This document shows positions 1 to 64,000 of a stretch of DNA of 64,000 bases, in pieces. The position numbers and the translations under genes are program-made. Numbering within the stretch: the first letter of the stretch is position 1; every line of letters starts with the position of its first letter. The stretch is from the NCBI RefSeq assembly GCF_024399475.1, contig NZ_CP101620.1, positions 62,001-126,000 of the forward strand, written 5' to 3'. The notes beneath the pieces are model-generated. The model searched no databases and had not been told where the DNA came from. It worked only from the letters and a program-made list of their open reading frames with translations. The DNA comes from Allocoprobacillus halotolerans. Lineage in GTDB: Bacteria > Bacillota_I > Bacilli_A > Erysipelotrichales > Coprobacillaceae.

Positions 1-238
1 CAACATATGTTTCATCCTTAGCACTGGCAAAATCACTACGAAAATAAGAAGCCTGTCGATGTGAACCACTCGCTTCACCATATAAAGCAAAAGTTATCGC
101 ATCAAAAAGTGTTGTTTTCCCTGAACCCGTTGGACCACTAATCAAATACAAACCATGATCATGCATATTTTCAAAATCAATCACGGTTAAATCTTTATAA
201 GCCATAAAAGCACTCATCGTTAATTTAATAATTTTCAC
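1..238 (-). CDS. sbcC: Exonuclease SbcC, N-terminal fragment (cut by window start)
   Basis: ATPase subunit of the SbcCD nuclease, which opens hairpins and processes DNA double-strand ends. Only the first ~79 residues are in the window. They begin at a GTG codon (236-238) overlapping the end of sbcD by 14 bases, which implies translational coupling. The visible part has the SMC/Rad50-type N-terminal ABC lobe, including the Walker A motif GPTGSGKTTLFDAI, so the family call is firm although the coiled coil and C-terminal lobe are missing. Confidence 0.9.
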   Translation of the reverse strand, partial: MKIIKLTMSAFMAYKDLTVIDFENMHDHGLYLISGPTGSGKTTLFDAITFALYGEASGSHRQASYFRSDFASAKDETYV

Positions 239-1352
239 TTGTTTCACCTGCCTTTTCTAATAATCCTTTGACTATTGTCATAGACTCCTCTTGTAAATCT
301 TGATTTTTGACATCGTGATAAAACTGTTGAAACAAAGTGAAAGTATCCATTTGTTCAATGGATTGCATCGGTTGAAATGATGTTTGTTGTCTTTCTTTCA
401 TTAAATAGTGATAAGTGATTTGTAAAAGATGAGGATATAAAGTACGCAATTGTTCAATCGCATGAGGTACAATCTTTTGATCCAATAACTCAAATGCCAT
501 ATAATCATCTTTTTTGTTAATGTATTTTGAATCCATCAATTGGGCAAATGTCCCTTGATATTTTTTGAGTGTCTTTGAAGGATGAAGTTGATAAGTTGTG
601 ATGTCCATTGTATCCGTATCAACAATAACAATTGATTTTTTCTGATTCACTTCATCAAAAGAATAACACATTAAAGAACCACTATAACGCATCGTATCAC
701 GTTTAACCTTTTGTGGTGCATGAAGATGCCCTAAGGCCACATAATCAAAATCATCAAATAAAGAAGCATCTATTATTTCACTTCCACCAACACTTAATGG
801 TATTTCTGACTTACTTGTAATACTAGAATGACCGACAAATTGATGCGTCACAAGAATATTTTGATAATGGTTGTCAAGACTTTGCTTAGAAAGATAATAG
901 GAAAGAGCATCCTGATAAGTGTGAATATCTTGATGAGGATAAAGCATCTTGACTTGACTAGGTTTTACAAATGGTAATAAATAAAATCTGACTTTATCAT
1001 ATTCTACAAATGCCATATCTTCTTTTAAATACGTTTCAATATGTAAACCATTTTTTACCAAGAGAGAACTGGCAAAATGTAAACGATCAGAACTATCATG
1101 ATTACCACTAATCATTAAAACTTGAATATGATAAGTTAATAAGGCTGCAGTTAAGAATTCATCTAATAGATTGACTGCTTCTTGACTAGGTATTAAACGA
1201 TCATAAACGTCACCCGCAATAATCAAACAACGAATATTCTGTTGATCCATCATCTCTAACAGTTCAAATAAGAGTTCACGTTGAATCTCTAACAATGAAC
1301 ATTGATGAATCACCTTTCCTAAATGTAAATCTCCAATATGTACAAACTTCAC
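225..1352 (-). CDS. sbcD: Exonuclease subunit SbcD (Mre11-type)
   Basis: Metallophosphoesterase subunit of SbcCD; with SbcC it cuts hairpins and DNA ends in ATP-dependent fashion. The 375-residue protein shows the calcineurin-like metal-binding motifs in order: GDLHLG (D8, H10), GDVYDR (D48), GNHD (N84-D86), THQF near 167 and GHLH near 207. Start is a GTG six bases after GGAGGG. The stop overlaps the sbcC start, so the two form an operon. Length is usual for the family and no odd residues were seen. Confidence 0.95.
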   Translation of the reverse strand: MKFVHIGDLHLGKVIHQCSLLEIQRELLFELLEMMDQQNIRCLIIAGDVYDRLIPSQEAVNLLDEFLTAALLTYHIQVLMISGNHDSSDRLHFASSLLVKNGLHIETYLKEDMAFVEYDKVRFYLLPFVKPSQVKMLYPHQDIHTYQDALSYYLSKQSLDNHYQNILVTHQFVGHSSITSKSEIPLSVGGSEIIDASLFDDFDYVALGHLHAPQKVKRDTMRYSGSLMCYSFDEVNQKKSIVIVDTDTMDITTYQLHPSKTLKKYQGTFAQLMDSKYINKKDDYMAFELLDQKIVPHAIEQLRTLYPHLLQITYHYLMKERQQTSFQPMQSIEQMDTFTLFQQFYHDVKNQDLQEESMTIVKGLLEKAGETSENY

Positions 1353-1406
1353 ATCAAACCCTCCTTTTTTCTATTATATCTCAATCCTATTCATGACACA
1401 ATGAAC

Positions 1407-1802
1407 TTAAATTTCCCAAATGAAAATCATCTTTTCCTTTTCATCACGATTAAAAAAACGTCGTTGATTAGCTGGAATCGTTTTGGTTTCTAAATATTTT
1501 GCACCCAGTTTTTCAATTGTATGTAACGATGCCTGATTGTTTGGATCACAAGTTAAAATCACTTGATGAAAGCCTAATTCTTTTTGTAAAAGTAAACACG
1601 CCTGATAGGCATAATGGTGCCCACGAAATTCTGGTTCAATATGATAACCAATATGGCCATCAAAATAATGTTGTTGGAAGGTGCCTTCTCTAAAAGTTAC
1701 TCTTCCTACTTCCTTATCATCAACTCTAATTTCATAAATATAATAAGGTGTAAAACCTTTTGGTAAATTATGACTCACATATTCTAATAATTCTAAATGC
1801 AT
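1407..1802 (-). CDS. GNAT family N-acetyltransferase
   Basis: A 131-residue protein with the GNAT fold pattern: the acetyl-CoA-binding segment reads EPEFRGHHYAYQA (an R-x-x-G-x-x-A loop), followed by the typical 'ILTCDPNNQASLHTIEKLGA' motif seen in RimJ/RimL-like members. The substrate cannot be told from sequence. It has its own ribosome site (GGGAG) and is transcribed away from the riboswitch-controlled gene that starts 245 bases beyond it; it is probably monocistronic. Confidence 0.85.
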   Translation of the reverse strand: MHLELLEYVSHNLPKGFTPYYIYEIRVDDKEVGRVTFREGTFQQHYFDGHIGYHIEPEFRGHHYAYQACLLLQKELGFHQVILTCDPNNQASLHTIEKLGAKYLETKTIPANQRRFFNRDEKEKMIFIWEI

Positions 1803-1843
1803 ATCTGTTTTCTCCCTTTTTGCATACTCTTATCATAACAATA

Positions 1844-1871
1844 TTGACAGTTACGTGCAATATGATAAAAT
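1844..1871 (+). promoter_or_regulatory. Sigma-A-type promoter for the riboswitch and CNNM gene
   Basis: TTGACA at 1844-1849 and TAAAAT at 1866-1871 with a 16-base spacer. Predicted start is about 1878, immediately before the riboswitch-like element. Confidence 0.7.
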
Positions 1872-1880
1872 AGTACACAT

Positions 1881-1975
1881 AAAAGGGAGTAGTTAGCATC
1901 TTAAAGATGTTATATAATCGTCATCACGCTATATTTATTAGCCGGTTTTATATATGAAATAACGAGACTTTTATT
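1881..1975 (+). promoter_or_regulatory. yybP-ykoY-type (Mn2+) riboswitch candidate
   Basis: The 170-base leader of the downstream transporter-like gene carries the ordered conserved blocks of the yybP-ykoY class: AAAAGGGAGTAG at 1881, ATCGTCATCACGC near 1917, GCCGGTTTTAT near 1941 and AACGAGACTTTT at 1961. The ends pair as P1 (AAAAG 1881-1885 with CTTTT 1968-1972). Members of this class sense Mn2+ and control ion transporters. I could not define the expression platform between 1976 and the start codon. Confidence 0.72.
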
Positions 1976-2046
1976 GCAGTGTTGTGGTAGTTGTCTTTTT
2001 TTGTATCACAAACATATAGAGCCAAAAAATAAAGGAGAGTGAAGTT

Positions 2047-3357
2047 ATGGACTCTATACCCTCGCAATTGTTCTTGCAAGCAATTTTAATTTTATTGAAT
2101 GCCTTTTTTGCGGCAACTGAGATTGCTGTCTTATCATTAAATAAGACACAATTAGAAAAGAAAGCTGAAAATGGTGAAAAAACAGCGAAACGCTTGTTAC
2201 TTTTATTACAAGAACCATCAGGTTTTCTATCAACTATTCAAATTGGAATTACATTGGCAGGATTTTTAGGAAGTGCCTTCGCAGCTGATAATTTTTCAGA
2301 ATATCTTGTACAATGGATATCACAAGATTTAGGAGTCACAAGTATTCCACTTAATGTCTTAGATACTTTTGCAGTTATTATTATTACGATTATTTTATCT
2401 TATTTCACTTTGATTTTTGGAGAACTTGTTCCCAAAAGAATTGCTATGCAAAAACCATATGAAGTATCTAAAATCTCATGTGGTACAGTTTTAGCCATCT
2501 CTAAAATTATGAATCCCGTTGTCAAATTCTTATCTCTTTCAACAAATGCTATTTTAAAATTATTACATTTAAAAACAGAGGCTGAAGAAGATAGTGTGAC
2601 TGAAGAAGAAATTTTAACAATGATTGAACTTGGTGAAAAACGTGGTGTTCTTAATGAAGATGAAAGTGAATGGCTACAAAATATCTTTGATTTCAATGAT
2701 ACTGATATTTCAGAAATCATGACACCATCTGTTGATATTATGATGATTTCAGTTGATGCCTCACAAGAGGAAATTCTTAAAACGATTCAAGACTCTGGAT
2801 TATCACGTTATCCTGTTTATCAAAATGATGAAGACAATATTATTGGTGTCCTTCATGTAAGAGATTATTTATTAAATCTTCAAACCAAGAAAAAACCAAT
2901 TGAAAAAATTCTTTCTAAACCTTATTTTATTCCTGATTCTATGCGTGCAGATGTTTTATTTGCAGATATGCAAAATAAAAACATTCATTTTGCGATTGCG
3001 ATTGATGAATTTGGTGGAGTGAGTGGAATTATTACATTAGAAGATTTAGTTGAAGAAATCTTTGGAAATATCTATGATGAACATGATTCTCGTGAAAGAC
3101 CTGATATTCAAAAAATCAATGAAACACAATGGAGAGTCAACGGCAATACTGATATTGAAGAATTATCTGAAGCTATCGGTATCCAATTCCCACAAGATGA
3201 AGATTATAACACGATTGGTGGTTATATATATAGCCATCTCCGTTCCATTCCAAAAGATGGTACAACCAAAACAATTCATATTAACAATCTTACCTTCCAA
3301 ATCACTAAGATCCAAGATCGACGTATCAAGGAAGTTATTATAACAAAGAAAGCCTAG
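2047..3357 (+). CDS. CNNM/CorC-type membrane protein (hemolysin family, DUF21-CBS)
   Basis: Integral membrane protein probably moving or sensing divalent cations. The 436 residues fit the family: DUF21 membrane domain with about four helices (residues ~1-150, including ATEIAVLSLNKTQLEKKAE), a CBS pair (~205-330, ending GGVSGIITLEDLVEEIFG) and a CorC/HlyC C-terminal domain. Start ATG follows AAAGGAGAG. The leader carries a probable Mn2+ riboswitch, which suggests Mn2+ export or homeostasis rather than the historical 'hemolysin' label. A terminator overlaps the stop codon. Confidence 0.88.
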   Translation: MDSIPSQLFLQAILILLNAFFAATEIAVLSLNKTQLEKKAENGEKTAKRLLLLLQEPSGFLSTIQIGITLAGFLGSAFAADNFSEYLVQWISQDLGVTSIPLNVLDTFAVIIITIILSYFTLIFGELVPKRIAMQKPYEVSKISCGTVLAISKIMNPVVKFLSLSTNAILKLLHLKTEAEEDSVTEEEILTMIELGEKRGVLNEDESEWLQNIFDFNDTDISEIMTPSVDIMMISVDASQEEILKTIQDSGLSRYPVYQNDEDNIIGVLHVRDYLLNLQTKKKPIEKILSKPYFIPDSMRADVLFADMQNKNIHFAIAIDEFGGVSGIITLEDLVEEIFGNIYDEHDSRERPDIQKINETQWRVNGNTDIEELSEAIGIQFPQDEDYNTIGGYIYSHLRSIPKDGTTKTIHINNLTFQITKIQDRRIKEVIITKKA

Positions 3358-3383
3358 TTGAGTAAAATCAACTAGGTCTTTTT
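3353..3383 (+). terminator. Rho-independent terminator
   Basis: CCTAGTTG (3353-3360) pairs with CAACTAGG (3369-3376), followed by TCTTTTTG. It contains the stop codon of the CNNM gene. Confidence 0.85.
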
Positions 3384-3385
3384 GT

Positions 3386-3817
3386 TTACAATAAATCATC
3401 TGCACTAAACTTTAAAGTAACATCACAAGTGTTGCTTGGTTCAAAATTATGTGAAGTCACACAAGTAAAATATATACTTCCTTTTGAACATCCATGTTCA
3501 CTCACAAGCACAGCATAATTTAAAGGTATTCCAACTAAATTTGATTTATATGATTTGGAACTGTTAACTAATTCAGCATAATTACCTAACGCCGCATCTC
3601 CTTTTGTCTTTTTAAAAGTACCAATCTGACTTGTCTTTGTTTTTTTACTACCATAGTTCAAATCATAATGTTCTCCACCCCATGATGGTATATCTTTATG
3701 AGTAACCGTTTGATAAGAAGTTCCTGATACATAAGTATAAGCAAAAGTGGAAACCATTGTACCTCCTAAAACTAATAAACTCAATCCTAATGCAGTGATC
3801 TTTTTTTGTATTGACAT
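3386..3817 (-). CDS. Small secreted protein of unknown function
   Basis: A 143-residue protein starting at the ATG (3815-3817) that follows a strong GGAGG site; a longer upstream reading lacks such a site. A Sec-type signal is clear: MSIQKKITALG, a hydrophobic stretch, then a likely cut after STFA. The mature part is about 115 residues with three cysteines (HGCSKG, YFTCVT, SNTCDV) and no family I recognise. I compared it with lactococcin-972-type bacteriocins and found no support. It is divergent from a LytTR response regulator, so control by that system is possible. Confidence 0.7.
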   Translation of the reverse strand: MSIQKKITALGLSLLVLGGTMVSTFAYTYVSGTSYQTVTHKDIPSWGGEHYDLNYGSKKTKTSQIGTFKKTKGDAALGNYAELVNSSKSYKSNLVGIPLNYAVLVSEHGCSKGSIYFTCVTSHNFEPSNTCDVTLKFSADDLL

Positions 3818-3986
3818 AACTTTTACCTCCTTTCGACAAAAGTCTATCATAACCATCAAAAAAGTTATCCTATATGACGAATTTGTACATATTTTCGCTT
3901 TAAAAATGCACAAAGCAATAACTTTTTTGATATAAAATCCTTTGTCATATAATGTAGATAGTTGTCAGACAAAGGAGGTAGAAATT

Positions 3987-4700
3987 ATGCGAATTGCAAT
4001 TTGCGACAACGAATTATTTTATGTCAAAGATATTGTAGAAAGGATTAAGAAATATGAATTTCATGACACGAAGCCCACCATTATTGATGGTTACGTTCAA
4101 GGCACCCAACTATTAGATGCATTTAGAGTTGAACCTTATGATATTGTGTTTCTTGATATTGAACTTGGTGAAGATATGAATGGAATAGAGATAGCTAAGG
4201 TAATGAAAGATATTAAACCCAATTGTATCTTTATATTCATTACTGCTTATCACTGTTATTTAACTGAATCAATGTGGTTAGGTGCAGATTTATTTATTGA
4301 TAAACCTGTTAATTCTGAATTGTTCGATATGGAACTTCAACATGCCTACCATGTTTATAAACGTTTGAATCGTACAGTTAAGTTTGCCACAACTGATGGA
4401 AAAGTCTATGTAAAAACTGACGATATCATTTATCTAGAAACAAGCTATGGAAAATATAAGTTAAAAACAACAAAACGTCATTACTATGGTAATCTCAAAA
4501 GAATTATAAAATCAAGACAACAATTACTAGATTATCATTTCTTTCCATTAAATAGGAGTATCATCATCAATTTTAAACACGTTAAATCATTTTGTTTTGA
4601 CTATGTCACAATGTCTAATGATGATATTCTTCCATTAACGAAACGTATTCGTAAAGAATTCAAAGAAAAATATTTCGATTTTGTAGACAAGGAGATGTAA
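3987..4700 (+). CDS. LytTR-family response regulator (AgrA-like)
   Basis: DNA-binding response regulator of 237 residues. The receiver domain has the acidic pair in ICDNE, phosphoacceptor D57 (VFLDIE) and the conserved lysine in IDKPVN; the LytTR domain begins near residue 135. The ATG at 3987 follows AAAGGAGG; an earlier in-frame ATG at 3942 has no such site. It is followed two bases later by the membrane part of its probable partner kinase and faces away from a secreted protein gene, an agr-like arrangement without an AgrB or peptide gene. Confidence 0.88.
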   Translation: MRIAICDNELFYVKDIVERIKKYEFHDTKPTIIDGYVQGTQLLDAFRVEPYDIVFLDIELGEDMNGIEIAKVMKDIKPNCIFIFITAYHCYLTESMWLGADLFIDKPVNSELFDMELQHAYHVYKRLNRTVKFATTDGKVYVKTDDIIYLETSYGKYKLKTTKRHYYGNLKRIIKSRQQLLDYHFFPLNRSIIINFKHVKSFCFDYVTMSNDDILPLTKRIRKEFKEKYFDFVDKEM

Positions 4701-4702
4701 TT

Positions 4703-5979
4703 ATGATTATAAACTTATTATGTAAAGCATTTATAGCGATTTTAAATATTTTATTACTTGATTTTTATTTAAAGAATATATATCCAGATATTTATAGAGA
4801 AAAAACAAAGAAAATGAATTGTATAGTATATTTCTTTCTGTTAGTCGCATTAATTATTTCATCAAATATAAAAACCAATATAATTATTTACTTATTAACA
4901 TTAATAATTATAGTCTTTATATTTTGCCAGTGGAAAATTCCAGTAATAGAAGCATCGATAAAATTGATTTTATTTTTTATCACTAAACTAATTATATACT
5001 TTTTAACAATAATAATTTTATGCTGGATTTTTGACACAAGAATGTCTTTATATCATTTTGATTTTTCTTCATCTTATTTTATTTTGTCATATTGCATTAT
5101 AAACTTTATATTATACATAGTACTGTCTTTTATCTTTAAAAAAGTAAAAACATTTATAATATAAGATTTAAAATTTTATGTATTTTTATGATTACTTACT
5201 TTTCAATAAATGTTTTTTTAAACAACCCTATTTTATTTCGAACAGCTAGTATTGCCCGTACTTATATCTTTACAGTTATCATTAGTATCGTTGCATTAAT
5301 ATATTTTGATAGAATGCAAACCAAATATGAAACTGATAAACATGCTAAAGAGGCAATGATACAAAATATGACAAAAGAAGAAGAATTTATAAAACAATTA
5401 CAGAATCAACAGTTAGAGATTAGAAAGATTAATCATAATTTGAATAACATATTAATTATATTACAAGCACATTTGAAAAATGGTGAATATGATGAAGCAA
5501 TAGAATATATTGAACAGAATTTAAAAATACATGTTAAAGCTTATCAGGATTTAACGCATACTGGTATTCCAACTCTTGATAGTATCTTAAATAATCAGAT
5601 GTATCTTATGAAAGAAAAGAATATTGAATACCATGAGGATATTACAAAAATATTGCATTTAGGTAATGTTAAAACTGATGATTTGTCTCTAGCAATAAGT
5701 TTAGCATTAGATAATGCTAGAGAAGCATGTGAAAAAGTTGATGCTCAAAGACAGATTTCTTTAAGTTTACAAAGCAAGCAAACACATGTTGTTCTTTATA
5801 TTACTAACTCTATTCCTCAAGGAAGTCATCCACATTTCCATAAAACAACTAAAGCAGATAAAATTGCTCATGGACATGGAGTGAAAAGTATTAAAGAGAT
5901 TGCCAGAAAATATCATGGAGATGTAAAATATGATATAAAAGATAATCAGGTTATTTTAAGAATTATGTTACAAAAATAA
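4703..5979 (+). CDS. AgrC-like GHKL sensor kinase, split by a frameshift
   Basis: Membrane histidine kinase partner of the preceding regulator. Frame 2 (4703-5164) gives ~150 residues with about five hydrophobic segments. The rest, readable in frame 1, gives a last membrane helix, a coiled segment, the phosphorylation-site region (KINHNLNNI), an N box (SLALDNAREAC) and a G box (HGHGVKSIKEIA). Frames meet at an A6 run (5138-5143); a seventh A gives a continuous ~425-residue kinase, the usual AgrC size. The ATG at 5188 has no ribosome site, so a separate second gene is unlikely. Confidence 0.75.
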
Positions 5980-5981
5980 AT

Positions 5982-6027
5982 AAAAAGAACAGTTTGGAGT
6001 CATAATAGACCTCGACTGTTCTTTTTT
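5982..6027 (+). terminator. Rho-independent terminator of the LytTR/kinase operon
   Basis: AAAAAGAACAGT pairs with ACTGTTCTTTTTT (6015-6027); the loop includes a smaller potential stem. Confidence 0.8.
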
Positions 6028-6074
6028 GAATACAAATAATAATCGACCTTTTTTTAATACGAAATAATGGTTGA

Positions 6075-6971
6075 CTATTCAAGTATCTTATAGACATCTG
6101 TTTCACTATGTATATCTGTTATATGTAATGCAAGATTGTTTAACTCTTCTTCATTACTTAATTCAATTCTCAATGTCAATTCAGGTGTGAGTTTTCCTAA
6201 TACTTTTTTAAGTTGAGCCATTAGCATTTCCATTTTACCTTCCTGTTTACCTTCTATTCTTCCTTTTTGTATCCCTGAATCTTCAATGTCTTTCCAAAAT
6301 GACCACATTGCCACGGTTCCTTCTTCTCCTTTCACTTGTTCTAAAATATCAAATCTTTCCGTAAGTATCGCTATCACCCTTGCGGCTGTCTTTGAGACTT
6401 CCATCCCTTTGAAATCTTCTTTCTCTTTTCTCCATATCTGATTAACTGTTTTGACGATATTGCGATTATCCTCATTTTTGAGTAGGTGATAGTCCAAATC
6501 CTTGATATCTACAATCTTCATCTTCCAGTCATTTGGCATCCCCTTCAAGCTTTCAGGAATATCCATTCTTTCTACCAGTGACGTGACTGCTGTCCATCTT
6601 CCTTCGCCATGAAACAATACGAGGCTGACAACTGGCATGATCTTGTAGCTCTTGTACTCCTTATCCTGCATGTTGTAGGTCAATGCATCATAGAGAAGTG
6701 TTCTTGACACCATTGTAAAATCAACCTGATCCTGTGCTTCCAATGCCAAGATAGCCTGTGAATCCTTTCCTTTCCACAACATGATGGCATCACGTCTTCT
6801 TTCCCTGGAAATATAATTGCCTACAAAGATTTCACTTGTATCCATTCTTTGAAGTTCATCAGGCTTAATGACATCTTGACCGCCATAGAGAATAGCGTTC
6901 ATCATATCAGCAAAATGATCAGGATTTCTGAAGAAATCTCTGATGACATCATCAACTTTCAAATCTTTCAT
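6075..6971 (-). CDS. Rpn-family PD-(D/E)XK nuclease / putative transposase
   Basis: 298 residues matching the Rpn (recombination-promoting nuclease) / PF04754 type: N-terminal FFRNPDHFADMMNAILYGG, then a PD-(D/E)XK-like core around RRRDAIMLW...ILALEAQDQ, and a C-terminal helical tail with QKGRIEGKQEGKMEMLM. Family members cut DNA and raise recombination; many are near-silent genomic copies. Start ATG follows AAGGAGG. Codon use looks a little more GC-rich than in the LytTR neighbours, which fits recent spread. About 250 bases without a gene follow on the right (6972-7223); nothing recognisable was seen there. Confidence 0.75.
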   Translation of the reverse strand: MKDLKVDDVIRDFFRNPDHFADMMNAILYGGQDVIKPDELQRMDTSEIFVGNYISRERRRDAIMLWKGKDSQAILALEAQDQVDFTMVSRTLLYDALTYNMQDKEYKSYKIMPVVSLVLFHGEGRWTAVTSLVERMDIPESLKGMPNDWKMKIVDIKDLDYHLLKNEDNRNIVKTVNQIWRKEKEDFKGMEVSKTAARVIAILTERFDILEQVKGEEGTVAMWSFWKDIEDSGIQKGRIEGKQEGKMEMLMAQLKKVLGKLTPELTLRIELSNEEELNNLALHITDIHSETDVYKILE

Positions 6972-7223
6972 AATGACCTCCTTTCAATATATTCCAGGAG
7001 AGTTCATAGACATTATACAACAATATTTGCTTATTGTAAATATTCATCATTTTAATAAGAACCCTCCTATTATTTATATACGCAATTTTTTTCTATTTTT
7101 CTTTTTTTATTTCAAACTTTTTACAAAAATCACCATTTTTCAACTTCTTATGAAATAAAAAAGGATGTATGATAAAGTAGGTTTAATCCACTTTATCTAC
7201 AACCTTAAATAAAATAACCGATT

Positions 7224-7940
7224 TTACTTTTTCTCCTCTAAGAACTTATAAAAAATCCTTTTAAATTCTCTATAACGTTTCTTGGATATAAGCAACATAC
7301 TCCCATCTGACATATAAAGCAATACATTATCAATTTTCACAATATGTTCCATATTCACTAGAAAACTTCTTTGTATTCTTACAAATGAATAATCTAATAA
7401 TGCTTTTCTAATAGCATTGGCAGGTTTTAATGAACCATAATAAACACCTCTAGTGGTATGTATTTTATAGCTCTTATAAGCTGTTTCTAAATAAACAACT
7501 TCTGATAAACGAAAAATAATACGTCCTTGTGATGTTGGAAAAGCAAATGATTTATTCCTATATTGATAATGCTTTAAAGCTCTTTTTAATTCATATATAA
7601 AGAGTTGCTCTTTTAATGGCTTTGTTAAGTATTGAAATGCATTCACGACATAAGATTGATGAATATAACTCATATGACTTGTCATAAAAATAATCATCGT
7701 AGACATATTCTTTTCATGTATCATATGTGCTAAGTGAACGCCATTTATATCTGATAGTTCTATGTCTAAATATACCAGATCATAAGGCTGATAGGTAAAT
7801 ACAGAAAGAAATTCTTTCCCTTCATGAAATGTATCCACTTCTATATTTACATTGCCATCATATGATTGTCTAAATCTCTCTATTTTATCACACACATCTT
7901 GAAGATATAATTCTTCATCATCTACAATTGCAATTTTCAA
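7224..7940 (-). CDS. LytTR-family response regulator (second of tandem pair)
   Basis: 238-residue regulator with a complete receiver domain (VDDEE, phosphoacceptor D59 in VYLDIE, lysine in YLTKPLK) and a LytTR DNA-binding domain from about residue 135. It begins with a TTG that overlaps the stop of the upstream regulator (TTGA), with a GGGGAGGAAG site, so the two are co-translated. No kinase gene is adjacent. An imperfect dyad at 7170-7200 lies past the stop but lacks a neat T-run. Confidence 0.87.
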   Translation of the reverse strand: MKIAIVDDEELYLQDVCDKIERFRQSYDGNVNIEVDTFHEGKEFLSVFTYQPYDLVYLDIELSDINGVHLAHMIHEKNMSTMIIFMTSHMSYIHQSYVVNAFQYLTKPLKEQLFIYELKRALKHYQYRNKSFAFPTSQGRIIFRLSEVVYLETAYKSYKIHTTRGVYYGSLKPANAIRKALLDYSFVRIQRSFLVNMEHIVKIDNVLLYMSDGSMLLISKKRYREFKRIFYKFLEEKK

Positions 7941-8692
7941 TTTTCTTCCTCCCCATTCTTTCTTTTTTCTTTTTCTTCTTGTTCCTTTAAAAACTTTTCA
8001 AACAATAAATGATTTTGAAATAAAGTTTTACGACTTGTTGGAAAAACTTCCCTTGATTTTAAGATAACATTACGATCAGTTAAAAAGTCAATACATTTCA
8101 TATTTACCAAAACACTTTGATTCACTTGCATAAACCACCTTGATTTTAATACTGGTCTTAACTTATAACGATTTTTCACATGTGCCATAAAATGCTGATC
8201 ATCAACTGTCACAATTTCCAAATCATTATAATATGTTTCAAAATATTTGATTTCATCAACATTAAAAATACGTTTACGTTTTAATTCTCTAACCGGTATA
8301 ACAAATTTCACATTCTGATGTAAATACCAATCCATTAAATAATCAAAAATACTTTGAAATTGATTCGTATTAATAGGTTTTAACAAATATTCTCTTGCAT
8401 TCACTGCAAAGGCTTCTTGAATATGATAATATTTGTCGCTAATGAAAACAATTTGACAAGCACGATTGGCTTTTCTTAATTGCATCGCTGCCTCTATTCC
8501 TCGATCATTTTCAATTCTCATTTCAATAAACGCAAATTCATAACAACGAAACCTTGTACTATCCAGCATTTCTTGAATTGATGAAAAAGTATAAACATTC
8601 AATTTCATCTCTGGTTCATGAAAACATTCATAAATTTTCTTTGAAATTAAGTTTAAATAATCTAACTGATCATCACATACAGCAATATTCAT
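7937..8692 (-). CDS. LytTR-family response regulator with Glu at the phosphorylation site
   Basis: 251-residue regulator, first of a tandem pair. The receiver domain keeps the acidic pair (VCDDQ), a serine in VFISDK and the lysine in YLLKPIN, but the expected Asp is Glu57 (FAFIEMR, aligned with D59 of its partner). Glu at this site often mimics the phosphorylated state. The LytTR domain follows, and the C-terminus is a charged tail (EEKEKRKNGEEEN). It may therefore be active without a kinase, or act as a stable partner for the second regulator. Confidence 0.85.
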   Translation of the reverse strand: MNIAVCDDQLDYLNLISKKIYECFHEPEMKLNVYTFSSIQEMLDSTRFRCYEFAFIEMRIENDRGIEAAMQLRKANRACQIVFISDKYYHIQEAFAVNAREYLLKPINTNQFQSIFDYLMDWYLHQNVKFVIPVRELKRKRIFNVDEIKYFETYYNDLEIVTVDDQHFMAHVKNRYKLRPVLKSRWFMQVNQSVLVNMKCIDFLTDRNVILKSREVFPTSRKTLFQNHLLFEKFLKEQEEKEKRKNGEEEN

Positions 8693-8801
8693 AATCCTCT
8701 CTCCCCTACCTTATTATGGATATATTTTCATTGTAGTCAATTTTTTAACATTTATCAGTCCACTTTTTACCCGTTTTTGGCATTTTTTATTCCATTTTTT
8801 G

Positions 8802-8814
8802 GAAATATGTCGAA
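8802..8814 (+). promoter_or_regulatory. 13-bp motif shared with the lone-LytTR upstream region
   Basis: GAAATATGTCGAA occurs here between the divergent LytTR pair and the XRE gene, and again in inverted orientation at 10088-10100 upstream of the lone LytTR gene. A protein-binding site is inferred. Confidence 0.4.
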
Positions 8815-8902
8815 CTATGGTAACCATTGAACAATTGAAATTAGCCATAATTTCCCTAAAGCAAATCAACATAGTGTATAATAGCGATAAGGTGGTGAAA
8901 TC

Positions 8903-9142
8903 ATGAGTATTGGTCAAAGATTAAAAACATTAAGAAAAGAAGCTGGATTATCACAAAAACAAGTCGCTGAAGCATTAAAAATGTCTAAACCTATTGTCTC
9001 TCAATATGAATCTGATCAAAGAACACCTTCTGTTCCTAAACTTATTCGTTTTTCACGTTTTTATAAAGCTTCTTTAGATTATATTTGTGAAAATGTTGAA
9101 AAGAAAGACGATTTTTATGGCATCAAGGATTTAGATCAATAA
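8903..9142 (+). CDS. XRE-family transcriptional regulator
   Basis: 79-residue single-domain regulator with a Cro/C1-type helix-turn-helix: SIGQRLKTLRKEAGLSQKQVA then MSKPIVSQYESDQRTPS. ATG follows AAGGTGG. It is divergent from the tandem LytTR operon and ends at a good terminator, so it is monocistronic. The 13-bp motif at 8802 lies about 90 bases upstream. Its targets are unknown; the neighbouring LytTR operon is the first candidate. Confidence 0.85.
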   Translation: MSIGQRLKTLRKEAGLSQKQVAEALKMSKPIVSQYESDQRTPSVPKLIRFSRFYKASLDYICENVEKKDDFYGIKDLDQ

Positions 9143-9153
9143 TAACAATAAAT

Positions 9154-9184
9154 ATTACAGTTTGACAAAGCTGTAATTTTTTTT
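9154..9184 (+). terminator. Rho-independent terminator of the XRE gene
   Basis: ATTACAG (9154-9160) pairs with CTGTAAT (9171-9177), followed by a run of T to 9184. Confidence 0.85.
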
Positions 9185-9282
9185 ACATTCTTTTTTTGAC
9201 GAATCAGTAAAAATATTACTCATTGAAAAGCTTTTTATGTTTTTCCATCGTTTTTTCTTTTGTTATTGGTTATAATAAGCTT

Positions 9283-9487
9283 GTCTTTAAAGAACACCTA
9301 TTTATTGATGTATGAAAATGAACTCAAAATATAAAAGAAAGGGATTTTTCTCATCAGCAACTCACATCTATAAATAGAAGATATAAATAAGGTTGTGACT
9401 TAGCCTAAATGAACCTGGCTTCTTACATAATTATTTATATATGATGCATCATAAAAGGCGAAAGATTTTTATCTTTCGTTCTTTTTT
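9283..9487 (+). ncRNA. Candidate structured small RNA, ~200 nt
   Basis: A gene-free stretch with its own transcription signals. TATAAT at 9271-9276 (weak -35) precedes a region whose ends pair over a long stem: 9297-9313 with 9444-9458. An inner stem is ATATAAA (9329-9335) with TTTATAT (9434-9440). A possible H-type pseudoknot joins AGGTT (9390-9394)/AACCT (9412-9416) with AGCC (9402-9405)/GGCT (9417-9420). A clean terminator ends it. The next gene is on the opposite strand, so it cannot be an ordinary leader. Size and long stem recall 6S RNA, but I see no decisive 6S signature and no known riboswitch consensus. Confidence 0.5.
9459..9487 (+). terminator. Rho-independent terminator of the candidate small RNA
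   Basis: CGAAAGAT (9459-9466), TTTT loop, ATCTTTCG (9471-9478), then TTCTTTTTT. The T-run exists only on the plus strand, where no protein gene lies upstream for 300 bases. Confidence 0.85.
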
Positions 9488-9956
9488 ATATTTTAATCTC
9501 TTCCATTTTTAAATGGTTAACCAAAAGATCAAATTCTGGCTTATAGTGACGACTAGAAATTAAAATATCATCATTATCTAAAGTGATTCTACGACGGCTG
9601 CCACGTTGAATCTTATATGTTTTGACATGCTTAATATTAACGAGTGTCCGCACATTAATTTGATAAAAGCCATAACTTTGTACACGCTGTTTAAGATGTT
9701 CCATTTTCATACAAGAAATACGATAAACATCTTTTTCCGTATAAGCATAAATTTTATGATCAACCATTTCAAAATAGTAGATTGCTAAAATAGGAATATA
9801 ATATTTATTATGATATTCATCAAACAATTCTACTTCACCTAAATTTTCAGTAAATTGTTTTAAAAGTAATTGTGCTAATTTTTTATTTTTGGGATGATAA
9901 ACAAGTTTTAATTCATGATGATTCATATGCTCATTTTCATCATAGACAACCTTCAT
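9486..9956 (-). CDS. Lone LytTR DNA-binding domain protein
   Basis: 156-residue regulator without a receiver domain. The LytTR fold occupies roughly residues 50-150 (IPILAIYYFEMVDHKIYAY; GFYQINVRTLVNIKHVKTY; LISSRHYKPEF). The ATG at 9956 follows GGGAGGGATG; the longer reading to 10022 has no such site. Stand-alone LytTR proteins are often controlled by a partner membrane protein or by level alone; no such partner is adjacent. A pair of direct repeats and the shared 13-bp motif lie 120-150 bases upstream. Confidence 0.82.
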   Translation of the reverse strand: MKVVYDENEHMNHHELKLVYHPKNKKLAQLLLKQFTENLGEVELFDEYHNKYYIPILAIYYFEMVDHKIYAYTEKDVYRISCMKMEHLKQRVQSYGFYQINVRTLVNIKHVKTYKIQRGSRRRITLDNDDILISSRHYKPEFDLLVNHLKMEEIKI

Positions 9957-10076
9957 GTTTTCATCCCTCCCCATATAGAATATAAAATGCATTTTATAGT
10001 TAAAATACAACAACAAATCCACGAATCATCACTTGTATACAAAATCAAATGCTCATTCGCCTAAATATTGTATATT

Positions 10077-10105
10077 TTTCTACAAAATTCGACATATTTC
10101 TACAC
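10077..10105 (-). promoter_or_regulatory. Direct repeats upstream of the lone LytTR gene
   Basis: On the minus strand TGTAGAAA occurs twice, 20 bases apart, flanking the 13-bp motif GAAATATGTCGAA (10088-10100). LytTR proteins usually bind two direct repeats about two helical turns apart, so this is a candidate autoregulatory site. A plus-strand hairpin (GCCC/GGGC plus T-run, about 10109-10135) lies beside it. Confidence 0.4.
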
Positions 10106-10135
10106 GTTTTTTGCCCAAAAGTGGGCATTTTTTGC

Positions 10136-10162
10136 ACAAAAAAAGATCTCACAAGGAGATCT
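10136..10162 (-). terminator. Rho-independent terminator of the SNF2 helicase gene
   Basis: On the minus strand AGATCTC and GAGATCT form the stem, followed by seven T. The TGA stop at 10149-10151 lies inside the stem. Confidence 0.85.
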
Positions 10163-13100
10163 CAAATAATGATTTCATATCATCTAAACTCATGGTTGTA
10201 ATACTTCCTTCATTGCCTTCGACAAAAGTATCAGCCAGATTTTTCTTTTGCATCTGCAATTCCATAATCTTTTCTTCAATTGTATTTTTCATAATGAGTG
10301 AAAAGACTTGCACGGATTCTTGCTGTCCAATACGATGGGCACGATCAGTAGCCTGGTTTTTGGCTGACATATTCCACCATGGATCATAATGAATGACAGC
10401 TTGTGCACTTGTTAAGTTCAAGCCAGATCCACCAGCTTTTAAAGAAATCAAAAATAATGTTGTTTCATCCTTTTGAAATTGATCAACCATCTGTTTACGT
10501 TTTTCTTTAGGTGTTGAACCATCTAAAAGATAATAACTGACATGTTCTTTTTGGCATTGTTCACCAATTAAATGTAATAAAGATGTAAATGATGAGAACA
10601 GTAAAATCTTTTTGTGATTACCTTGTAAAGAATGAATCAATTCCATACAACCTTTTAGCTTAGAAGATGGTTCTGTTAAATCTTGATACAATAAACGAGG
10701 ATCTTGACAAAGTTGTCTTAAACGCGTCAACATCGCTAAAATATCAATACGTCCTAACTGTTGCACTTCTAATTTTTGTTGAAGTGATTTATTCACTTGA
10801 ACAAGATTAGCTAAATAAAGTTTTTCTTCTTCCTCATTAAAACGCATATACATTGTCTGTTCAATCTTTTCTGGAAGTTCTGTTAAAACATCTCTTTTGT
10901 TTCGTCTTAATACAAATGGTGTAATCATTTGTTTTAAACGTTCTTGTTTTTGTTCATCATGTTCTCTAACAATTGGACGTTCAAAATGTTCCAAGAAATA
11001 ACTATAATGATAAAGATAATAAGGCATCAAGAAATCAAAAATAGACCATAATTCCGCTAAAGAATTTTCTATAGGTGTTCCTGTTAAAGCAAAACGTTGT
11101 TTCGCCTTTAAGCGTTTAACACAAATCGCATTACGAGTTTTAGGATTCTTAATATTTTGTGCCTCATCAATAACGATTGTGTGAAAAGTCTCTTGTTCAT
11201 ACAATTCAACATCTCGTCTTAGATAATCATAAGATGTAATCAAGACATCATAGTCATTCTTGTTTTCTAATAATTTTTCTCTTTCTTCTTTATTGCCATA
11301 AACACATAAAACTTTTAAATCTTTAGAAAACTTTTGAAATTCATCCTGCCAATTTAAAATTAAACTTGCTGGCGCAATCACCATATGTGTCCCCTGACCT
11401 TTTAAACTATCAAAATAAGTTATCATCTGTAAGGTTTTACCTAATCCCATATCATCAGCCAATATACCACCAAAACGATAATGTTCCATCAATCTTAACC
11501 ATTGATATCCCTTCTTTTGATAATCTCTTAAAATATCTTGATAATGTAAAGGCACATCAAATTCATGTTCTTTTGTTTGAAAGTCTTCTATCCATTTCTT
11601 TAATTCTTCACTTCTTTGATAATGTAAACAAGAATCATCATGCATCATCTGATCAATTTCAAATAAACGATAAGTTGGAATTTGTACATGACCTTGGACA
11701 ATCTCTTGCATAGGTAGTGATAATGATGTTGTTAAGTGATCTAAATCTTGTAATTCTTGATTATCCAATGATAAAATTTGTCCATTTTTTAATTTATAAA
11801 ACTTTCTTTTTTCTTATAGGCTTTTAATAAATCTATTAATTCTTCTTTTTGGACATGGACACTATGAATATCTATCGAAAGCAAACCATGTTGAAGATGT
11901 ACACCGACTTGTATATCTACTGGTGATGAGGTAGAAAAACTATTTAAAGTATCACTGACAAAGATTTGACAATAATGGGAAAGATAAGGTAAGCTTTCTT
12001 TTAAAAACTGATAGGAAAATTCATGGTCGTATTTTAAATACAACATATTTTCATCAATATCTTCAATATAAGGACGTAAATAATCTTCGATTAAATCAGC
12101 TTTTTTAGACTTATGTGTATTCTTTTCATCAAAGCCATAACAAATATGATCATCATAAATATATTCAAGTTGCACACAGATCTGATCATCTTTTGTCATA
12201 TCAGCATAAAGATTAATCATATCTTCTTGATGATAACTATCAAAAAGATGTGTATTTAAAACAATATCATCATTCATATCATAGAGAACATATTTATAAA
12301 AATCCATTAAAGATTCTTGAGGAATATAGAAACCTCCTTTGGTTTGCATCCATTTTTGAATAAAGGTTAATACTTGCATAGGTGCATGAAAATCATAACG
12401 ATATAAAATATCGTTATTGAAACTATAAATATATTGTGGACTCATGAAAACATGTTCAAATTCACGATAATCAGCTAAATCTAAGATATAGTTTTCTTCT
12501 TTTAAAGAGATTTCTAAAGGAATCTGATATTTTTTTATCAAAGGCAATATCACAATAAGAAGAAGGTAGGACATTCATCATATTATAAAATTCATCTAAT
12601 TCATCACTTAACATTAGTGTTTTAATAATACCTTGTTGGAGATATTGATTTTTTAAATAACATTTGTTCATAAAAGCGATGATTTCTCTTGAATCTTCAT
12701 CAAAAGCTTCTAAACTATGAATAAAACCAAAATTCTTACTATATTGAATATGAATATGTTGATCAATGGCTTTCAAAAAAGACTCTATATTTTTAATGAT
12801 ATAACTTTGATGTGGTGTTAAAATTTTAAATGCTACCCACAAATGATCTTTTTTGGATTGAACAAAGACTTTCAGTTGATATTGTTGTGATAGAAAAGGA
12901 GCAGATGACTCTCTTAACAATTGATCTTTATAGAGATGAATAAGTTCTAAAGATTCCTGTTGTTTTTTATGCAAGATTCTTTCCTGTCTTTGACGTTCTA
13001 TTTTGGCTAATTGTTGTTGTTTATTCCATTGATCATCTTTTTCATAGAAATACGGATAAGAAGTAATGGTTAATTTTTTTAAGAAAAAGAGAATACTGGC

Positions 13101-13355
13101 AATATGGCGACATTGTCCTTTTAATGAACAATTACAATGTGATTGAATAATTTGTCCATCCTGAGATATCTTCATTGAAATAATATATTTTTCATCTTGG
13201 ATAGACATTCTAGCATTCATACGATAACAGCCATTACTTTCATCATAAGAAATTGTCATTCTTTCTAAGACTTCTCTCACATCCATAAATCGTCCATAAC
13301 GATATTCTTTTTCATCCTTCACAACACGTCTGATTTCTTTTTCTTGTATATGCAT
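10149..13355 (-). CDS. SWIM zinc-finger / SNF2-family helicase, broken by two frameshifts
   Basis: Large DNA-dependent ATPase of about 1069 residues. The N-terminal part (from ATG 13355, after GGAGGAATC) has a SWIM motif (CNCSLKGQCRH). A middle SNF2-associated region follows, then the motor with Walker A DDMGLGKT, DEAQ box (VIDEAQNIKN), TGTPIENS and a helicase C lobe (GGSGLNL, RAHRIGQ). Two breaks interrupt it: near the A7 run on the coding strand at 12530-12536 (net +1 or -2), and at 11817-11822, where adding one A joins KAYKKK to RKFYKLKNGQ. Family members remodel protein-DNA complexes; the in vivo role is unclear. Confidence 0.85.
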
Positions 13356-13430
13356 CTTGATTCCTCCAATCAATTCTTTATTATATCATAATCTTTGGTA
13401 TCTTGCTATTATCAGACGTGTTTTCCTGTT

Positions 13431-15348
13431 TTATCGTATATCTTGTTTGTTTCCTAACATGATTTTCACTTTCTGTCCTGCTTCAATTTGTTCACCTACA
13501 CGAGGCAATTGATCAATCACATAATCTCCTTCACCTAAAAATTCAAAACCATAATTTTCATTTTTGACTTCTGATTTTTGTTTTCCAATATAATTTTCTA
13601 CATCATAAGTTTTAACATCCGTCCAGACATAAGCTTTCTCTCTTTGTTGTGTAACTTTTTTAATTCCTAATGCTGGCAAAACATCCATAAAAATCTTTCT
13701 AGCAATAGGTGCCGCTGTTGTACCACCATATTGTACGCATTTTTTAGGATTATCCATCGCCAGATATAAGACAATTTGAGGATCATCAATGGGTGCGACA
13801 CCTAAAAATGATAGAATATAACCATTTCCAGCATAGGTTCCATTGATTGCACGTTGCGCTGTCCCTGTTTTTCCACCAATTCGATAACCATCAATATAAG
13901 CATTTTTTCCTCCACCATCCGTCACAACACCTTCTAAAGCATCTCTCACTTGAGCAGATGTATTTTCAGTAATCACTTGTTTCAACATTTGCGGTTGTAT
14001 TTCACTGATAACTTCATGTGTTTTGGAATTATATATTTTATTGACAATATAAGGCTGATAAAGTTTTCCACCATTGATACAGGCACAGACTGCTCTTACA
14101 AGTTGAATAGGTGTCACCGATATACCTTGTCCAAAAGCCACTGTGGCTTGTTCAACTTCATTAAACTTATCATAATCAAACATAATTCCACTGGATTCAC
14201 CCATCATATCCACACCTGTCTTTTGCGTTAATCCAAACTCTTGGACATATTGATATAAACGCTCTTTCCCCAGTCTACGTCCAATTTCCACAAAACCTGG
14301 ATTGGAAGAATTTTGTAAGACTTCACGAAAAGTCTGTAAACCATGTCCTCCTTTTTTCCATGATTTAATTCTTGCACCTCCCACAATTTCATAACCTTTA
14401 TCATAATAAGTATCTTGATCCATATCAAAAAGATTTTCATTTAATGCACTGGAAAAAGTAATGATTTTAAAAGTAGAACCCGGTTCATAGGATTTCCATA
14501 TTGGCAGATTGCGATTATATATCTCACTATCAGCATTTTGATAATCATTGGGATCAAAATCCGGTTTACTGCATATCGCAAGAATTTTCCCATTACGTGG
14601 ATCCATTGCTAAACATAAAATAGAATCGGGATCATAAGTGGCATAAGCATTGTTTAATTCCCTCTCTACAACATCTTGTACACGGGTATCAATTGTCAAT
14701 TCAATATCCATGCCTGAGGTTGGATAAACATATTGGGCTGGATATATATTTAAATTCTGTCCCTTAGCATTCATATAGTAATAAATGCTGCCATTAACAC
14801 CAGAAAGATATTCATCATATTGTAACTCCAAACCAACCAGCCCTTGATTATCAATACCGACAAAACCTAGTGTCTGAGCTAAATAATTTTGAAAAGGATA
14901 ATAACGTAAAGTATCTTGTACAAGATAGACACCAGGCAATTTTAAACGATCAATACTATAAGCCTTATTTTCATCCAATTGTCGCCCTTCAGGTTGAACT
15001 CTTTCTACTGAAACTTTTTTTGAAGTTTTGTTAATAATGTCTTTTCATCACATTCTAAAATACGTGATAATTCATAAGCTGTATGAATTGGATCATGAAT
15101 TTGACTCGGTACAACAATCAAAGATGATGTTGTTAAATTATCAACCAGTGTAACATGTTGTGAATCATAGATTTTTCCACGTGAGGCTTCTAATGGAAAA
15201 CTACGTTGCCATGACTCTGTAGCTTTCAAAGTTAATTCTTGATAAGCATAAAATTGACTATATCCCAAACGTAAAACAATACATAAAATAATGATTGTCA
15301 TAACGATATTAACCCATTTGATTTTTTTATCATTTGTGAAAAGATCAT
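13431..15348 (-). CDS. Penicillin-binding protein, SpoVD-like class B transpeptidase (frameshifted)
   Basis: Second class B PBP of the division cluster, in the place of spoVD in Bacillus. It has an N-terminal membrane helix, a PBP dimer domain and a transpeptidase domain with SxxK (EPGSTFKI), SxN (NSSNPGF) and KTG (GGKTGTAQ), then one PASTA domain. The reading is broken at a coding-strand A7 (15015-15021); one extra A joins LTKLQKK to VSVERVQPEG. A further missing A near 15325-15347 separates the body from its likely start (ATG about 15348, site GGTGA). It cross-links septal or cortex peptidoglycan; which cannot be decided. Confidence 0.85.
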
Positions 15349-15390
15349 TTTTATCACCATTCTATTGTATGTTTTGATTCTTAAAATATG

Positions 15391-15422
15391 AAAATAGGAA
15401 CTTTTCACAAGTTCCTATTTTG
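15391..15422 (-). terminator. Terminator between the two PBP genes
   Basis: On the minus strand AAATAGGAACTT pairs with AAGTTCCTATTTT; the TAG stop of the upstream PBP is inside. Some read-through to the second PBP is likely. Confidence 0.75.
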
Positions 15423-17567
15423 CTTCTACTGTAATTTTTTGATTAGCTTTTAATTTTGTACCTTTTGTCACACTTTGTTTATAAATCGTACCGACACCTT
15501 TAAATTCAATATCTACATTTGCCATAGTTCCAAAAGCCTCCACTTCCTTACGAGACCATCCAGTCATTGAAGGCATTGTGACATTAGTTCCATTAGTTTG
15601 TAAGAAAACACGTGATTTAGAAGAAACTTCTGTTTGAGCCTTAGGATATTGACTGATGACAACATCACCATCACCAACAACAAGCGAAGATAACTGATGA
15701 TTAGAAAGTACTTCTTTCGCGTAGTCCACACTTTGATTCATATAGTTGTCCAAAACAAATGTTGATGTTTCAACAACTTGTGATGGTTGTGTATTTAATT
15801 TATTTAAGGCTGCACGAATACCACCTTGAACCACTTTAGCCGCAGATGTCGTACTTGATGAAGTTCCTTGATACCACATCACTAAAATCACTTGAGGATC
15901 GTCATAAGGAGCCATACCAACAAAACTATGCGTATAGTAACCACTACGATATCCACCAGTTTCAGATGCCACCTGTCCAGTTCCAGTTTTCCCAATTAAA
16001 TTTACATCATCCATACGGTAATTATATCCCGTACTTCCTTTTTCATTAATAACACCTTTTAATAAATCTCTTATTTTTTTCACTGTATCTGTAGTATAAA
16101 TTTGTTTAGAATATTGTGTTTTGGCTTGATAAAGAGTTTCTTGACTATCACTATTCACAATTTTTTCAACAAGATAAGGTTCCACCATTTTACCATCATT
16201 TGCAAAAGCACTATAAGCACGAATCAACTGTAAAGCTGTAAATGTAGAACCTTGACCAAAACCAGTTGTCAAATATTCCAAAGTTCTCTCTCCTTCACGC
16301 TTATATCCAGCAAATCCAGCACCCGATGTTAAACCATCAATACTACTTTCTTTAAAGAAACCTAAATCTTCATAATCCTGAAGTAAAGATTGTTTATCTG
16401 TTTTTTCACTTAAAATATGACAAATTGCTGTATTACTTGAATAATGAAAACCTTTTTCATAACTAATTGTACCCCAACCACGACCATTATTATGGTCTTT
16501 AATTGTCGCTACAGTTTTTCCATTGACTTTATATTGAAATTTGCCTGATTGATATGTATCTTTGACATTTAACTTCTGATCATTAAGTGCATTTCCATAG
16601 ACAAATGATTTAAAAACTGATCCTGGTTCAATCGGTTCATTTAAAAATAAATCAACGTAATTCTCTATATCACGATTATTAGGATCAAACGATGGATAAT
16701 TAGAGATAGCTAATAATTTGCCTGTTTTTGCATCCATAATACCACATGTAGCCTTTTCTGGTTTTAAGTCTTCAACCATCTTTTGCATTTGCATATCCAA
16801 TTCTGTTTGAACATCTGTATCAATTGTCAAATAAACATCATTTCCAGCCACTGGTGCTGTTTCACTTAAAATTCCATTTGGTAAAACATTATTATTATTA
16901 TCAGCTAAATAAATTCTTTCTCCATCTGTTCCAGATAACTCATCATCAAAAGCTTGTTCAATTCCCATTTTTCCTATCAATGTTTGAACATTTTTGCCTT
17001 TCACTTCATTTGTAACAGCTTGAGCATAACCCACTTCATAAGAAGCAAAATCACCATAACGATAATTTCTTGTTGTAATTTCATCAAATTCTAAACCAGG
17101 TAATTTTAAAGCATCTATTTGATCTTTAACCAAAGAAGATAAATTATTTCCATAACTTCCAAATTCAACCTGATAAGTATCTTTATTGAGCTGTTTTAAA
17201 ATATCTTCCTCTTTCATTCCAATAATAGGCGATAAAGCCTTAGCTGTTGCTTCTTTATCAACAACATAATCTGCTTTTTTATCTAATGTTAAATGAGTTT
17301 TTGATAAAATCGCATAAAGCTTATATGTTTTCATATCACCAGCAATAACTTCATTATCACTTGAATAAATTGTTCCACGCTTTGCTGATAAAATCTGCGT
17401 TTTACTTTCGCCACGACTTTCAGCATAATTTTCAATGTCATTTCCACTGATAAAATGTTTACCAGTTGCTCCCAAATAAATGACATTTAGTACCATACAA
17501 ACAATAACTGCAATAATAATACAATAAATAATTCTTGCACTTTGATTATTATTTTTTTCACTGCCAT
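15415..17567 (-). CDS. pbpB: Penicillin-binding protein 2B / FtsI-type division transpeptidase (frameshifted)
   Basis: Septal peptidoglycan transpeptidase of about 717 residues. It has a single N-terminal helix, dimer domain, transpeptidase domain with SxxK (EPGSVFKSF), SxN (YSSNTA) and KTG (IGKTGTGQ), and two C-terminal PASTA domains. The start ATG at 17565-17567 shares a base with the ftsL stop (TAATG). Just after the start a coding-strand A7 (17552-17558) puts the body out of frame; an eighth A gives MAVKKNNNQSAR followed by the membrane helix. Position after ftsL matches pbpB in Bacillus. Confidence 0.9.
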
Positions 17568-17872
17568 TATTCTTCAGGGACTCCTACTACAGCAGCAGTG
17601 GCTGTATTTTGTTTATATGTATATCCCTTCGCTTGTGCAACTGATTCAAGACGAGAAAAAGAAGCTAATTCTAATTTTTTCATATCTAACCCGTCAATAT
17701 CAGATTCAATTGTTTTGATTTCTTTTTCTAACTGATTACACGCAACATTGATTGTTGATTCATATGAATTCAATGCGACAATACCAACAACAAAAACAAT
17801 AAAACTCATCACTAATAAACGTCTTGAAAATCTTATAAATCCTGTTTCTCTTCTTTTATTTCTCATCTTCAT
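17567..17872 (-). CDS. ftsL: Cell division protein FtsL
   Basis: 101-residue bitopic division protein. A basic cytoplasmic start ([11 protein letters not shown]), one membrane helix ([16 protein letters not shown]) and a short extracellular coiled segment with regular leucines ([17 protein letters not shown]). It partners with DivIC/FtsB-type proteins and recruits FtsW/PBP2B. Sequence alone is weak for this family; the call rests on size, topology and its position between rsmH (17-base overlap) and pbpB (1-base overlap). Confidence 0.85.
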
Positions 17873-18800
17873 ATATCCTTTCTATAATTCTTAATTTTGC
17901 TGAATGTGAGCGATGATTTTCTAATAACTCAGCCTCACTTGCAACAATTGGTTTTTTTGTTATTTTTTGAAACTTTGGTTTCAAATACTCCGGAACAATA
18001 GGCATTCCCCTTGGTAAATCCGGTTGTTTTGTCACTTCTTGAAATGTATATTTACAAATCTTATCTTCTAATGAATGAAATGTAATGACTGCAATACGTC
18101 CTTTGACATTCAATAAAGTCAAAGCATCATTTAATGCAATATCAAAAACATTTAATTCATCATTCACAGCAATTCTTAAAGCTTGAAATGTACGTTTAGC
18201 GGGATGTCCACCTTTTCTTCTAGCTGGTGCTGGAATGGCTTCTTTAATAATTTCAACAAGTTCAAAAGTTGTTTCAATAGGTTTTTGTTCACGATGACGA
18301 GCAATCGCTCTAGCAATTTGTTTAGCAAATTTTTCATCAGAATATTTATAAAGCCATGTGATTAAATCAGATATCGGTGCATGATTAATCAAATCATAAG
18401 CACTCACTTTTTGATTTTGATCCATTCGCATATCTAATTTCGCATCATAGTTATAACTAAAACCACGCTCACCATCATCAAATTGTGGTGAAGACACACC
18501 TAAGTCAAAAACAAAACCATCTACACGTGTCACACCCAATTTGGCAAGTTCTGTCTTTAAATTTTTAAAATTGGCATAAATAATTGTAAAATGGTCAGAT
18601 ATCTTTTCTAAACGTTCTCTAGCAGCAGCAATAGCTTTTTGATCTTGATCAAAGCAATAAAGATGCCCAGTTGTCAAACGTTTTAAAATCTCTTGACTAT
18701 GTCCACCACCACCCAGTGTACAGTCTACATAGATTCCATCTTCTTTAATATTTAAACCATCTATCGTTTCGTTAAGTAATACACTGACGTGATGAAACAT
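17856..18800 (-). CDS. rsmH: 16S rRNA (cytosine-1402 N4)-methyltransferase RsmH
   Basis: 314-residue S-adenosylmethionine-dependent enzyme that methylates N4 of C1402 in 16S rRNA. Family landmarks are clear: [14 protein letters not shown], the cofactor loop [30 protein letters not shown] and FHSLEDKI. Length is usual. It sits between mraZ and ftsL in the standard division-cluster order and overlaps ftsL by 17 bases. Intact. Confidence 0.95.
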
Positions 18801-18809
18801 AATGTCCTC

Positions 18810-19237
18810 CTACTCCTCATCATCGATATCTTCTGAAATGTCATCAAACTTATCCACATTATCATCATAGAAACTATCCCAAGTTGTCCCATCCCATATT
18901 TCAATATGATCACCAGCCCCCACAATCACACATTCTTTTTGAAGGTTGGCTTCATTTCTTAGAACTTGAGGGATATTAATACGTCCTAATTTATCAAATT
19001 CACAATCAGTCGTTCTTGAAGTCGCCAAGCGGATAAGTGTTCTGTTTTTTTCTTTGTTTTCGGTAATTGCATAAGTGTTTCATAATAAGCCTCCCAGCCC
19101 TCTTCAGTATACACTGCCAGGCAGCCTTCATTACCACGCGTTACATAGACTTTTTCACCACATTCAAGACGCATTTTAGCTGGAATACTCAATCGTCCTT
19201 TTGCATCTATATTATGCCTATATTCACTAATGAACAC
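18810..19237 (-). CDS. mraZ: Transcriptional regulator MraZ (frameshifted)
   Basis: First gene of the division cluster, a DNA-binding repressor with two SpoVT/AbrB-like repeats: SEYRHNIDAKGRLSIP and DCEFDKLGRINIP. The natural start is the GTG at 19235-19237, giving the usual MF-x-x-EY opening, with GGGTGA upstream. The repeats are in different frames, broken at a coding-strand A7 (19045-19051); one extra A gives KTKKKNRTLIRLATSRTTDC, typical of MraZ, and ~143 residues in all. The acidic tail (DDISEDIDDEE) is a little long. Confidence 0.88.
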
Positions 19238-19354
19238 TTCACAATCACCCACTTTTTTACATTTCTATACATTTTTTAACACTTCATACCACTATTATAT
19301 ACTATTTAAACACCTATGTATAGAAAAACTGTGCTTTATTTTTTGATTTTTTAC

Positions 19355-19384
19355 ATGAAAAAAGTGGCTTATTTTCGCCACTTA
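19355..19384 (-). terminator. Terminator-like hairpin facing minus, with no gene before it
   Basis: AAGTGGC (19362-19368) pairs with GCCACTT (19377-19383); on the minus strand it is followed by six T. The gene to its right is on the plus strand, so the source transcript is unknown. The rest of the 19238-19518 gap holds an AT-rich mraZ promoter region (TATAAT-like near 19295). Confidence 0.5.
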
Positions 19385-19518
19385 TCAGTAATTTTCCATA
19401 TTTTAACAAATTATCAAAAGTTTTCTAACCACCAATACACCCTTTTCCACTGAAATTATGATTCATTGAAAAATTATGGTATAATAAATACCATCTTATA
19501 ATATTTGGAGGATACCAT

Positions 19519-19950
19519 ATGCAATGAGAAACAACTTATATTTGTGTAGAAAATATTGAAAAATCTTTACATTTCTATCGTCAATTTTTAAATCAGGAAC
19601 CTTTATATCATAATGAAAATCGCTGGTTTCATTTTGCCTGTGGTTTATCTCTATACAATAAAAAATATGATGAAGACTTAATCAATCAAGGCAAATTATC
19701 ACATTTTAATCAAGCTTACTTAGATGATTTTTACAAAACAGATTTTCCTAAGAAAAACAATCTTGTTATTTTTATTTTTGAAGTAGATAACCTTTGCCAA
19801 GAATACCTACGCATCAAAAATCTAAACATTGGCGAAGTTTCCCCGATAATGTTTGTTGATATTCATATGCCTTATTATTTTAATGTGATTGACCCTGATG
19901 GTAATACTTTGGAAGTGACAGACCAATTCAATCCAAATGATAATGTCTAA
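19519..19950 (+). pseudogene. VOC-family (glyoxalase-like) protein with stop at codon 3
   Basis: An ATG perfectly spaced from TTGGAGG opens a 143-codon frame that is clean except for TGA at codon 3 (19525-19527), where TGG (Trp) would be expected: MQ-stop-ETTYICVENIEKSLHFYRQ. The rest is a good vicinal-oxygen-chelate fold: ENIEKSLHFYRQFL start, a middle NNLVIFIFEVDNL and the ending NVIDPDGNTLEVTDQ. Because of the early stop it is missed by simple gene finding. TGA works as a real stop elsewhere in the window, so this is either a nonsense mutation or a base error. Confidence 0.7.
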
Positions 19951-20004
19951 AATAATGATAAATCACATAAAAAATGGTATAATAAGCCAAAGGAGGATGA
20001 TCTT

Positions 20005-21579
20005 ATGGGAATTTATCTTAATCCTGATAATATTCAATTTTTAGAAGCATTTAATAAAGAAATCTATGTAGATAAATCATTACTGATTCAACAGGTTGAA
20101 TATTTAAAGAAAAATGTGAATAAATATATCTGTGTATCTAGACCTAGACGTTTTGGTAAGTCTACTGATGCTAATATGCTTGTGGCTTATTATTCTAAGG
20201 GCTGTGATTCATCAGATTTATTTAATCATTTAAAAATAAGTCATACTAAACAATATGAAACTCATCTCAATAATCATAATGTCTTTCATTTGAATATGCA
20301 GGATTTTCTAAGTCAGACTCATGACATAAAACAAATGATTCAGCTTATTAATGATTCTCTTGTTTGGGATTTGCTTTTACAATACAAAGATTTAATGTAT
20401 TTTGATCAAACCAAATTGATAAGAGATTTAAATGATATATATTGTCAAACACACGAACAATTCATTTTCATTATTGATGAATGGGATTGCATCTTTAGAG
20501 AATATAAAAACGATAAAGATGCACAAAAAACTTATCTTGATTTTTTAAGAAATCTATTAAAAGATAAGCCATATGTTGAACTTGCCTATATGACAGGTAT
20601 TCTTCCCATCAAAAAATATGGAACGCATAGTGCCTTAAATATGTTTGAAGAAATTTCCATGATTGATGCAGAACCACTTCCTGAGTTTATGGGATTTACC
20701 GAAACGGAAGTTGAAAATCTCTGTTTACAACATCATGTCAGCTATGATGAAATGAAAGAATGGTATGATGGCTATCAGGTCAGAGATGACTTGTCTACAT
20801 TTTCTCCACGTTCTGTCGTTTCAGCGATTGTTCGCAAGAAATTTGGCAACTATTGGACATCTACCGAAACTTATGAAGCCTTGCAAGTCTATATTGATAT
20901 GAACTTTGATGGCTTGAAAGATGACGTTATTAAACTTCTAGCAGGAGAAAATGTTCCTGTGCAGACTTCATCGTTTCAAAATGATATGACGACTTTAAAA
21001 TCAAAGGACGATGTCTTGACATTATTAATCCATCTAGGCTATTTGGGATATAACGACTCTCATCAGACATGTTATATACCTAATAAAGAAGTGGTTGATT
21101 CCTTCGTCAATTCAATTAGAAATTCTGACTGGAAAGAAACAACCAAGGCATTACTGAACAGTCAAAAACTATTGGAAGCTACGTGGAATCAAGACGAAGA
21201 AATGGTTGCTAAGTATATAGAAGAAGCCCATTTGGATACATCCATTTTAATCTACAACAATGAAAATGCATTGGCATATACATTGTCTATTGCTTATATA
21301 TATGCCAGAAATCATTATACAATCATTAGGGAAATGCCAACAGGCAAAGGCTTTGCAGATATGGTTTTTATACCTTATCATGATAAACCAGCCATGATTG
21401 TCGAACTCAAATGGAAACAAGATGTCCAAACAGCTATCACGCAAATCAAAGAAAAGAAATATCCAAAAGAATTAGAAAAATATAAAGATAACTTGTTGAT
21501 TATAGGGATTACCTATGATCAACAAACAAAGAAACATACATGTTGTATCGAAAAAATGCATGATAAAAATTGTATTTAA
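20005..21579 (+). CDS. AAA-ATPase-like protein with C-terminal PD-(D/E)XK nuclease domain
   Basis: 524 residues. The N-terminal half is the PF09820-type ATPase: VDKSLLIQQVEYL, a P-loop-like SRPRRFGKSTDANML, a Walker B-like FIFIIDEWDCIF and MTGILPIKKYG. The C-terminal ~120 residues are the PF08011-type nuclease with E...GKGFADMVF...PAMIVELKWK. Copies are abundant in gut Firmicutes and Bacteroidetes and their role is unsettled. ATG follows AAAGGAGGATG; a strong terminator follows, so it is a single-gene unit. Confidence 0.85.
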   Translation: MGIYLNPDNIQFLEAFNKEIYVDKSLLIQQVEYLKKNVNKYICVSRPRRFGKSTDANMLVAYYSKGCDSSDLFNHLKISHTKQYETHLNNHNVFHLNMQDFLSQTHDIKQMIQLINDSLVWDLLLQYKDLMYFDQTKLIRDLNDIYCQTHEQFIFIIDEWDCIFREYKNDKDAQKTYLDFLRNLLKDKPYVELAYMTGILPIKKYGTHSALNMFEEISMIDAEPLPEFMGFTETEVENLCLQHHVSYDEMKEWYDGYQVRDDLSTFSPRSVVSAIVRKKFGNYWTSTETYEALQVYIDMNFDGLKDDVIKLLAGENVPVQTSSFQNDMTTLKSKDDVLTLLIHLGYLGYNDSHQTCYIPNKEVVDSFVNSIRNSDWKETTKALLNSQKLLEATWNQDEEMVAKYIEEAHLDTSILIYNNENALAYTLSIAYIYARNHYTIIREMPTGKGFADMVFIPYHDKPAMIVELKWKQDVQTAITQIKEKKYPKELEKYKDNLLIIGITYDQQTKKHTCCIEKMHDKNCI

Positions 21580-21612
21580 AAGGCTAAAAATCAATAATTT
21601 TTAGCCTTTTTT
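21578..21612 (+). terminator. Rho-independent terminator
   Basis: AAAAGGCTAAAAA pairs with TTTTTAGCCTTTTTT around an eight-base loop, right after the nuclease gene. Confidence 0.85.
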
Positions 21613-21749
21613 CAATGAAATTTTTAAAGGTAAAAGTTCCTGTTTGATATCAAATTCTTCTATACAATGACAACATTATTTTCAAACTTCTTCATAAATA
21701 ACCAAATAATCATTCATTATCGTTTTACCTACATGTCCTTTTGTATTTA

Positions 21750-21845
21750 TGTAAAGATGAATATTTACAAAGAAATATGTATTTATATCTTGATAAAATG
21801 TAAAGAAATCATTACAATTATAAATGTAATCAAAACATTACATTT
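21750..21845 (+). promoter_or_regulatory. Promoter with three TGTAA...TTACA operator dyads
   Basis: Three inverted repeats precede the XRE gene: TGTAAA/TTTACA (21750-21769), TGTAAA/ATTACA (21799-21816) and AAATGTAAT/ATTACATTT (21822-21845, nine-base perfect arms). A promoter, TTGATA (21790-21795), 17 bases, TACAAT (21813-21818), overlaps the second dyad, so binding there would block RNA polymerase. Autoregulation by the XRE protein is inferred. The rest of the 21613-21749 gap shows nothing clear. Confidence 0.6.
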
Positions 21846-21863
21846 TGAAAAGGAGTGATGACA

Positions 21864-22067
21864 TTGATTGAAAATAAAATTAAAGTTTTACGTGCCCAAA
21901 ATGATTGGACACAAGCTGATTTAGCAGACCAAGTCGGTATTTCTAGGCAAGCTGTGATTTCAATAGAAAAATATAAATACACCCCTTCATTAGAACTAGC
22001 TTTTAAAATTGCAAAAGCATTTGGTGTATCCATTGATCAGGTTTTTCATTATAAGGAGGAAGAATAA
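21864..22067 (+). CDS. XRE-family transcriptional regulator
   Basis: About 67 residues, almost all helix-turn-helix: IKVLRAQNDWTQADLADQVGISRQAVISIEK, typical of short YozG-like regulators. The TTG at 21864 is the best start (eight bases after AAGGAG) and gives MIENKIKVL; the ATG at 21858 is too close to the ribosome site. It is followed one base later by a small membrane protein, a pairing common in Firmicutes, and preceded by three operator-like dyads. Confidence 0.82.
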   Translation: MIENKIKVLRAQNDWTQADLADQVGISRQAVISIEKYKYTPSLELAFKIAKAFGVSIDQVFHYKEEE

Positions 22068-22068
22068 T

Positions 22069-22383
22069 ATGTATGAACAGATCTTTATTTTAATATGTCT
22101 TGTTGTTGCTTTGGTGGCAACATTATGGTTGTATACTTTAAAAGCTAAGAAAAAAATGAAATATAAAGATGATGAACGTTGGAATATGGTGTTATTAAAA
22201 GCCTATGAAAATTTACAAATAACACTTTGGCTCTTAATTGGTGTGATTATTATCGCTCAATCCATGTTAGATTCTCAAACTGTTTTTACCCTTGATCGTG
22301 TCATTTGTTTTGGACTTATTTATATAGGCATTCATAATCTCATTGAACTTATCTCTATTTATTATTTTGATAAACAACTTTAG
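22069..22383 (+). CDS. Small membrane protein paired with the XRE regulator
   Basis: 104 residues from the ATG at 22069 after AAGGAGGAAG. It shows three hydrophobic segments: FILICLVVALVATLWLYTL, TLWLLIGVIIIAQSML and the C-terminal VICFGLIYIGIHNLIELISIYYF, with a charged KAKKKMKYKDDERW loop. This resembles the DUF2178-like proteins often encoded next to short XRE regulators; the function is unknown. Co-transcribed with the regulator and probably with the downstream sugar kinase (8-base gap). Confidence 0.7.
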   Translation: MYEQIFILICLVVALVATLWLYTLKAKKKMKYKDDERWNMVLLKAYENLQITLWLLIGVIIIAQSMLDSQTVFTLDRVICFGLIYIGIHNLIELISIYYFDKQL

Positions 22384-22391
22384 GAGAAAAG

Positions 22392-23252
22392 ATGATGAAA
22401 TCAACATTAATTATCGGTTCAAGTGTTTGCGATGTTTATATTTATGTGAGTCAAATGCCACAAGTTGCAGGAGATGAAAATATTATCAGACAAGAAATGT
22501 CAATGGGTGGTTGTGCCTGGAATGTAGCATCTGTTTTTAGACAGTTACAATTACCCTATACCCTCTTTTCACCGATTGGTCAAGGCATTTATGGCGATTT
22601 TGTAAAAAGACATTTTCAAAAATACCACATCCCACAATTAATCGAAACTACTCAAAAGAATGGGTGTTGTTATTGTGTGATTGACAACAAAGGTGAACGT
22701 ACTTTTCTTTGTGAACATGGTGCAGAGTATTTCTTTCAAAAAGAATGGTTTTCTTTACTAGATATGTCACAATATGATTCTATTTATATTTGTGGTTTAG
22801 AAATTGAAGAAGATCAACAACAGCTGATTTATCAATTTTTAAAACAATATCCACATCACACAATATATTTTGCACCTGGTCCACGTCTTTTAGAAATCCC
22901 TGAACAATCTATGCAAAATATCCTCTCACTCCGCCCTGTTTTACATCTCAATCAACAAGAAATATTAACTTATACCAAACAAAATGATTTAGAAAAAGCT
23001 TGTGTCTTGCTTTATCAACAAACAAAGCAACCAATTATTGTCACTTTGGGAAAGGATGGTTGTTATTTCTATGATGAATCACCGGCTTATTTTGTCCCAA
23101 CACCAAAAGTATCAGTATATAATACTAATGGTGCTGGTGATACGCATTTAGGTGCTATCATGGCTTATCGTCAAAAAGGATATGCATGGCTTGAAACATT
23201 ACAAAAAGCCAATATCATGGCTGGTCTCAAAATATCAAAAAAGCACTTATAG
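22392..23252 (+). CDS. PfkB-family carbohydrate kinase
   Basis: 286-residue ribokinase-type enzyme that phosphorylates a sugar or nucleoside with ATP. The N-terminal signature region is MSMGGCAWNVASVFRQL (a GGxxxN substrate loop) and the C-terminal signature is NTNGAGDTHLGAIMA with the catalytic Asp. The Cys-rich GCAWN and GCCYC stretches are unusual but do not touch the motifs. The substrate cannot be inferred. Start is ATGATG after GGAGAAAAG; it ends at a bidirectional terminator shared with ldh. Confidence 0.87.
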   Translation: MMKSTLIIGSSVCDVYIYVSQMPQVAGDENIIRQEMSMGGCAWNVASVFRQLQLPYTLFSPIGQGIYGDFVKRHFQKYHIPQLIETTQKNGCCYCVIDNKGERTFLCEHGAEYFFQKEWFSLLDMSQYDSIYICGLEIEEDQQQLIYQFLKQYPHHTIYFAPGPRLLEIPEQSMQNILSLRPVLHLNQQEILTYTKQNDLEKACVLLYQQTKQPIIVTLGKDGCYFYDESPAYFVPTPKVSVYNTNGAGDTHLGAIMAYRQKGYAWLETLQKANIMAGLKISKKHL

Positions 23253-23275
23253 TTTTTGCTATAAATGCTTTTTTC
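23234..23275. terminator. Bidirectional terminator between PfkB kinase and ldh
   Basis: AAGCACTTATAG pairs with CTATAAATGCTT with A- and T-runs on both sides, serving two convergent genes. Confidence 0.8.
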
Positions 23276-23276
23276 A

Positions 23277-24221
23277 TTATAAATCTAAATCATCTAAAAC
23301 AGCTTTTAAGGCTTTAGCACTTGATTGTAATTTTTCATTTTCATCATTATTTAAATAAATATCAACAACTTTTTCAACACCTTTTTGTCCAATAACTGTT
23401 GGAATGCTCAAGCATAAGTCATTCAAACCAAATTCACCTTGCATTAAACTTGATACTGGTAAAACAGCATGTTCATCTTTGACAATGGCTGTCGCAATAC
23501 GTTTAACTGCCACCGCTACACCATAATAAGTTGCTCCTTTACGTTCAATAATTTCATAAGCACTATCTCGTACTTCTTGAGCCAATCTTTCCATTGCTTC
23601 TTCATGATTGAAATGTCCACGCAATTCACAGAAATGATTGATATGAATACCTGCAACCTGTGCGCCAGACCAAACAGCCAATTCACTATCACCATGTTCT
23701 CCAATAATATAGGCATGTACATCACGAGGATCAACTTGTAAATGTTTTCCCAAAACATATTTCAATCTTGCTGTATCAAGAACTGTTCCCGAACCAATAA
23801 CACGATGAGCTGGGAATCCTGATAATTTCAATGCCACTTCTGTTAAAATATCAACCGGATTCGAAACAATTAATAAAATCCCTTCACATTGTCTTTCTTT
23901 AATTTCTGGAATAATGCTTTTAAATATTTGCACATTCTTTTTCACTAAATCCAATCTTGTTTCATTTGGTTTTTGATTTGCTCCTGCCGTAATCACAATT
24001 AAACCAGCATCCACAATATCATCATAACTTCCTGCATAAATATTCATTGGTGTTAAATAAGCACTTCCATGACTTAAATCCATCGCTTCTCCTTCAGCTT
24101 TTTGATGATTAGCATCAATTAACACCATTTCTGAAAACAATCCTGTTTGAATCAAACTGAACGCAGATGTTGCACCAACAAATCCACATCCAATCACTGC
24201 AACCTTTTGCATATTTACCAT
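23277..24221 (-). CDS. ldh: L-lactate dehydrogenase
   Basis: Reduces pyruvate to L-lactate with NADH, regenerating NAD in fermentation. About 314 residues with the Rossmann loop VAVIGCGFVGATSAF, ITAGANQKPNETRLDL, VSNPVDILT, and the active-site histidine in IIGEHGDSELAVW. The ATG at 24221 follows AAGGTG; the GTG nine bases upstream is a poorer choice. Monocistronic and intact. Confidence 0.93.
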   Translation of the reverse strand: MVNMQKVAVIGCGFVGATSAFSLIQTGLFSEMVLIDANHQKAEGEAMDLSHGSAYLTPMNIYAGSYDDIVDAGLIVITAGANQKPNETRLDLVKKNVQIFKSIIPEIKERQCEGILLIVSNPVDILTEVALKLSGFPAHRVIGSGTVLDTARLKYVLGKHLQVDPRDVHAYIIGEHGDSELAVWSGAQVAGIHINHFCELRGHFNHEEAMERLAQEVRDSAYEIIERKGATYYGVAVAVKRIATAIVKDEHAVLPVSSLMQGEFGLNDLCLSIPTVIGQKGVEKVVDIYLNNDENEKLQSSAKALKAVLDDLDL

Positions 24222-24283
24222 TTTTATCACCTTCCACCCTTAGTATACCCAAAAATATTAAGAATTCAAATCATATGCTCCAA

Positions 24284-25376
24284 CTATTTCTTTTGTGGTG
24301 TATTGTATCCATAATATTCCTCAAAATATTCAAAACCACTTTTTACATTTTGTTCATAAAAACCAATTACAAACTCTTGTCCAAGAATGGGAATATGTTT
24401 TACTTTTATAATTTCATAGGCTATTTTACTATTTTCATCAAAAGACAAACCAGATGGAATATGATAAACTTGTCCATCACTGAATTGAAATGTGAAACAT
24501 GGTAAATAAATCTTAGAAAGACCATATCTTTGTGTCATTGTAGAAATCATTATATCGATATGAACATTTTCTAACTGATTCCATTGATAATGACGGTTTC
24601 TTTGATGACTTTGTTTTAATAGAAGTCCTAGCAAAATAGAGAAACGACCTTGAAATTGTTGAGAACATATTTGTATTCCTTCATCCGTTAATTCAATATA
24701 ATTTTGTTTTGTAATTGCTAAATGATAAAGCGTCAATATAATGATAAGACTAATCACTGTCCATATTATCACTGTCAAAGTATTTGCTTGATACCATTCC
24801 ATCATTGATAAACCATATCTATAATTAATATGACTAATGAGTTGTGGTAAAGCATTTCCAAAAACAAAACCTAAAATAACAGAAAATATTATCATAATAA
24901 AGATGCCTACATAGTAATCCATCAGCTGTATTCTTTTTCCAATTACAATAGTATGTTGAGTGCGTAAGTAATCAGATAACTTTTGTAATCCTTTTTTCAT
25001 TAATTTTTTATCAATATGTTCTTGTTCCAATAATTGTTCTTGACACAAAACATCCAAAATGGGATATCTTTTTTTGAAATTCATGACATATCTGTTGAAT
25101 ATATTGTAATGATGCAATTTGAGTATCAATCTTTTGAATATGATGTTCTAATACAGTTTGGAAATTTGTAGATTGTTCAAAAATGGCAATAATGTCTTCA
25201 ATAGGAATTTCTAACTCTCTTAAAAAATGTATTTTTTTCAGTTTTTCAATATCTTCAAAAGTATAATCTCGATAACCATTTTCATCTCTTTGAGGATTTA
25301 TCAAACCCATTTTTTCATAATAACGTAAAGTATGTGAACTCATAGATAATTGTTTTTCTACTTCTTTAATTTTCAT
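24284..25376 (-). CDS. MerR-family regulator fused to a membrane domain (frameshifted)
   Basis: About 364 residues. The N-terminal MerR helix-turn-helix is clear (MKIKEVEKQLSMSSHTLRYYEKMGLI, then a coiled dimer helix). The rest is an unusual tail with two membrane helices (YYVGIFIMIIFSVILGFVFG and LTVIIWTVISLIIILTLYHL) and a PH-like C-terminal half. The frames meet at a coding-strand A7 (25069-25075): removing one A or adding two gives HEFQK(KK)RYPILDVLC. The ATG at 25376 follows AAGGTGG. Its promoter is a classic MerR site. The ligand is unknown; membrane tethering suggests it senses envelope state. Confidence 0.78.
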
Positions 25377-25398
25377 CACTTCCACCTTCCTTGAGGAT

Positions 25399-25429
25399 AT
25401 TATAAACCTTAGATGAACTCTAAGGTCAA
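25399..25429 (-). promoter_or_regulatory. MerR-type promoter with 19-base spacer and dyad operator
   Basis: On the minus strand TTGACC (25429-25424) and TATAAT (25404-25399) are 19 bases apart, the long spacer that MerR proteins untwist. A perfect dyad, ACCTTAGA/TCTAAGGT (25406-25426), fills the spacer. It drives the MerR gene itself. Confidence 0.78.
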
Positions 25430-25478
25430 TACATTTTTGGAAAAAGTCATGTTTCTTGCATATAAAATGTTGGATAAC

Positions 25479-25507
25479 TTGACTTTTATTCTAAAAATAC
25501 CTATACT
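25479..25507 (+). promoter_or_regulatory. Promoter of the L,D-transpeptidase gene
   Basis: TTGACT (25479-25484), 17 bases, TATACT (25502-25507). Confidence 0.7.
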
Positions 25508-25540
25508 TCTAAATGTAACTTTAATATGAGGGGTATATAT

Positions 25541-26990
25541 ATGGAGGAAACAAAAATACAGGAAAAAAGTCAAGAAAAAAGATTCGTATAAAAAAAGATC
25601 ATGTTTTTAAAGCGAGTCTTATTTTATGTGCATTGATAATTGTTGTTTATCTTTTTGGATGTTTCTATTATCACAATCGTTTTATGAGTCATACAACAAT
25701 TAATGATATTGATGTTTCAGGAATGACTTATCAAGATGCCAGTACAACTCTTGAAAAAGCTCTTACAAAGCAAACATTGACGTTAACGTTTGTTGATGAT
25801 ACAACTGAAACTTTACAACAAGATGAAAGTGGTATTACATTTAATCAAAATAACAGTATTCAAAAGACATTAGATCAACAAAATTATTTTCTTTGGTTTA
25901 CACATTTCTTTCAATCTACAAAAATAAATTTAAATGATTTATTGGTTATTGATGAAGACAAATTAAAAAAACTGTAACATCTTTACAACATGTTCAAGAT
26001 GAACAGATTGCTCCAGTAGATGCAAAGGTTGAATATAAAGATGATAATTTTGTAATTACACCTGAAGTCTTTGGGTCAACGATTCAAAATGATCCTTTGA
26101 TTGCAGCAGTGGAAAAAGCCTTTCAGACGCGTCAAGATGCAATCAATTTAAAAGAACAGCATATTTACAAAGAACCACAATTAACATCAAAAGATGAAAG
26201 AATAACAAATTTACAAAATCTAGCCAAAGAATATTGTAATGCGAAAATCACTTATAAAACAATTTCTGGAAATATTGTTTTAGATGGTAATGATTTGATT
26301 CAATGGTTATCTATTGATGAAAAAGGAAATTACTATTATGATGAAGAAGAATTTAAAAATCAGGCAAAAAAATTCGTTAAAGAAACTTTAGCTCCAAAAA
26401 TTAATATTGCTGGAAAAGCGAAAACATTTAAAGGCGCTAATGGAACAAGAACTGTTTCTGGTGGAAATTATGGTTATAAGCTGAAACAAAGTGAAGAAGT
26501 TGAAGGTTTATTAGCTGATATTAAGGCTCATAAAAAAGAGACAAGGAGTCCTTCTGTATCTGGTGTTCAAGCATCTTATAGTAATGGTGGATTAGGAAAT
26601 ACATTTGTTGAAATTGATATGACAAAACAACATATGTGGTTTATCAAAAATGGAAAAGTTGTTTTAGAGTCTGACTGTGTGACTGGATTAGCGAGTGACC
26701 CTGATCGCAAAACACCTGGTGGAACATATTATGTTTATTTTATGCAACGTAATCGTGTGTTAAGAGGACGTATTCAAGCAGATGGTAAGCCTGAATATGA
26801 AACACCAGTTGCTTATTGGATGGCTTTTAATGGTGGTATTGGTTTACATGATGCAACATGGCAATCTTCATTTGGTGGTGATCGTTATAAAACACATGGT
26901 TCACATGGTTGTATCAATTTACCTTATAATGTTGCTGCATCATTATATAGTTATTTAAAAGTGAATATGCCTGTTGTTTGTTATTATTAA
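25541..26990 (+). CDS. L,D-transpeptidase with PG_binding_4 domains (two frameshifts)
   Basis: Cell-wall cross-linking enzyme of about 483 residues, membrane-anchored near its N-terminus (LILCALIIVVYLFGCFYY). Two peptidoglycan-binding (PF12229-type) domains precede the C-terminal YkuD domain with the catalytic GSHGCINLPY motif. Two breaks occur at A-runs: A6 at 25575-25580 and A7 at 25965-25971; one extra A in each restores EKKIRIKKDHVF and DKLKKTVTSLQ. The start ATG 25541 follows GAGGGG. The catalytic part is fully readable. It forms 3-3 cross-links, which resist most beta-lactams. Confidence 0.87.
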
Positions 26991-26998
26991 ACAATAGC

Positions 26999-27037
26999 TA
27001 AAAAAGGAAAAACAAATTTTAAAGTTTTTCCTTTTTG
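26999..27037. terminator. Bidirectional terminator
   Basis: AAAAAGGAAAAAC (27001-27013) pairs with GTTTTTCCTTTTT (27024-27036) between convergent genes. Confidence 0.75.
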
Positions 27038-27923
27038 TCTTCTCTTATTTTTTGTAAAAGAAAATCAATAAATCGAGATATTGTATAACTTAACGATTGA
27101 TATTTTTTCCATATAATAAAAGATGATGTCATTAATGTGGGTGTTAGTGGTCTAAAGCATAAATGATCACTATCACCTGCAACAGATCTCTCAATCACAA
27201 TTGCATAACCTATACCTTGTTCAACCAATATGGATGCAATGGTCGTTAATTCACAAACAGCGACGAATTTTAATTGATGATATAATTGTGAAGCTACCCA
27301 ATTTTTTAAAATAGCTTGTGTTTCTTTTCTAGCAGTATTAATCAATGGTTTATCCATCAAATTAGTAACTTCAATATATTGTTTTTGGGATAAGACATCA
27401 TCTTTTGTCATAAGAATCCCCATCTTTCATTATTCGGTAATTGCAAAGAATCAAATTTATCCAATATCACTGGCGCTAAAATCACGCCTATATCCACAAT
27501 TCCTCGATCAACTGATTCCACAATCAAATCACTATTTCCACTGCGAACACGAAAAGTTACATGAGGATATATCTTTTGAAATTCTTTCATATATTTTCCC
27601 ATTGTTTTGGTTGCCTCTGTCACCCCACAGGCAAGCACAATTTCTCCATAAACTTCATCAATCTGATGTTGAATTTCTAGCTGAGCTTTTTGGCTAAGCT
27701 CTAAAATTTCCTCAGCACGTCTTTTTAAAATCATTCCAGCTTCAGTTAATAAAACTTTTCTTTTCCCTCTGATAAAGAGTGCTGTTCCTAGTTCGTCTTC
27801 TAATTGCATTAATTGACGACTTAAAGTAGGTTGAATAATGTGTAGAATCTGTAATGCATGTGTAAAATTTTCTTCTCTAGCAACAGTTAAAAAATAATTT
27901 AAAACTCTTAATTCTATATCCAG
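27019..27923 (-). CDS. LysR-family transcriptional regulator, frameshifted and without a standard start
   Basis: About 301 residues covering a whole LysR protein: helix-turn-helix (NYFLTVAREENFTHALQ, IIQPTLSRQLMQLEDELG, LFIRGKRKVLLTEAG) and a substrate-binding domain. One G short in a G4 run (C4 on plus, 27418-27421) splits it; G5 gives NNERWGILMTKDDVL, typical of the family. The 5' end has a good GGGAGG site, but only CTG (27921-27923) or ATA (27915-27917) is available as start before an in-frame TAG at 27930-27932. Either an unusual start or a lost one. Confidence 0.75.
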
Positions 27924-28056
27924 ACCTCCCTATTCCCATTATATTATCTTTAAAGATTCATGCCTTGTTTTTACGAAACAATTTTATCGAAACATTCTCT
28001 TTCATTCATAAGTTTTCCATTTTTCCATGTTATAATATGGATAGAAGGTTGGGAAT

Positions 28057-28269
28057 ATGAATGCTTTTTTAAGAAGATTTTTTCAAATCATTATTTTTGT
28101 TGCCTTATCTTTTCTTTATTTTTCAATTATTTCTTTTATGATTCCATTCCTATTTCCTCATACCACCATATCTTTTGATAATATCCTAGGTTTAATATCT
28201 GTTATTATTTATATCACTATCATCATTTCTTTAATATTAGTCGCAATTCATAAAATTGAAGTTCAATAA
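28057..28269 (+). CDS. Small membrane protein, unknown function
   Basis: 70 residues with two hydrophobic helices (IIIFVALSFLYFSIISFMIPFLF and ILGLISVIIYITIIISLILVAI) and basic ends. ATG follows AAGG; a TATAAT at 28031-28036 lies just upstream and a terminator follows, which supports a real gene. No family recognised. Confidence 0.6.
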   Translation: MNAFLRRFFQIIIFVALSFLYFSIISFMIPFLFPHTTISFDNILGLISVIIYITIIISLILVAIHKIEVQ

Positions 28270-28301
28270 AAAATTCTTACCCATAAAGCAAGAATTTTTT
28301 A
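28266..28301. terminator. Bidirectional terminator
   Basis: AAAAAATTCTT pairs with AAGAATTTTTT between the convergent small membrane protein and aminopeptidase genes. Confidence 0.8.
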
Positions 28302-28312
28302 CTATCTTATCA

Positions 28313-29635
28313 CTATTTCTCTTTCATTTGAATGACGCCATCATGCATCACTTCAATATGACTGTTATAAAAAGCTTCCATGACTCGAATCATATCATAA
28401 GAATCTTTCATGCCCGCTGTTTCATAAGCCGAATGCATGGCTAGTTGAGCCAAACCAATATCAACACAATTCATAGAAACTTGCGACATGGCAATATTCC
28501 CTAGCGTACTTCCTCCTAAGACATCAGAACGATTAGCAAAGAATTGAAGCGGAACTCCAGCCTTTTCACACAATCCTTTAAACACTGCAATACTGAAAGC
28601 ATCACTTGTATATTTCTGTCCAGCATGAGATTTCACAACAATACCCTGATTCATATAAACACAGTTTTGGGCATCTGTTTTTTCAGGGTGATTAGGATGC
28701 AGGGCATGAGCATTATCAGCACTGAGCATAAAACTTGACGCTAAAGCACGATAGAAATCTTCATCGTTTTGTGAAATTTGATGATGAATACGATATAAAG
28801 TATCATATAAAAATGTTGAAGCTGCACCTTGTTTTGTACCCGAACCCACTTCTTCATTATCAAAACAAGCAAAAACTTGAATAGATTCAGGATGATGCCC
28901 CTTTAAAAAACCTTGTAAAGATGTATAGGCACATTGTAAATCATCTAGTTTTGGTGAAGAAATAAATTCATGATTTGCTCCCCAAATAGATGGTGCCATG
29001 CGGTTATATAAATATAAATCACAACCATAAATATCATCATCATTCACAGCTAATTCTTTCGCAATCATCTTTTTCAAATCACCAGCTTGACATTCATCAC
29101 CACCAAACAGCGGCAACATATCAATCTGTTTATTATATGTATAACCATCATTGACAGTACGATTCATATGAATGGCCACATTAGGAATTAAGACAAGATC
29201 TCTATCAAAAGATAATAAACGTGTTTGATATGTATTATCTTGACGAACCATTACACGTCCAGCAATTGATAAAGGGCGATCAAACCATGATGAACAAATC
29301 ATTCCTCCATACCCTTCAGTATTCAACATGACATAATGATTTTTTACTTCAATCTCAGTATTTTCTTTTAATTTAAAAGTTGGTGAATCACTGTGTGATG
29401 CCACAATATGAAAATTATATTGGTCTAAATCTTCACCAACATGAAAAGCAATCAAACTTGATTGATTACGTGTGACATAATATTGCCCACCTTTTTTGAT
29501 GGTCCATTTTTGACTTTCAGATAATTCTTGATAACCATTTTCATTCAAAATTTTTTTCATTGTATCCACAGCATGAAATGCAGTTGGACTGTCTTGAATA
29601 AATGACATTAATTGTTGAGAAACTTCTTTATACAT
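28313..29635 (-). CDS. apeB: M18-family aminopeptidase
   Basis: 440-residue dinuclear zinc exopeptidase that removes N-terminal residues, often acidic ones, from peptides in the cytoplasm. Family landmarks: ASHSDSPTFKLK (first metal His), KLDDLQCAY (bridging Asp), CFDNEEVGSGTKQGA (catalytic and metal Glu), LSADNAHALHPNH and the C-terminal AQLAMHSAYETAG (last His). Length is usual for M18. Monocistronic and intact. Confidence 0.93.
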   Translation of the reverse strand: MYKEVSQQLMSFIQDSPTAFHAVDTMKKILNENGYQELSESQKWTIKKGGQYYVTRNQSSLIAFHVGEDLDQYNFHIVASHSDSPTFKLKENTEIEVKNHYVMLNTEGYGGMICSSWFDRPLSIAGRVMVRQDNTYQTRLLSFDRDLVLIPNVAIHMNRTVNDGYTYNKQIDMLPLFGGDECQAGDLKKMIAKELAVNDDDIYGCDLYLYNRMAPSIWGANHEFISSPKLDDLQCAYTSLQGFLKGHHPESIQVFACFDNEEVGSGTKQGAASTFLYDTLYRIHHQISQNDEDFYRALASSFMLSADNAHALHPNHPEKTDAQNCVYMNQGIVVKSHAGQKYTSDAFSIAVFKGLCEKAGVPLQFFANRSDVLGGSTLGNIAMSQVSMNCVDIGLAQLAMHSAYETAGMKDSYDMIRVMEAFYNSHIEVMHDGVIQMKEK

Positions 29636-29676
29636 TTTATACCTCCATAATTTATACTAGCATTATACCACATCTT

Positions 29677-30390
29677 CTATAAAATAGGACTTTTTTCTAA
29701 TAATTGAAGTCCTTCTTCCACAGAAGAAATATAGACTTCACGTAATCCATATTCATCTTCACTTGATACAATATCATAAAATTCTAAATCATCTAAAATA
29801 TAATCAATACGTGAAAGATCAATATGACATTGTTGATAAAGTAAATCACTTGAAGCATAGCCAGCTTCTAAGATAACTTGTAATATATCTGCATAGGGAT
29901 GCAAAACTTCTTTATGGCGAAAACGATAAAAGAAAGCATGACGATTGGCAATACGTCGCATCTTTGCCAGTTTTTCACCATCCCATAAAATAACTCCATT
30001 GCTGTTAGCTAAAGCGTAAGCCTGACGTGTAAATGTTTGATTTGTCACCACAATAGCCTCATCACAGTCATAATACTCACAGCCACTATAAGCTTGCTGA
30101 ATCGCGCTGACACCAACGGGTTTACTATAATATTTACATTGAAAAGCATAATGAACACCTCGATAAGTTGCAAGAATGTCAATTCCATAATCACCACTTT
30201 GAGGCGTTAAACGTACATGTTTATAACCTGAACATTTTAAGATTTCATAGACATATTCCTCAAATTCAACACCCGTCATATGTTTCTTTAAACGAGGAAT
30301 CCAACCAAATAAAGAACCAAAAAGGAAACCAAATAGATGCCCAATAAATCCCACAATCCATCCTAAACATCTAAAAATAAATCTAATCAT
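29677..30390 (-). CDS. Membrane-anchored Mrr-like restriction endonuclease
   Basis: 237 residues in three parts: an N-terminal hydrophobic stretch (FIFRCLGWIVGFIGHLFGF), a Mrr_cat-type PD-(D/E)XK domain (FEEYVYEILK, then SGDYGIDILA and FQCKYYSK, the D and QxK catalytic signature), and a C-terminal winged-helix-like segment (YADILQVILEAGYASSDLLYQQ) resembling the FtsK gamma domain. Its ATG overlaps the stop of the upstream Tim44-like gene by four bases. Mrr enzymes cut modified DNA; membrane-bound versions have poorly known roles, with DNA-uptake defence as one possibility. Confidence 0.85.
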   Translation of the reverse strand: MIRFIFRCLGWIVGFIGHLFGFLFGSLFGWIPRLKKHMTGVEFEEYVYEILKCSGYKHVRLTPQSGDYGIDILATYRGVHYAFQCKYYSKPVGVSAIQQAYSGCEYYDCDEAIVVTNQTFTRQAYALANSNGVILWDGEKLAKMRRIANRHAFFYRFRHKEVLHPYADILQVILEAGYASSDLLYQQCHIDLSRIDYILDDLEFYDIVSSEDEYGLREVYISSVEEGLQLLEKSPIL

Positions 30391-31049
30391 GATTCAACTT
30401 CATCCTGTTGTTTCATTTCATCAAGTAAAATATCATTACCATGACGGATAAATTTCCAATATTCTACAAAAGTCTCATTATGACTATCAGTCACTTGACC
30501 TCCTTCGATAAAAGAATCTTGCATTTTGCGTTCAATATAAACCCAAAAATAATCTTGATGATTATCTATCGCATCATGTAAATCAACAATCATGACTTTA
30601 AAAAGTTGAATATGTTCTAAAAGCTTGGATTGTTCCTGAAACTGTTGCCATTCAATTTTCATTTGCCATTGTTCATAAAGATACTCACTTAAATGTTGTT
30701 TCAATATTTTAAGGTCTTGGTTAGACCATGCATTTTGAATAATAAAATATTGTTCTCTGACTTTATTTTTTAAATTTTTTTCATTCCAAAACGTATCTTG
30801 ACTATAAGCCTCTAATAAATTTTCTTCAATTTCTTGATACATTAATCTGGCTTTTTTGCGTCTCCAATAAACTGTCATACCTATACAAGCACTGACACCC
30901 ATAATACCTACCAAGGGTGATCCGTTTCCTCGTTGATGACTGGTATGAGGCAAAGAGCTGTGTCCTCCACCTCCACCAGCACGGACAAAAACAGGCTGCA
31001 ACATCAACATAAAAACAATCAAGAATGTTATTCCTTTTTTCACAATCAT
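30387..31049 (-). CDS. Tim44-like domain protein, membrane-anchored
   Basis: 220 residues: a signal or anchor (GITFLIVFMLMLQPVFVRA), a Gly/Ser-rich linker beginning AGGGGGHSS, a second hydrophobic helix (VGIMGVSACIGMTVYW), then a Tim44/Mba1-like domain (REQYFIIQNAWSNQDLKILKQHLSEYLYEQW). Such bacterial proteins are membrane-peripheral and of unknown role. It is translationally coupled to the Mrr-like nuclease, so a shared function at the membrane is likely. The ATG at 31049 follows AGGAAG. Confidence 0.78.
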   Translation of the reverse strand: MIVKKGITFLIVFMLMLQPVFVRAGGGGGHSSLPHTSHQRGNGSPLVGIMGVSACIGMTVYWRRKKARLMYQEIEENLLEAYSQDTFWNEKNLKNKVREQYFIIQNAWSNQDLKILKQHLSEYLYEQWQMKIEWQQFQEQSKLLEHIQLFKVMIVDLHDAIDNHQDYFWVYIERKMQDSFIEGGQVTDSHNETFVEYWKFIRHGNDILLDEMKQQDEVES

Positions 31050-31065
31050 CACTTCCTATAAAATA

Positions 31066-31093
31066 TTTACAAAACCAAAAGTCATGGTACAAT
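31066..31093 (+). promoter_or_regulatory. Promoter of the ABC-F gene
   Basis: TTTACA (31066-31071), 16 bases, TACAAT (31088-31093). Confidence 0.65.
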
Positions 31094-31119
31094 AGAACAA
31101 TAAAGGAGAATTATGAATT

Positions 31120-32855
31120 ATGTTAATGAGTGTATCACATCTTAATAAATATAACAATTTAAAATGTATTGCAAAAGACATTTCTTTTTCTATTGAAGAC
31201 CACGATAAGATTGGACTTGTTGGTTTAAATGGAACAGGAAAATCAACGCTTTTAAAAATTTTAGCTGGTCAAGAAGATTATAATGGAGAAATCATCAAAA
31301 AGAAAGATATTCGTATCAATTACTTACCTCAAAATCCTCAATTCAAACCTCACTATACAGTTTTACAACAAGTGTATGAAGAAGTGGGTCATGATATTGA
31401 GGACTATGAAATCAAGGCTATTCTCAATCGTTTTCAGATTACCAATCATCTTCAACCAATTGAACAATTATCAGGAGGACAAAAAAAGCGTGTTGCTCTT
31501 GCTATCACATTAATTAAACCATGTGACTTGCTTTTATTAGATGAGCCAACCAACCATTTAGATTATGAAATGATTAACTATCTAGAAAAATTCCTATTGA
31601 AGTTCAATAAAGGTTTAGTGATGATTACCCATGATCGTTATTTTTTAGAGCGTATTACTCATCGTATGATGGAATTAGAACATGGGCAACTCTATTTTTA
31701 TGAGGCGAACTACTCACTTTACCTAGAACAAAAAGCTTTGCGTGAAGAAAGTTTACAAAATGCTCAACATAAAAGAAAGCAGTTCTTAAAAAAGAATTAG
31801 AATGGGTGCGTGCTGGTGTGCAGGCCCGTACAACCAAAAACAAAGGACGTTTACAAAGATATGAAGATTTGAGTCAACAGGCTGATTTACCAGTTCAACA
31901 AAACTTAGAAATAATTGATATGGCATCTCGTCTAGGAAATAAAACTATAACGCTCCACCATGTTTCTCATAGCTTTGAACAGCTTTTATTTGAACCTTTT
32001 GATTATCCATTCAAAAGAAATGAACGTGTTGGTATTTTGGGAATGAATGGCTCAGGTAAATCCACATTATTAAATATTATCGCTGGTGAATTACAGCCAA
32101 TACAAGGTTATATTGAATATGGTGAAACCATTCGCATGGGTTATTTTAAACAAGGTCATGAAGATATGAATCCTCAACAAAAAGTCATTGATTACATACA
32201 AGATGTTGCCCGTTATCTCAAAACTCGACAAGGAGAATTTTCAGCAAAACAAATGTGCGAAAAATTCTTATTTGATACAAATATGCAATATACACCTATT
32301 GAACGTTTATCTGGTGGTGAAAAAAGACGTTTATACTTATTAAAGATTTTAATGAGTGCCCCTAATGTTTTATTATTGGACGAACCAACCAATGATTTAG
32401 ATATTACCACTTTACAAATCTTAGAAGATTATTTAGATAGTTTTCAAGGTATTGTCATCACTGTTTCCCATGATCGTTATTTTTTAGATCGTCTTTGTGA
32501 TACCCTTTTTGTTTTCAATAATCATCATATAACTGTTCATAATGGAGGATATAGTGATTATATGTTGATGACTTCACAAACAACATCAAAGCCAAAGAAA
32601 GAATCAAACAAGCCTAAAAAAGAACGTATAATCAAATTGACATATCATGAAAAGAAAGAATTAGAAATGTTAGAAGAAAGCATCCCCACTTTAGAAAAGC
32701 AATTAGCAGACATTGATGAACAATTAAATCATGTCAGTGATTTTGCATCTATCCAAGAACTTTCCAATCAACGTGAGCAACTAGAAAATGAAATCGAAAC
32801 AAAAAGTACACGTTGGTTAACTTTATTAGAAAAGCAAGAACAGTCACGTTCGTAA
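31120..32855 (+). CDS. ABC-F family ATP-binding protein (frameshifted)
   Basis: Soluble two-cassette ATPase of about 578 residues acting on the ribosome. Cassette 1: GLNGTGKST, LSGGQKKR, LLLDEPTNHLD. Cassette 2: GMNGSGKST, LSGGEKRR, LLLDEPTNDLD. A charged coiled coil ends it. An A6 run (31788-31793) breaks the linker; A7 gives QFLKKELEWVRAGVQ. It could be a housekeeping translation factor or a resistance type; the sequence does not decide. A 10-codon upstream frame (ATG 31113) overlaps the start and uses the same ribosome site. Confidence 0.88.
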
Positions 32856-32872
32856 TTCTTGTTGAATCGCAA

Positions 32873-32926
32873 CAAAAAAGAAGATTTGAAATTATTGGTA
32901 TCAATAAAATCATATCTTCTTTTTTA
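32873..32926. terminator. Bidirectional terminator
   Basis: AAAAAAGAAGAT pairs with ATCTTCTTTTTT around a longer internal stretch, between the convergent ABC-F and metH-operon transcripts. Confidence 0.7.
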
Positions 32927-32945
32927 GAGTCTAAATTGTATCAAA

Positions 32946-33092
32946 CTACTCTTGTGTTTCTTTAACTTGTATTTTAATTGTTGTTTGTTCATCAACTTGA
33001 ATATCTTGACTATCTTCAATAGTCGCAAACAAAGGAATTTCTGTTTCAATTTCTTCTAAATCAGTTGAATCCATTTTCACTTTTAATCCCAT
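32946..33092 (-). CDS. Small acidic protein after metH
   Basis: 48 residues, MGLKVKMDSTDLEEIETEI and onward, strongly acidic, no membrane helix and no known family. The ATG (33090-33092) lies behind AGGAGG, ten bases after the metH stop, so it looks translated as the last gene of the methionine operon. Confidence 0.6.
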   Translation of the reverse strand: MGLKVKMDSTDLEEIETEIPLFATIEDSQDIQVDEQTTIKIQVKETQE

Positions 33093-33102
33093 AATAAGCC
33101 TC

Positions 33103-35449
33103 CTATAAAATATTTTGTAGTAATGTCACTGATGCCATCGCATCCTGGCAATAATAATCGGCACCAATGTCTTTCGCAATTTCTTCTGTTAAAACAGCAC
33201 CACCTACCCAAATTGGGCAATCACAATGAACTTCTTTTAAAGCTTGAATTGTTTTTTGCATATTGACAACTGTTGTCGTCATCAAAGCACTTAAACCAAT
33301 CGCTTGGGGATGATATTGTTGATAGGCTTCTACCACACGTTCAACTTTCACATCTTTGCCTAAATCAATGACTTGATAACCATAGCTTTCTAAAATCACT
33401 TTCACAATGTTTTTTCCAATATCATGCACATCTCCTTCAACCGTACACATTAAAACAGTTGCTTTTGTCGCACTTTGTTGAGTAAAGGTTGTTTTAATTA
33501 CTTCAAATGCCAGTTTGGTTGTTTCGGCTGATTGAATCAATTGAGGTAAAAAGATACGATTTTTTTCATAATCACTTCCGACTTGATTCAAGGCTGGAAT
33601 AATGATTTGATTAATGATTTCTAAAGCCGGTTGACTTTGAAGCATGTCTTTGGTTTTTTGTTTCACTTCATCTTTTAAGCCATGAATGATCATCTCTTGC
33701 AGTGTAAATGATGTGGTTGGTTTAACAGGTTGCATGATCTGGTTCGATTGTTTTTCAATATATTGAATAGCATCCTGATCTTGATACGATAAAACACGAT
33801 AAGCATCAATTGTATCCATCAATTGTTGATCCAATGGATTAATAATAGGTAAATCAAGTCCAGCATGTAAAGCTAACGCTAAAAACGTACGATTTAATAA
33901 AGGACGATTAGGTAAACCAAATGAAACATTGGATACACCTAAAGTTGTATAAACGGATAATTGGTTTTTAACCATTGACAAAGCCTTGAGTGTTTCTTGG
34001 ACTTCTTTTTGTTGAGCTGATGCAGTTAATGTTAAACAATCAATAATGATGTCTTTTTTATCAATATGATAAGTTTTGGCTTTTTCAATAATCTTTTTGG
34101 CTAATCCAAATCTTTCACTGGCATATAAAGGAATACCATCTTCAAGTGTTAATCCAATCACAACACCACCATATTTTTCAACAATTGGAAAAATAGCTTC
34201 CATCACTTCATCTTTTGCATTCACTGAATTAATCAATGGTTTTCCATTATAATAACGACAGGCTTTTTCAATCACTTCAAAAGAAGATGAATCAATCTGT
34301 AAAGGTAAATCAATGACTTCCTGCAACATTTTAATAATTTTGACCATCACCTGTGTTTCATCAATCCCAGGTAAGCCAACATTCACATCTAATACCTGAG
34401 CACCTGCTCTTTGTTGTTGGATTGCTTCTTTGACATATTCTTCATAATCGCCTTCTTTTAAAGCCGCTTTTAATTTCTTTTTCCCGTAGGGTTTAATCTT
34501 TCACCACAAACAACAACATGACCATCAAAAATCACAGTCTGTTGAGCACTGGAAACAGCGGTATAAGGTGACACAACTCGAGGCTGAGTGTATGTAGGCA
34601 TGTGTTGTTTTAAACCAGCAATAAATTCCGGTGTCGTACCACAACATCCTCCAATAATATTGACACCTAACTTAGCATATTCCTGCATTGCTTCAACAAA
34701 ATCAACACTATTCATTGGATAACAAGTCTGTCCATGTTCTAAGCAAGGTAACCCGGCATTAGGTTGTACAATCACTGGCACAGATGCATATTTCAACAAC
34801 GTCTTGACAATCGGTAATAATTCAATCGGTCCAAGTGAACAATTAACACCTAAAGCATCGACTTTCAACCCTTCCACAACATTGACAAAAGTTAAGGGAT
34901 CCGTTCCCGTTAATGTTCTTTGATGTGCTTCAAATGTCATAGTCACAAATACTGGTAAATCGCTATTTTCTTTAACCGCTAAAATCCCGGTTTTGACTTC
35001 ATATAAATCTGTCATTGTTTCCAATAAAACAACATCAACATCATCTTTCACCATTAAAACCTGTGAAGCAATCATTTCATATGCTTCATCAAAAGTTAAT
35101 GTTCCTAAAGGTTCTAATAACTGTCCAATCGGACCAATATCTAAAACAATATAGGCATCAGGATTGACTTCATCCCTTGCCTTTTTAGCATTTTGTACAG
35201 CTGCTTTCAATAAATCACAATAACAATAGCCACTATCCTGCATTTTTAAAGGATTACAGCCAAATGTATTGGCTGTAATAAAATCAGCCCCTGCTTGTAA
35301 ATATTGTTTATGAATATCCACAATCATTTCAGGATGTTCAATATTATATACTTCAGGAATCTCTCCTGCCTTTAAACCTTTCTTTTGCAACATCGATCCC
35401 ATTGCACCATCAAAAATCAATAACTCTTTTTTAATCTTTCACGTAACAT
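33103..35449 (-). CDS. metH: Cobalamin-dependent methionine synthase, catalytic part (two frameshifts)
   Basis: Transfers methyl from methyltetrahydrofolate to homocysteine via cobalamin. About 782 residues: homocysteine-binding barrel (FDGAMGSML at the start, GGCCGTTPEF zinc cysteines), pterin-binding barrel (AGAQVLDVNVGLPG) and B12 domain (VEGDVHDIGKNIV with the axial His). The reactivation domain is absent; a separate protein provides it. Two coding-strand A-runs are short by one: A6 at 35427-35432, hiding the true start ATG 35449 (site GAGAGGGGG), and A5 at 34478-34482, where A6 gives NPTGKKKLKAAL. Confidence 0.9.
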
Positions 35450-36060
35450 CTTTGTCCCCCTCTCCTCAATTCACAACTTTCTTTACGTAGACATGATAAA
35501 CATGTTTTTTTCACTTTTTGTCCAATACCCACAATACCAATCATCGACTTCATTGGAATTAACAAACCCGCATCATTAAAACTCACACCTAGTTTTTTAT
35601 TCATTTCTAACAATGATGCAAAAGATTTATTCAACTCTAAAGGAATATCTCCATAGCCTGGTGCTAATCGAAAAGTATAGGACTCAAAACCTAATGTTTT
35701 TTGATAAGCATCACAACATTCTTCTAAATAAGCATTACTCACAGCATCAAACACCACAGCTTTACTCATATCAAGATGTTCATAATATTTCATTTGACGA
35801 TCAATCAAAACCCCTAATGTACAGGCAATAATCATACACTGTTTACATTCTTGTAAATAAAAAGCTAAATCCTTGGAATCTAAAAGAAGCTTGACTTCTT
35901 CTAACATGAGTGGCTGATGGGATAAACAATAAAGCTGATACACCACTTTAAATTGAGCAATCTGTTTCACTTCTTGAATACATTCATCAATCAATTGTTC
36001 ACTATGGGCATCCATCAAAGTTTTCGCACGAAGATAATGTCTAATGACTTGTTTATTCAT
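35431..36060 (-). CDS. Methionine synthase reactivation-domain protein
   Basis: 209 residues corresponding to the S-adenosylmethionine-binding activation domain of MetH, here as its own polypeptide as known from Thermotoga-type systems. The signature RLAPGYGDIPLELNKSF contains the RxxxGYGDxP-like loop that binds the cofactor. A C-terminal Cys-rich tail (KKTCLSCLRKESC) is an extra, possibly metal-binding. It overlaps metF by eight bases upstream and the restored metH start downstream, so the three are coupled. Confidence 0.85.
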   Translation of the reverse strand: MNKQVIRHYLRAKTLMDAHSEQLIDECIQEVKQIAQFKVVYQLYCLSHQPLMLEEVKLLLDSKDLAFYLQECKQCMIIACTLGVLIDRQMKYYEHLDMSKAVVFDAVSNAYLEECCDAYQKTLGFESYTFRLAPGYGDIPLELNKSFASLLEMNKKLGVSFNDAGLLIPMKSMIGIVGIGQKVKKTCLSCLRKESCELRRGGQRCYVKD

Positions 36061-36937
36061 GATTCAACTCTTTTAAAACTGTTGGAATACTTTCAAAAAT
36101 TGCTTTGGCAATTTCCGGTTTATTCATTGTATAAATATGAATACCATCCACCCCATTGGTAATTAAATCAATAATTTGATGGGTTGCATAATTGATGCCA
36201 ATTTCTTTCATGGCTTGAGGATAATGATAATAAGATTCAATCATTGTTGATAACTCATAAGGAATGGAACAGCCACATAGTTTGGCAGTTTTTAATAATG
36301 ATTTAGAATGTGTCACCGGCATAATCCCTGCAATAATCGGTACTGTAATACCTCTTTTTCTTGCCTCTTTCACAAGACGATAATAATAATGATTATCAAA
36401 GAAAATCTGTGTAATTAAATACTCAGCACCAGCATCCACTTTAGCTTTTAATGCTTGAAGATCATCTTCTAAACAACTGGCTTCCTGATGAACTTCTGGA
36501 TAACAAGCGCCTGACAAACAAAAATCATCAGGAAAATGAGATGAAATAAATTCATTTAATTCTTTTGCATAGTGAAAAGACAGTTCATGTTGTAAGCCAT
36601 CTTGAGGATAATCACCACGTAAAGATAATATATTTTCAATATGATTTGCTTTTAATTGTTGACAGATGTCTATAATTTCTTCTTTTGTTGAGGAAATACA
36701 AGTTAAATGAGTTACAGCTTCAATATTGTATTGATTTTTAATCGTTGAAGCTATTTCTACTGTTTTTCCTTTGGTTGAACCTCCTGCCCCATAAGTCACA
36801 CTAATAAAATCAGGATTTAATTTTGATAATTCTTCAATTGTATAATATATAGATGAAATATCTCCTTCTTTATTTTTAGGTGGAAAGACTTCAAAAGAAA
36901 TGGTTGCTTTCTTTTTTAATATTTCAGATATTTTCAT
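36053..36937 (-). CDS. metF: Methylenetetrahydrofolate reductase
   Basis: Reduces methylenetetrahydrofolate to methyltetrahydrofolate, the methyl donor for MetH. About 294 residues: SFEVFPPKN near the start with the catalytic Glu, SVTYGAGGSTKGKT, THLTCISST, ILSLRGDYP and QIFFDNHYY. The ATG at 36937 lies eight bases after GGAGG; an ATG overlapping that site is a poorer start. First gene of the metF / reactivation / metH operon. Confidence 0.93.
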   Translation of the reverse strand: MKISEILKKKATISFEVFPPKNKEGDISSIYYTIEELSKLNPDFISVTYGAGGSTKGKTVEIASTIKNQYNIEAVTHLTCISSTKEEIIDICQQLKANHIENILSLRGDYPQDGLQHELSFHYAKELNEFISSHFPDDFCLSGACYPEVHQEASCLEDDLQALKAKVDAGAEYLITQIFFDNHYYYRLVKEARKRGITVPIIAGIMPVTHSKSLLKTAKLCGCSIPYELSTMIESYYHYPQAMKEIGINYATHQIIDLITNGVDGIHIYTMNKPEIAKAIFESIPTVLKELNHE

Positions 36938-36971
36938 ATGCTTAACCTCCATTTTTTTCTATTTTATAATA

Positions 36972-37002
36972 CAAAAAAAGAATAGTCAAAAACTATTCTT
37001 AC
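36972..37002 (-). terminator. Rho-independent terminator of the C39-like peptidase gene
   Basis: AAGAATAGT pairs with ACTATTCTT, followed on the minus strand by a run of T. Confidence 0.8.
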
Positions 37003-37747
37003 TATATGCCCATAAATTTCTAATTTGATAAGATAACTCATCATAAGTATAGTATCCACTTTTCTTTTCACTATTAGGATCTAATACTTTTATTTTTCCA
37101 TCCTGATACTCAGACAAAACAATAAAATGTCCCGTAGACGTAAAAGTACCTTTAGAAACAGAACAAATAATAGGATGATTTAGCATAAGTTGAGATATAA
37201 TCATATCTTCATCCAAAGCAATCTGACATGCTTCAATACCACAAGCCTTAGCCCCAGCAATCATCAACTGCCATGATGAACCCTCTTGATAATAATAACC
37301 ATTTTGTTCACTATAACAAGCCATATAGTAAGGATTGTAACGTCCGTTTTGTGTTAAATAACTGACAACCATCGATAAACAAGTTGGCCCACAGCCATTG
37401 ATAGCCATCATCTCATCCCCATATTGTTTATATCCCCAACGCTGATCCCACTGTAAGAAATGGGGCATCGTTTCACTTTGTAAATCACGATGGACATTGG
37501 TTGAAACATCTTTGGTATGAGCCACTGGATAATCAGCCACAAAAGGAATCGTTTCTTTATTTTGCATAGCCAGATTGATGAGTTCTTTAGGATAATCATT
37601 AGAATTTTCAACAATTTGATACCACTTACTAGAGGTATCATAATCATAAGGTAAACGGATATCTTCTTTTAATATAAAATGATCAGCTAATAAAATCAAA
37701 ATCGGTATCACTAACACCGCAATAAAAACTATAATTCTCCTTCTCAT
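36986..37747 (-). CDS. C39-like cysteine peptidase, membrane-anchored
   Basis: 253 residues with an N-terminal anchor (RRRIIVFIAVLVIPILILLADHF) and an extracytoplasmic Peptidase_C39_2-type domain: catalytic Cys in INGCGPTCLSMV, His in STGHFIVLS, Asp in VLDPNSEKK. Such proteins occur in cell-surface and lytic-enzyme contexts; the substrate is unknown. It follows the VanRS-like system in the same direction with a 69-base gap, so it may belong to that regulon. Intact. Confidence 0.82.
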   Translation of the reverse strand: MRRRIIVFIAVLVIPILILLADHFILKEDIRLPYDYDTSSKWYQIVENSNDYPKELINLAMQNKETIPFVADYPVAHTKDVSTNVHRDLQSETMPHFLQWDQRWGYKQYGDEMMAINGCGPTCLSMVVSYLTQNGRYNPYYMACYSEQNGYYYQEGSSWQLMIAGAKACGIEACQIALDEDMIISQLMLNHPIICSVSKGTFTSTGHFIVLSEYQDGKIKVLDPNSEKKSGYYTYDELSYQIRNLWAYSKNSF

Positions 37748-37816
37748 AAAAAATCCTCCATAAAAATATTATAGAGGACAAAAAAATATATTTTTTTAAT
37801 AATTTATTAAGATTTT

Positions 37817-38913
37817 CTAAAGTTCATGAAGAGGTAACATCACATCAAAGATAGTATGTTGGTTTTGACTGGATACTTTAATCAAGCCATGATGTTGTTC
37901 AACAATAGTTTTTGCAATCGATAAACCAAGTCCTGACCCACCCGTCTTAGAATTACGTGATTCATCTAAACGATAAAATTGTTTAAAGATTTTTTGAATC
38001 TTATCTTGTGGTATGGTATCCCCATCATTTTCAAAAACAATATGTACATAACTTTCATCTTGATAGGCATGAATATTAATCGTTGTATGTTCATAACTAT
38101 AATGAAAAGCATTTTTTAAGATATTATTAAATACTCTTGCCATTTTTTGAGCATCTACATAAACCAATAAATCTTCTTGAACATCAATAACAATCTTTTG
38201 GTCTTTTTGTGATGTTAATGGATAAAATTCTTCTTTCATTTGTTCCAATAAATAAAGTAAATGAATATTTTCTTTATGTAATGGTGAATAAGTTTGATTT
38301 AACTTGGCAATATCAAAAAACTCATTAATCAATCTTTCTAAACGATAAGCTTTTTCTAAAGTAATATGCGTATATTGATGTCGTAAATCTTCTGGTAAAT
38401 GAGGTGTTTCATCCAACAAGCATAAATAACCAATAACTGAAGCTAAGGGTGTCTTAATATCATGAGCCAAATAAGCAATCATATCAACTTTATGTTGGAC
38501 TTCATCAATCGCTTTCTTTTCATTTTCAATGCTTTCTCTTTTAAAGCATTTAAATCATTTTCTAATTCATATAAAGAATCGTCTAAAACAATTCTTTGAT
38601 CATCTTTTTGAAAAAGAATTTTAATTTGTGAAAAAACACGGGATATTTTTTGAATGGCATAGATTTCAACAATAACTGAATTCAATAAAACAACCATGAT
38701 AATTACCATAAAAATAATTGTTTTTTGATTTCTTAAGGCAAAATGAGCAAAATCCCATCCAAAATACTCCTGTAAAAAATTAATAAAAGCACCATTATAA
38801 AAATAATCCATATAAAAATAGATAAAAAGAATAAATACAAAACAACTGGCTGTAATTAAGATATGTATTTTGACAACTTCATGTTGGAATTTCTTTGTAT
38901 AATCTTTATTCAA
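37817..38913 (-). CDS. VanS-like sensor histidine kinase (frameshifted)
   Basis: About 365 residues: two membrane helices (LITASCFVFILFIYFY and TIIFMVIIMVVLLNSVIV), a HAMP-like linker, the His box (MIAYLAHDIKTPLASVIGYL), an N box and the ATPase G boxes (GGSGLGLSIAKTIV). It resembles VanS kinases in the His-box region. One A short in an A4 run (38539-38542) splits linker from catalytic part; A5 gives ALKRESIENEKKAIDEV. It starts with a TTG overlapping the regulator's stop. No D-Ala ligase is nearby, so vancomycin resistance is not implied. Confidence 0.85.
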
Positions 38914-39585
38914 TTTTATAACCTACTCCCCATACTGTTTGGATATAACGTGGATTTTCAGCCGAATCATTCATCTTTTCTCTTAAATGACGAATATGAA
39001 CCATAATGGAACTACTAGAATTGGTATAATATTTTTCACCCCACAAATCATGAAAAATCTGATCAACACTAACAACTTTTCCTTTATTAACGCAAAGTAG
39101 CCATAAAATAGAAAATTCTGTTGGCGTTAAAGACAACAATTGATTATCTAAATAACAATGATGATTATCTTTATCAATCGTTAAAGCACCAATTGTTAAA
39201 ACGGATTCATCTTTTTTGGTGACATCATTGCATAACGACGTAATTGTGCTTTGATTCTTGCCATCAATTCTAAAGGACGAAATGGTTTCGTGACATAATC
39301 ATCAGCTCCCATTGTTAAACCAGTAATTTTATCTATTTCTGTTTCCTTAGCCGTTAACATAATGATGGGAAAAATCTTTGTTTCACGTATCTTTGAACAT
39401 ATTTTTAAGCCATCAATATCTGGTAACATGATATCTAATACTGCCAAATCTATATCCTCTGTTTCGACACAACGCAAAGCATCACAACCATTATAAAACT
39501 TAAACACCTGATAATTTTCATTTTTTAAATATAATTCAATTAAATCAGCAATTTCTTTTTCATCATCGACAACTAAAATATTCAT
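38906..39585 (-). CDS. VanR-like OmpR-family response regulator (frameshifted)
   Basis: About 226 residues: receiver domain (ILVVDDEKEIADLIELYLKN, phosphoacceptor D51 in LAVLDIMLPD, ADDYVTKPF) and an OmpR/PhoB winged helix (LSLTPTEFSILWLL; VHIRHLREKM). The receiver half is very close to VanR sequences. A coding-strand A6 (39212-39217) breaks the linker; A7 gives SPKKDESVLTIGAL. It precedes and overlaps its kinase by eight bases. The ATG follows AGGTGG. Confidence 0.87.
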
Positions 39586-39646
39586 ATTTCCACCTCTTGT
39601 AACATTATATTACATCATTCATGTGAAAGTCTTAAGAATTTATTAA

Positions 39647-39673
39647 GAAAAAAGAAGAAGTTTTCACTTCTTC
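39647..39673 (-). terminator. Rho-independent terminator of the sigma/anti-sigma operon
   Basis: On the minus strand GAAGAAGT, GAAA loop, ACTTCTTC, then a run of T; it overlaps the anti-sigma gene end. Confidence 0.82.
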
Positions 39674-41087
39674 TAATCATCATATTCTTTTTCATGTGAG
39701 ATGATTGATCCATTAGAGGCATTAATTTTATAATCATATTCATAATTTCCTGATTTAAATGAAACCTCATAATGATAATCATCTAATTCTACTTCTACAT
39801 CATAAACATTTGATGATGAAACATTGGCATGTTGGAAAGCATTTTGTTTAGCTTCATCTTGAGAAATTTTGACTTCACCAACATATTCTTTTTCATTTTT
39901 TAATATAGAACCAGTTGTCGCATTAATCTTATATTCATATTTATAAGACCCACTGACAAATTCATATTCGTATTCATAAATACCATCATCATAATCTTTT
40001 TCAATCTTTTCTTGACTCACTGAACTAACACCAGCATGTTTTTGTGCAATAGATTTGGCTTGACTCTGTGAAATCTGACCAGATGAAGAAGATTGATTAG
40101 ATGATTGACTTGATGACGATGATGACTGATTTGATGAATGACTTGAAGAATGCGTTGCATGTTCTTGATCTTTTTCTTTCTTGATAATTTCACCAGTTGT
40201 GGCATTAATTTCATAATCATATTCGATTTGATCTTTATAGAATTCAACTTCATACACCATCACACCATCATCATAATCCATTTCTACTTTTTTCATTATT
40301 GGATTCGAAACATTAGCGTCTGCTAAAGCAATACTTTGTGCCTTATCTTTACCAATATAACCACTTTCGCTAGCGTTTCCAGTAATCGAAACTTGTTCAA
40401 CTTGATTACTTTGTAATAATAAATTCAATTCATGAATCGATAAATCTTTTAATGAATCAAATGTATATAAAGAATTCTTTGCAACAAGCTGTTGAATAAT
40501 TTCAGCTTTTCCAACTGAAATTTGATATTGTTTAGCAAGAGCTTCAATCTCTTTATCACTGATTGTCTGTGAGACAATTGAACCATTAATATCACTAGCT
40601 TTCAAAAGTTCTTCAATATTTAAAGAAAGTTGTTGTCTTAATTTTTCATTTTCTTGTTCATTTTCACCAGTTACTGAAATCAATAATGAGTTTTTAAGCT
40701 CATCAATATATCCTTCCTTTAACATGGCTCCAATCAATGCATTAACACCAACTTCTATATCACTACCCGTCAAATCCATATCTCCAACTATTTTTTTACC
40801 ATCTTCATTATTTGTTTTCACTTCAACAATTTTATAATCGTCATTTAAATTTAATTCTACACTTGGATTCACATCCAATCCAACAACTGTCTGAACTGCA
40901 TTGGTTGCAGGTAATAACATCAATATCATAGCTGTACACAAGGCAACAACTGGTAAAGCAAAGAGATAACGTCTTTTTTCTTTTTAGTTTCTATAACAAT
41001 ATTTTCATCTCTGCTTTTTAATTCTTCTTTAATATCATCTAAGCGATGAGGCGTTATTTTTGTAAAAGCTTTTTTGATTTCATTCAT
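39673..41087 (-). CDS. RsgI-like anti-sigma factor with PepSY repeats (frameshifted)
   Basis: About 471 residues. A cytoplasmic N-terminus (ATG 41087), one membrane helix (YLFALPVVALCTAMILMLL), then an RsgI-type extracellular domain (VVGLDVNPSVELNLNDDYKI) and three PepSY-like repeats, each ending in a KINATTGxI-type strand, with a Ser-rich linker after the first. A coding-strand A6 (40974-40979) breaks it before the helix; A7 gives KKKKRRYLFALP. It follows an ECF sigma gene, as anti-sigma factors do, and presumably holds that sigma until an envelope signal arrives. Confidence 0.83.
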
Positions 41088-41108
41088 AAGTCTTCGCTCC
41101 TATCTTTT

Positions 41109-41594
41109 TCATTTTTTCATACCACGATGATAACTTGACAAGGATGTTGCGATAGGAATATCTAGCATACTGGCAATTTCATGATGTTTAAGCCCCCATA
41201 ATGAATGCATAATAATGACTTCTCTTTCTTGATCATTTAAACTTTCAAACAAATATTCTAAAATCATTTTCGTATGCATATCTGTTTCAGGTGGACAATA
41301 AAGATGATCTTGATATTCCTGCGTTAAATTTTGTCTTCTTAAATGTAAATAACATTCATTTCTTGCGATGGTATAAATCCATGCCAGTGGTTTTTTCTGT
41401 GACTTATAATTTTTAGTCGCTAAATAAAGTTTCACATAAACTTCCTGTAAAATGTCACTACTATCATCATAGTTTTTAATAATGCTCATGATATATGCAA
41501 AAACACTTGTTTTTGTTTGTTCATATAAAATATCTAAAGCATTATCTTGATGGGGAATCTGAAGAATGAGATTATCTATTTCCTTTTGATTCAT
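41109..41594 (-). CDS. ECF-type RNA polymerase sigma factor
   Basis: About 161 residues from the ATG at 41594 after AAAGGGGG. Region 2 (SSDILQEVYVKLYLATKNYK...PLAWIYTIARNE) and region 4 (LNDQEREVIIMHSLWGLKHHEIASMLDI) are present. As read, the protein ends in HRGMKK-stop inside an A6 run (41112-41117); a seventh A would add MKKIGAKTYE and move the stop to 41080, overlapping the anti-sigma start by eight bases, the usual coupling. A likely promoter region for the operon lies in 41595-41662. Confidence 0.86.
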   Translation of the reverse strand: MNQKEIDNLILQIPHQDNALDILYEQTKTSVFAYIMSIIKNYDDSSDILQEVYVKLYLATKNYKSQKKPLAWIYTIARNECYLHLRRQNLTQEYQDHLYCPPETDMHTKMILEYLFESLNDQEREVIIMHSLWGLKHHEIASMLDIPIATSLSSYHRGMKK

Positions 41595-41662
41595 AATTTT
41601 TCCCCCTTTCACTATACTAATGATATTATCAGTTATATTATTGCATAAATTTTTATTTTTTT

Positions 41663-41692
41663 CTAAAAAAATGATTCCTAAGAATCATTTTG
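41663..41692 (-). terminator. Rho-independent terminator
   Basis: AATGATTC pairs with GAATCATT followed on the minus strand by T7; the TAG stop of the upstream gene is inside. Confidence 0.83.
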
Positions 41693-42358
41693 CAAAGATT
41701 GAATATATTCATCAAGAATGATGTTTTCTAAAAATGTAAGATCAGTAATATGTTGAATTGGTTTTGATTTTAAATATTGTGTTAATTTATTTTGAACAAG
41801 TAAATCAAAATGATAGGGATGTGTCAATGAATGATGTTGTTGACATTGAAAACGAATATAACAGTATTGAATCAGAAAATAATAAAAACGTGACATAAAT
41901 AATTGTTGTAGAATAGGAATCATATATGTTTTAGGATAAGCTTTTTGATTTTTTTCTATTTGTCCACAAAAAAGATTATAAAGATATGGTAAAGGTAATA
42001 ATAAATGAGTCAATGAATTATGAAAATGTTTATAAAATAAATGATCATATAAATAGAGTGCTTCTAAAACAGCGGCTTCTAAATAAATAGCTTGTGAAAT
42101 CGGAACTGTAATCTGAAAATGAAAAAGTTCATCAATATAATGATATAAATCATCAAGACCATAAGCATATAACTGATCTGAAAATTCTTGTTTATAGATA
42201 AGATAATATTGTGCTTTCTGTTGATAAAGTATATCACCACTTAATTGATCTTGTGTTAATGTTTGAATATATTGTTTATCTTGAAAAAAATCCTCATCTA
42301 TAAATTGATATGAAGATTGTAATAAAGTGAGAGAATCAAAAAAATCATTAATATACAT
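41678..42358 (-). CDS. Hypothetical protein, Tyr/Phe/Gln-rich, helical
   Basis: 226 residues with no family I recognise. It is rich in Tyr, Phe, Leu and Gln, has no signal peptide, no clear membrane helix and no catalytic-looking motif; periodic hydrophobics suggest an all-helical cytoplasmic protein. It has its own terminator and is divergent from an XRE regulator 148 bases away, which may control it. Confidence 0.65.
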   Translation of the reverse strand: MYINDFFDSLTLLQSSYQFIDEDFFQDKQYIQTLTQDQLSGDILYQQKAQYYLIYKQEFSDQLYAYGLDDLYHYIDELFHFQITVPISQAIYLEAAVLEALYLYDHLFYKHFHNSLTHLLLPLPYLYNLFCGQIEKNQKAYPKTYMIPILQQLFMSRFYYFLIQYCYIRFQCQQHHSLTHPYHFDLLVQNKLTQYLKSKPIQHITDLTFLENIILDEYIQSLQNDS

Positions 42359-42506
42359 ATTGTCAGCCCCTTAAATAGTTACATATTTATCTATTTATTC
42401 ATTATATCAACAGTTTAAATAGATATCAAATTAAAATCTATTATTTCTGAATATTTCACAGATATTCCTAACACTTCGATATAATGTAAAAAATGAGGTG
42501 AGAAAC

Positions 42507-42860
42507 ATGTTGAAACTTGGTAAAATTTTTGCAGCTAAACTTGAAGAAAAGAATATGACACAAAAGGAAATTGCTAAAAAATTAAATATTTCAGCAGGTG
42601 CTTTCTCAGCATATGTAACTGATACAAATTTTCCACGTTTAGATATTCTCGCTGACATTTGCAGGATTCTTGATATTGATTTAAATCATCTTTTAAATCT
42701 AGAAAGTCATGGAAATCTTGATCTCGTTATTCAAAATAAAGAGGAAGCAAAAGTTCTTCGTGAGATGAGAAAACTTTCAAATAAAGAACGTGAACTATTT
42801 TTAGAAAACATACAATCATTTTTAAAACTTCTTGAAAAGATGAAAGATATAAAGGAATAG
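42507..42860 (+). CDS. XRE-family transcriptional regulator
   Basis: 117 residues from the ATG at 42507 (site GAGGTGAG). The N-terminal helix-turn-helix reads EEKNMTQKEIAKKLNISAGAFSAYVTDTNFP; the C-terminal half is a helical oligomerisation-like segment (MRKLSNKERELFLENIQSFLKLLEKM). TATAAT at 42480-42485 with TTCACA upstream is a possible promoter. Divergent from the unknown 226-residue gene. Confidence 0.85.
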   Translation: MLKLGKIFAAKLEEKNMTQKEIAKKLNISAGAFSAYVTDTNFPRLDILADICRILDIDLNHLLNLESHGNLDLVIQNKEEAKVLREMRKLSNKERELFLENIQSFLKLLEKMKDIKE

Positions 42861-42997
42861 TTATGCTATTTCTTTTTTTAATATCGATATTTACTTTAAG
42901 CAATTTTATTATACTACACAAAATAAATATTTGCAATAAGTAAACTTATATATTCTTTAAATTTGACATTTTTTTCATCTTGAAAGCACTGTCTACA

Positions 42998-43085
42998 TTG
43001 ACTTTAGAGGCTATTTGACTTATAATCACAGTAGGTGAAATTCCTTCACCACAATCAGAAAAGTTACACAATTTTCTGATTTGTC
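42998..43085 (+). promoter_or_regulatory. Strong promoter and two-hairpin leader of the GGGtGRT operon
   Basis: TTGACT (42998-43003), 17 bases, TATAAT (43021-43026). The ~88-base leader starts with two hairpins: GGTGAA/TTCACC (43034-43050) and ATCAGAAAA/TTTTCTGAT (43054-43080, nine perfect pairs). Neither is followed by a T-run, so they are more likely RNA-stabilising or protein-binding than terminators. Nothing else is seen in 42861-42997. Confidence 0.65.
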
Positions 43086-43120
43086 TGGCTAATCATTTTG
43101 AAGATGAAAGGAGTAAAAAA

Positions 43121-43813
43121 ATGATTTATACAAAAGAAGTAGAAGAAATGTGTACTGTTGCACGCGGTGCAAGTCATGGATGTGCTCCAATTCCTGAAGA
43201 AGGAAAATGGGTATATTCAAGAGAAATCAAAGATATTTCTGGATTAACACATGGTGTTGGTTGGTGTGCTCCTCAACAAGGTGCATGTAAATTAACTTTA
43301 AATGTTAAAGAAGGAATTATCGAAGAAGCATTAATTGAAACACTTGGTTGTTCAGGTATGACTCATTCTGCCGCAATGGCAAGTGAAGCTTTAGTTGGTA
43401 AAACTTTATTAGAAGGTTTAAATACTGACTTAGTTTGTGATGCTATTAACACAGCAATGAGAGAATTATTCTTACAAATTGTTTATGGTCGTACTCAATC
43501 TGCTTTCTCTGAAGGAGGACTTACAGTTGGTTCTGGTCTTGAAGATTTAGGTAAAGGATTAAGAAGTATGCTTGGTACTGCTTATTCAACAAAATTAAAA
43601 GGACCTAGATATCTTGAATTAACTGAAGGTTATATTAACAGACTCGCTTTAGATGAAAACAATGAAATCATTGGTTATGAATTCATTAATCTTGGAAGAA
43701 TGATGGATATGGTTAAAGCTGGAAAAGATGCTAATGAAGCAATTAAAGAAGCTACTGGTACTTACGGTAGATTCGATAGTGCTGCAAAATACATCGATCC
43801 AAGAAAGGAATAA
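43121..43813 (+). CDS. Iron-sulfur cluster assembly scaffold-like protein
   Basis: 230 residues, IscU/NifU-like in the middle: NVKEGIIEEALIETLGCSGMTHSAAMASEALVGKTLLEGL matches the scaffold pattern with a conserved Cys. Extra Cys occur in SHGCAPIP, GWCAPQQGAC and LVCDAI, which could form a cluster site. It is consistently paired with GGGtGRT proteins in anaerobes. The role is unknown; cluster binding or delivery is an inference. ATG follows GAAAGGAG. Intact, as expected for a well-expressed gene with few homopolymers. Confidence 0.8.
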   Translation: MIYTKEVEEMCTVARGASHGCAPIPEEGKWVYSREIKDISGLTHGVGWCAPQQGACKLTLNVKEGIIEEALIETLGCSGMTHSAAMASEALVGKTLLEGLNTDLVCDAINTAMRELFLQIVYGRTQSAFSEGGLTVGSGLEDLGKGLRSMLGTAYSTKLKGPRYLELTEGYINRLALDENNEIIGYEFINLGRMMDMVKAGKDANEAIKEATGTYGRFDSAAKYIDPRKE

Positions 43814-43826
43814 TGGAGGTACGAAA

Positions 43827-44825
43827 ATGGCATTATTTGAAAATTATGAACGTAGAATCGATCAAATTAACGCTGCATTAGCGAAATATGATATTAAATC
43901 AATTGAAGAAGCTAAAGCAATTTGTGATGAAAAAGGTATTGATGTTTATAACATCGTTAAATCAACTCAACCAATCTGTTTTGAAAATGCTTGCTGGGCT
44001 TATACAGTTGGTGCTGCTATGGCTATTAAAAATGGGGATACAAAAGCTGTAGACGCTGCAAAAACTATCGGTATTGGTTTACAATCATTCTGTATTCCAG
44101 GATCAGTTGCTGATGATCGTAAAGTTGGTTTAGGTCATGGTAACTTAGGATCTATGTTATTAGATGAAAAAACTGAATGTTTTGCTTTCTTAGCTGGACA
44201 TGAATCATTTGCTGCTGCTGAAGGAGCTATTAAAATTGCTGAAAAAGCAAATAAAGTTAGAACTAAACCTCTTAGAGTTATCTTAAATGGTTTAGGAAAA
44301 GATGCTGCTAAAATCATCTCAAGAATCAACGGTTTCACTTATGTAGAAACTCAATTCGATTATTTCACAGGTGAAGTCAAAGAAGTTTCAAGAACTGCTT
44401 ATTCAGATGGTCCAAGAGCAAAAGTTAACTGCTATGGTGCTGATGATGTTCGTGAAGGTGTTGCAATTATGCACAAAGAAGGTGTAGACGTTTCTATCAC
44501 TGGTAACTCTACTAACCCTACTCGTTTCCAACATCCAGTTGCTGGTACTTATAAAAAAGAATGTGTAGAACAAGGTAAAAAATATTTCTCAGTAGCTTCA
44601 GGTGGAGGAACAGGACGTACATTACATCCTGATAATATGGCTGCTGGTCCTGCTTCTTATGGTATGACAGATACTATGGGACGTATGCACAGTGATGCTC
44701 AATTTGCTGGTTCTTCATCAGTTCCTGCTCACGTAGAAATGATGGGATTAATCGGTATGGGTAACAACCCAATGGTTGGAGCAACTGTTGCTGTTGCTGT
44801 AGCAATCGAAGAAGCTTGTAAATAA
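43827..44825 (+). CDS. GGGtGRT protein
   Basis: 332 residues of the family named for its glycine-rich motif, here SGGGTGRTLHPDNMAAGPASYGM (PF14057). Other conserved-looking stretches are GLGHGNLGSMLLDEK and GNSTNPTRFQHPVAGTY. No enzyme activity is established. It is 13 bases after the scaffold-like gene with its own ATGGAGGTACG site, and the operon has a strong promoter and terminator, so high expression is likely. Partnership with the scaffold-like protein is inferred from the conserved pairing. Confidence 0.9.
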   Translation: MALFENYERRIDQINAALAKYDIKSIEEAKAICDEKGIDVYNIVKSTQPICFENACWAYTVGAAMAIKNGDTKAVDAAKTIGIGLQSFCIPGSVADDRKVGLGHGNLGSMLLDEKTECFAFLAGHESFAAAEGAIKIAEKANKVRTKPLRVILNGLGKDAAKIISRINGFTYVETQFDYFTGEVKEVSRTAYSDGPRAKVNCYGADDVREGVAIMHKEGVDVSITGNSTNPTRFQHPVAGTYKKECVEQGKKYFSVASGGGTGRTLHPDNMAAGPASYGMTDTMGRMHSDAQFAGSSSVPAHVEMMGLIGMGNNPMVGATVAVAVAIEEACK

Positions 44826-44828
44826 TCT

Positions 44829-44861
44829 TTAAAAAGTCTTGATTTTATCAGGACTTTTTTT
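44829..44861 (+). terminator. Rho-independent terminator of the GGGtGRT operon
   Basis: AAAAAGTCTTGA and TCAGGACTTTTTTT form the stem and T-run. Confidence 0.83.
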
Positions 44862-44906
44862 ATTTCAGTATAAATTATTTTTATTTTTCAAATTAGGGCA
44901 ATTTAC

Positions 44907-44939
44907 TTTTTGACACCTTTTCGACACCTTTTCGACACC
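44907..44939. repeat. Three tandem 11-bp repeats at the prophage edge
   Basis: TTTTTGACACC followed by two exact copies of TTTTCGACACC, then C. They lie between the last chromosomal terminator and the first prophage gene, where an attachment site would be expected. Confidence 0.6.
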
Positions 44940-44950
44940 CTAAAGGCACA

Positions 44951-44989
44951 AAAAAACACCTCTAACCATAATGGCTAGAGGCTTTTTTC
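44951..44989. terminator. Bidirectional terminator at the end of the prophage late operon
   Basis: CCTCTAaCCAT and ATGGcTAGAGG pair, with T-runs on both sides (TGTTTTTTT on the minus strand). Confidence 0.8.
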
Positions 44990-45166
44990 TATATATTTCT
45001 TGTCGAATTCATATGTGTAGAACTCTGAATTATTGTATCTTACAACAACAGTATCTGGTGTTTCTTTAATTACATACAACGGACGAGAATAGAGCCACAA
45101 GGGCATATACTCGTGGTCAATCGTTTGTGCTCGATATTGTATTTTTACAAAAATAAAGCTTACCAT
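44975..45166 (-). CDS. Small phage protein, last of the late operon
   Basis: 63 residues, MVSFIFVKIQYRAQTIDHEY and onward, Tyr-rich, no family recognised. Ten bases after the endolysin stop with an AAGG site; its 3' end lies inside the terminator stem. Confidence 0.55.
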   Translation of the reverse strand: MVSFIFVKIQYRAQTIDHEYMPLWLYSRPLYVIKETPDTVVVRYNNSEFYTYEFDKKYIEKSL

Positions 45167-45176
45167 ATCTTATGCC

Positions 45177-46037
45177 TTACTGTTTACTGTTTAAATATTT
45201 CTGGAACGCTTTTACAACATCTGATGGTCCACTACATACACCATCTACTGGTGTACCGAGTTTTTTCTGCATTTTTTTAATTGTGTTAGGTCCAATATGC
45301 CCATCCTGTGTTGCTCCACACCATTTTTGGATAGCTTTAATTAAAGGTGAATAAGATTTTCCTGGATCAGTCACCCATTCAAACGTATCGCTTTGCAATC
45401 CTGGATTTTGTGATTTGTACGCTTTAAATTGGTGTGATACTTTTCCATCCTGTTCTGTACCAAATACTTTCTGTGCTAATTTTGTTGTCTTTGGTCCCCA
45501 CCATCCATCTACATCAATCTTATTTTTAGATGATGAACTAGAAGAACTAGATGATGTAGATGCTTTATATTTTGGACGCCCATATCCACGAATAGAAGCG
45601 TTACCTACTGTTATTGTACGTCTACCTACTGCATCTGATTTGTTACCTTCGATTACAGTGATTGTTTTCCCACTCACTTTCTCAACAATTCCAACGTGTT
45701 CTGGCCAACCGTCTTTTTTATCCCAATCGTACATAATAATATCTCCAGCTTTCGGAGTGATATTATCGTCTTCAATCCAGATGCCTTTTTTCTTCATGAG
45801 TTCAATCATATTTCCACAGCTACATTCTGTTGGAATGATGTCTGTTGCCCCACATTTAACAGCACATGCGCTTACAAAGATAGCACACCAAGAATCGGTG
45901 TACTTCGCTTTGTATCCTCTAGCCAAGGACTTTTGAGAATTATAGACATCAATGATTTTTTTATGACTTCCATTGCTTTCCTTACATCCAATCCATGATT
46001 TTGCTTGATTAATAATCTGTGTACTTGTACAACTCAT
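45177..46037 (-). CDS. Phage endolysin, CHAP domain with peptidoglycan-binding repeats
   Basis: 286 residues. The N-terminal CHAP-type amidase/endopeptidase domain has its catalytic Cys in YTDSWCAIFVSACA and His in WPEHVGIVEKV. A poly-Ser linker (residues ~161-169) joins two PG_binding-like modules (VDGWWGPKTTKLAQ; ATQDGHIGPNTIKKMQ). It degrades host peptidoglycan for lysis, with the holin upstream. Intact. Confidence 0.88.
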   Translation of the reverse strand: MSCTSTQIINQAKSWIGCKESNGSHKKIIDVYNSQKSLARGYKAKYTDSWCAIFVSACAVKCGATDIIPTECSCGNMIELMKKKGIWIEDDNITPKAGDIIMYDWDKKDGWPEHVGIVEKVSGKTITVIEGNKSDAVGRRTITVGNASIRGYGRPKYKASTSSSSSSSSSKNKIDVDGWWGPKTTKLAQKVFGTEQDGKVSHQFKAYKSQNPGLQSDTFEWVTDPGKSYSPLIKAIQKWCGATQDGHIGPNTIKKMQKKLGTPVDGVCSGPSDVVKAFQKYLNSKQ

Positions 46038-46089
46038 AATTATTTCCTCCTAATTTTTATTTTTCCAATTTAAAAGAGCAGCCAAATGA

Positions 46090-46542
46090 CTACTCTTGTT
46101 CTTCCTGATTAACAACTTTATCAGCAACCTCTAAACCTTTAACTAATATATTAGGCACATTGTAGCCAGCTTCTACGAAATTCTCTAAAATGCTTCTTAA
46201 TTCATTAACCAATAGCGAAGCTAGAACAAAGTAACCTAAAAGCGTTGTGATGCCTAAGTCCATTCCTAAGGTATTTCCAATTTCTATAAAAACTGCACTT
46301 GCTGCAAAGGCAACAAGGATCATCAACCAGTACCCTAGTTTCTTTAATACTCCTTGCCATCCTTTCATGCTATTTTCTTTGCCGGCCATTCGTGACTTCA
46401 TCCAACCTGTTAGCCAGTCAGCGATATTAAATAACAAGAAAATTGCGAACAAAATCCAATGTTCGCCGAACACAAAGCTTAGAACTGCTACAATGCTACC
46501 TAGGACAGCATTGTATGAATCCATATAATTCATGTTTTTCAT
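46090..46542 (-). CDS. Phage holin (toxin secretion/phage lysis family)
   Basis: 150 residues of the Bacteriophage_holin_4_1 type: hydrophobic helices around AVLGSIVAVLSFVFGEHWILFAIFLLF, the signature DWLTGWMKSRMAGKENSMKGWQGVLKKLGYWLMILVAF, and a further helix (GITTLLGYFVLASLLVNEL). It makes the membrane lesion that lets the endolysin out. The ATG at 46542 is behind GAGGTGG. Confidence 0.88.
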   Translation of the reverse strand: MKNMNYMDSYNAVLGSIVAVLSFVFGEHWILFAIFLLFNIADWLTGWMKSRMAGKENSMKGWQGVLKKLGYWLMILVAFAASAVFIEIGNTLGMDLGITTLLGYFVLASLLVNELRSILENFVEAGYNVPNILVKGLEVADKVVNQEEQE

Positions 46543-46557
46543 AACCTCCACCTCTGT

Positions 46558-46824
46558 CTACTGTACTTCAATACATTTGTTTTCCCATTTCTTATAAGCA
46601 TCAAGATAAAGCTGCTTCTTGTCACCATTAAAAGTACATTCATAATACATACCATCTGAAACAGTTGTACTTAGCAATGCTTTATTATTTTGAAGTGCTT
46701 TACATGACCACACAACAAATACATCTTCATTTGTGATGTGTTTGTTGTCTGTTTTATCAGCATGTTCATTAAAATAATCAACCACTGATTTAATACATAA
46801 TTCAATAAACTCTTTGTTACCCAT
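46558..46824 (-). CDS. Phage protein, DUF6275-like
   Basis: 88 residues; VDYFNEHADKTDNKHITNEDVFVVWSCKALQNNKALLSTT matches my memory of DUF6275 phage proteins near holins. Function unknown. ATG follows GGAAATTAGAAGG. Confidence 0.75.
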   Translation of the reverse strand: MGNKEFIELCIKSVVDYFNEHADKTDNKHITNEDVFVVWSCKALQNNKALLSTTVSDGMYYECTFNGDKKQLYLDAYKKWENKCIEVQ

Positions 46825-46901
46825 CCTTCTAATTTCCTTTCATTAAAATAAAAAAACACCCATCTAAGAACGCCTTAATTACAATATTCAATATTCAATT
46901 G

Positions 46902-47548
46902 TTAAACTAATTCAAAGTAGTTGCCTACAAGGCTTTCACACGTCGCATATAACGGTTGTTCTGAATCTCTAATACATTTATATATCTTTTCATTTTCAAT
47001 GTAATACTTGCCCTTATACACTGTCATTGTCTGATCATATGGAATCGGATCTTCTAATGTTCCTGCATGTTCAATATCAATTCTTTCATATAATGCTGCT
47101 GTTTCAATTCCTGGTGCTTGATTTTCTAATACAACAGGAATGTCATTTCTTACTTTCCACAACTCACCACCGTATTCTATACGGTTTTCTTTTCCTTGTT
47201 CATTTAGTTTTGTCAATGGTTTACCAACAAATGATTTCCATGTTGGATAACAGTAAGGAATAGTGGCGGCTTGTGCATCAGGAAGTTCAATCAAGAAAGT
47301 TGCTCTCGCATTTGCTAACATCATTTTTTGAAGTTGAGCTTCTTGTTCTGCTTTTTTATTTTCTGTACTAGGCTGTTCATCTAAAACAAACTTTCCATCC
47401 TGATAAACATAATCCTGAAGATTATCAAAAAACTCATTCTTTCTTCTTCGTTCTCAAACTCATATTCTACTGTTGTATCTTCTTTTGTATATATGCAATT
47501 AGCACGTACACAGCGATTATTTTCATCTAATTTAATAATATCTTTCAT
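46902..47548 (-). CDS. Phage structural-region protein (frameshifted)
   Basis: About 215 residues restored. The N-terminal part (ATG 47548, site GAAGGTGAT) reads MKDIIKLDENNRCVRANCIY; a base missing near 47437-47440 (AGAATGAG for AGAAATGAG) shifts it from QDYVYQDGKFVLDEQPS, a coil (KKAEQEAQLQKMMLANARA) and a C-terminal domain of ~120 residues. The position between tail fibre and lysis genes suggests a tail-fibre accessory or baseplate-tip protein; the family is not recognised. Confidence 0.6.
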
Positions 47549-48484
47549 ATAATTTATCACCTTCTATGCCTTCCCTATAACTCTTGTTATGCTAAAACTT
47601 TTAGTTGTATTATCCATTAATGATTTATACTTAGCTTTTGCTAAATGTAAATTTGTTTCAGTAGTCAATACAGTGTTTATTCCATAAAGGTTAAAATCCT
47701 CATCATATCCACCTTTATAAACACGCCCATCATAAGTTTCAGATGTATAAGTTGGAATTTCAAAACTCATGCCATTAGATGTTCTCAATTCTAATTTGTT
47801 AAATGCTCTATACGTTCTACTCAATGTTATATCATCGCCCTCTTGAGCACTTCCAGTCCATAAAGTATATTCTCCAGCTATTAGTTTCCAATTGGTCCAA
47901 CTTTGATTGTAAGCACAAATCCACATTCTTCCTCTAACAGGATATATTTCATACAACACAACATATGCAATCGTAGAAGATATAACATAGGGTGTTTTTA
48001 AAACAACCATTTCTGCAATTGGCAAATTTGTAGCACCATCTGGATTATTATAAGTATTAATATACTCTAATCTTCCATTACGTGCCCCTGTTAGGTCGAC
48101 TTGCAAACCATCATTACTAACAATAGGATATTTTAGAATCCCCGTAGTATCTTTTGTCAAATACTCACTAGCATTTATATTTCCTAATTTTTTAGAATTA
48201 TCGGAAGTTCCACCGTTAGCCGGCATTGAAGTCGGTTTATTTATTAGGTTGTTATAATCTTGTACACATATCCAATCGTTCCATGTTCCACTTGTTTTCC
48301 CTCTTATATAAACTTTTTGATTTGCTAATCTTGGAATATATATTTGATTTTCTCCTCCTGGGACACTTGCATATATAAGCATTGATGGTAGAATAAAAAC
48401 TGTACAAGGTAAATGACAGAGAAAATCATTGATGGTACAATGTCATATGAATTATAAAACAAACAGAATGAGAGGAAGAAACAT

Positions 48485-48775
48485 ATGGCAAAACATACTT
48501 ATGATAAAGATTTTAGAGAAGGAGTGATTCAGTACTGTTTAGATCATCCAGATGAATCATATGTAAGTGTATCAAAAAGATTTGGAATTCATGATACGAC
48601 GATTGGTGGATGGATGAAAAGTTACAAGAAAAATAATGATGAAGTGATTATAAGAGGAAGTGGAAATTATTCAAGTGATGAAGCTAAGGAAATAGCCAAA
48701 TTAAGAAAAGAACTTAAAGATACAAAGGATGCATTAGAAATCCTAAAAAAGGCTATTGGCATACTGGGAAAATAA
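48485..48775 (+). CDS. IS3-family transposase OrfA
   Basis: 96-residue helix-turn-helix protein (VSVSKRFGIHDTTIGGWMKSYKK) with a leucine-rich coil (IAKLRKELKDTKDALEILKKA), which binds IS ends and dimerises. At its end the heptamer A AAA AAG (48745-48751) lies in the correct phase for -1 slippage, joining it to OrfB as in other IS3 elements. ATG follows GAGAGGAAG. Confidence 0.9.
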   Translation: MAKHTYDKDFREGVIQYCLDHPDESYVSVSKRFGIHDTTIGGWMKSYKKNNDEVIIRGSGNYSSDEAKEIAKLRKELKDTKDALEILKKAIGILGK

Positions 48776-49697
48776 ACCAAAAGGACATCTACGAAAGTGT
48801 TAAAGAATCAAAAAAGAAAGATTCAACAATTTCGATTTCCAGTGTGCTAAAACAGTTAGATGTCAGCAAATCAGGTTATTATGATTACATTAATAGAAAG
48901 CCAAGCTATACAAAACAAAGAAGAGAAAAATTACAAAGAAAGTTGAGGAAATTTATAGAAATTCTCATGAAATATATGGCTCACCAAAAATAACAGAGAT
49001 GCTCAATCAAAATGGTGAAAAAGTCAGTCAAAGATACATTTATTCCATCATGAGAGAAAACAGCTGGAAGGCTAGATATGTAAAGCCATACGTTCAAACA
49101 ACAATAAGTGAGGATTTCTCTTCAAGGCTTAAAAATCTGCTCAATAGACATTTTAATCCATCAAGACCTGATTGTGCCTGGTGTACAGATATAACTTATA
49201 TAAGAACAGTTGATGAAGGCTTTGTCTATTTGACAAGCGTCATGGACCTATACTCAAGAAAAATCATATCATGGGTGCTGACAAAAACGATGGAAACAGA
49301 TGAAGTTCTAAAAAGTATTGAAAAGGCAAAGGAAAGAAGGAAGGTAGAAAAACCATTAGTGGTGCAAAGTGACAGGGGCGTGCAGTTCACATCAACTAAA
49401 TATCAGGAGATGACAGAAGGATTTGTAACAAGTTACTCAAGAAAAGGAACACCATGGGATAATGCCTGTATAGAATCATTTCATGCATTAATCAAAAGGG
49501 AGTGGTTGAATTTTTATAAGATAATGAATTATGAAGAAGCATATCAACTTGTATTTGAATACATAGAGGGATTCTACAATACAATAAGGATTCATTCACA
49601 TTGTGGGTATCAGTCACCCAACGAATACGAGAAAAACTATATGTTAGCAGTGACTAACAAAAATCAAACAACTTTTATTACAAATTCTGCAATTTAA
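48751..49697 (+). CDS. IS3-family transposase OrfB (DDE integrase), frameshifted
   Basis: Catalytic part, made as a fusion after -1 slippage: KKGYWHTGKINQKDIYESV, then the HTH_21-like region (LKQLDVSKSGYYDYINRK) and the rve domain with the DDE triad in WCTDITYI, VVQSDRGVQF and DNACIESFHALIKREW. A second, unintended break near 48939-48941 (AGAAAG for AGAAAAG) separates QRREKLQRK from VEEIYRNSHEIYGSP. If real the element is dead; if a base error it is complete. Confidence 0.85.
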
Positions 49698-49914
49698 GTT
49701 GTCCGAAATCTTGACATAGTACCACATTCCTGTTAGATTTCCATCTATTGGTGCATTTAATGATTTCTTATATGTCCCACTTACAAGACATACTTTATTA
49801 ACATCTAGATCATTCCAGTTTTTATCTGTACCAATTACAGAGCCATCCAAAGTTAATAATCTTATTAGTTTTCCTAATTTATCATATAATTCCATTGTAT
49901 CTCCTTCTTTTTCA

Positions 49915-50484
49915 TTACTCTTCTCTGTTAGGATCTAAATCATCTAAAAGATTATCTGCATCGTTTTGCAGAAAGAAAGGCATTCTTTCCTGTAATGCAA
50001 TCAATGCATCGTTTGTCTCTTTCTGCGACTGAATATATTTGAATTTCTTGTTTATCGAAATAATATTGATTCCTTCAATATTGACTGCATATAATGGTAA
50101 TTCATTGATGGTTGCTCCAGTAAAAGTATCTCCTGTTGTATAATCAGGTTCTCCAGCATCATTTGTACCTTTTATGACACGAATGTCAAATTTTTCTGTT
50201 TTGCCGTTCGTTTCAAAATGTGCAACAATAAGATCAGTACGGTTAACACCAGTAAGACCATTGTCTATTGCAATTTCTTCATAGCTTCCTGGAACGATAC
50301 GCATGAAACGTCCCTGATTTATTAATAAGCCATCTTTTATCTTTATTAAATTATTGGTTACAATTTCCGCATCCAAGTTATTACCATACTTAAATACTCC
50401 ATCGTATCCCCATGTAAGATGATGCAGATAAGCATCTATCTCTGCACTGACATTGCTGCCATCCAATGTAATAGCTTCTAGCAT
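49915..50484 (-). CDS. Phage tail/baseplate protein
   Basis: 189 residues, MLEAITLDGSNVSAEIDAYL; the pattern NNLIKIKDGLLINQGRFMRI and LPLYAVNIEGINI occurs in baseplate or receptor-binding subunits downstream of the tail-associated gene in siphoviruses. The exact family is not recognised. It abuts the next tail gene (stop-start spacing of one base). Confidence 0.65.
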   Translation of the reverse strand: MLEAITLDGSNVSAEIDAYLHHLTWGYDGVFKYGNNLDAEIVTNNLIKIKDGLLINQGRFMRIVPGSYEEIAIDNGLTGVNRTDLIVAHFETNGKTEKFDIRVIKGTNDAGEPDYTTGDTFTGATINELPLYAVNIEGINIISINKKFKYIQSQKETNDALIALQERMPFFLQNDADNLLDDLDPNREE

Positions 50485-51489
50485 TTAATCACCCACCTTG
50501 TACTCGATTTTAATTGACTGAATGTTGCCATTCAGTGTTGCTCTTAATATCTTCTTTGTAATCTGCTCCTTGAATGAAATACCTGTTATTTCTTCTTTTG
50601 CACCAACGATATCGAACAGTTCGGCATCGTCGGATGTGAAATCTATCGAAACATTATTTGTTCCATTTTCTTCGGCGACTTTCTTTATGGCACTGTTAGT
50701 CAATTCTGTAGCATCTTCCTGGTTTGTATCTTCATATTTATAGCTGTTTCGATTCAAGCCAGTATATGCCGCTTCCGATTCCGTAGTGGTCCATGTTCCA
50801 TCAGACTTCAGATAGAGATTAATTCTAAGCCTTTCTGTCATTTCACCTTTTCCTAAGCACAAGATATGATTGTACGAACTGTTAGGTGTTTCAACTGTCA
50901 TTGATATACCGTAGCTGTCATCGACCTGAAGCAATTCAGAAAGGTCTATAATAGGCAAAGCCTGAAGATGTACCTTTCCATCATAGAACTTAATATCTAA
51001 TCTTGAAGGAATGTCAGCTCTATATAACATGTTTTCAAGAGCTTCCAATAAATTGTAATCCCTTATTTGATAATTCACAGTTATGTCACTTAGACCAACA
51101 TTGTCAACAACATAGAGATCATCAAACCTTCCGCTTACGAGATCTTGAATAGCTGTATTCGCTTCCTTGTTAAGTACCAGATGGGACTGTCCATTTGGCG
51201 GCTGAATATATTCCTTCTCCAGAAGTCCTCTAAAGGTTGGCCCTTTTAAAATCACGGTGTTCTTAGATGTTTCAACCTTCATCGAATCAATGATTCCACC
51301 ATATTCAGAATCATTGCTGAAGAATATGGATCCCTTGTTGAATTGAGTATCCCAGTTCTGTTTGTTCAGTGTAATCTCGAAATCATTGCTTGCAACTTCA
51401 TATTTTCCATTCTCAATATCAACAGATCCCTTCAGTATATATCCGAGTTCAGTATAGTTTTTATCTGTATAAGTGAATTCTATAGCCAT
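50485..51489 (-). CDS. Phage tail protein, Siphovirus Gp37-like
   Basis: 334 residues fitting the Siphovirus_Gp37 (PF14594)-like tail-associated proteins: NGKYEVASNDFEITLNK, GGIIDSMKVETSKNTVILKGPTFRGLLEK, and RDYNLLEALENML. It would form the tail tip hub below the distal tail protein. Overlaps the upstream gene by ten bases. Intact. Confidence 0.78.
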   Translation of the reverse strand: MAIEFTYTDKNYTELGYILKGSVDIENGKYEVASNDFEITLNKQNWDTQFNKGSIFFSNDSEYGGIIDSMKVETSKNTVILKGPTFRGLLEKEYIQPPNGQSHLVLNKEANTAIQDLVSGRFDDLYVVDNVGLSDITVNYQIRDYNLLEALENMLYRADIPSRLDIKFYDGKVHLQALPIIDLSELLQVDDSYGISMTVETPNSSYNHILCLGKGEMTERLRINLYLKSDGTWTTTESEAAYTGLNRNSYKYEDTNQEDATELTNSAIKKVAEENGTNNVSIDFTSDDAELFDIVGAKEEITGISFKEQITKKILRATLNGNIQSIKIEYKVGD

Positions 51490-52286
51490 TTCGGTTTGCT
51501 CCTTTTCTCGATTAATATAAGTTCACCTGTATCAATTCCATCCCATGTCACCTGTACAGTACCTGGAGGAATCTTAGTAAAGAAATCGGCACGTTCCTTG
51601 GATCTATACATGAAAGCATTTGTTACAGTTCCAAATGAAGACACCTTTGTAATCTTTTTGGTTTCAGTATTGATTTCAAAATATTCGCTGTTGTCGATTG
51701 AGGACATGATTTGATAAATAATATCTCCTATCTTCACGAATGGATTGACCGCCGGTCCAAACATGCGAATGATGATATCAGAAGATGTCGCAACATCATT
51801 ATTAATGCTCAATGAACTTCGATTGTTGCTATAAACATATGGGTATTTATATTCATACAGCTTGATGCCTGTACTCTTTTCATCAATCTGCTGTTGATTC
51901 AATGTATAGCTCAGTTCTCTTCTCCATAATGGAAAATCAGTGGTAATCGTAAGCTTAACCTTCAGTCGCTTTCTGTTCAAATTTACATTATCATTGGCAA
52001 CAGCAATAATATTGCAAAAGAGGAAGTATTCTCCAATGTAGAACCTTCCTCTTTCATTTGCGTAAACATCATAATCAAAGATGTCAGAGGCTGCATCAAA
52101 TTTACTTACATCAATATCTCCTTCAAGAGTATAATTTGTTATCGCTGTCTTGAAGGAAGTGATGCTATCATCGGTAGTGACATTAGTAAATGTATTGCTG
52201 AACATATCATCAATATCCGTAAGTGGAAGGTCCTCAATGAAGTCCACTTTCTGATTGGCGGTATTGATGTAATATATGTCGCTCAT
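51480..52286 (-). CDS. Phage distal tail protein (siphovirus tail component)
   Basis: 268 residues from the ATG at 52286 (site AGGAGG). Position between tape measure and tip proteins and the C-terminal pattern (INTETKKITKVSSFGTVTNAF, KIPPGTVQVTWDG) fit the Dit / tail-component family. It joins the tail tube to the tip. Confidence 0.75.
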   Translation of the reverse strand: MSDIYYINTANQKVDFIEDLPLTDIDDMFSNTFTNVTTDDSITSFKTAITNYTLEGDIDVSKFDAASDIFDYDVYANERGRFYIGEYFLFCNIIAVANDNVNLNRKRLKVKLTITTDFPLWRRELSYTLNQQQIDEKSTGIKLYEYKYPYVYSNNRSSLSINNDVATSSDIIIRMFGPAVNPFVKIGDIIYQIMSSIDNSEYFEINTETKKITKVSSFGTVTNAFMYRSKERADFFTKIPPGTVQVTWDGIDTGELILIEKRSKPKWL

Positions 52287-52287
52287 T

Positions 52288-54638
52288 CTACTGCACCTCC
52301 TTGACGACTCTTCCAAATTCTCTCTGGTTCAACGAAACAGTTATTCCAGCCTTGCTGAATGCATTGACCATTTCATTTCCTAATCGTGTATAATTAATCA
52401 TCTGAACATTATCATTATCTTTTACCGAAGAACTATCTGAACTATACATTCCATTAACTGTGTTTGTTGCCACATTTGATGCCGGTTTAGAAAAACTATA
52501 ATCCATTGCTATACCTTTCAAATCATTTAATTCTGTATCCAACTGTTTATCTATCAGGTCAAAAGATTTTGGAAGTTGATCTGCGAATCCAACTTCAATC
52601 CCCATCGGCATGAATTTACCAACTTCATCCGCAAGTACCTTAGATGGCGAATGGATACCAAAGAAATCCTTGATTCCATCCAGTACACCTTTACCAAATG
52701 ATTTGATCTTATTGCCGATCCATCCAACCATGTCATTGATTCCATTCCAAAGGCCTTTTATCAAATTCTTTCCGATATTAACCATTTGGGATGGCAATGA
52801 TTTTAATCCATTAACTACTGCATTAAAAACACCTTTAACAGCGCCTTTAACTGTACCGGTTGCATTCGTTATAGATTTACCAAATTTTGAAATCATGTTT
52901 TTCGCAAGATTCATCAGCGTCTGTGGCAGATTTTTAAGAGCGTTTACAACTGTATTAAAAATGCCTCCAGCTTTTGAACTTACAAAAGACACCATTTTCG
53001 AAATTCCATTACCAAAAATTGAATGATCTGTTTTCCTAAGTTCAACCAGTTATAAGCTAAAATTACACTTATAATAGCCTGAATAATTTGTGGAATATTT
53101 GCTATCAAAGTCGGTATAGCTGATAAAATCCCTTTAATGAATTGAAGCAGTAATTCAGCGCCCTTCATCAGTATCGTCGGGAAATTATCGTTGATAATAT
53201 TAGCAAATGTCGTAATAATCTGTGGCAATTGCTGTATCATGACTGGGAGTGCATTCAGAATCCCCTGAACGAGATTTGACAGCATCTCAAATCCTTTTTG
53301 TATGATTACAGGTGCCTGATTGGCTAGATTAGTAGCAAAAGTCTGTACCATCATCAAGGCACTTGAAATAAGATTTGGTATTCCCGTAACAAGTCCCTGT
53401 GACAGCTGAGCAACCATCGTCATTCCTTGAGATAAAAGCGACGGTGCTTGTGTCAAAAATGATGAAATCAAACTTCCAACAATATTTGCTCCAGCCATTG
53501 CCATTCCAAGAACCCCATTTGTCTGTAATCCAGTTGTGAGCTGATTGATTGCATCTGTTCCGAGATTGGCAAGGTTCTTAAGCGGTTCAGAAACACTATC
53601 ATATAAACGAATAGCAAGTGTTTCCAATGACCCTGTCATCTGCTCGAAAGCACCTTGGAAATTGTCCTGCATTGTTGCAGCCGTTTCCTTGGCTATGCCA
53701 TCACATTCTTGGAATGATTTAGTAAGTTTATCTAATGAATCAGGACCTTCATTGATAAGTGCCAACATACCAGATAATGATTCCTGACCATAAAGAGTAA
53801 CAAGAGTATTGTTTCTCTGTTCATCAGTCATACCTTTTGTGGCTTTTTGAAGCATCTGGATCTGATCATGAAGACTCTTCATCTTGCCTTCACTATCATA
53901 GAACTCTAATCCTAACTGATCCATCACCTGACACATATCATCTGTTGGTTTAGATAATCGTGACAATGCTCCACGTAATGTTGTACCTGCCTGACTACCC
54001 TGGATACCAGCATTGGCCATTAATCCGATAGCAGCTGATGTCTCTTCTAATGAAATGCCTGCCGCTCGAGCAACTGGAGCAATATATTTTAACGCTTCAC
54101 CAGTTTGTGCAACTGATGAGTTTGTCATGTTTGCATTTGCTGCAAGAACATCCGCAACATGCGCAGCCTCTGAAGCTTCAAGCCCAAATCCTCTGATAGC
54201 AGTAGCGGCAATATCTGAAGATGCAGAAAGGTCTTCTCCAGATGCTGCTGCTAAATCCAACAAACCAGGCATAGCTTCCATAGTTTCAGTCACACTGAAA
54301 CCGGCTGCTGCTAGATTTTCCATCCCTTCAGCTGCCTGTGAAGCTGAAAATGATGTATCAGCTCCTAATTGTAAAGCCTGATCCCTAAGCTTTTGAAAGT
54401 CCTCTTGAGTAGCACCAGAAATAGCCTTGACGCGTGACATCTGTGCTTCAAAGTCTGACCCCATCTTTATGACTGCAAGTCCACCAGCACTGATTGCTGC
54501 TGTACCAGCTACAAAGGCTTTAGTCACAATCGACATGCCTTTTTTAGCACTGTTACCTATACTCTGGGTTCCTTCATTGAACCCCCTCTCATCAATCCTT
54601 GTATCAAATTTTAAAGTACCATCAACATTGCTTGCCAT
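52288..54638 (-). CDS. Phage tail tape measure protein, TP901 core (frameshifted)
   Basis: About 783 residues setting tail length. The TP901 core is clear: QALQLGADTSFSASQAAEGMENLAAAGFS, SSDIAATAIRGFGLEASEAAHVADVLA and MANAGIQGSQAGTTLRGALSRL. Hydrophobic helices and repeated NALK(N/S)LP segments follow. One T short in a coding-strand T5 (A5 on plus, 53014-53018) breaks it; T6 gives QIIQFFGNGISKMV. Start ATG 54638 after GAGG. Confidence 0.9.
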
Positions 54639-54680
54639 GCATTCATTCCTCACTTTCTTGACGCATGGCTCACGGCTCTC

Positions 54681-54833
54681 TTAGTGCACTTTAATCTGTA
54701 CTTTTATTTCCTTATTACATCCTTTACATTTGATATACACACCTTTAACAAGAGCAGTATTATCATATATAAATAGACGCTTGCCACAATAAGGACAAGC
54801 GTACCAGATTCTTTTGTATGGTGGTTTTTCCAT
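54681..54833 (-). CDS. Small zinc-ribbon phage protein
   Basis: 50 residues with paired CPYCGK (residues 13-18) and CKGCNK (36-41), a Com-like zinc ribbon. ATG lies behind GAGAGAT. It sits between the Gp15-like chaperone and the tape measure gene. Com proteins regulate translation in Mu-like phages; no such role is shown here. Confidence 0.7.
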   Translation of the reverse strand: MEKPPYKRIWYACPYCGKRLFIYDNTALVKGVYIKCKGCNKEIKVQIKVH

Positions 54834-54844
54834 ATCTCTCACCT

Positions 54845-55416
54845 CTAAAAAGCATTAGCTATATCTTCATCACTCATAACATTTACGACAGGAATAGCAA
54901 TCTGCTTTTGAATTCTTCTTATTCTTCTCTTTTCTTCTTTATTTTTAATTTTTGAAATATCCATCATTCTATAGGCAATTCTTTTCTTAAGCTCTGTATT
55001 TTCATTTAGTGAATCAAATAGTGCATTGAATTTCCACCAATGCATATATTCACATGTCATAAGATCAATGCCATAACATTCTAAAAAGCTCCTATGATAT
55101 AAGGTGCATCGTATTTGTATGAAAATGCAAATCTTGATGCCTTCTTCCCATTGAATGAGCCATCATGGGAGCCATCCTTACTTCCGTCTACATTACCTTT
55201 CATGAATGTATTGATAGCATGAACGCATTTTTTTAAATCACTAGGTTTCTCATTCATATACAGACCACAGATATAATTAACGATAGCATAATCATCTACA
55301 CCATCCATAATCATTTGCTGGAGTTCTATATAATCACGAAAATCCGTATAAATCATATAGCTGTTATGATCTACAACAACAGTTCTTGGAAGATCATCTG
55401 TGAGTAGATTAATCAT
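54845..55416 (-). CDS. Phage Gp15-like tail assembly protein (frameshifted)
   Basis: About 190 residues of the Phage_Gp15 (PF06854) type: MINLLTDDLPRTVVVDHNSYMIYTDFRDYI, then after the break LECYGIDLMTCEYMHWWKFNALFDSL, the conserved HWWKF region. A coding-strand T5 (A5 on plus, 55083-55087) should be T6, giving IIGAFLECYGIDL. It probably works with the preceding gene as the tail assembly chaperone pair. Confidence 0.85.
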
Positions 55417-55801
55417 TTCATAGCCTTCTGTTTAGAACGACGAGCTGCTCTATTCTTAGTTGGCTGAATGATAGCATTTCTTCTTGCGTTGATAGCATTC
55501 ATCTGTAAACTTGCAAATTTAAGAAAAGATGCATAAACTTCTTCCCATTGTCCCATATGATATTTCTTTTGTACTATCTTGTCTGCATCATCTTTACCAA
55601 AAAGATTTTCAAATAGACGATAATACAAATCACAGTATCTTCTTACGATTTCAGATGTTTTACCATCTTTGGGAAATTCTTTTTCCTGAATGTCCATTTC
55701 AGTAAATGCTTTTTCATATTTTTCAAGCGTTTCTGCATCATCTAGATCCATTTCTAATTCAAGACCATTGATGCTCCAAATCGTATTTTTTCTTGGCTCA
55801 T
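55413..55801 (-). CDS. Phage tail assembly chaperone-like protein, DUF6673 (frameshifted near start)
   Basis: About 129 residues. ATG 55801 after AGGAGG reads MSQEK, then a coding-strand A6 (55786-55791) shifts the frame; A7 gives NTIWSINGLELEMDLDDAETLEKYE, the typical opening of DUF6673 proteins. The four-base overlap with the Gp15-like gene matches the two-gene chaperone layout. Basic C-terminus (KNRAARRSKQKAMK). Confidence 0.78.
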
Positions 55802-55839
55802 GGCTCTTTTCCTCCTAATTAGCTTTCCTCATTATTTTG

Positions 55840-56352
55840 TTAAGCAGAAACAACAACAGTACATGTCTTCCATCCATCTGAGCTTTGAACCTTAACTTCT
55901 TCAAAGGCACCTTTATTTCTTAATGTACCACTGTATGTATATGCATCTGTACTGTCACCTTCTGAATCTGGAATAATTGCATATGGTCTTTTCTTTCCAT
56001 AATACTGATTTTCTTGAGATTCCACAGGTCTAGTAAAATCAACAATAATGATATTTCTAACAGCATCATCACCTGTTTTTTCATTGTCAGTGATATCAAT
56101 AATATCACTGTGAACTACATTGTTTGTATAATAATCAAATGCATATGAAATTTCTGGTGAATATCCTGTTACATCTGTTACTTCTCCATCTTCATCCACG
56201 TATTGTCGAGAATACTCAGTTGGATTTGAAGATTTCGAAAAATCTGTAAATTTAGTCATTCTTGTGAACGTTTCTGTATCTTCAGAAACGACACCCATGA
56301 ATGCTACTTTTCTCGATCTTTTGACTAATTCTTCTTTTACAGCATCACTCAT
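55840..56352 (-). CDS. Phage major tail protein
   Basis: 170 residues from the ATG at 56352 (site GAAGGAGG). VAFMGVVSEDTETFTRMTKFTDFSKSSNP and EISYAFDYYTNNVVHSDI are typical of tail tube subunits of Firmicute siphoviruses, and the position before the chaperones agrees. It overlaps the upstream stop (ATGA). Intact. Confidence 0.8.
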   Translation of the reverse strand: MSDAVKEELVKRSRKVAFMGVVSEDTETFTRMTKFTDFSKSSNPTEYSRQYVDEDGEVTDVTGYSPEISYAFDYYTNNVVHSDIIDITDNEKTGDDAVRNIIIVDFTRPVESQENQYYGKKRPYAIIPDSEGDSTDAYTYSGTLRNKGAFEEVKVQSSDGWKTCTVVVSA

Positions 56353-56783
56353 TAATAAGCCTCCTTCATATATGTAATTCTGCATTGTATTTGATAAATC
56401 GCTGATTTGTAATCAGCATTAAACATATATCCTGGTGCAAGAACTTCAATGCTCTGTATACCTTCATATTCAGGCAAAATATTCTTGCTGTTGTTTTCCT
56501 CTATCCACTCTTGAATTTTTTCATAAAAGCTTGATGCCTCTATCTGATCAATGACATCTGGCGAACGTATCTCAGAGCTTGAAAAGTTAAAGAGATATTG
56601 TCGAAGTGTCGAACCGTCAACATAGCTCTTCACTATCGGATTGGATGTCACTGTCGGATTGATAGAATACTGAATTTTTTCATCCGGATTCAAATAGTCT
56701 ATATTCAAGCATCCGTCCTTTAGATGAGGACATTTCATGAAATAATCACGAATGGCCTTGATACGCGTTTTATTTTCCGACAA
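56352..56783 (-). CDS. Phage tail terminator-like / minor capsid protein
   Basis: 143 residues in the tail-terminator position (fourth of the neck genes). Features: a helical start with KDGCLNIDYLNPDEKIQYSINP and a C-terminal strand pair (SAIYQIQCRITYM). It matches the Minor_capsid_3-type proteins that follow Minor_capsid_2; the assignment is mainly positional. Confidence 0.68.
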   Translation of the reverse strand: MSENKTRIKAIRDYFMKCPHLKDGCLNIDYLNPDEKIQYSINPTVTSNPIVKSYVDGSTLRQYLFNFSSSEIRSPDVIDQIEASSFYEKIQEWIEENNSKNILPEYEGIQSIEVLAPGYMFNADYKSAIYQIQCRITYMKEAY

Positions 56784-57207
56784 TCTTACCAGCTCCTTTT
56801 AGAATTACTTTTGCATCATTCGCTTTCATCCTTTCAAACCAGAATGCGCCTCTTTGTGGTGCCCCTTCATAGGTCAAATCTATATCCGTAAGTTTCTTTG
56901 GTGCAGGCCCAATCATTAACTTACCGTAATAGTGATATTTCGCATAAGGGGCATTGTACTGAACCAGTCCACTCCCTACCTCAGTTGCTAACGTGCCAGC
57001 TAAAATCAAAGCCTTGCTTCGCATTGGAGTAAGAGGATCACATAATCTCAGAACCTCACTATCTACAAAGGTCTGAGCTTTATTGTACTTAGCTGAATAT
57101 TCTCCACCAAATCCCGGTTTCCATTTCAATTCAGCTACTATAGTTCCATTCTCGGATTTTGTCTGAATGATTTTTCCTCTAGGTGTTTCAACCACAATTT
57201 TCGCCAT
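56770..57207 (-). CDS. Phage minor capsid protein (Minor_capsid_2-like)
   Basis: 145 residues; WKPGFGGEYSAKYNKAQTFVDSEVLRLCDPLTPMRSKAL and APYAKYHYYGKLMIG match the PF11114-type family of head-completion (HK97 gp10-like) proteins. Overlaps the next gene by 14 bases. Intact. Confidence 0.78.
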   Translation of the reverse strand: MAKIVVETPRGKIIQTKSENGTIVAELKWKPGFGGEYSAKYNKAQTFVDSEVLRLCDPLTPMRSKALILAGTLATEVGSGLVQYNAPYAKYHYYGKLMIGPAPKKLTDIDLTYEGAPQRGAFWFERMKANDAKVILKGAGKIVGK

Positions 57208-57208
57208 G

Positions 57209-57571
57209 CTAATTTCCTTCGCATCTAATATGTCTAGAATAAGGAAGACTGTTCAAATTGTATGTCACAGTTGCGACAGTAAAACTGTCAGGATATTCTT
57301 CTCTTATCTGCCCATAACTCAAGCTTTCAATAGTCGCCATACCATGAATCATGATGTCACCTTTGTTTATCTCCGGTATATTTTCAACATTCTCGAGTGA
57401 AATTCTAACCTTGATAATGTCTTTTGCCTCGACAGTAGTATTGTTTATACTGGACTGCTGGGTTCTGAACCACGACGCATTTTTAATGATTTCTGAAACG
57501 AGAATATTTTGTCTTGTTGTGGAATCATATTTCTTATACACATGCGTTACCAATTCTTTGCAGTCAAGCAT
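57209..57571 (-). CDS. Phage head-completion / minor capsid protein (Minor_capsid_1-like)
   Basis: 120 residues in the stopper position between connector and Minor_capsid_2-like genes. DIMIHGMATIESLSYGQIREEYPDSFTVATVTYN is the recognisable stretch. Overlaps the connector gene by 25 bases. The call is part sequence, part position. Confidence 0.7.
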   Translation of the reverse strand: MLDCKELVTHVYKKYDSTTRQNILVSEIIKNASWFRTQQSSINNTTVEAKDIIKVRISLENVENIPEINKGDIMIHGMATIESLSYGQIREEYPDSFTVATVTYNLNSLPYSRHIRCEGN

Positions 57572-57945
57572 ATGTCTACACCTCCATAGAGCAATCCCGT
57601 ATCAGCTAGATAAAGCTGAACAGTAGATAAAATCTCATCATTCAATTCCTCTTTGGTCTTTGCTTTACCATATGAAACAGAGTGCCCGTCAGTGGATTCA
57701 CTTGATATGCCATATTTTGCTGATGGGATGGCATCATTTTTATAAATAGTATCAGCGATAGCACATATACAGTCTTTTACTTTTTCATCCTCATCAACGT
57801 CCATGACATCAATCTTTCCAAAAGTAAGACCAGAAACATGTGCTCTGGCCTTCTTTTCGTATTTCTTAAATTCTTCCTGTGGAATACTATCACCATAGTA
57901 TTCTTCTCGGTAATAGTTGAAATCAACTGCTTTCATATTAGCCAA
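57547..57945 (-). CDS. Phage head-tail connector protein
   Basis: 132 residues, mostly helical, with FKKYEKKARAHVSGLTFGKID and VKDCICAIADTIYK, matching Gp6-like connectors placed right after the coat gene. It forms the adaptor ring under the portal. Overlaps the coat gene by eight bases. Confidence 0.75.
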   Translation of the reverse strand: MANMKAVDFNYYREEYYGDSIPQEEFKKYEKKARAHVSGLTFGKIDVMDVDEDEKVKDCICAIADTIYKNDAIPSAKYGISSESTDGHSVSYGKAKTKEELNDEILSTVQLYLADTGLLYGGVDICLTAKNW

Positions 57946-59041
57946 CCAATTTGACTGCTAATTCAGGATATAATAACTTAATTCCATAAAGAACATCCAA
58001 TGATACATAATCTGTTTTAGTGTTTGTATCATAGTCATAGACAACTCTGACACCAAGTCCATTGTCCTGTACCACTGCTGCTTGCTTATTTCCCATAGGA
58101 AGTTCCAATGTTCTCGTTACAAGAGCAATTGCATTTCTATGGAATGCCAATGAATGATGTTTTGTAACGATATACGCATCTGTCGCTTCATCAATCTGAG
58201 TATGCAATGGCATGTCGATTTCTACATCAGAAGCAGCACCTGAAGCAGCAGTTGCATCTTTTGTAATACGATACATACGTCCATCGATGATTAATCCGTC
58301 ACCAATTTTCAATGTTCCTGTTGTAGCTGTTGCTCCTGTAATCTGTATTTTCTTTTCATCAATATTTCCTGTAACCTTACATGCTGTCATTGTTCCTGGA
58401 GTAGCTGCAAATGAATATGGAGCATTTTGATCCATGTAAGTATCTAATGAATAAACCTTACCAAGCTCTGCATTTCTTAAAGTATCTCCTGTCCCAGCAT
58501 AAGATACCTTAGAAAGATTGTCCGTCAATGCATAACGATATTTGTGTTCTGGGTTCATTACAAGTCTACGCATAGACATAGGTGCCTTGTTGATGTCAAG
58601 CATCTTTGAAATGTCTGCAATATCTTTTAAATTTGTTGGATTGGCAGTTGCTGTTACGGCATTGTTGACTCCTGCTACGACATTTAGAATGTCCTCATCA
58701 ATTGATTGTGCAATTGCCATTAACGCTGGCTGAAGGAACTGTTCTGAGAAATTCTTGATATCCAATGTTAATTCCTTAGAAGTCACCTTGAATGAAACAT
58801 CTCTGAAGTGGTCTAATTTGACACTTTCTTTTCCTTCGACCGCATCCTGAACTACAATGTTCCCTGTAAAGTTATGTGCCACAAATTTAGCTGGCTTACG
58901 AATAGTAATAGTATCACCAACTCCTGCAACAAATTCTGAATCATAATCTCTATGCACTAAGTTGGCCATAATCAAGTTATTCTGTAAAACCATCAAGGCT
59001 TCTCGTGCAATAATTTCTGGTGTTAAAATTTGATTTGGCAT
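57938..59041 (-). CDS. Phage major capsid protein, P22 coat-like
   Basis: 367 residues: LTPEIIAREALMVLQNNLIMANLVHRDYDSEF and GDTITIRKPAKFVAHNF are hallmarks of the P22 gene-5-like coat family found in Firmicute phages with Gp20 scaffolds. The middle insertion has the Ig-like pattern (ITGATATTGTLKIGDGLIIDG). Follows the scaffold by 17 bases. Intact. Confidence 0.88.
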   Translation of the reverse strand: MPNQILTPEIIAREALMVLQNNLIMANLVHRDYDSEFVAGVGDTITIRKPAKFVAHNFTGNIVVQDAVEGKESVKLDHFRDVSFKVTSKELTLDIKNFSEQFLQPALMAIAQSIDEDILNVVAGVNNAVTATANPTNLKDIADISKMLDINKAPMSMRRLVMNPEHKYRYALTDNLSKVSYAGTGDTLRNAELGKVYSLDTYMDQNAPYSFAATPGTMTACKVTGNIDEKKIQITGATATTGTLKIGDGLIIDGRMYRITKDATAASGAASDVEIDMPLHTQIDEATDAYIVTKHHSLAFHRNAIALVTRTLELPMGNKQAAVVQDNGLGVRVVYDYDTNTKTDYVSLDVLYGIKLLYPELAVKLVG

Positions 59042-59058
59042 TTTTTATTCCTCCTTGT

Positions 59059-59649
59059 CTATTGTTTTTCACGCCACGCTCTATATTCTTCCATGCTCAT
59101 TTTTCCTGGATCTTTTTCTTGTGGTGATTTTCCATGGTCAATACCACCATCTTTAGGATTTGATTGGGTATCATCCCCTTCGTCATTGCTTACGAACATG
59201 TCAGAATAGCTTTCAGTCAATGATTTACCGATTTCTTCAATTCCAGAAATCTTCCCGTCTTCACCAACTGTCAATTTTGAATAATCAAATTGTGAACGCA
59301 TCAATGCTCTATGCTTTGTTGGATGCGCATCGAGCCAAGCATCCACAGCATCACGCTTTTTCATGTCTTCTTTCAATTGTCTGGTTTCAGCATCATGCTT
59401 AGTTTGAGTGTTTTTTAATTCTTCTCTTAGCTTTTCGATATCTGAACCATCGAACTTCTCTGCTGTTTCTTTCAATTGTTTAATTGTATCATTTGCAGTA
59501 GCAAGTTCTTTTTCTTTGTCATCAAACTTCGATTTTGAAACATATTCTCCACTTGCTAGATTGGCCAATTTTACTTTATCATTGCCTTTTAGCTTCGCTT
59601 CAACCTGAGAATACAATTCATCACCTAAAAATTCTTTTAACCATTCCAT
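59059..59649 (-). CDS. Phage scaffolding protein (Gp20-like)
   Basis: 196 residues from the ATG at 59649 (site AGGAGGAAAG). A typical scaffold layout: short head (MEWLKEFLGDELYSQVEAKL), a long charged coiled coil (KEKELATANDTIKQLKETAEK through RQLKEDMKKRD), then a flexible acidic tail ending EEYRAWREKQ. It directs coat assembly and is then lost from the capsid. Confidence 0.83.
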   Translation of the reverse strand: MEWLKEFLGDELYSQVEAKLKGNDKVKLANLASGEYVSKSKFDDKEKELATANDTIKQLKETAEKFDGSDIEKLREELKNTQTKHDAETRQLKEDMKKRDAVDAWLDAHPTKHRALMRSQFDYSKLTVGEDGKISGIEEIGKSLTESYSDMFVSNDEGDDTQSNPKDGGIDHGKSPQEKDPGKMSMEEYRAWREKQ

Positions 59650-59757
59650 TTTCTTTCCTCCTGTGTTTTTTATATCCGGTTCTCTCCGGTTTAGGTTGGC
59701 TGTTTTATATCTCTTGCCATCGAGACACAAGCCTTTTAAACGTCATGCTCCAGGACA

Positions 59758-59792
59758 AAATAAAAAGCACCTGCTTTACGCTGTGCTCTTTA
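59758..59792 (-). terminator. Terminator-like hairpin before the scaffold gene
   Basis: On the minus strand AGCAC and GTGCT pair, followed by TTTTATTTT. It may separate head-late from structural expression. Between it and the scaffold start (59650-59757) lie a CCGG...CCGG hairpin and no clear gene. Confidence 0.6.
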
Positions 59793-59796
59793 AAAA

Positions 59797-59997
59797 TTAA
59801 TCATTTAACAATTTATCAATTATTTTTTCAGCTGTTCTAACAGAATCATTCACATCTCCATCAATAAGAATATCAACTGTATAGTCATGCAATGCCTCAA
59901 TCAAATCATTAGGATCATCAGACTGCAACAATACATCACTATTCTCAATGTTTTTTCTTATAAACGATAAATCACTTTCATTTAATGCTATTGCCAT
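59797..59997 (-). CDS. Small phage protein, unknown function
   Basis: 66 residues, acidic and helical (IRKNIENSDVLLQSDDPNDLIEALHDYTVDIL), found between minor capsid and scaffold genes. ATG follows GGAGGAAAG. Small proteins of this kind are common at this position; the function is unknown. Confidence 0.7.
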   Translation of the reverse strand: MAIALNESDLSFIRKNIENSDVLLQSDDPNDLIEALHDYTVDILIDGDVNDSVRTAEKIIDKLLND

Positions 59998-60012
59998 AGT
60001 CTTTCCTCCTCC

Positions 60013-61587
60013 CTATTTTCTTGGCGTCGTTTGAATCAGCTCTCCAGTATCTGGATTGATTGTTACAATACATTCATCTGTTTGATAGCTGATACTTCTT
60101 AATCCTGACTTTGTTAATGGTCTTTCTTTCAATTCACCATTTTGAAGTGCATTGCTAATCATTTCAATAGATACACCTTTTCTTTTCCCTTTGATTGGTT
60201 CATCACTGCTTTCATACTGTCCAATCACTCGATCAATAAAATGTGTCTTGTATCCTGTAATCATTATACCATCTTTTGTTGTAGTACCTACTATTTTTTT
60301 ATCAATATCATCAGAAATTCTTTGATAAGTCTGGAATTCAACAAGCATTGAAATATCTCCGCTTTTCTGTGCTTTCTGATATCCTTTCATAAGATTTCTT
60401 TTTCTTGTCAAGTTATCTGTATTTATACCTGAAGCTCCAACTTTGCCTAAACCATCCATATAGATGCGTTCTTTTTGTTGCTTCATACCCATCGCTTTGC
60501 TAAATCGAACATATTCATCCATGCATGATCTATATTGTATCTGAGCATTCATGATGTCTAATTCATTGCCATCTCCTTCTTTGAGCAATGCTATTCTTTC
60601 ACGATACATTCGCATGTTGGATTCCATTTGCCTCATTCTTTGCTTTGCTTCATAGCCTGTATATTCTTTGCTGTTCCATTCTTTTGGAGTGCTATTGGCC
60701 ATTTTCTCAAGCTCCTCATCAGTATATGCTCTCACTGATATTCCTTTTACAAATGGATAATAAGTATGATAACAATTTGCTCCACCTAGCCCTGTAACTG
60801 AGCCTAATCCACACACAGAAACAAGCTCCTGTCTAGTGAATACAAGCCCTTGCCACAATGCATGTGTAGGTCTGGGATTGGCATGAGCTGATACCTCATA
60901 ATCATTGGTCCCAATTCTTCTTGCAGTATCTTCAGATAGAGTCCTTGACATTTGAGCAATAGAGGAGATGACAGCTCTTCTTGCTGCAACAGTTATCCTA
61001 TTGTGATATCCAGATTCATAATCAATCCATCTAACTCCTGATTTTGTCATGGCATTGATTGCTTTTCTTAAAGTTGTATTGTAATCAAATGCTCCTGCTG
61101 TTACATCAACAATGATCTGATCCAAAACATTCTGAAAATACTCTGTAAGTTTTACAGCTTTTGTTTTTTCGTCTTCCAAAACAACAAAGCCTAGAGAACG
61201 TGACAAATTTTTCATTTCATCATTAGTTATTTTTTTTAGAGCTTTAATGTTGTTTTGAAGCAGAGTGTTCTTTTCAAACGGAATGAAATCAGTGCTCGTT
61301 GCTTCATACAATGATTTGTTATCAATGTAATCTGTTTTTATAGCTTCAGTATATAATTTATCAACATACTCATTTGATAGCTTCAAAGTTTCTGTGAGCA
61401 TTTCTTTGATATCCTTGTCACTATATCCGATTCTTTTCAATTGATTCAACTGAAAATCAGCTGATCTAGTTATCACTCCTGTACTTTTGATTCTCCTGAC
61501 AATATCTTTAAGAATCCTTTGCTCAAGATCAAGAAAAATACTTTCATGGCCATAGCCATAAGTTTCCATATCTTCTGGTGATATCAT
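60013..61587 (-). CDS. Phage minor capsid protein with toxin-like C-terminal domain
   Basis: 524 residues. The first ~330 are a Phage_min_cap2-type head protein (QLNQLKRIGYSDKDIKEML; SAHANPRPTHALWQG; GLGGANCYHTYYPF, with its Cys/His pattern). The last ~90 (GYKTHFIDRVIGQYE, VSIEMISNALQNGEL, CIVTINPDTGELIQTTPR) look like the barnase/EndoU/colicin-like (PBECR) domains often attached to such proteins. That domain may act in the host at infection. Overlaps the portal gene by four bases. Intact. Confidence 0.82.
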   Translation of the reverse strand: MISPEDMETYGYGHESIFLDLEQRILKDIVRRIKSTGVITRSADFQLNQLKRIGYSDKDIKEMLTETLKLSNEYVDKLYTEAIKTDYIDNKSLYEATSTDFIPFEKNTLLQNNIKALKKITNDEMKNLSRSLGFVVLEDEKTKAVKLTEYFQNVLDQIIVDVTAGAFDYNTTLRKAINAMTKSGVRWIDYESGYHNRITVAARRAVISSIAQMSRTLSEDTARRIGTNDYEVSAHANPRPTHALWQGLVFTRQELVSVCGLGSVTGLGGANCYHTYYPFVKGISVRAYTDEELEKMANSTPKEWNSKEYTGYEAKQRMRQMESNMRMYRERIALLKEGDGNELDIMNAQIQYRSCMDEYVRFSKAMGMKQQKERIYMDGLGKVGASGINTDNLTRKRNLMKGYQKAQKSGDISMLVEFQTYQRISDDIDKKIVGTTTKDGIMITGYKTHFIDRVIGQYESSDEPIKGKRKGVSIEMISNALQNGELKERPLTKSGLRSISYQTDECIVTINPDTGELIQTTPRK

Positions 61588-62945
61588 GGCAATGCATCAG
61601 CCTCGACAGGAAGGTTCTCCTGAGCTTGTTCCAATGTTTCGTTGCGCCATTTAGCACGATATTCATCTTTTCTAAGTGTACCGTTGGCCATATCTGCCTG
61701 ATCCTGTTTTCTTTCTGTATCCTTATCTTCAATGATTGAATCATCAAAGTCAACTTGAATATCATTACTGTATACTATGCCATTGGAAACATAAAGAACA
61801 GCCCTTACCATATCTTCTAGAGCCTTTTTTAAAATAAGTTCATGCTTTCTAAGACGTCTGAACATCTTCGAATTACTTGAAATGATATTGGCAGTATTTG
61901 TATATACCTTTCCTTCCTTGAAAACATAATGATCAGAACCAAACCCAACTTTATCAGAAAACAAGTTCAATGCGTCCTGTAATGCCTGACTATGCTCATC
62001 AACACGAAGATTAAATTCAGTCTCTTTGATTTTTTCTTTCATATCAGAGCCACCACCATACGCATAAAACGTTGTGTCATTTGGATCAAATGCCGGTCTT
62101 ACAGACTTGTTTTTGCCGTTTGTAACTGGAGTCACATTGATAACGGACGGATCAAGAAAAAGTCTTTTCTTTCCTAACTGGAATTCATTAAAATATGAAT
62201 CAAACTTTTCATCACAGTCCATCATTTCATCTAGTGCATTGGCAAAAACTGCCATTCCCATAGGCTCATCAATATCAGAGTTATTAACCATGTTCGGCTT
62301 AATAATTTGGAACAAAGGCACAGGAGAATAGATAATCCTCTGTACATCATCTGGAATCTTATCAATGCTATAATTTCCGCCTTTTTCTGCATCAAATATA
62401 ATATTCTCAACTCTATATTGATTACCTACTTTTTCATGAATATTGACATAATATTTACTGTCGCCTATTTGACTTGCAAAGGCTACATCTATAATTCTTC
62501 CATTTCTTATTCGTAAAGGAAAAATCATATTGCCATTAATATAATCAATCTGGCATCCGCTTTGTGTTGAAGCTGAAGCATATTCAACAAATGCGCCTGT
62601 TCCTAACGCAAAGCTCAATTCAATGAGTGCATTTGACTGTGCCTGAAAGTCATTTTCACTAAGACAACCCTCAAGAATATCCTGATAAGCATCATCAACT
62701 GTAATTTTCACTTTTTCATTTAACAACAAATCAGCCCAGTCCTCACAGCTCTTTTTTGCCATTCCCAGTGATTTCTTTGTTCTTTTGACTTCCTTTATAC
62801 CATTATAAATCACATATTCATGAAAGGAATCAACTTTGCCACGATACCATTCTCTCCATAACTGCATATGTTCCCTATGATTCAGTGAGGTCTGAACATC
62901 ATAGCCTAATTTTTCAAGAAAATCTCTCACATCACTTGCTATCAT
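61584..62945 (-). CDS. Phage portal protein (SPP1 Gp6-like)
   Basis: 453 residues forming the capsid vertex ring through which DNA enters. WREWYRGKVDSFHEYVIYNG, KKSCEDWADLLLNEKVKI and FSDKVGFGSDHYVF match the Phage_prot_Gp6 family. It follows the large terminase by 13 bases. Intact. Confidence 0.87.
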   Translation of the reverse strand: MIASDVRDFLEKLGYDVQTSLNHREHMQLWREWYRGKVDSFHEYVIYNGIKEVKRTKKSLGMAKKSCEDWADLLLNEKVKITVDDAYQDILEGCLSENDFQAQSNALIELSFALGTGAFVEYASASTQSGCQIDYINGNMIFPLRIRNGRIIDVAFASQIGDSKYYVNIHEKVGNQYRVENIIFDAEKGGNYSIDKIPDDVQRIIYSPVPLFQIIKPNMVNNSDIDEPMGMAVFANALDEMMDCDEKFDSYFNEFQLGKKRLFLDPSVINVTPVTNGKNKSVRPAFDPNDTTFYAYGGGSDMKEKIKETEFNLRVDEHSQALQDALNLFSDKVGFGSDHYVFKEGKVYTNTANIISSNSKMFRRLRKHELILKKALEDMVRAVLYVSNGIVYSNDIQVDFDDSIIEDKDTERKQDQADMANGTLRKDEYRAKWRNETLEQAQENLPVEADALP

Positions 62946-62958
62946 TATTTCACCTCCC

Positions 62959-64000
62959 TTAATCGTTCAACATTGGAAGCATGTTGACTATATAATCCCA
63001 AGCTCCCATGACAGCATATCTCGTCGCATCCTGGCAATGATCGTTTTGTTTGATTGGTTTCTCTTTTCCTTTATCTATAGAATCTGGATCATAACTATAT
63101 AGATACATTTCTTTTTCTAGTTCCTTTTGATAGATGCTTAATTTCAGGACATAAAAAATAAGCAGTTTCTGAACTCTGCTTATCCCTAAATCAACTGTGT
63201 TATCTATTTTTGGAAATATCACTTCTGGACATACACGCTTAATTTCTTCAGCGAGTCCAACTGCTGATGGATCAATGCATGCATAAACTGGCATCTCTCC
63301 AAATGTATCATATATAGAATCAATGAAATCACGAAAATCACCAGCATATTCACTAGGACTCTTCTGAACACCTGTATCTCTTCCAGAGTGATAATATTCA
63401 AATAGTCCCTGAAATTTCTTGTTATAGAAATCTAACCCATAGGCTTCATAAGTCGTTGCGTTCAATTGTCCTGCGTCTATACCCACGAACAACAAATCAT
63501 ATGCTATTGATTTTTTGGGGTCCACAACATGCTTCTCCGGATTGAACATATAATAAATCAGATCATCCAATCCAACTGATTTTCCAAGCCAAATCCAGTT
63601 ATACATTTTCTCATCTGCCTGTTTCATTGCGTTGGCTTCATCAATCAGCTTTTGTCCAAGCCATGACACAGGAACGTCCTGATATGTGACATGTATATGA
63701 ATGCAATCATTTCTCTGTTCCATCTTATGACACCACTCATTAATTGGTGCTTTTGGATTCTTGGGTGGATTATATAGATAAAGCATTCTAAAATCCTTAT
63801 CATTACCACGAACGAATGTGGCTACAATGTTATTTATCTCATCTTCGCCTTCACCCTTGTCAAAAAACTCCGTCAACTCATCAAGGACAACAAGCTTTAT
63901 AGCGTTATTTTCATCAATCATACCTTTTGTATCATCCACGCTGTCAGAACCAGTAAAATAAATGGTGTTTGAGTTCTTTAGGTTGGTAATACGCATGGGC
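62959..64000 (-). CDS. Phage terminase large subunit (PBSX type), cut by window end
   Basis: C-terminal ~347 residues of the DNA-packaging motor. Walker B is visible (KLVVLDELTEFFD), then a coupling motif region (MLYLYNPPKNP), and the RNase H-like nuclease with its Asp residues in LLFVGIDAGQ and ACIDPSAVG, ending HCQDATRYAVMGAWDYI. The Walker A half lies beyond the right edge. First gene of the visible late operon. Confidence 0.88.
   Translation of the reverse strand, partial: PMRITNLKNSNTIYFTGSDSVDDTKGMIDENNAIKLVVLDELTEFFDKGEGEDEINNIVATFVRGNDKDFRMLYLYNPPKNPKAPINEWCHKMEQRNDCIHIHVTYQDVPVSWLGQKLIDEANAMKQADEKMYNWIWLGKSVGLDDLIYYMFNPEKHVVDPKKSIAYDLLFVGIDAGQLNATTYEAYGLDFYNKKFQGLFEYYHSGRDTGVQKSPSEYAGDFRDFIDSIYDTFGEMPVYACIDPSAVGLAEEIKRVCPEVIFPKIDNTVDLGISRVQKLLIFYVLKLSIYQKELEKEMYLYSYDPDSIDKGKEKPIKQNDHCQDATRYAVMGAWDYIVNMLPMLND

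Follow-up and report, generated by a model that had tools for sequence, protein, structure and literature searches.

Pseudo-receivers, also called aspartate-less receivers (ALR), are recognised receiver domains without the phosphorylated aspartate or other key active-site residues (PMC12632262, PMC4395418). They account for ~6% of bacterial receivers (PMC12632262), and the commonest replacement in aspartate-less receivers is glutamate (26%; PMC4395418). A 2025 review describes their on/off control as a mystery (PMC12632262). One of them is CmrT of C. difficile, found with CmrR and CmrS, which has Glu (E53) at the phosphorylation site and keeps the Thr and Lys of the pocket (PMC12548384, PMC12632262). 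Its operon also encodes a normal response regulator, CmrR, and a histidine kinase, and the E53A change alone did not disable CmrT (PMC12548384). ChxR of Chlamydia trachomatis also has a natural Glu at this site and is active without phosphorylation (PMC4395418, PMC3960148). Its output domain is of the OmpR/PhoB type, binding was not abolished when only the Glu was replaced, and the accounts of ChxR drawn on here describe no tandem pair.

For regulators with a LytTR output domain, Asp to Glu changes have been made in the laboratory. ComE D58E of S. pneumoniae bound its promoter 17-fold more tightly (Kd 21 vs 371 nM), with ~70-fold greater dimerisation (PMC6010298). CdtR D61E of C. difficile was only partly active (PMC6699598). 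Both share the output class and the type of change with the protein described below, but they are altered forms of phosphorylatable proteins, whereas the Glu found here is natural and fixed. A limited literature search found no description of an aspartate-less LytTR protein of this kind, and no response regulator work on Massilimicrobiota.

The window, which is the whole analysed stretch of 64,000 nucleotides from Allocoprobacillus halotolerans, encodes a 251 aa protein on the minus strand (7937..8692), here called RR-A. Its receiver (Pfam Response_reg, E 1.5e-10, 41.6 bits, cut-off 30.2) is followed by a LytTR DNA-binding domain (Pfam LytTR, E 6.9e-07, 29.9 bits, cut-off 22.6), as in LytTR-type response regulators. 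Codon 57 (8522..8524, minus strand) is GAA, and Glu57 shares an alignment column with Asp59 of the tandem partner, RR-B. The acid pair (D7, D8), S85, Y102 and K105 are retained. The preliminary description had reported Glu at residue 57 opposite Asp59 of the partner, with the DD pair, Ser and Lys kept, and the sequence and alignment agree with it on both points. RR-A and its seven close orthologues, all with Glu57, thus lack the Asp that accepts the phosphate at the end of strand beta 3 in a canonical phosphorylatable receiver. With its Response_reg match and Glu57, RR-A falls among the pseudo-receivers. Structure prediction was poor for RR-A (mean pLDDT 51).

Twenty of the 22 receiver matches in the host genome were read, and the site was Asp in 18 and Glu in two, namely RR-A and one degenerate receiver with an ambiguous E/D alignment. 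The latter, a second aspartate-less receiver of this genome (L125, C1:488615-488938), has no acid pair, E-D at the site and Glu in place of Lys.

Proteins of the RR-A kind are already known, with CmrT/CmrR as a close functional precedent. The solved receivers that the RR-A profile matched include that of CmrT (2QZJ, E 8.9e-05), and as in CmrRST, a Glu pseudo-receiver and a phosphorylatable regulator are adjacent on one strand. However, the CmrRST output is of the OmpR family and the domains here are LytTR, so RR-A and RR-B are analogous to CmrRST and not a member of it. The acid motif differs as well (DGD in CmrT, DD in RR-A). In addition, the CmrT kinase lies inside the same operon, and the parts of the CmrT report used here do not mention a linked XRE gene (PMC12548384).

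Among 43 family genomes, five of them of the genus, close RR-A orthologues (71-90% identity) were found in seven further genomes. Four of these are Massilimicrobiota and one is Longibaculum muris; the other two belong to a genus to which Candidatus Stoquefichus massiliensis is also assigned. Codon 57 was GAA in all eight close sequences, counting the host. The preliminary description had asked whether the Glu is fixed, and had named Asp in close relatives or a base error at the codon as the findings that would speak against it. Glu57 proved to be fixed in the close relatives, and a sequencing error was rejected because independent assemblies carry the same GAA. At the family level, one relative (G008) has Asp at the site, together with Lys in the acid pair (D-K instead of D-D).

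The search was extended with an RR-A profile to 315 genomes of the order (E <= 1e-25, at most eight candidates scored per genome, a setting that remote copies could escape). Matches came from 15 genomes in seven genera, all Coprobacillaceae, and one orthologue was read from each. In the trees these 15 rows formed one clade, with support of 98/91, or 98/87 for the LytTR part alone. The G028 row is the upstream gene of a tandem pair on contig C134, chosen over higher-scoring matches, and its placement in the clade rests on the trees. The G006 protein was begun at an internal Met. For outgroup regulators ten loci were tried (L020-L022, L024-L030), of which L024 and L030 were kept and the other eight excluded by the filter.

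A full active site (acid pair, Asp, Thr/Ser, Lys) was present in 0/15 RR-A proteins. Nine have Glu at the phosphorylation site, that is the eight close rows and G006, one has Asp with Lys in the acid pair (G008), and five are degenerate, with neither Glu nor an intact site. All five still retain the LytTR domain. Four of the degenerate receivers belong to g11, where the site residue is Ser (G020), Asp (G022), Ala (G021) or Gly (G023), with uncertain alignment of the site; their acid pair is D-Q or N-Q, and Ile or Met replaces the Lys. The fifth, G028, has Tyr at the site, again with uncertain alignment, E-N as acid pair and Gln for Lys. In G006, the Glu is kept next to an H-H acid pair and Leu for Lys. 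The Lys of G008 is at the second position of the acid pair, which we take to be the position of the CheY 13DK change. That change is phospho-mimetic (PMC7355467).

Two positions were conserved across most or all of the clade. Tyr102 was present in 15/15 RR-A proteins, and the residue after the Ser/Thr (T+1) was acidic (Asp or Glu) in 13/15, vs 1/12 for RR-B and 0/9 for RR-C, the regulator paired with the neighbouring kinase. In true receivers T+1 is usually small (Ala/Gly in 74%; PMC12632262). Three-state parsimony of the phosphorylation site over all 40 rows required seven changes, with Glu in both G006 and the eight close rows; the placement of G006 differs between the full tree and the LytTR-only tree. 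Separately, a LytTR regulator beside purine genes in G008 (L082:4830-5546, minus strand) has Gly at the phosphorylation site, and its G028 counterpart keeps Asp.

We consider it probable that RR-A is a pseudo-receiver LytTR regulator that works independently of phosphorylation, is held in an active-like state and is controlled through its abundance or by its partners. At the level of sequence, the loss of the phospho-acceptor, the conservation, the orthology and the gene order are established. It is well supported that RR-A would not be switched by Asp phosphorylation: its receiver is conserved and appears not to be phosphorylatable in the normal way, none of the 15 orthologues has a full active site, and RR-A persists without kinase or RR-B in some relatives. 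Glu57, together with Ser85, Lys105 and the acid pair, would most likely hold RR-A in or near an active, dimer-forming state, in which it may bind DNA. Against this stands the finding that the Glu is dispensable within the clade, with 5/15 having neither it nor an intact site. G006, with its Glu but with the HH acid pair and the Lys lost, is a poor fit to a simple Glu-Ser/Lys mimic. RR-A would probably be always on; the effect of the corresponding Glu was strong in ComE and partial in CdtR, and its removal did not disable CmrT. The output of RR-A would be set by the amount made, and perhaps also by its association with RR-B, the phosphorylatable product of the same operon.

RR-B is a 238 aa protein with a TTG start (7224..7940, minus strand), identified from its ORF, Pfam matches and junction sequence. 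Its receiver carries Asp59 and is followed by a LytTR domain. The last 4 bases of RR-A (7937-7940) are also the first 4 of RR-B, which is read from the same strand, and GGGGAGG lies upstream of RR-B. Its structure prediction had a mean pLDDT of 86.6. The phosphorylation-site Asp was found in 11/12 RR-B rows and the Lys in 11/12, G006 being the exception for both. The RR-B set comprised 12 rows, as the G008 contig ends after RR-A and no copy is adjacent in G021 and G023. Elsewhere in these two genomes, a search at E <= 1e-20 gave no match in G023 and two weak LytTR matches in G021. RR-A and RR-B are only 25-26% identical. PlnC and PlnD are of the LytTR class and both are phosphorylatable. This pair from Lactobacillus plantarum likewise consists of two related regulators, acting in one quorum-sensing pathway, but they are 59% identical to each other (PMC2714321).

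The two proteins could form heterodimers of an active-like RR-A with a phosphorylatable RR-B, in which phosphorylation of RR-B tunes the complex and RR-A provides most of the DNA specificity. We regard such a heteromeric switch as rather unlikely. It agrees with the adjacent, co-directional and overlapping genes of the host, and with the phosphorylation site being kept by RR-B and the LytTR domain by RR-A. BldM and WhiI of Streptomyces are encoded by separately controlled genes, and their output family is different from LytTR. They are atypical regulators thought to be phosphorylation-independent, one of them with a degenerate pocket, and their heterodimers are a precedent for such pairing; WhiI has lost the Lys and one acid residue, and does not carry the Glu (PMC4125116). 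CmrR and CmrT interacted in a pull-down, but neither two-hybrid system detected their heterodimers (PMC12548384). Furthermore, RR-A occurs without RR-B alongside in G021 and G023, which shows that RR-B is not obligatory. The RR-B LytTR domain is under selection (dN/dS 0.03-0.20), so RR-B probably binds DNA itself.

A further alternative, which we consider improbable, is that the receiver is a structural leftover, with the LytTR domain working on its own and Glu57 marking one harmless stage of decay. The receivers of g11 and G028 are indeed degenerate, and the two that were scanned, G022 and G028, had no Pfam Response_reg match. The LytTR domain was more similar than the receiver in 66/66 pairs of the 12 genomes for RR-A, and the receiver was the more similar domain in 34/66 pairs for RR-B (pairs are non-independent in both cases). 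However, the Glu57-clade receiver was at least as constrained as those of RR-B and RR-C. In rough estimates with dS near saturation, dN/dS was 0.02-0.11 for the RR-A receiver and 0-0.045 for its LytTR domain (10 Massilimicrobiota pairs), 0.065-0.32 for the RR-B receiver, with the LytTR range given above (10 Massilimicrobiota pairs), and 0.115-0.22 and 0.06-0.10 for the RR-C receiver and LytTR domain (6 pairs). Ser85, Tyr102, Lys105 and both acid residues are also kept in all eight close rows. For the Glu57 clade, the low receiver dN/dS led us to reject decay as a sufficient explanation. In this clade the receiver is maintained under strong purifying selection and not decaying, and the DNA-binding domain is the most conserved part of RR-A, nearly frozen.

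The preliminary description had stated that no kinase is adjacent, which is incorrect: the neighbouring genes include a convergent AgrC-like kinase and the regulator that accompanies it, the kinase being split in the host. The frame of this GHKL histidine kinase (4703..5979, plus strand) was recognised from HATPase_c_5, the single ORF of relatives and alignment, and it consists of two pieces, 4703-5164 and 5188-5979, that lie in different frames. Its counterpart in close relatives is a single ORF of 424-435 aa; the split in the host genome is compatible with both a real loss and an assembly error. The AgrC model scored 37 bits against a relative's kinase, far below its cut-off of 500. The regulator paired with the kinase, RR-C (3942..4700, plus strand), has a receiver and a LytTR domain according to its ORF, Pfam and alignment. 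It keeps the Asp, as did 9/9 rows; the G004 contig ends, and no RR-C was found beside the G008 and g11 copies. An AgrC-like GHKL kinase thus adjoins a LytTR regulator, as in Agr-type systems. Beside RR-C (3386-3913, minus strand) lies the gene of a small protein that, on visual inspection, appears to carry a signal peptide; the gene is conserved at this place in Massilimicrobiota, Longibaculum, Stoquefichus and G028. The protein had no match in Pfam or NCBIfam, and the kinase and RR-C could possibly act on it as a target.

Starting from the XRE gene, close relatives have the divergent RR-A next, followed by RR-B and, in convergent orientation, the kinase and RR-C. RR-A and RR-B are neighbours also in G001-G004, G027, G032 and G033. 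The intact kinase directly abuts RR-B in relatives, and the broken frame is ~1.2 kb from RR-B in the host. Between them lies a Transposase_31/YhgA-like ORF with DUF4351 (6075..6971, minus strand; Pfam), which among the genomes compared is at this place in the host only, being absent there in G001, G002, G003, G027, G032 and G033. The kinase is fragmentary in Longibaculum (G027), and none is found at the locus beside the g11 copies of RR-A (G020-G023). A kinase search at E <= 1e-10 had no match in G008, G020 and G022, and only weak ones in G021 (6.6e-15) and G023 (7.7e-20). G020 and G022 retain RR-A and RR-B without the kinase; G021 and G023 retain RR-A and the XRE gene with neither RR-B nor the kinase adjacent. 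That RR-A is a decoy, binding the AgrC-like or another kinase without accepting phosphate and so restraining RR-B or RR-C signalling, is very improbable: competitor models are discussed for pseudo-receivers (PMC12632262), and kinase and RR-C are directly convergent in relatives, but RR-A is retained in genomes whose locus has no kinase, a fragmentary one or a split one, and conservation within RR-A is highest in the DNA-binding domain.

RR-A and the divergent XRE regulator share an intergenic promoter region, through which the amount of RR-A could be set. The XRE-family protein (8903..9142, plus strand) has 79 aa and matches Pfam HTH_3 (E 1.4e-15). Its gene was found in 14/43 family genomes, all with RR-A, and adjoins RR-A in 13; the exception is G028, which has the gene on another contig. 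G006 has RR-A without it. A likely sigma-A type promoter of RR-A/RR-B (CTGATA, 17 bases, TACAAT; 8730..8758, minus strand) had an equivalent match in 12/13 intergenic regions (0.012 matches per shuffled region), with a pattern derived from the sequences that it scores. Upstream of the XRE gene, intergenic conservation revealed a block (8851..8883, plus strand) made up of TGTATAATA, an extended -10 (8875-8883), and TTTCCCTAAAGCAA (8851-8864). TATTATACA, the XRE -10 read on the reverse strand, was present in 13/13 intergenic regions, by a pattern likewise derived from these sequences, and the second element was matched by a loose pattern in 10/13. The block is possibly an operator. Gene order and the conserved intergenic region suggest that the XRE regulator may control RR-A. 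A regulon search with the conserved block across the whole genome gave three matches with at most one mismatch, vs three in the backwards control, and so yielded no regulon.

More tentatively, and as a possibility rather than the expected case, RR-A and the XRE regulator may together make up a small regulatory core that works without a kinase in this gut-bacterial family. Alternative natural changes would have locked the LytTR regulator "on": Asp to Glu in most lineages, and in one other a change of the acid pair like that of CheY 13DK. RR-B and the convergent AgrC-like kinase would be accessory inputs that some lineages have lost, giving a series from a nearly complete receiver to one without receiver chemistry. 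The RR-A clade is an unusually informative evolutionary series. At one gene position, it holds receivers whose pocket is intact apart from the Glu, one that kept Asp but has a disrupted acid pair, and fully decayed ones, and it spans presence and absence of the partner regulator and of the kinase. Comparing orthologues thus allows the role of the Glu to be told apart from those of the partner and the kinase. Another LytTR protein, of 178 aa and without a receiver, is encoded nearby in the window (9486-10022, minus strand); it is found near RR-A in Massilimicrobiota, with 87% identity, and weakly in G028.

Follow-up and report, generated by a model that had tools for sequence, protein, structure and literature searches.

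The putative RNA gene described here occupies positions 9283-9487 of the window, the whole stretch of 64,000 nucleotides that was analysed, which belongs to a genome of 2.93 Mb. Upstream of it on the same strand is the gene of an XRE-family HTH protein of 79 aa (8903-9142, + strand; Pfam HTH_3, E 1e-15), which diverges from a LytTR response regulator with Response_reg and LytTR domains (7937-8692, - strand). On the far side a further LytTR gene (9489-9974, - strand) is convergent with the RNA, which bears out the claim of an earlier note on this DNA that the next gene is antisense and that the element is hence no leader. In several genera the XRE promoter region (window 8830-8890; L006, L008, L037 and L129) has a conserved stretch that resembles TTTCCCTAAWGCAAAT and contains TTGCAA repeats; this is possibly the operator of the XRE gene itself, and was not seen before the RNA. 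Elsewhere in the window, a LytTR response regulator, a short membrane-like ORF and a GHKL sensor kinase stand together at 3942-5979, like an Agr-type system, and a YhgA-like putative transposase (Transposase_31, DUF4351) lies within the LytTR cluster at 6075-6971.

A sequence-only model (R2) finds one copy of the RNA in each of 13 of the 43 genomes of the family, in Massilimicrobiota, Stoquefichus, Longibaculum and the lineages g13 and g8. All of these members score E 2.4e-11 or better and the next match stands at 1e-3; given that R2 or R1, the latter a covariance model of the RNA core, had been trained on 12 of the 13, their own E-values are flattered and it is the gap below them that is informative. 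By BLAST, four other genomes of the genus of the window (g1, which includes the named Massilimicrobiota) match at 84-89% identity, two Stoquefichus (g6) genomes at E about 1e-24 and Longibaculum (g19) at 1.4e-9, to which R1, which finds a single copy per genome, adds the genus g13 at 4e-6. The pattern GAAAGGNATTT..YNATCAGC, taken from the core motif described below, has one site per genome in 12 genomes of the family and none in the reversed control, and the 13th copy of the RNA reads ATTGGC in this motif. The RNAs of lineage g8 have diverged, and a fourth copy there has an altered motif. Across 296 genomes sampled from the class, searched under stricter filters that weak members may escape, R1 gave no match beyond the genus. 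Four single matches to the motif pattern in the sister family are read as chance, as are those outside the family in a collection of 85k genomes, where a scripted filter, applied to the matches as a set, gave none with the conserved -10 box and 5' end adjoining. Weak R2 matches in g18 (L211 and L212), the best two below the gap, were set aside, the motif not being seen when the sequences were read. Phage and plasmid records held no match to the RNA and such an origin was rejected.

The TATAAT box of the earlier note was located at 9271-9276 (+ strand) and is invariant as a -10 box in 12 aligned members. No good -35 hexamer accompanies it and the site scan listed no sigma-70 site for the RNA promoter; given the missing -35 hexamer, the promoter may depend on an activator. 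A possible regulator site is the upstream element TTGACGAATC (9196-9205, + strand), about 65-75 bases 5' of the -10 box, which all 8 upstream regions that were aligned, representing four genera, keep as TTGMCGAAT and which was not seen at the corresponding place in lineage g8. In that lineage, a TCRACAANNATYGA-like element is found closer to the promoter, in place of TTGACGAATC. Transcription would start near G9283, with the predicted 5' end GUCUUUAAAGA (9283-9293, + strand) forming a small hairpin; the conserved TTGTCTTTAAAGA is kept with few changes at the start of the RNA in all members. The hairpin is weak in the sequence of the window itself, and its pairing is kept with different letters in g19 (GUCU-UGAG-AGAC) and g13 (GUCU-UUAA-GGAC). 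At the other end, the intrinsic terminator (9457-9487, + strand) of the earlier note was confirmed as a terminator-like site, with a stem at 9457-9480 of 10 pairs, a loop of 4 and a T tract. Terminator-like sites number 5 in the scanned 1.7 kb versus 0.3 expected, and a terminator-like hairpin also lies downstream in those homologs that were folded.

Between these ends, 9283-9487 folds at -42.4 kcal/mol versus -30.0 +/- 3.6 kcal/mol in shuffles (z -3.4), and five members of the RNA fold with z-scores of -3.3 to -6.9. The first conserved hairpin, P1, is closed by arms at 9298-9311 and 9364-9377 (both + strand), for which the evidence is covariation. In nine sequences, 13 of the 14 pairs are changed on both sides and 93.7% of cells are paired, with a covariation score of 0.798 versus 0.274 +/- 0.048 when shuffled, in an alignment that leans to the stem: the arms were aligned by hand, the loop was swapped for a spacer, one bulged base of L102 was removed and g8 was left out. 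An artefact is nevertheless disfavoured for two reasons: first, the signal is lost when the partner arm is slid by 1-3 columns, and second, many types of pair contribute. Cognate P1 arms also pair better on average than arms from other genera, and the shuffle test of P1 is weak in single members (Sto_g6b, p 0.13; g8_U2, p 0.05). Within the long loop of P1 there are two conserved segments. The patch GAAAATGAACT (9314-9324, + strand) is invariant in g1, g6 and g19 and absent from g13 and g8, and the core motif GAAAGGGATTTTTCTCATCAGCA (9337-9359, + strand; pattern GAAAGGNATTT..YNATCAGC) contains GAAAGGNAUUU..AUCAGCA, which is nearly invariant, with few changes, in all members. A mini-hairpin GGGA/UCUC within the core motif is plausible, if weakly supported, and its register varies among lineages.

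The second hairpin, P2 (9381-9440, + strand; -15.9 kcal/mol, z -4.1), has an inner AGCC/GGCU stem and an 11-base apical loop, UAAAUGAACCU (9406-9416). Five pairs of inner P2 are changed on both sides among seven sequences, AGCC/GGCU becoming AUUC/GAAU in g13. The apical loop is common to g1, g6 and g19, is partly kept in g13 and is not found in g8, where a hairpin with a different loop replaces P2. In the g8 RNAs (L050, L053, L095 and L191) the loop of this second hairpin holds a self-complementary GCATGC, unlike the other genera. Between P2 and the terminator lies a perfect 14-base palindrome, TATGATGCATCATA (9440-9453, + strand), and a palindrome of 8-14 bases is present in 13 of 13 members: TGATGCATCA in g1, AAATCGATTT or GAATCGATTC in g6, g19 and g13 (the program scored a longer one, TTGTCAATTGACAA, in g19) and ACGCGCGT in g8.

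Given the conserved -10 box, the terminator, two stems with compensated changes, a single copy per genome and the lack of a conserved ORF, the locus is probably the gene of an orphan regulatory sRNA of about 200 nt from a family that is narrow in distribution and absent from Rfam, as read from sequence comparison. A promoter-like box, a terminator, conserved structure and no conserved ORF are also the marks of an independently transcribed intergenic sRNA. The earlier note's orphan structured RNA is upheld, having a promoter-like box and a terminator of its own as well as compensated stems, and so is its claim that no Rfam consensus applies: a search of Rfam 15 at gathering score gave 0 matches in the window and 0 in 7 homologous loci. 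Matches to L20-leader and snoRNA-like families were weak, far under their gathering scores, and are put down to chance. Other orphan RNA candidates (PMC8040213, PMC11109978) are likewise based on conserved intergenic stems with covariation; the terms searched for the present genera are absent from the main texts of both papers.

We infer that the gene is transcribed and, beyond its action in trans, how it would work. Action in trans is the most likely mode for this RNA. The 5' hairpin and the terminator would stabilise it, P1 would hold out the long A-rich loop with GAAAGGNAUUU..AUCAGCA as the working surface, and P2 would show a second conserved loop in most genera. These loops may pair with mRNAs in trans over short stretches of bases, a proposal to which a little less than even probability is given. 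A search of five genomes for a 15-base sequence complementary to the motif, with at most one mismatch, returned the RNA gene itself and three extra sites, all of them within or across unrelated reading frames, and the complement of the P2 loop had many matches, of which one was followed up, with no convincing target. Given this outcome, what remains is either short seeds or a protein partner. Somewhat more tentatively, the core motif and the P2 loop may bind a protein, the RNA sequestering or assembling it, possibly as a scaffold, instead of pairing with mRNAs. The sequence of the core motif is conserved around the possible mini-hairpin, the five genomes show no recurrent long complementary site, and P2 keeps its internal loop and its 11-base loop although its stem varies, all of which would suit such a role. 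However, the seeds of a base-pairing sRNA can be too short for the complement search that was used.

The palindrome raises the possibility that the RNA self-dimerises, the palindrome of one copy pairing with the same site in a second. The place of the palindrome is kept while its letters drift through three unrelated cores (ATGCAT, ATCGAT and CGCGCG), its flanks show partly joint changes, most monomers are predicted to leave its centre unpaired and a self-duplex is computed at -15 to -20 kcal/mol. Against shuffled linkers, p was 0.0002 to 0.044 per sequence, in a test that used single-base shuffles and linker ends set by hand on a feature seen before testing, and in which members within one genus are not independent, so that there are about three independent sequences. 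Dimerisation is conceivable but rather unlikely. It is also possible that the palindrome is a protein site at the level of DNA, or a simple small hairpin.

Action in trans has to be set against the position of the RNA, which closely follows the XRE gene and converges with the LytTR gene at 9489-9974. From there it could be a cis-acting element, either a 3' UTR that extends the XRE gene or an RNA antisense to this LytTR gene. The order of LytTR regulator, XRE gene and RNA recurs in the loci read (the window and one each from further g1, g6, g19 and g13), a LytTR-like gene adjoining the XRE gene was read in at least one genome of each of five genera, and the XRE gene adjoins the RNA, within about 400 bases, in all nine members outside g8. 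However, a cis-acting element is very improbable for three reasons: first, the sequence as read shows that a separate hairpin and T tract follow the XRE gene ahead of the RNA. Second, the gene on the far side varies among genera, being LytTR in g1 and nucleotidyltransferase-like in those loci of g6, g19 and g13 that were read. Third, the RNA of g8 is away from the XRE gene: the LytTR-XRE pair of this lineage is without the RNA, which sits elsewhere, in L009 next to a cell-wall hydrolase-like gene. XRE orthologs of at least 77% identity are found in just those 13 genomes that carry the RNA, and g7 has a weaker ortholog with no RNA found there. This co-occurrence was discarded as functional evidence, given that two changes of the RNA suffice on an RsmH tree of 30 genomes and a single origin is possible, so that plain common descent can explain it.

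The structure drawn in the earlier note, in which 9297-9313/9444-9458 closes an RNA that is 6S-like or pseudoknotted, fares worse still and is extremely improbable. Its closing stem can be drawn in the sequence of the window (-13.6 kcal/mol, shuffle p 0.06), at an energy that equals that of P1 (-13.0 kcal/mol), but in the 11 other members tested it is no better than chance (p 0.18-0.93). The one-sided 15-base internal loop of its inner stem falls outside the conserved fold. The H-type pseudoknot at 9390-9420 needed AGGTT (about 9391-9395) to pair with AACCT, and AGGTT is not conserved, the same position in relatives reading AGATT, ATATT, GAATT, ATGTT, TTGTT or AAGTT; these bases belong instead to the conserved P2 hairpin. 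Compensatory changes were thus found, as the check by covariation had called for, in P1 and P2, while the stems first drawn are not kept in relatives. The likeness to 6S RNA (RF00013) extends to the size of about 200 nt and to an own promoter and terminator, whereas 6S RNA is one long interrupted hairpin and the present RNA has P1 and P2 as neighbouring, separate hairpins; the conserved fold offers no single long hairpin with a central bulge that mimics an open promoter, and neither the window nor the homologs reach the gathering threshold of RF00013. The resemblance fails and 6S identity is rejected, since the same genome has a separate 6S gene elsewhere (C1:2469611-2469771, 50.1 bits). A small protein-coding gene has negligible probability: the window does hold an ATG-started ORF of 21 codons (9312-9377, 21 aa), but no ribosome-binding site was seen for it and it is not kept in other members, L086 reading ATG AAA ATG AAC TCA AAA ATA TAA.

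The trans-acting RNA favoured here may be under the control of a neighbouring regulator. Of the earlier note's placement of the RNA in a LytTR quorum cluster, the adjoining LytTR genes stand, while the regulatory link, and with it a link to quorum sensing, rests on neighbourhood, given that direct-repeat LytTR boxes of AgrA and VirR/RgaR type upstream of the 13 members were at best no better than in shuffles and that the g8 RNA is away from the cluster. A separate candidate, TTCGACATATTTC (8802-8814 and 10088-10100, before two LytTR genes of the window), was dropped, its looser pattern being no commoner than chance. VR-RNA of Clostridium perfringens is under VirR and RNAIII of Staphylococcus aureus is under AgrA. 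SpoZ of Clostridioides difficile is a regulatory RNA activated by RgaR (PMC10602386). As in these systems, an intergenic regulatory RNA of a low-GC Gram-positive bacterium would lie close to LytTR-type regulators or be under their control, but it is without the upstream direct repeats of VirR or AgrA type, and a sequence relation to SpoZ, VR-RNA and RNAIII, judged through Rfam alone, gave no match. By analogy only, SpoZ under RgaR (PMC10602386) is the nearest published situation.

In summary, the analysis contributes a well-supported RNA family, not present in Rfam, from gut Firmicutes, a group in which regulatory RNAs have hardly been studied. It also provides a corrected structure for the family, together with named strains in which the RNA can be studied. 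Should the palindrome prove to be a dimerisation site, the family would further illustrate how the self-pairing of a bacterial sRNA can be conserved despite sequence drift.
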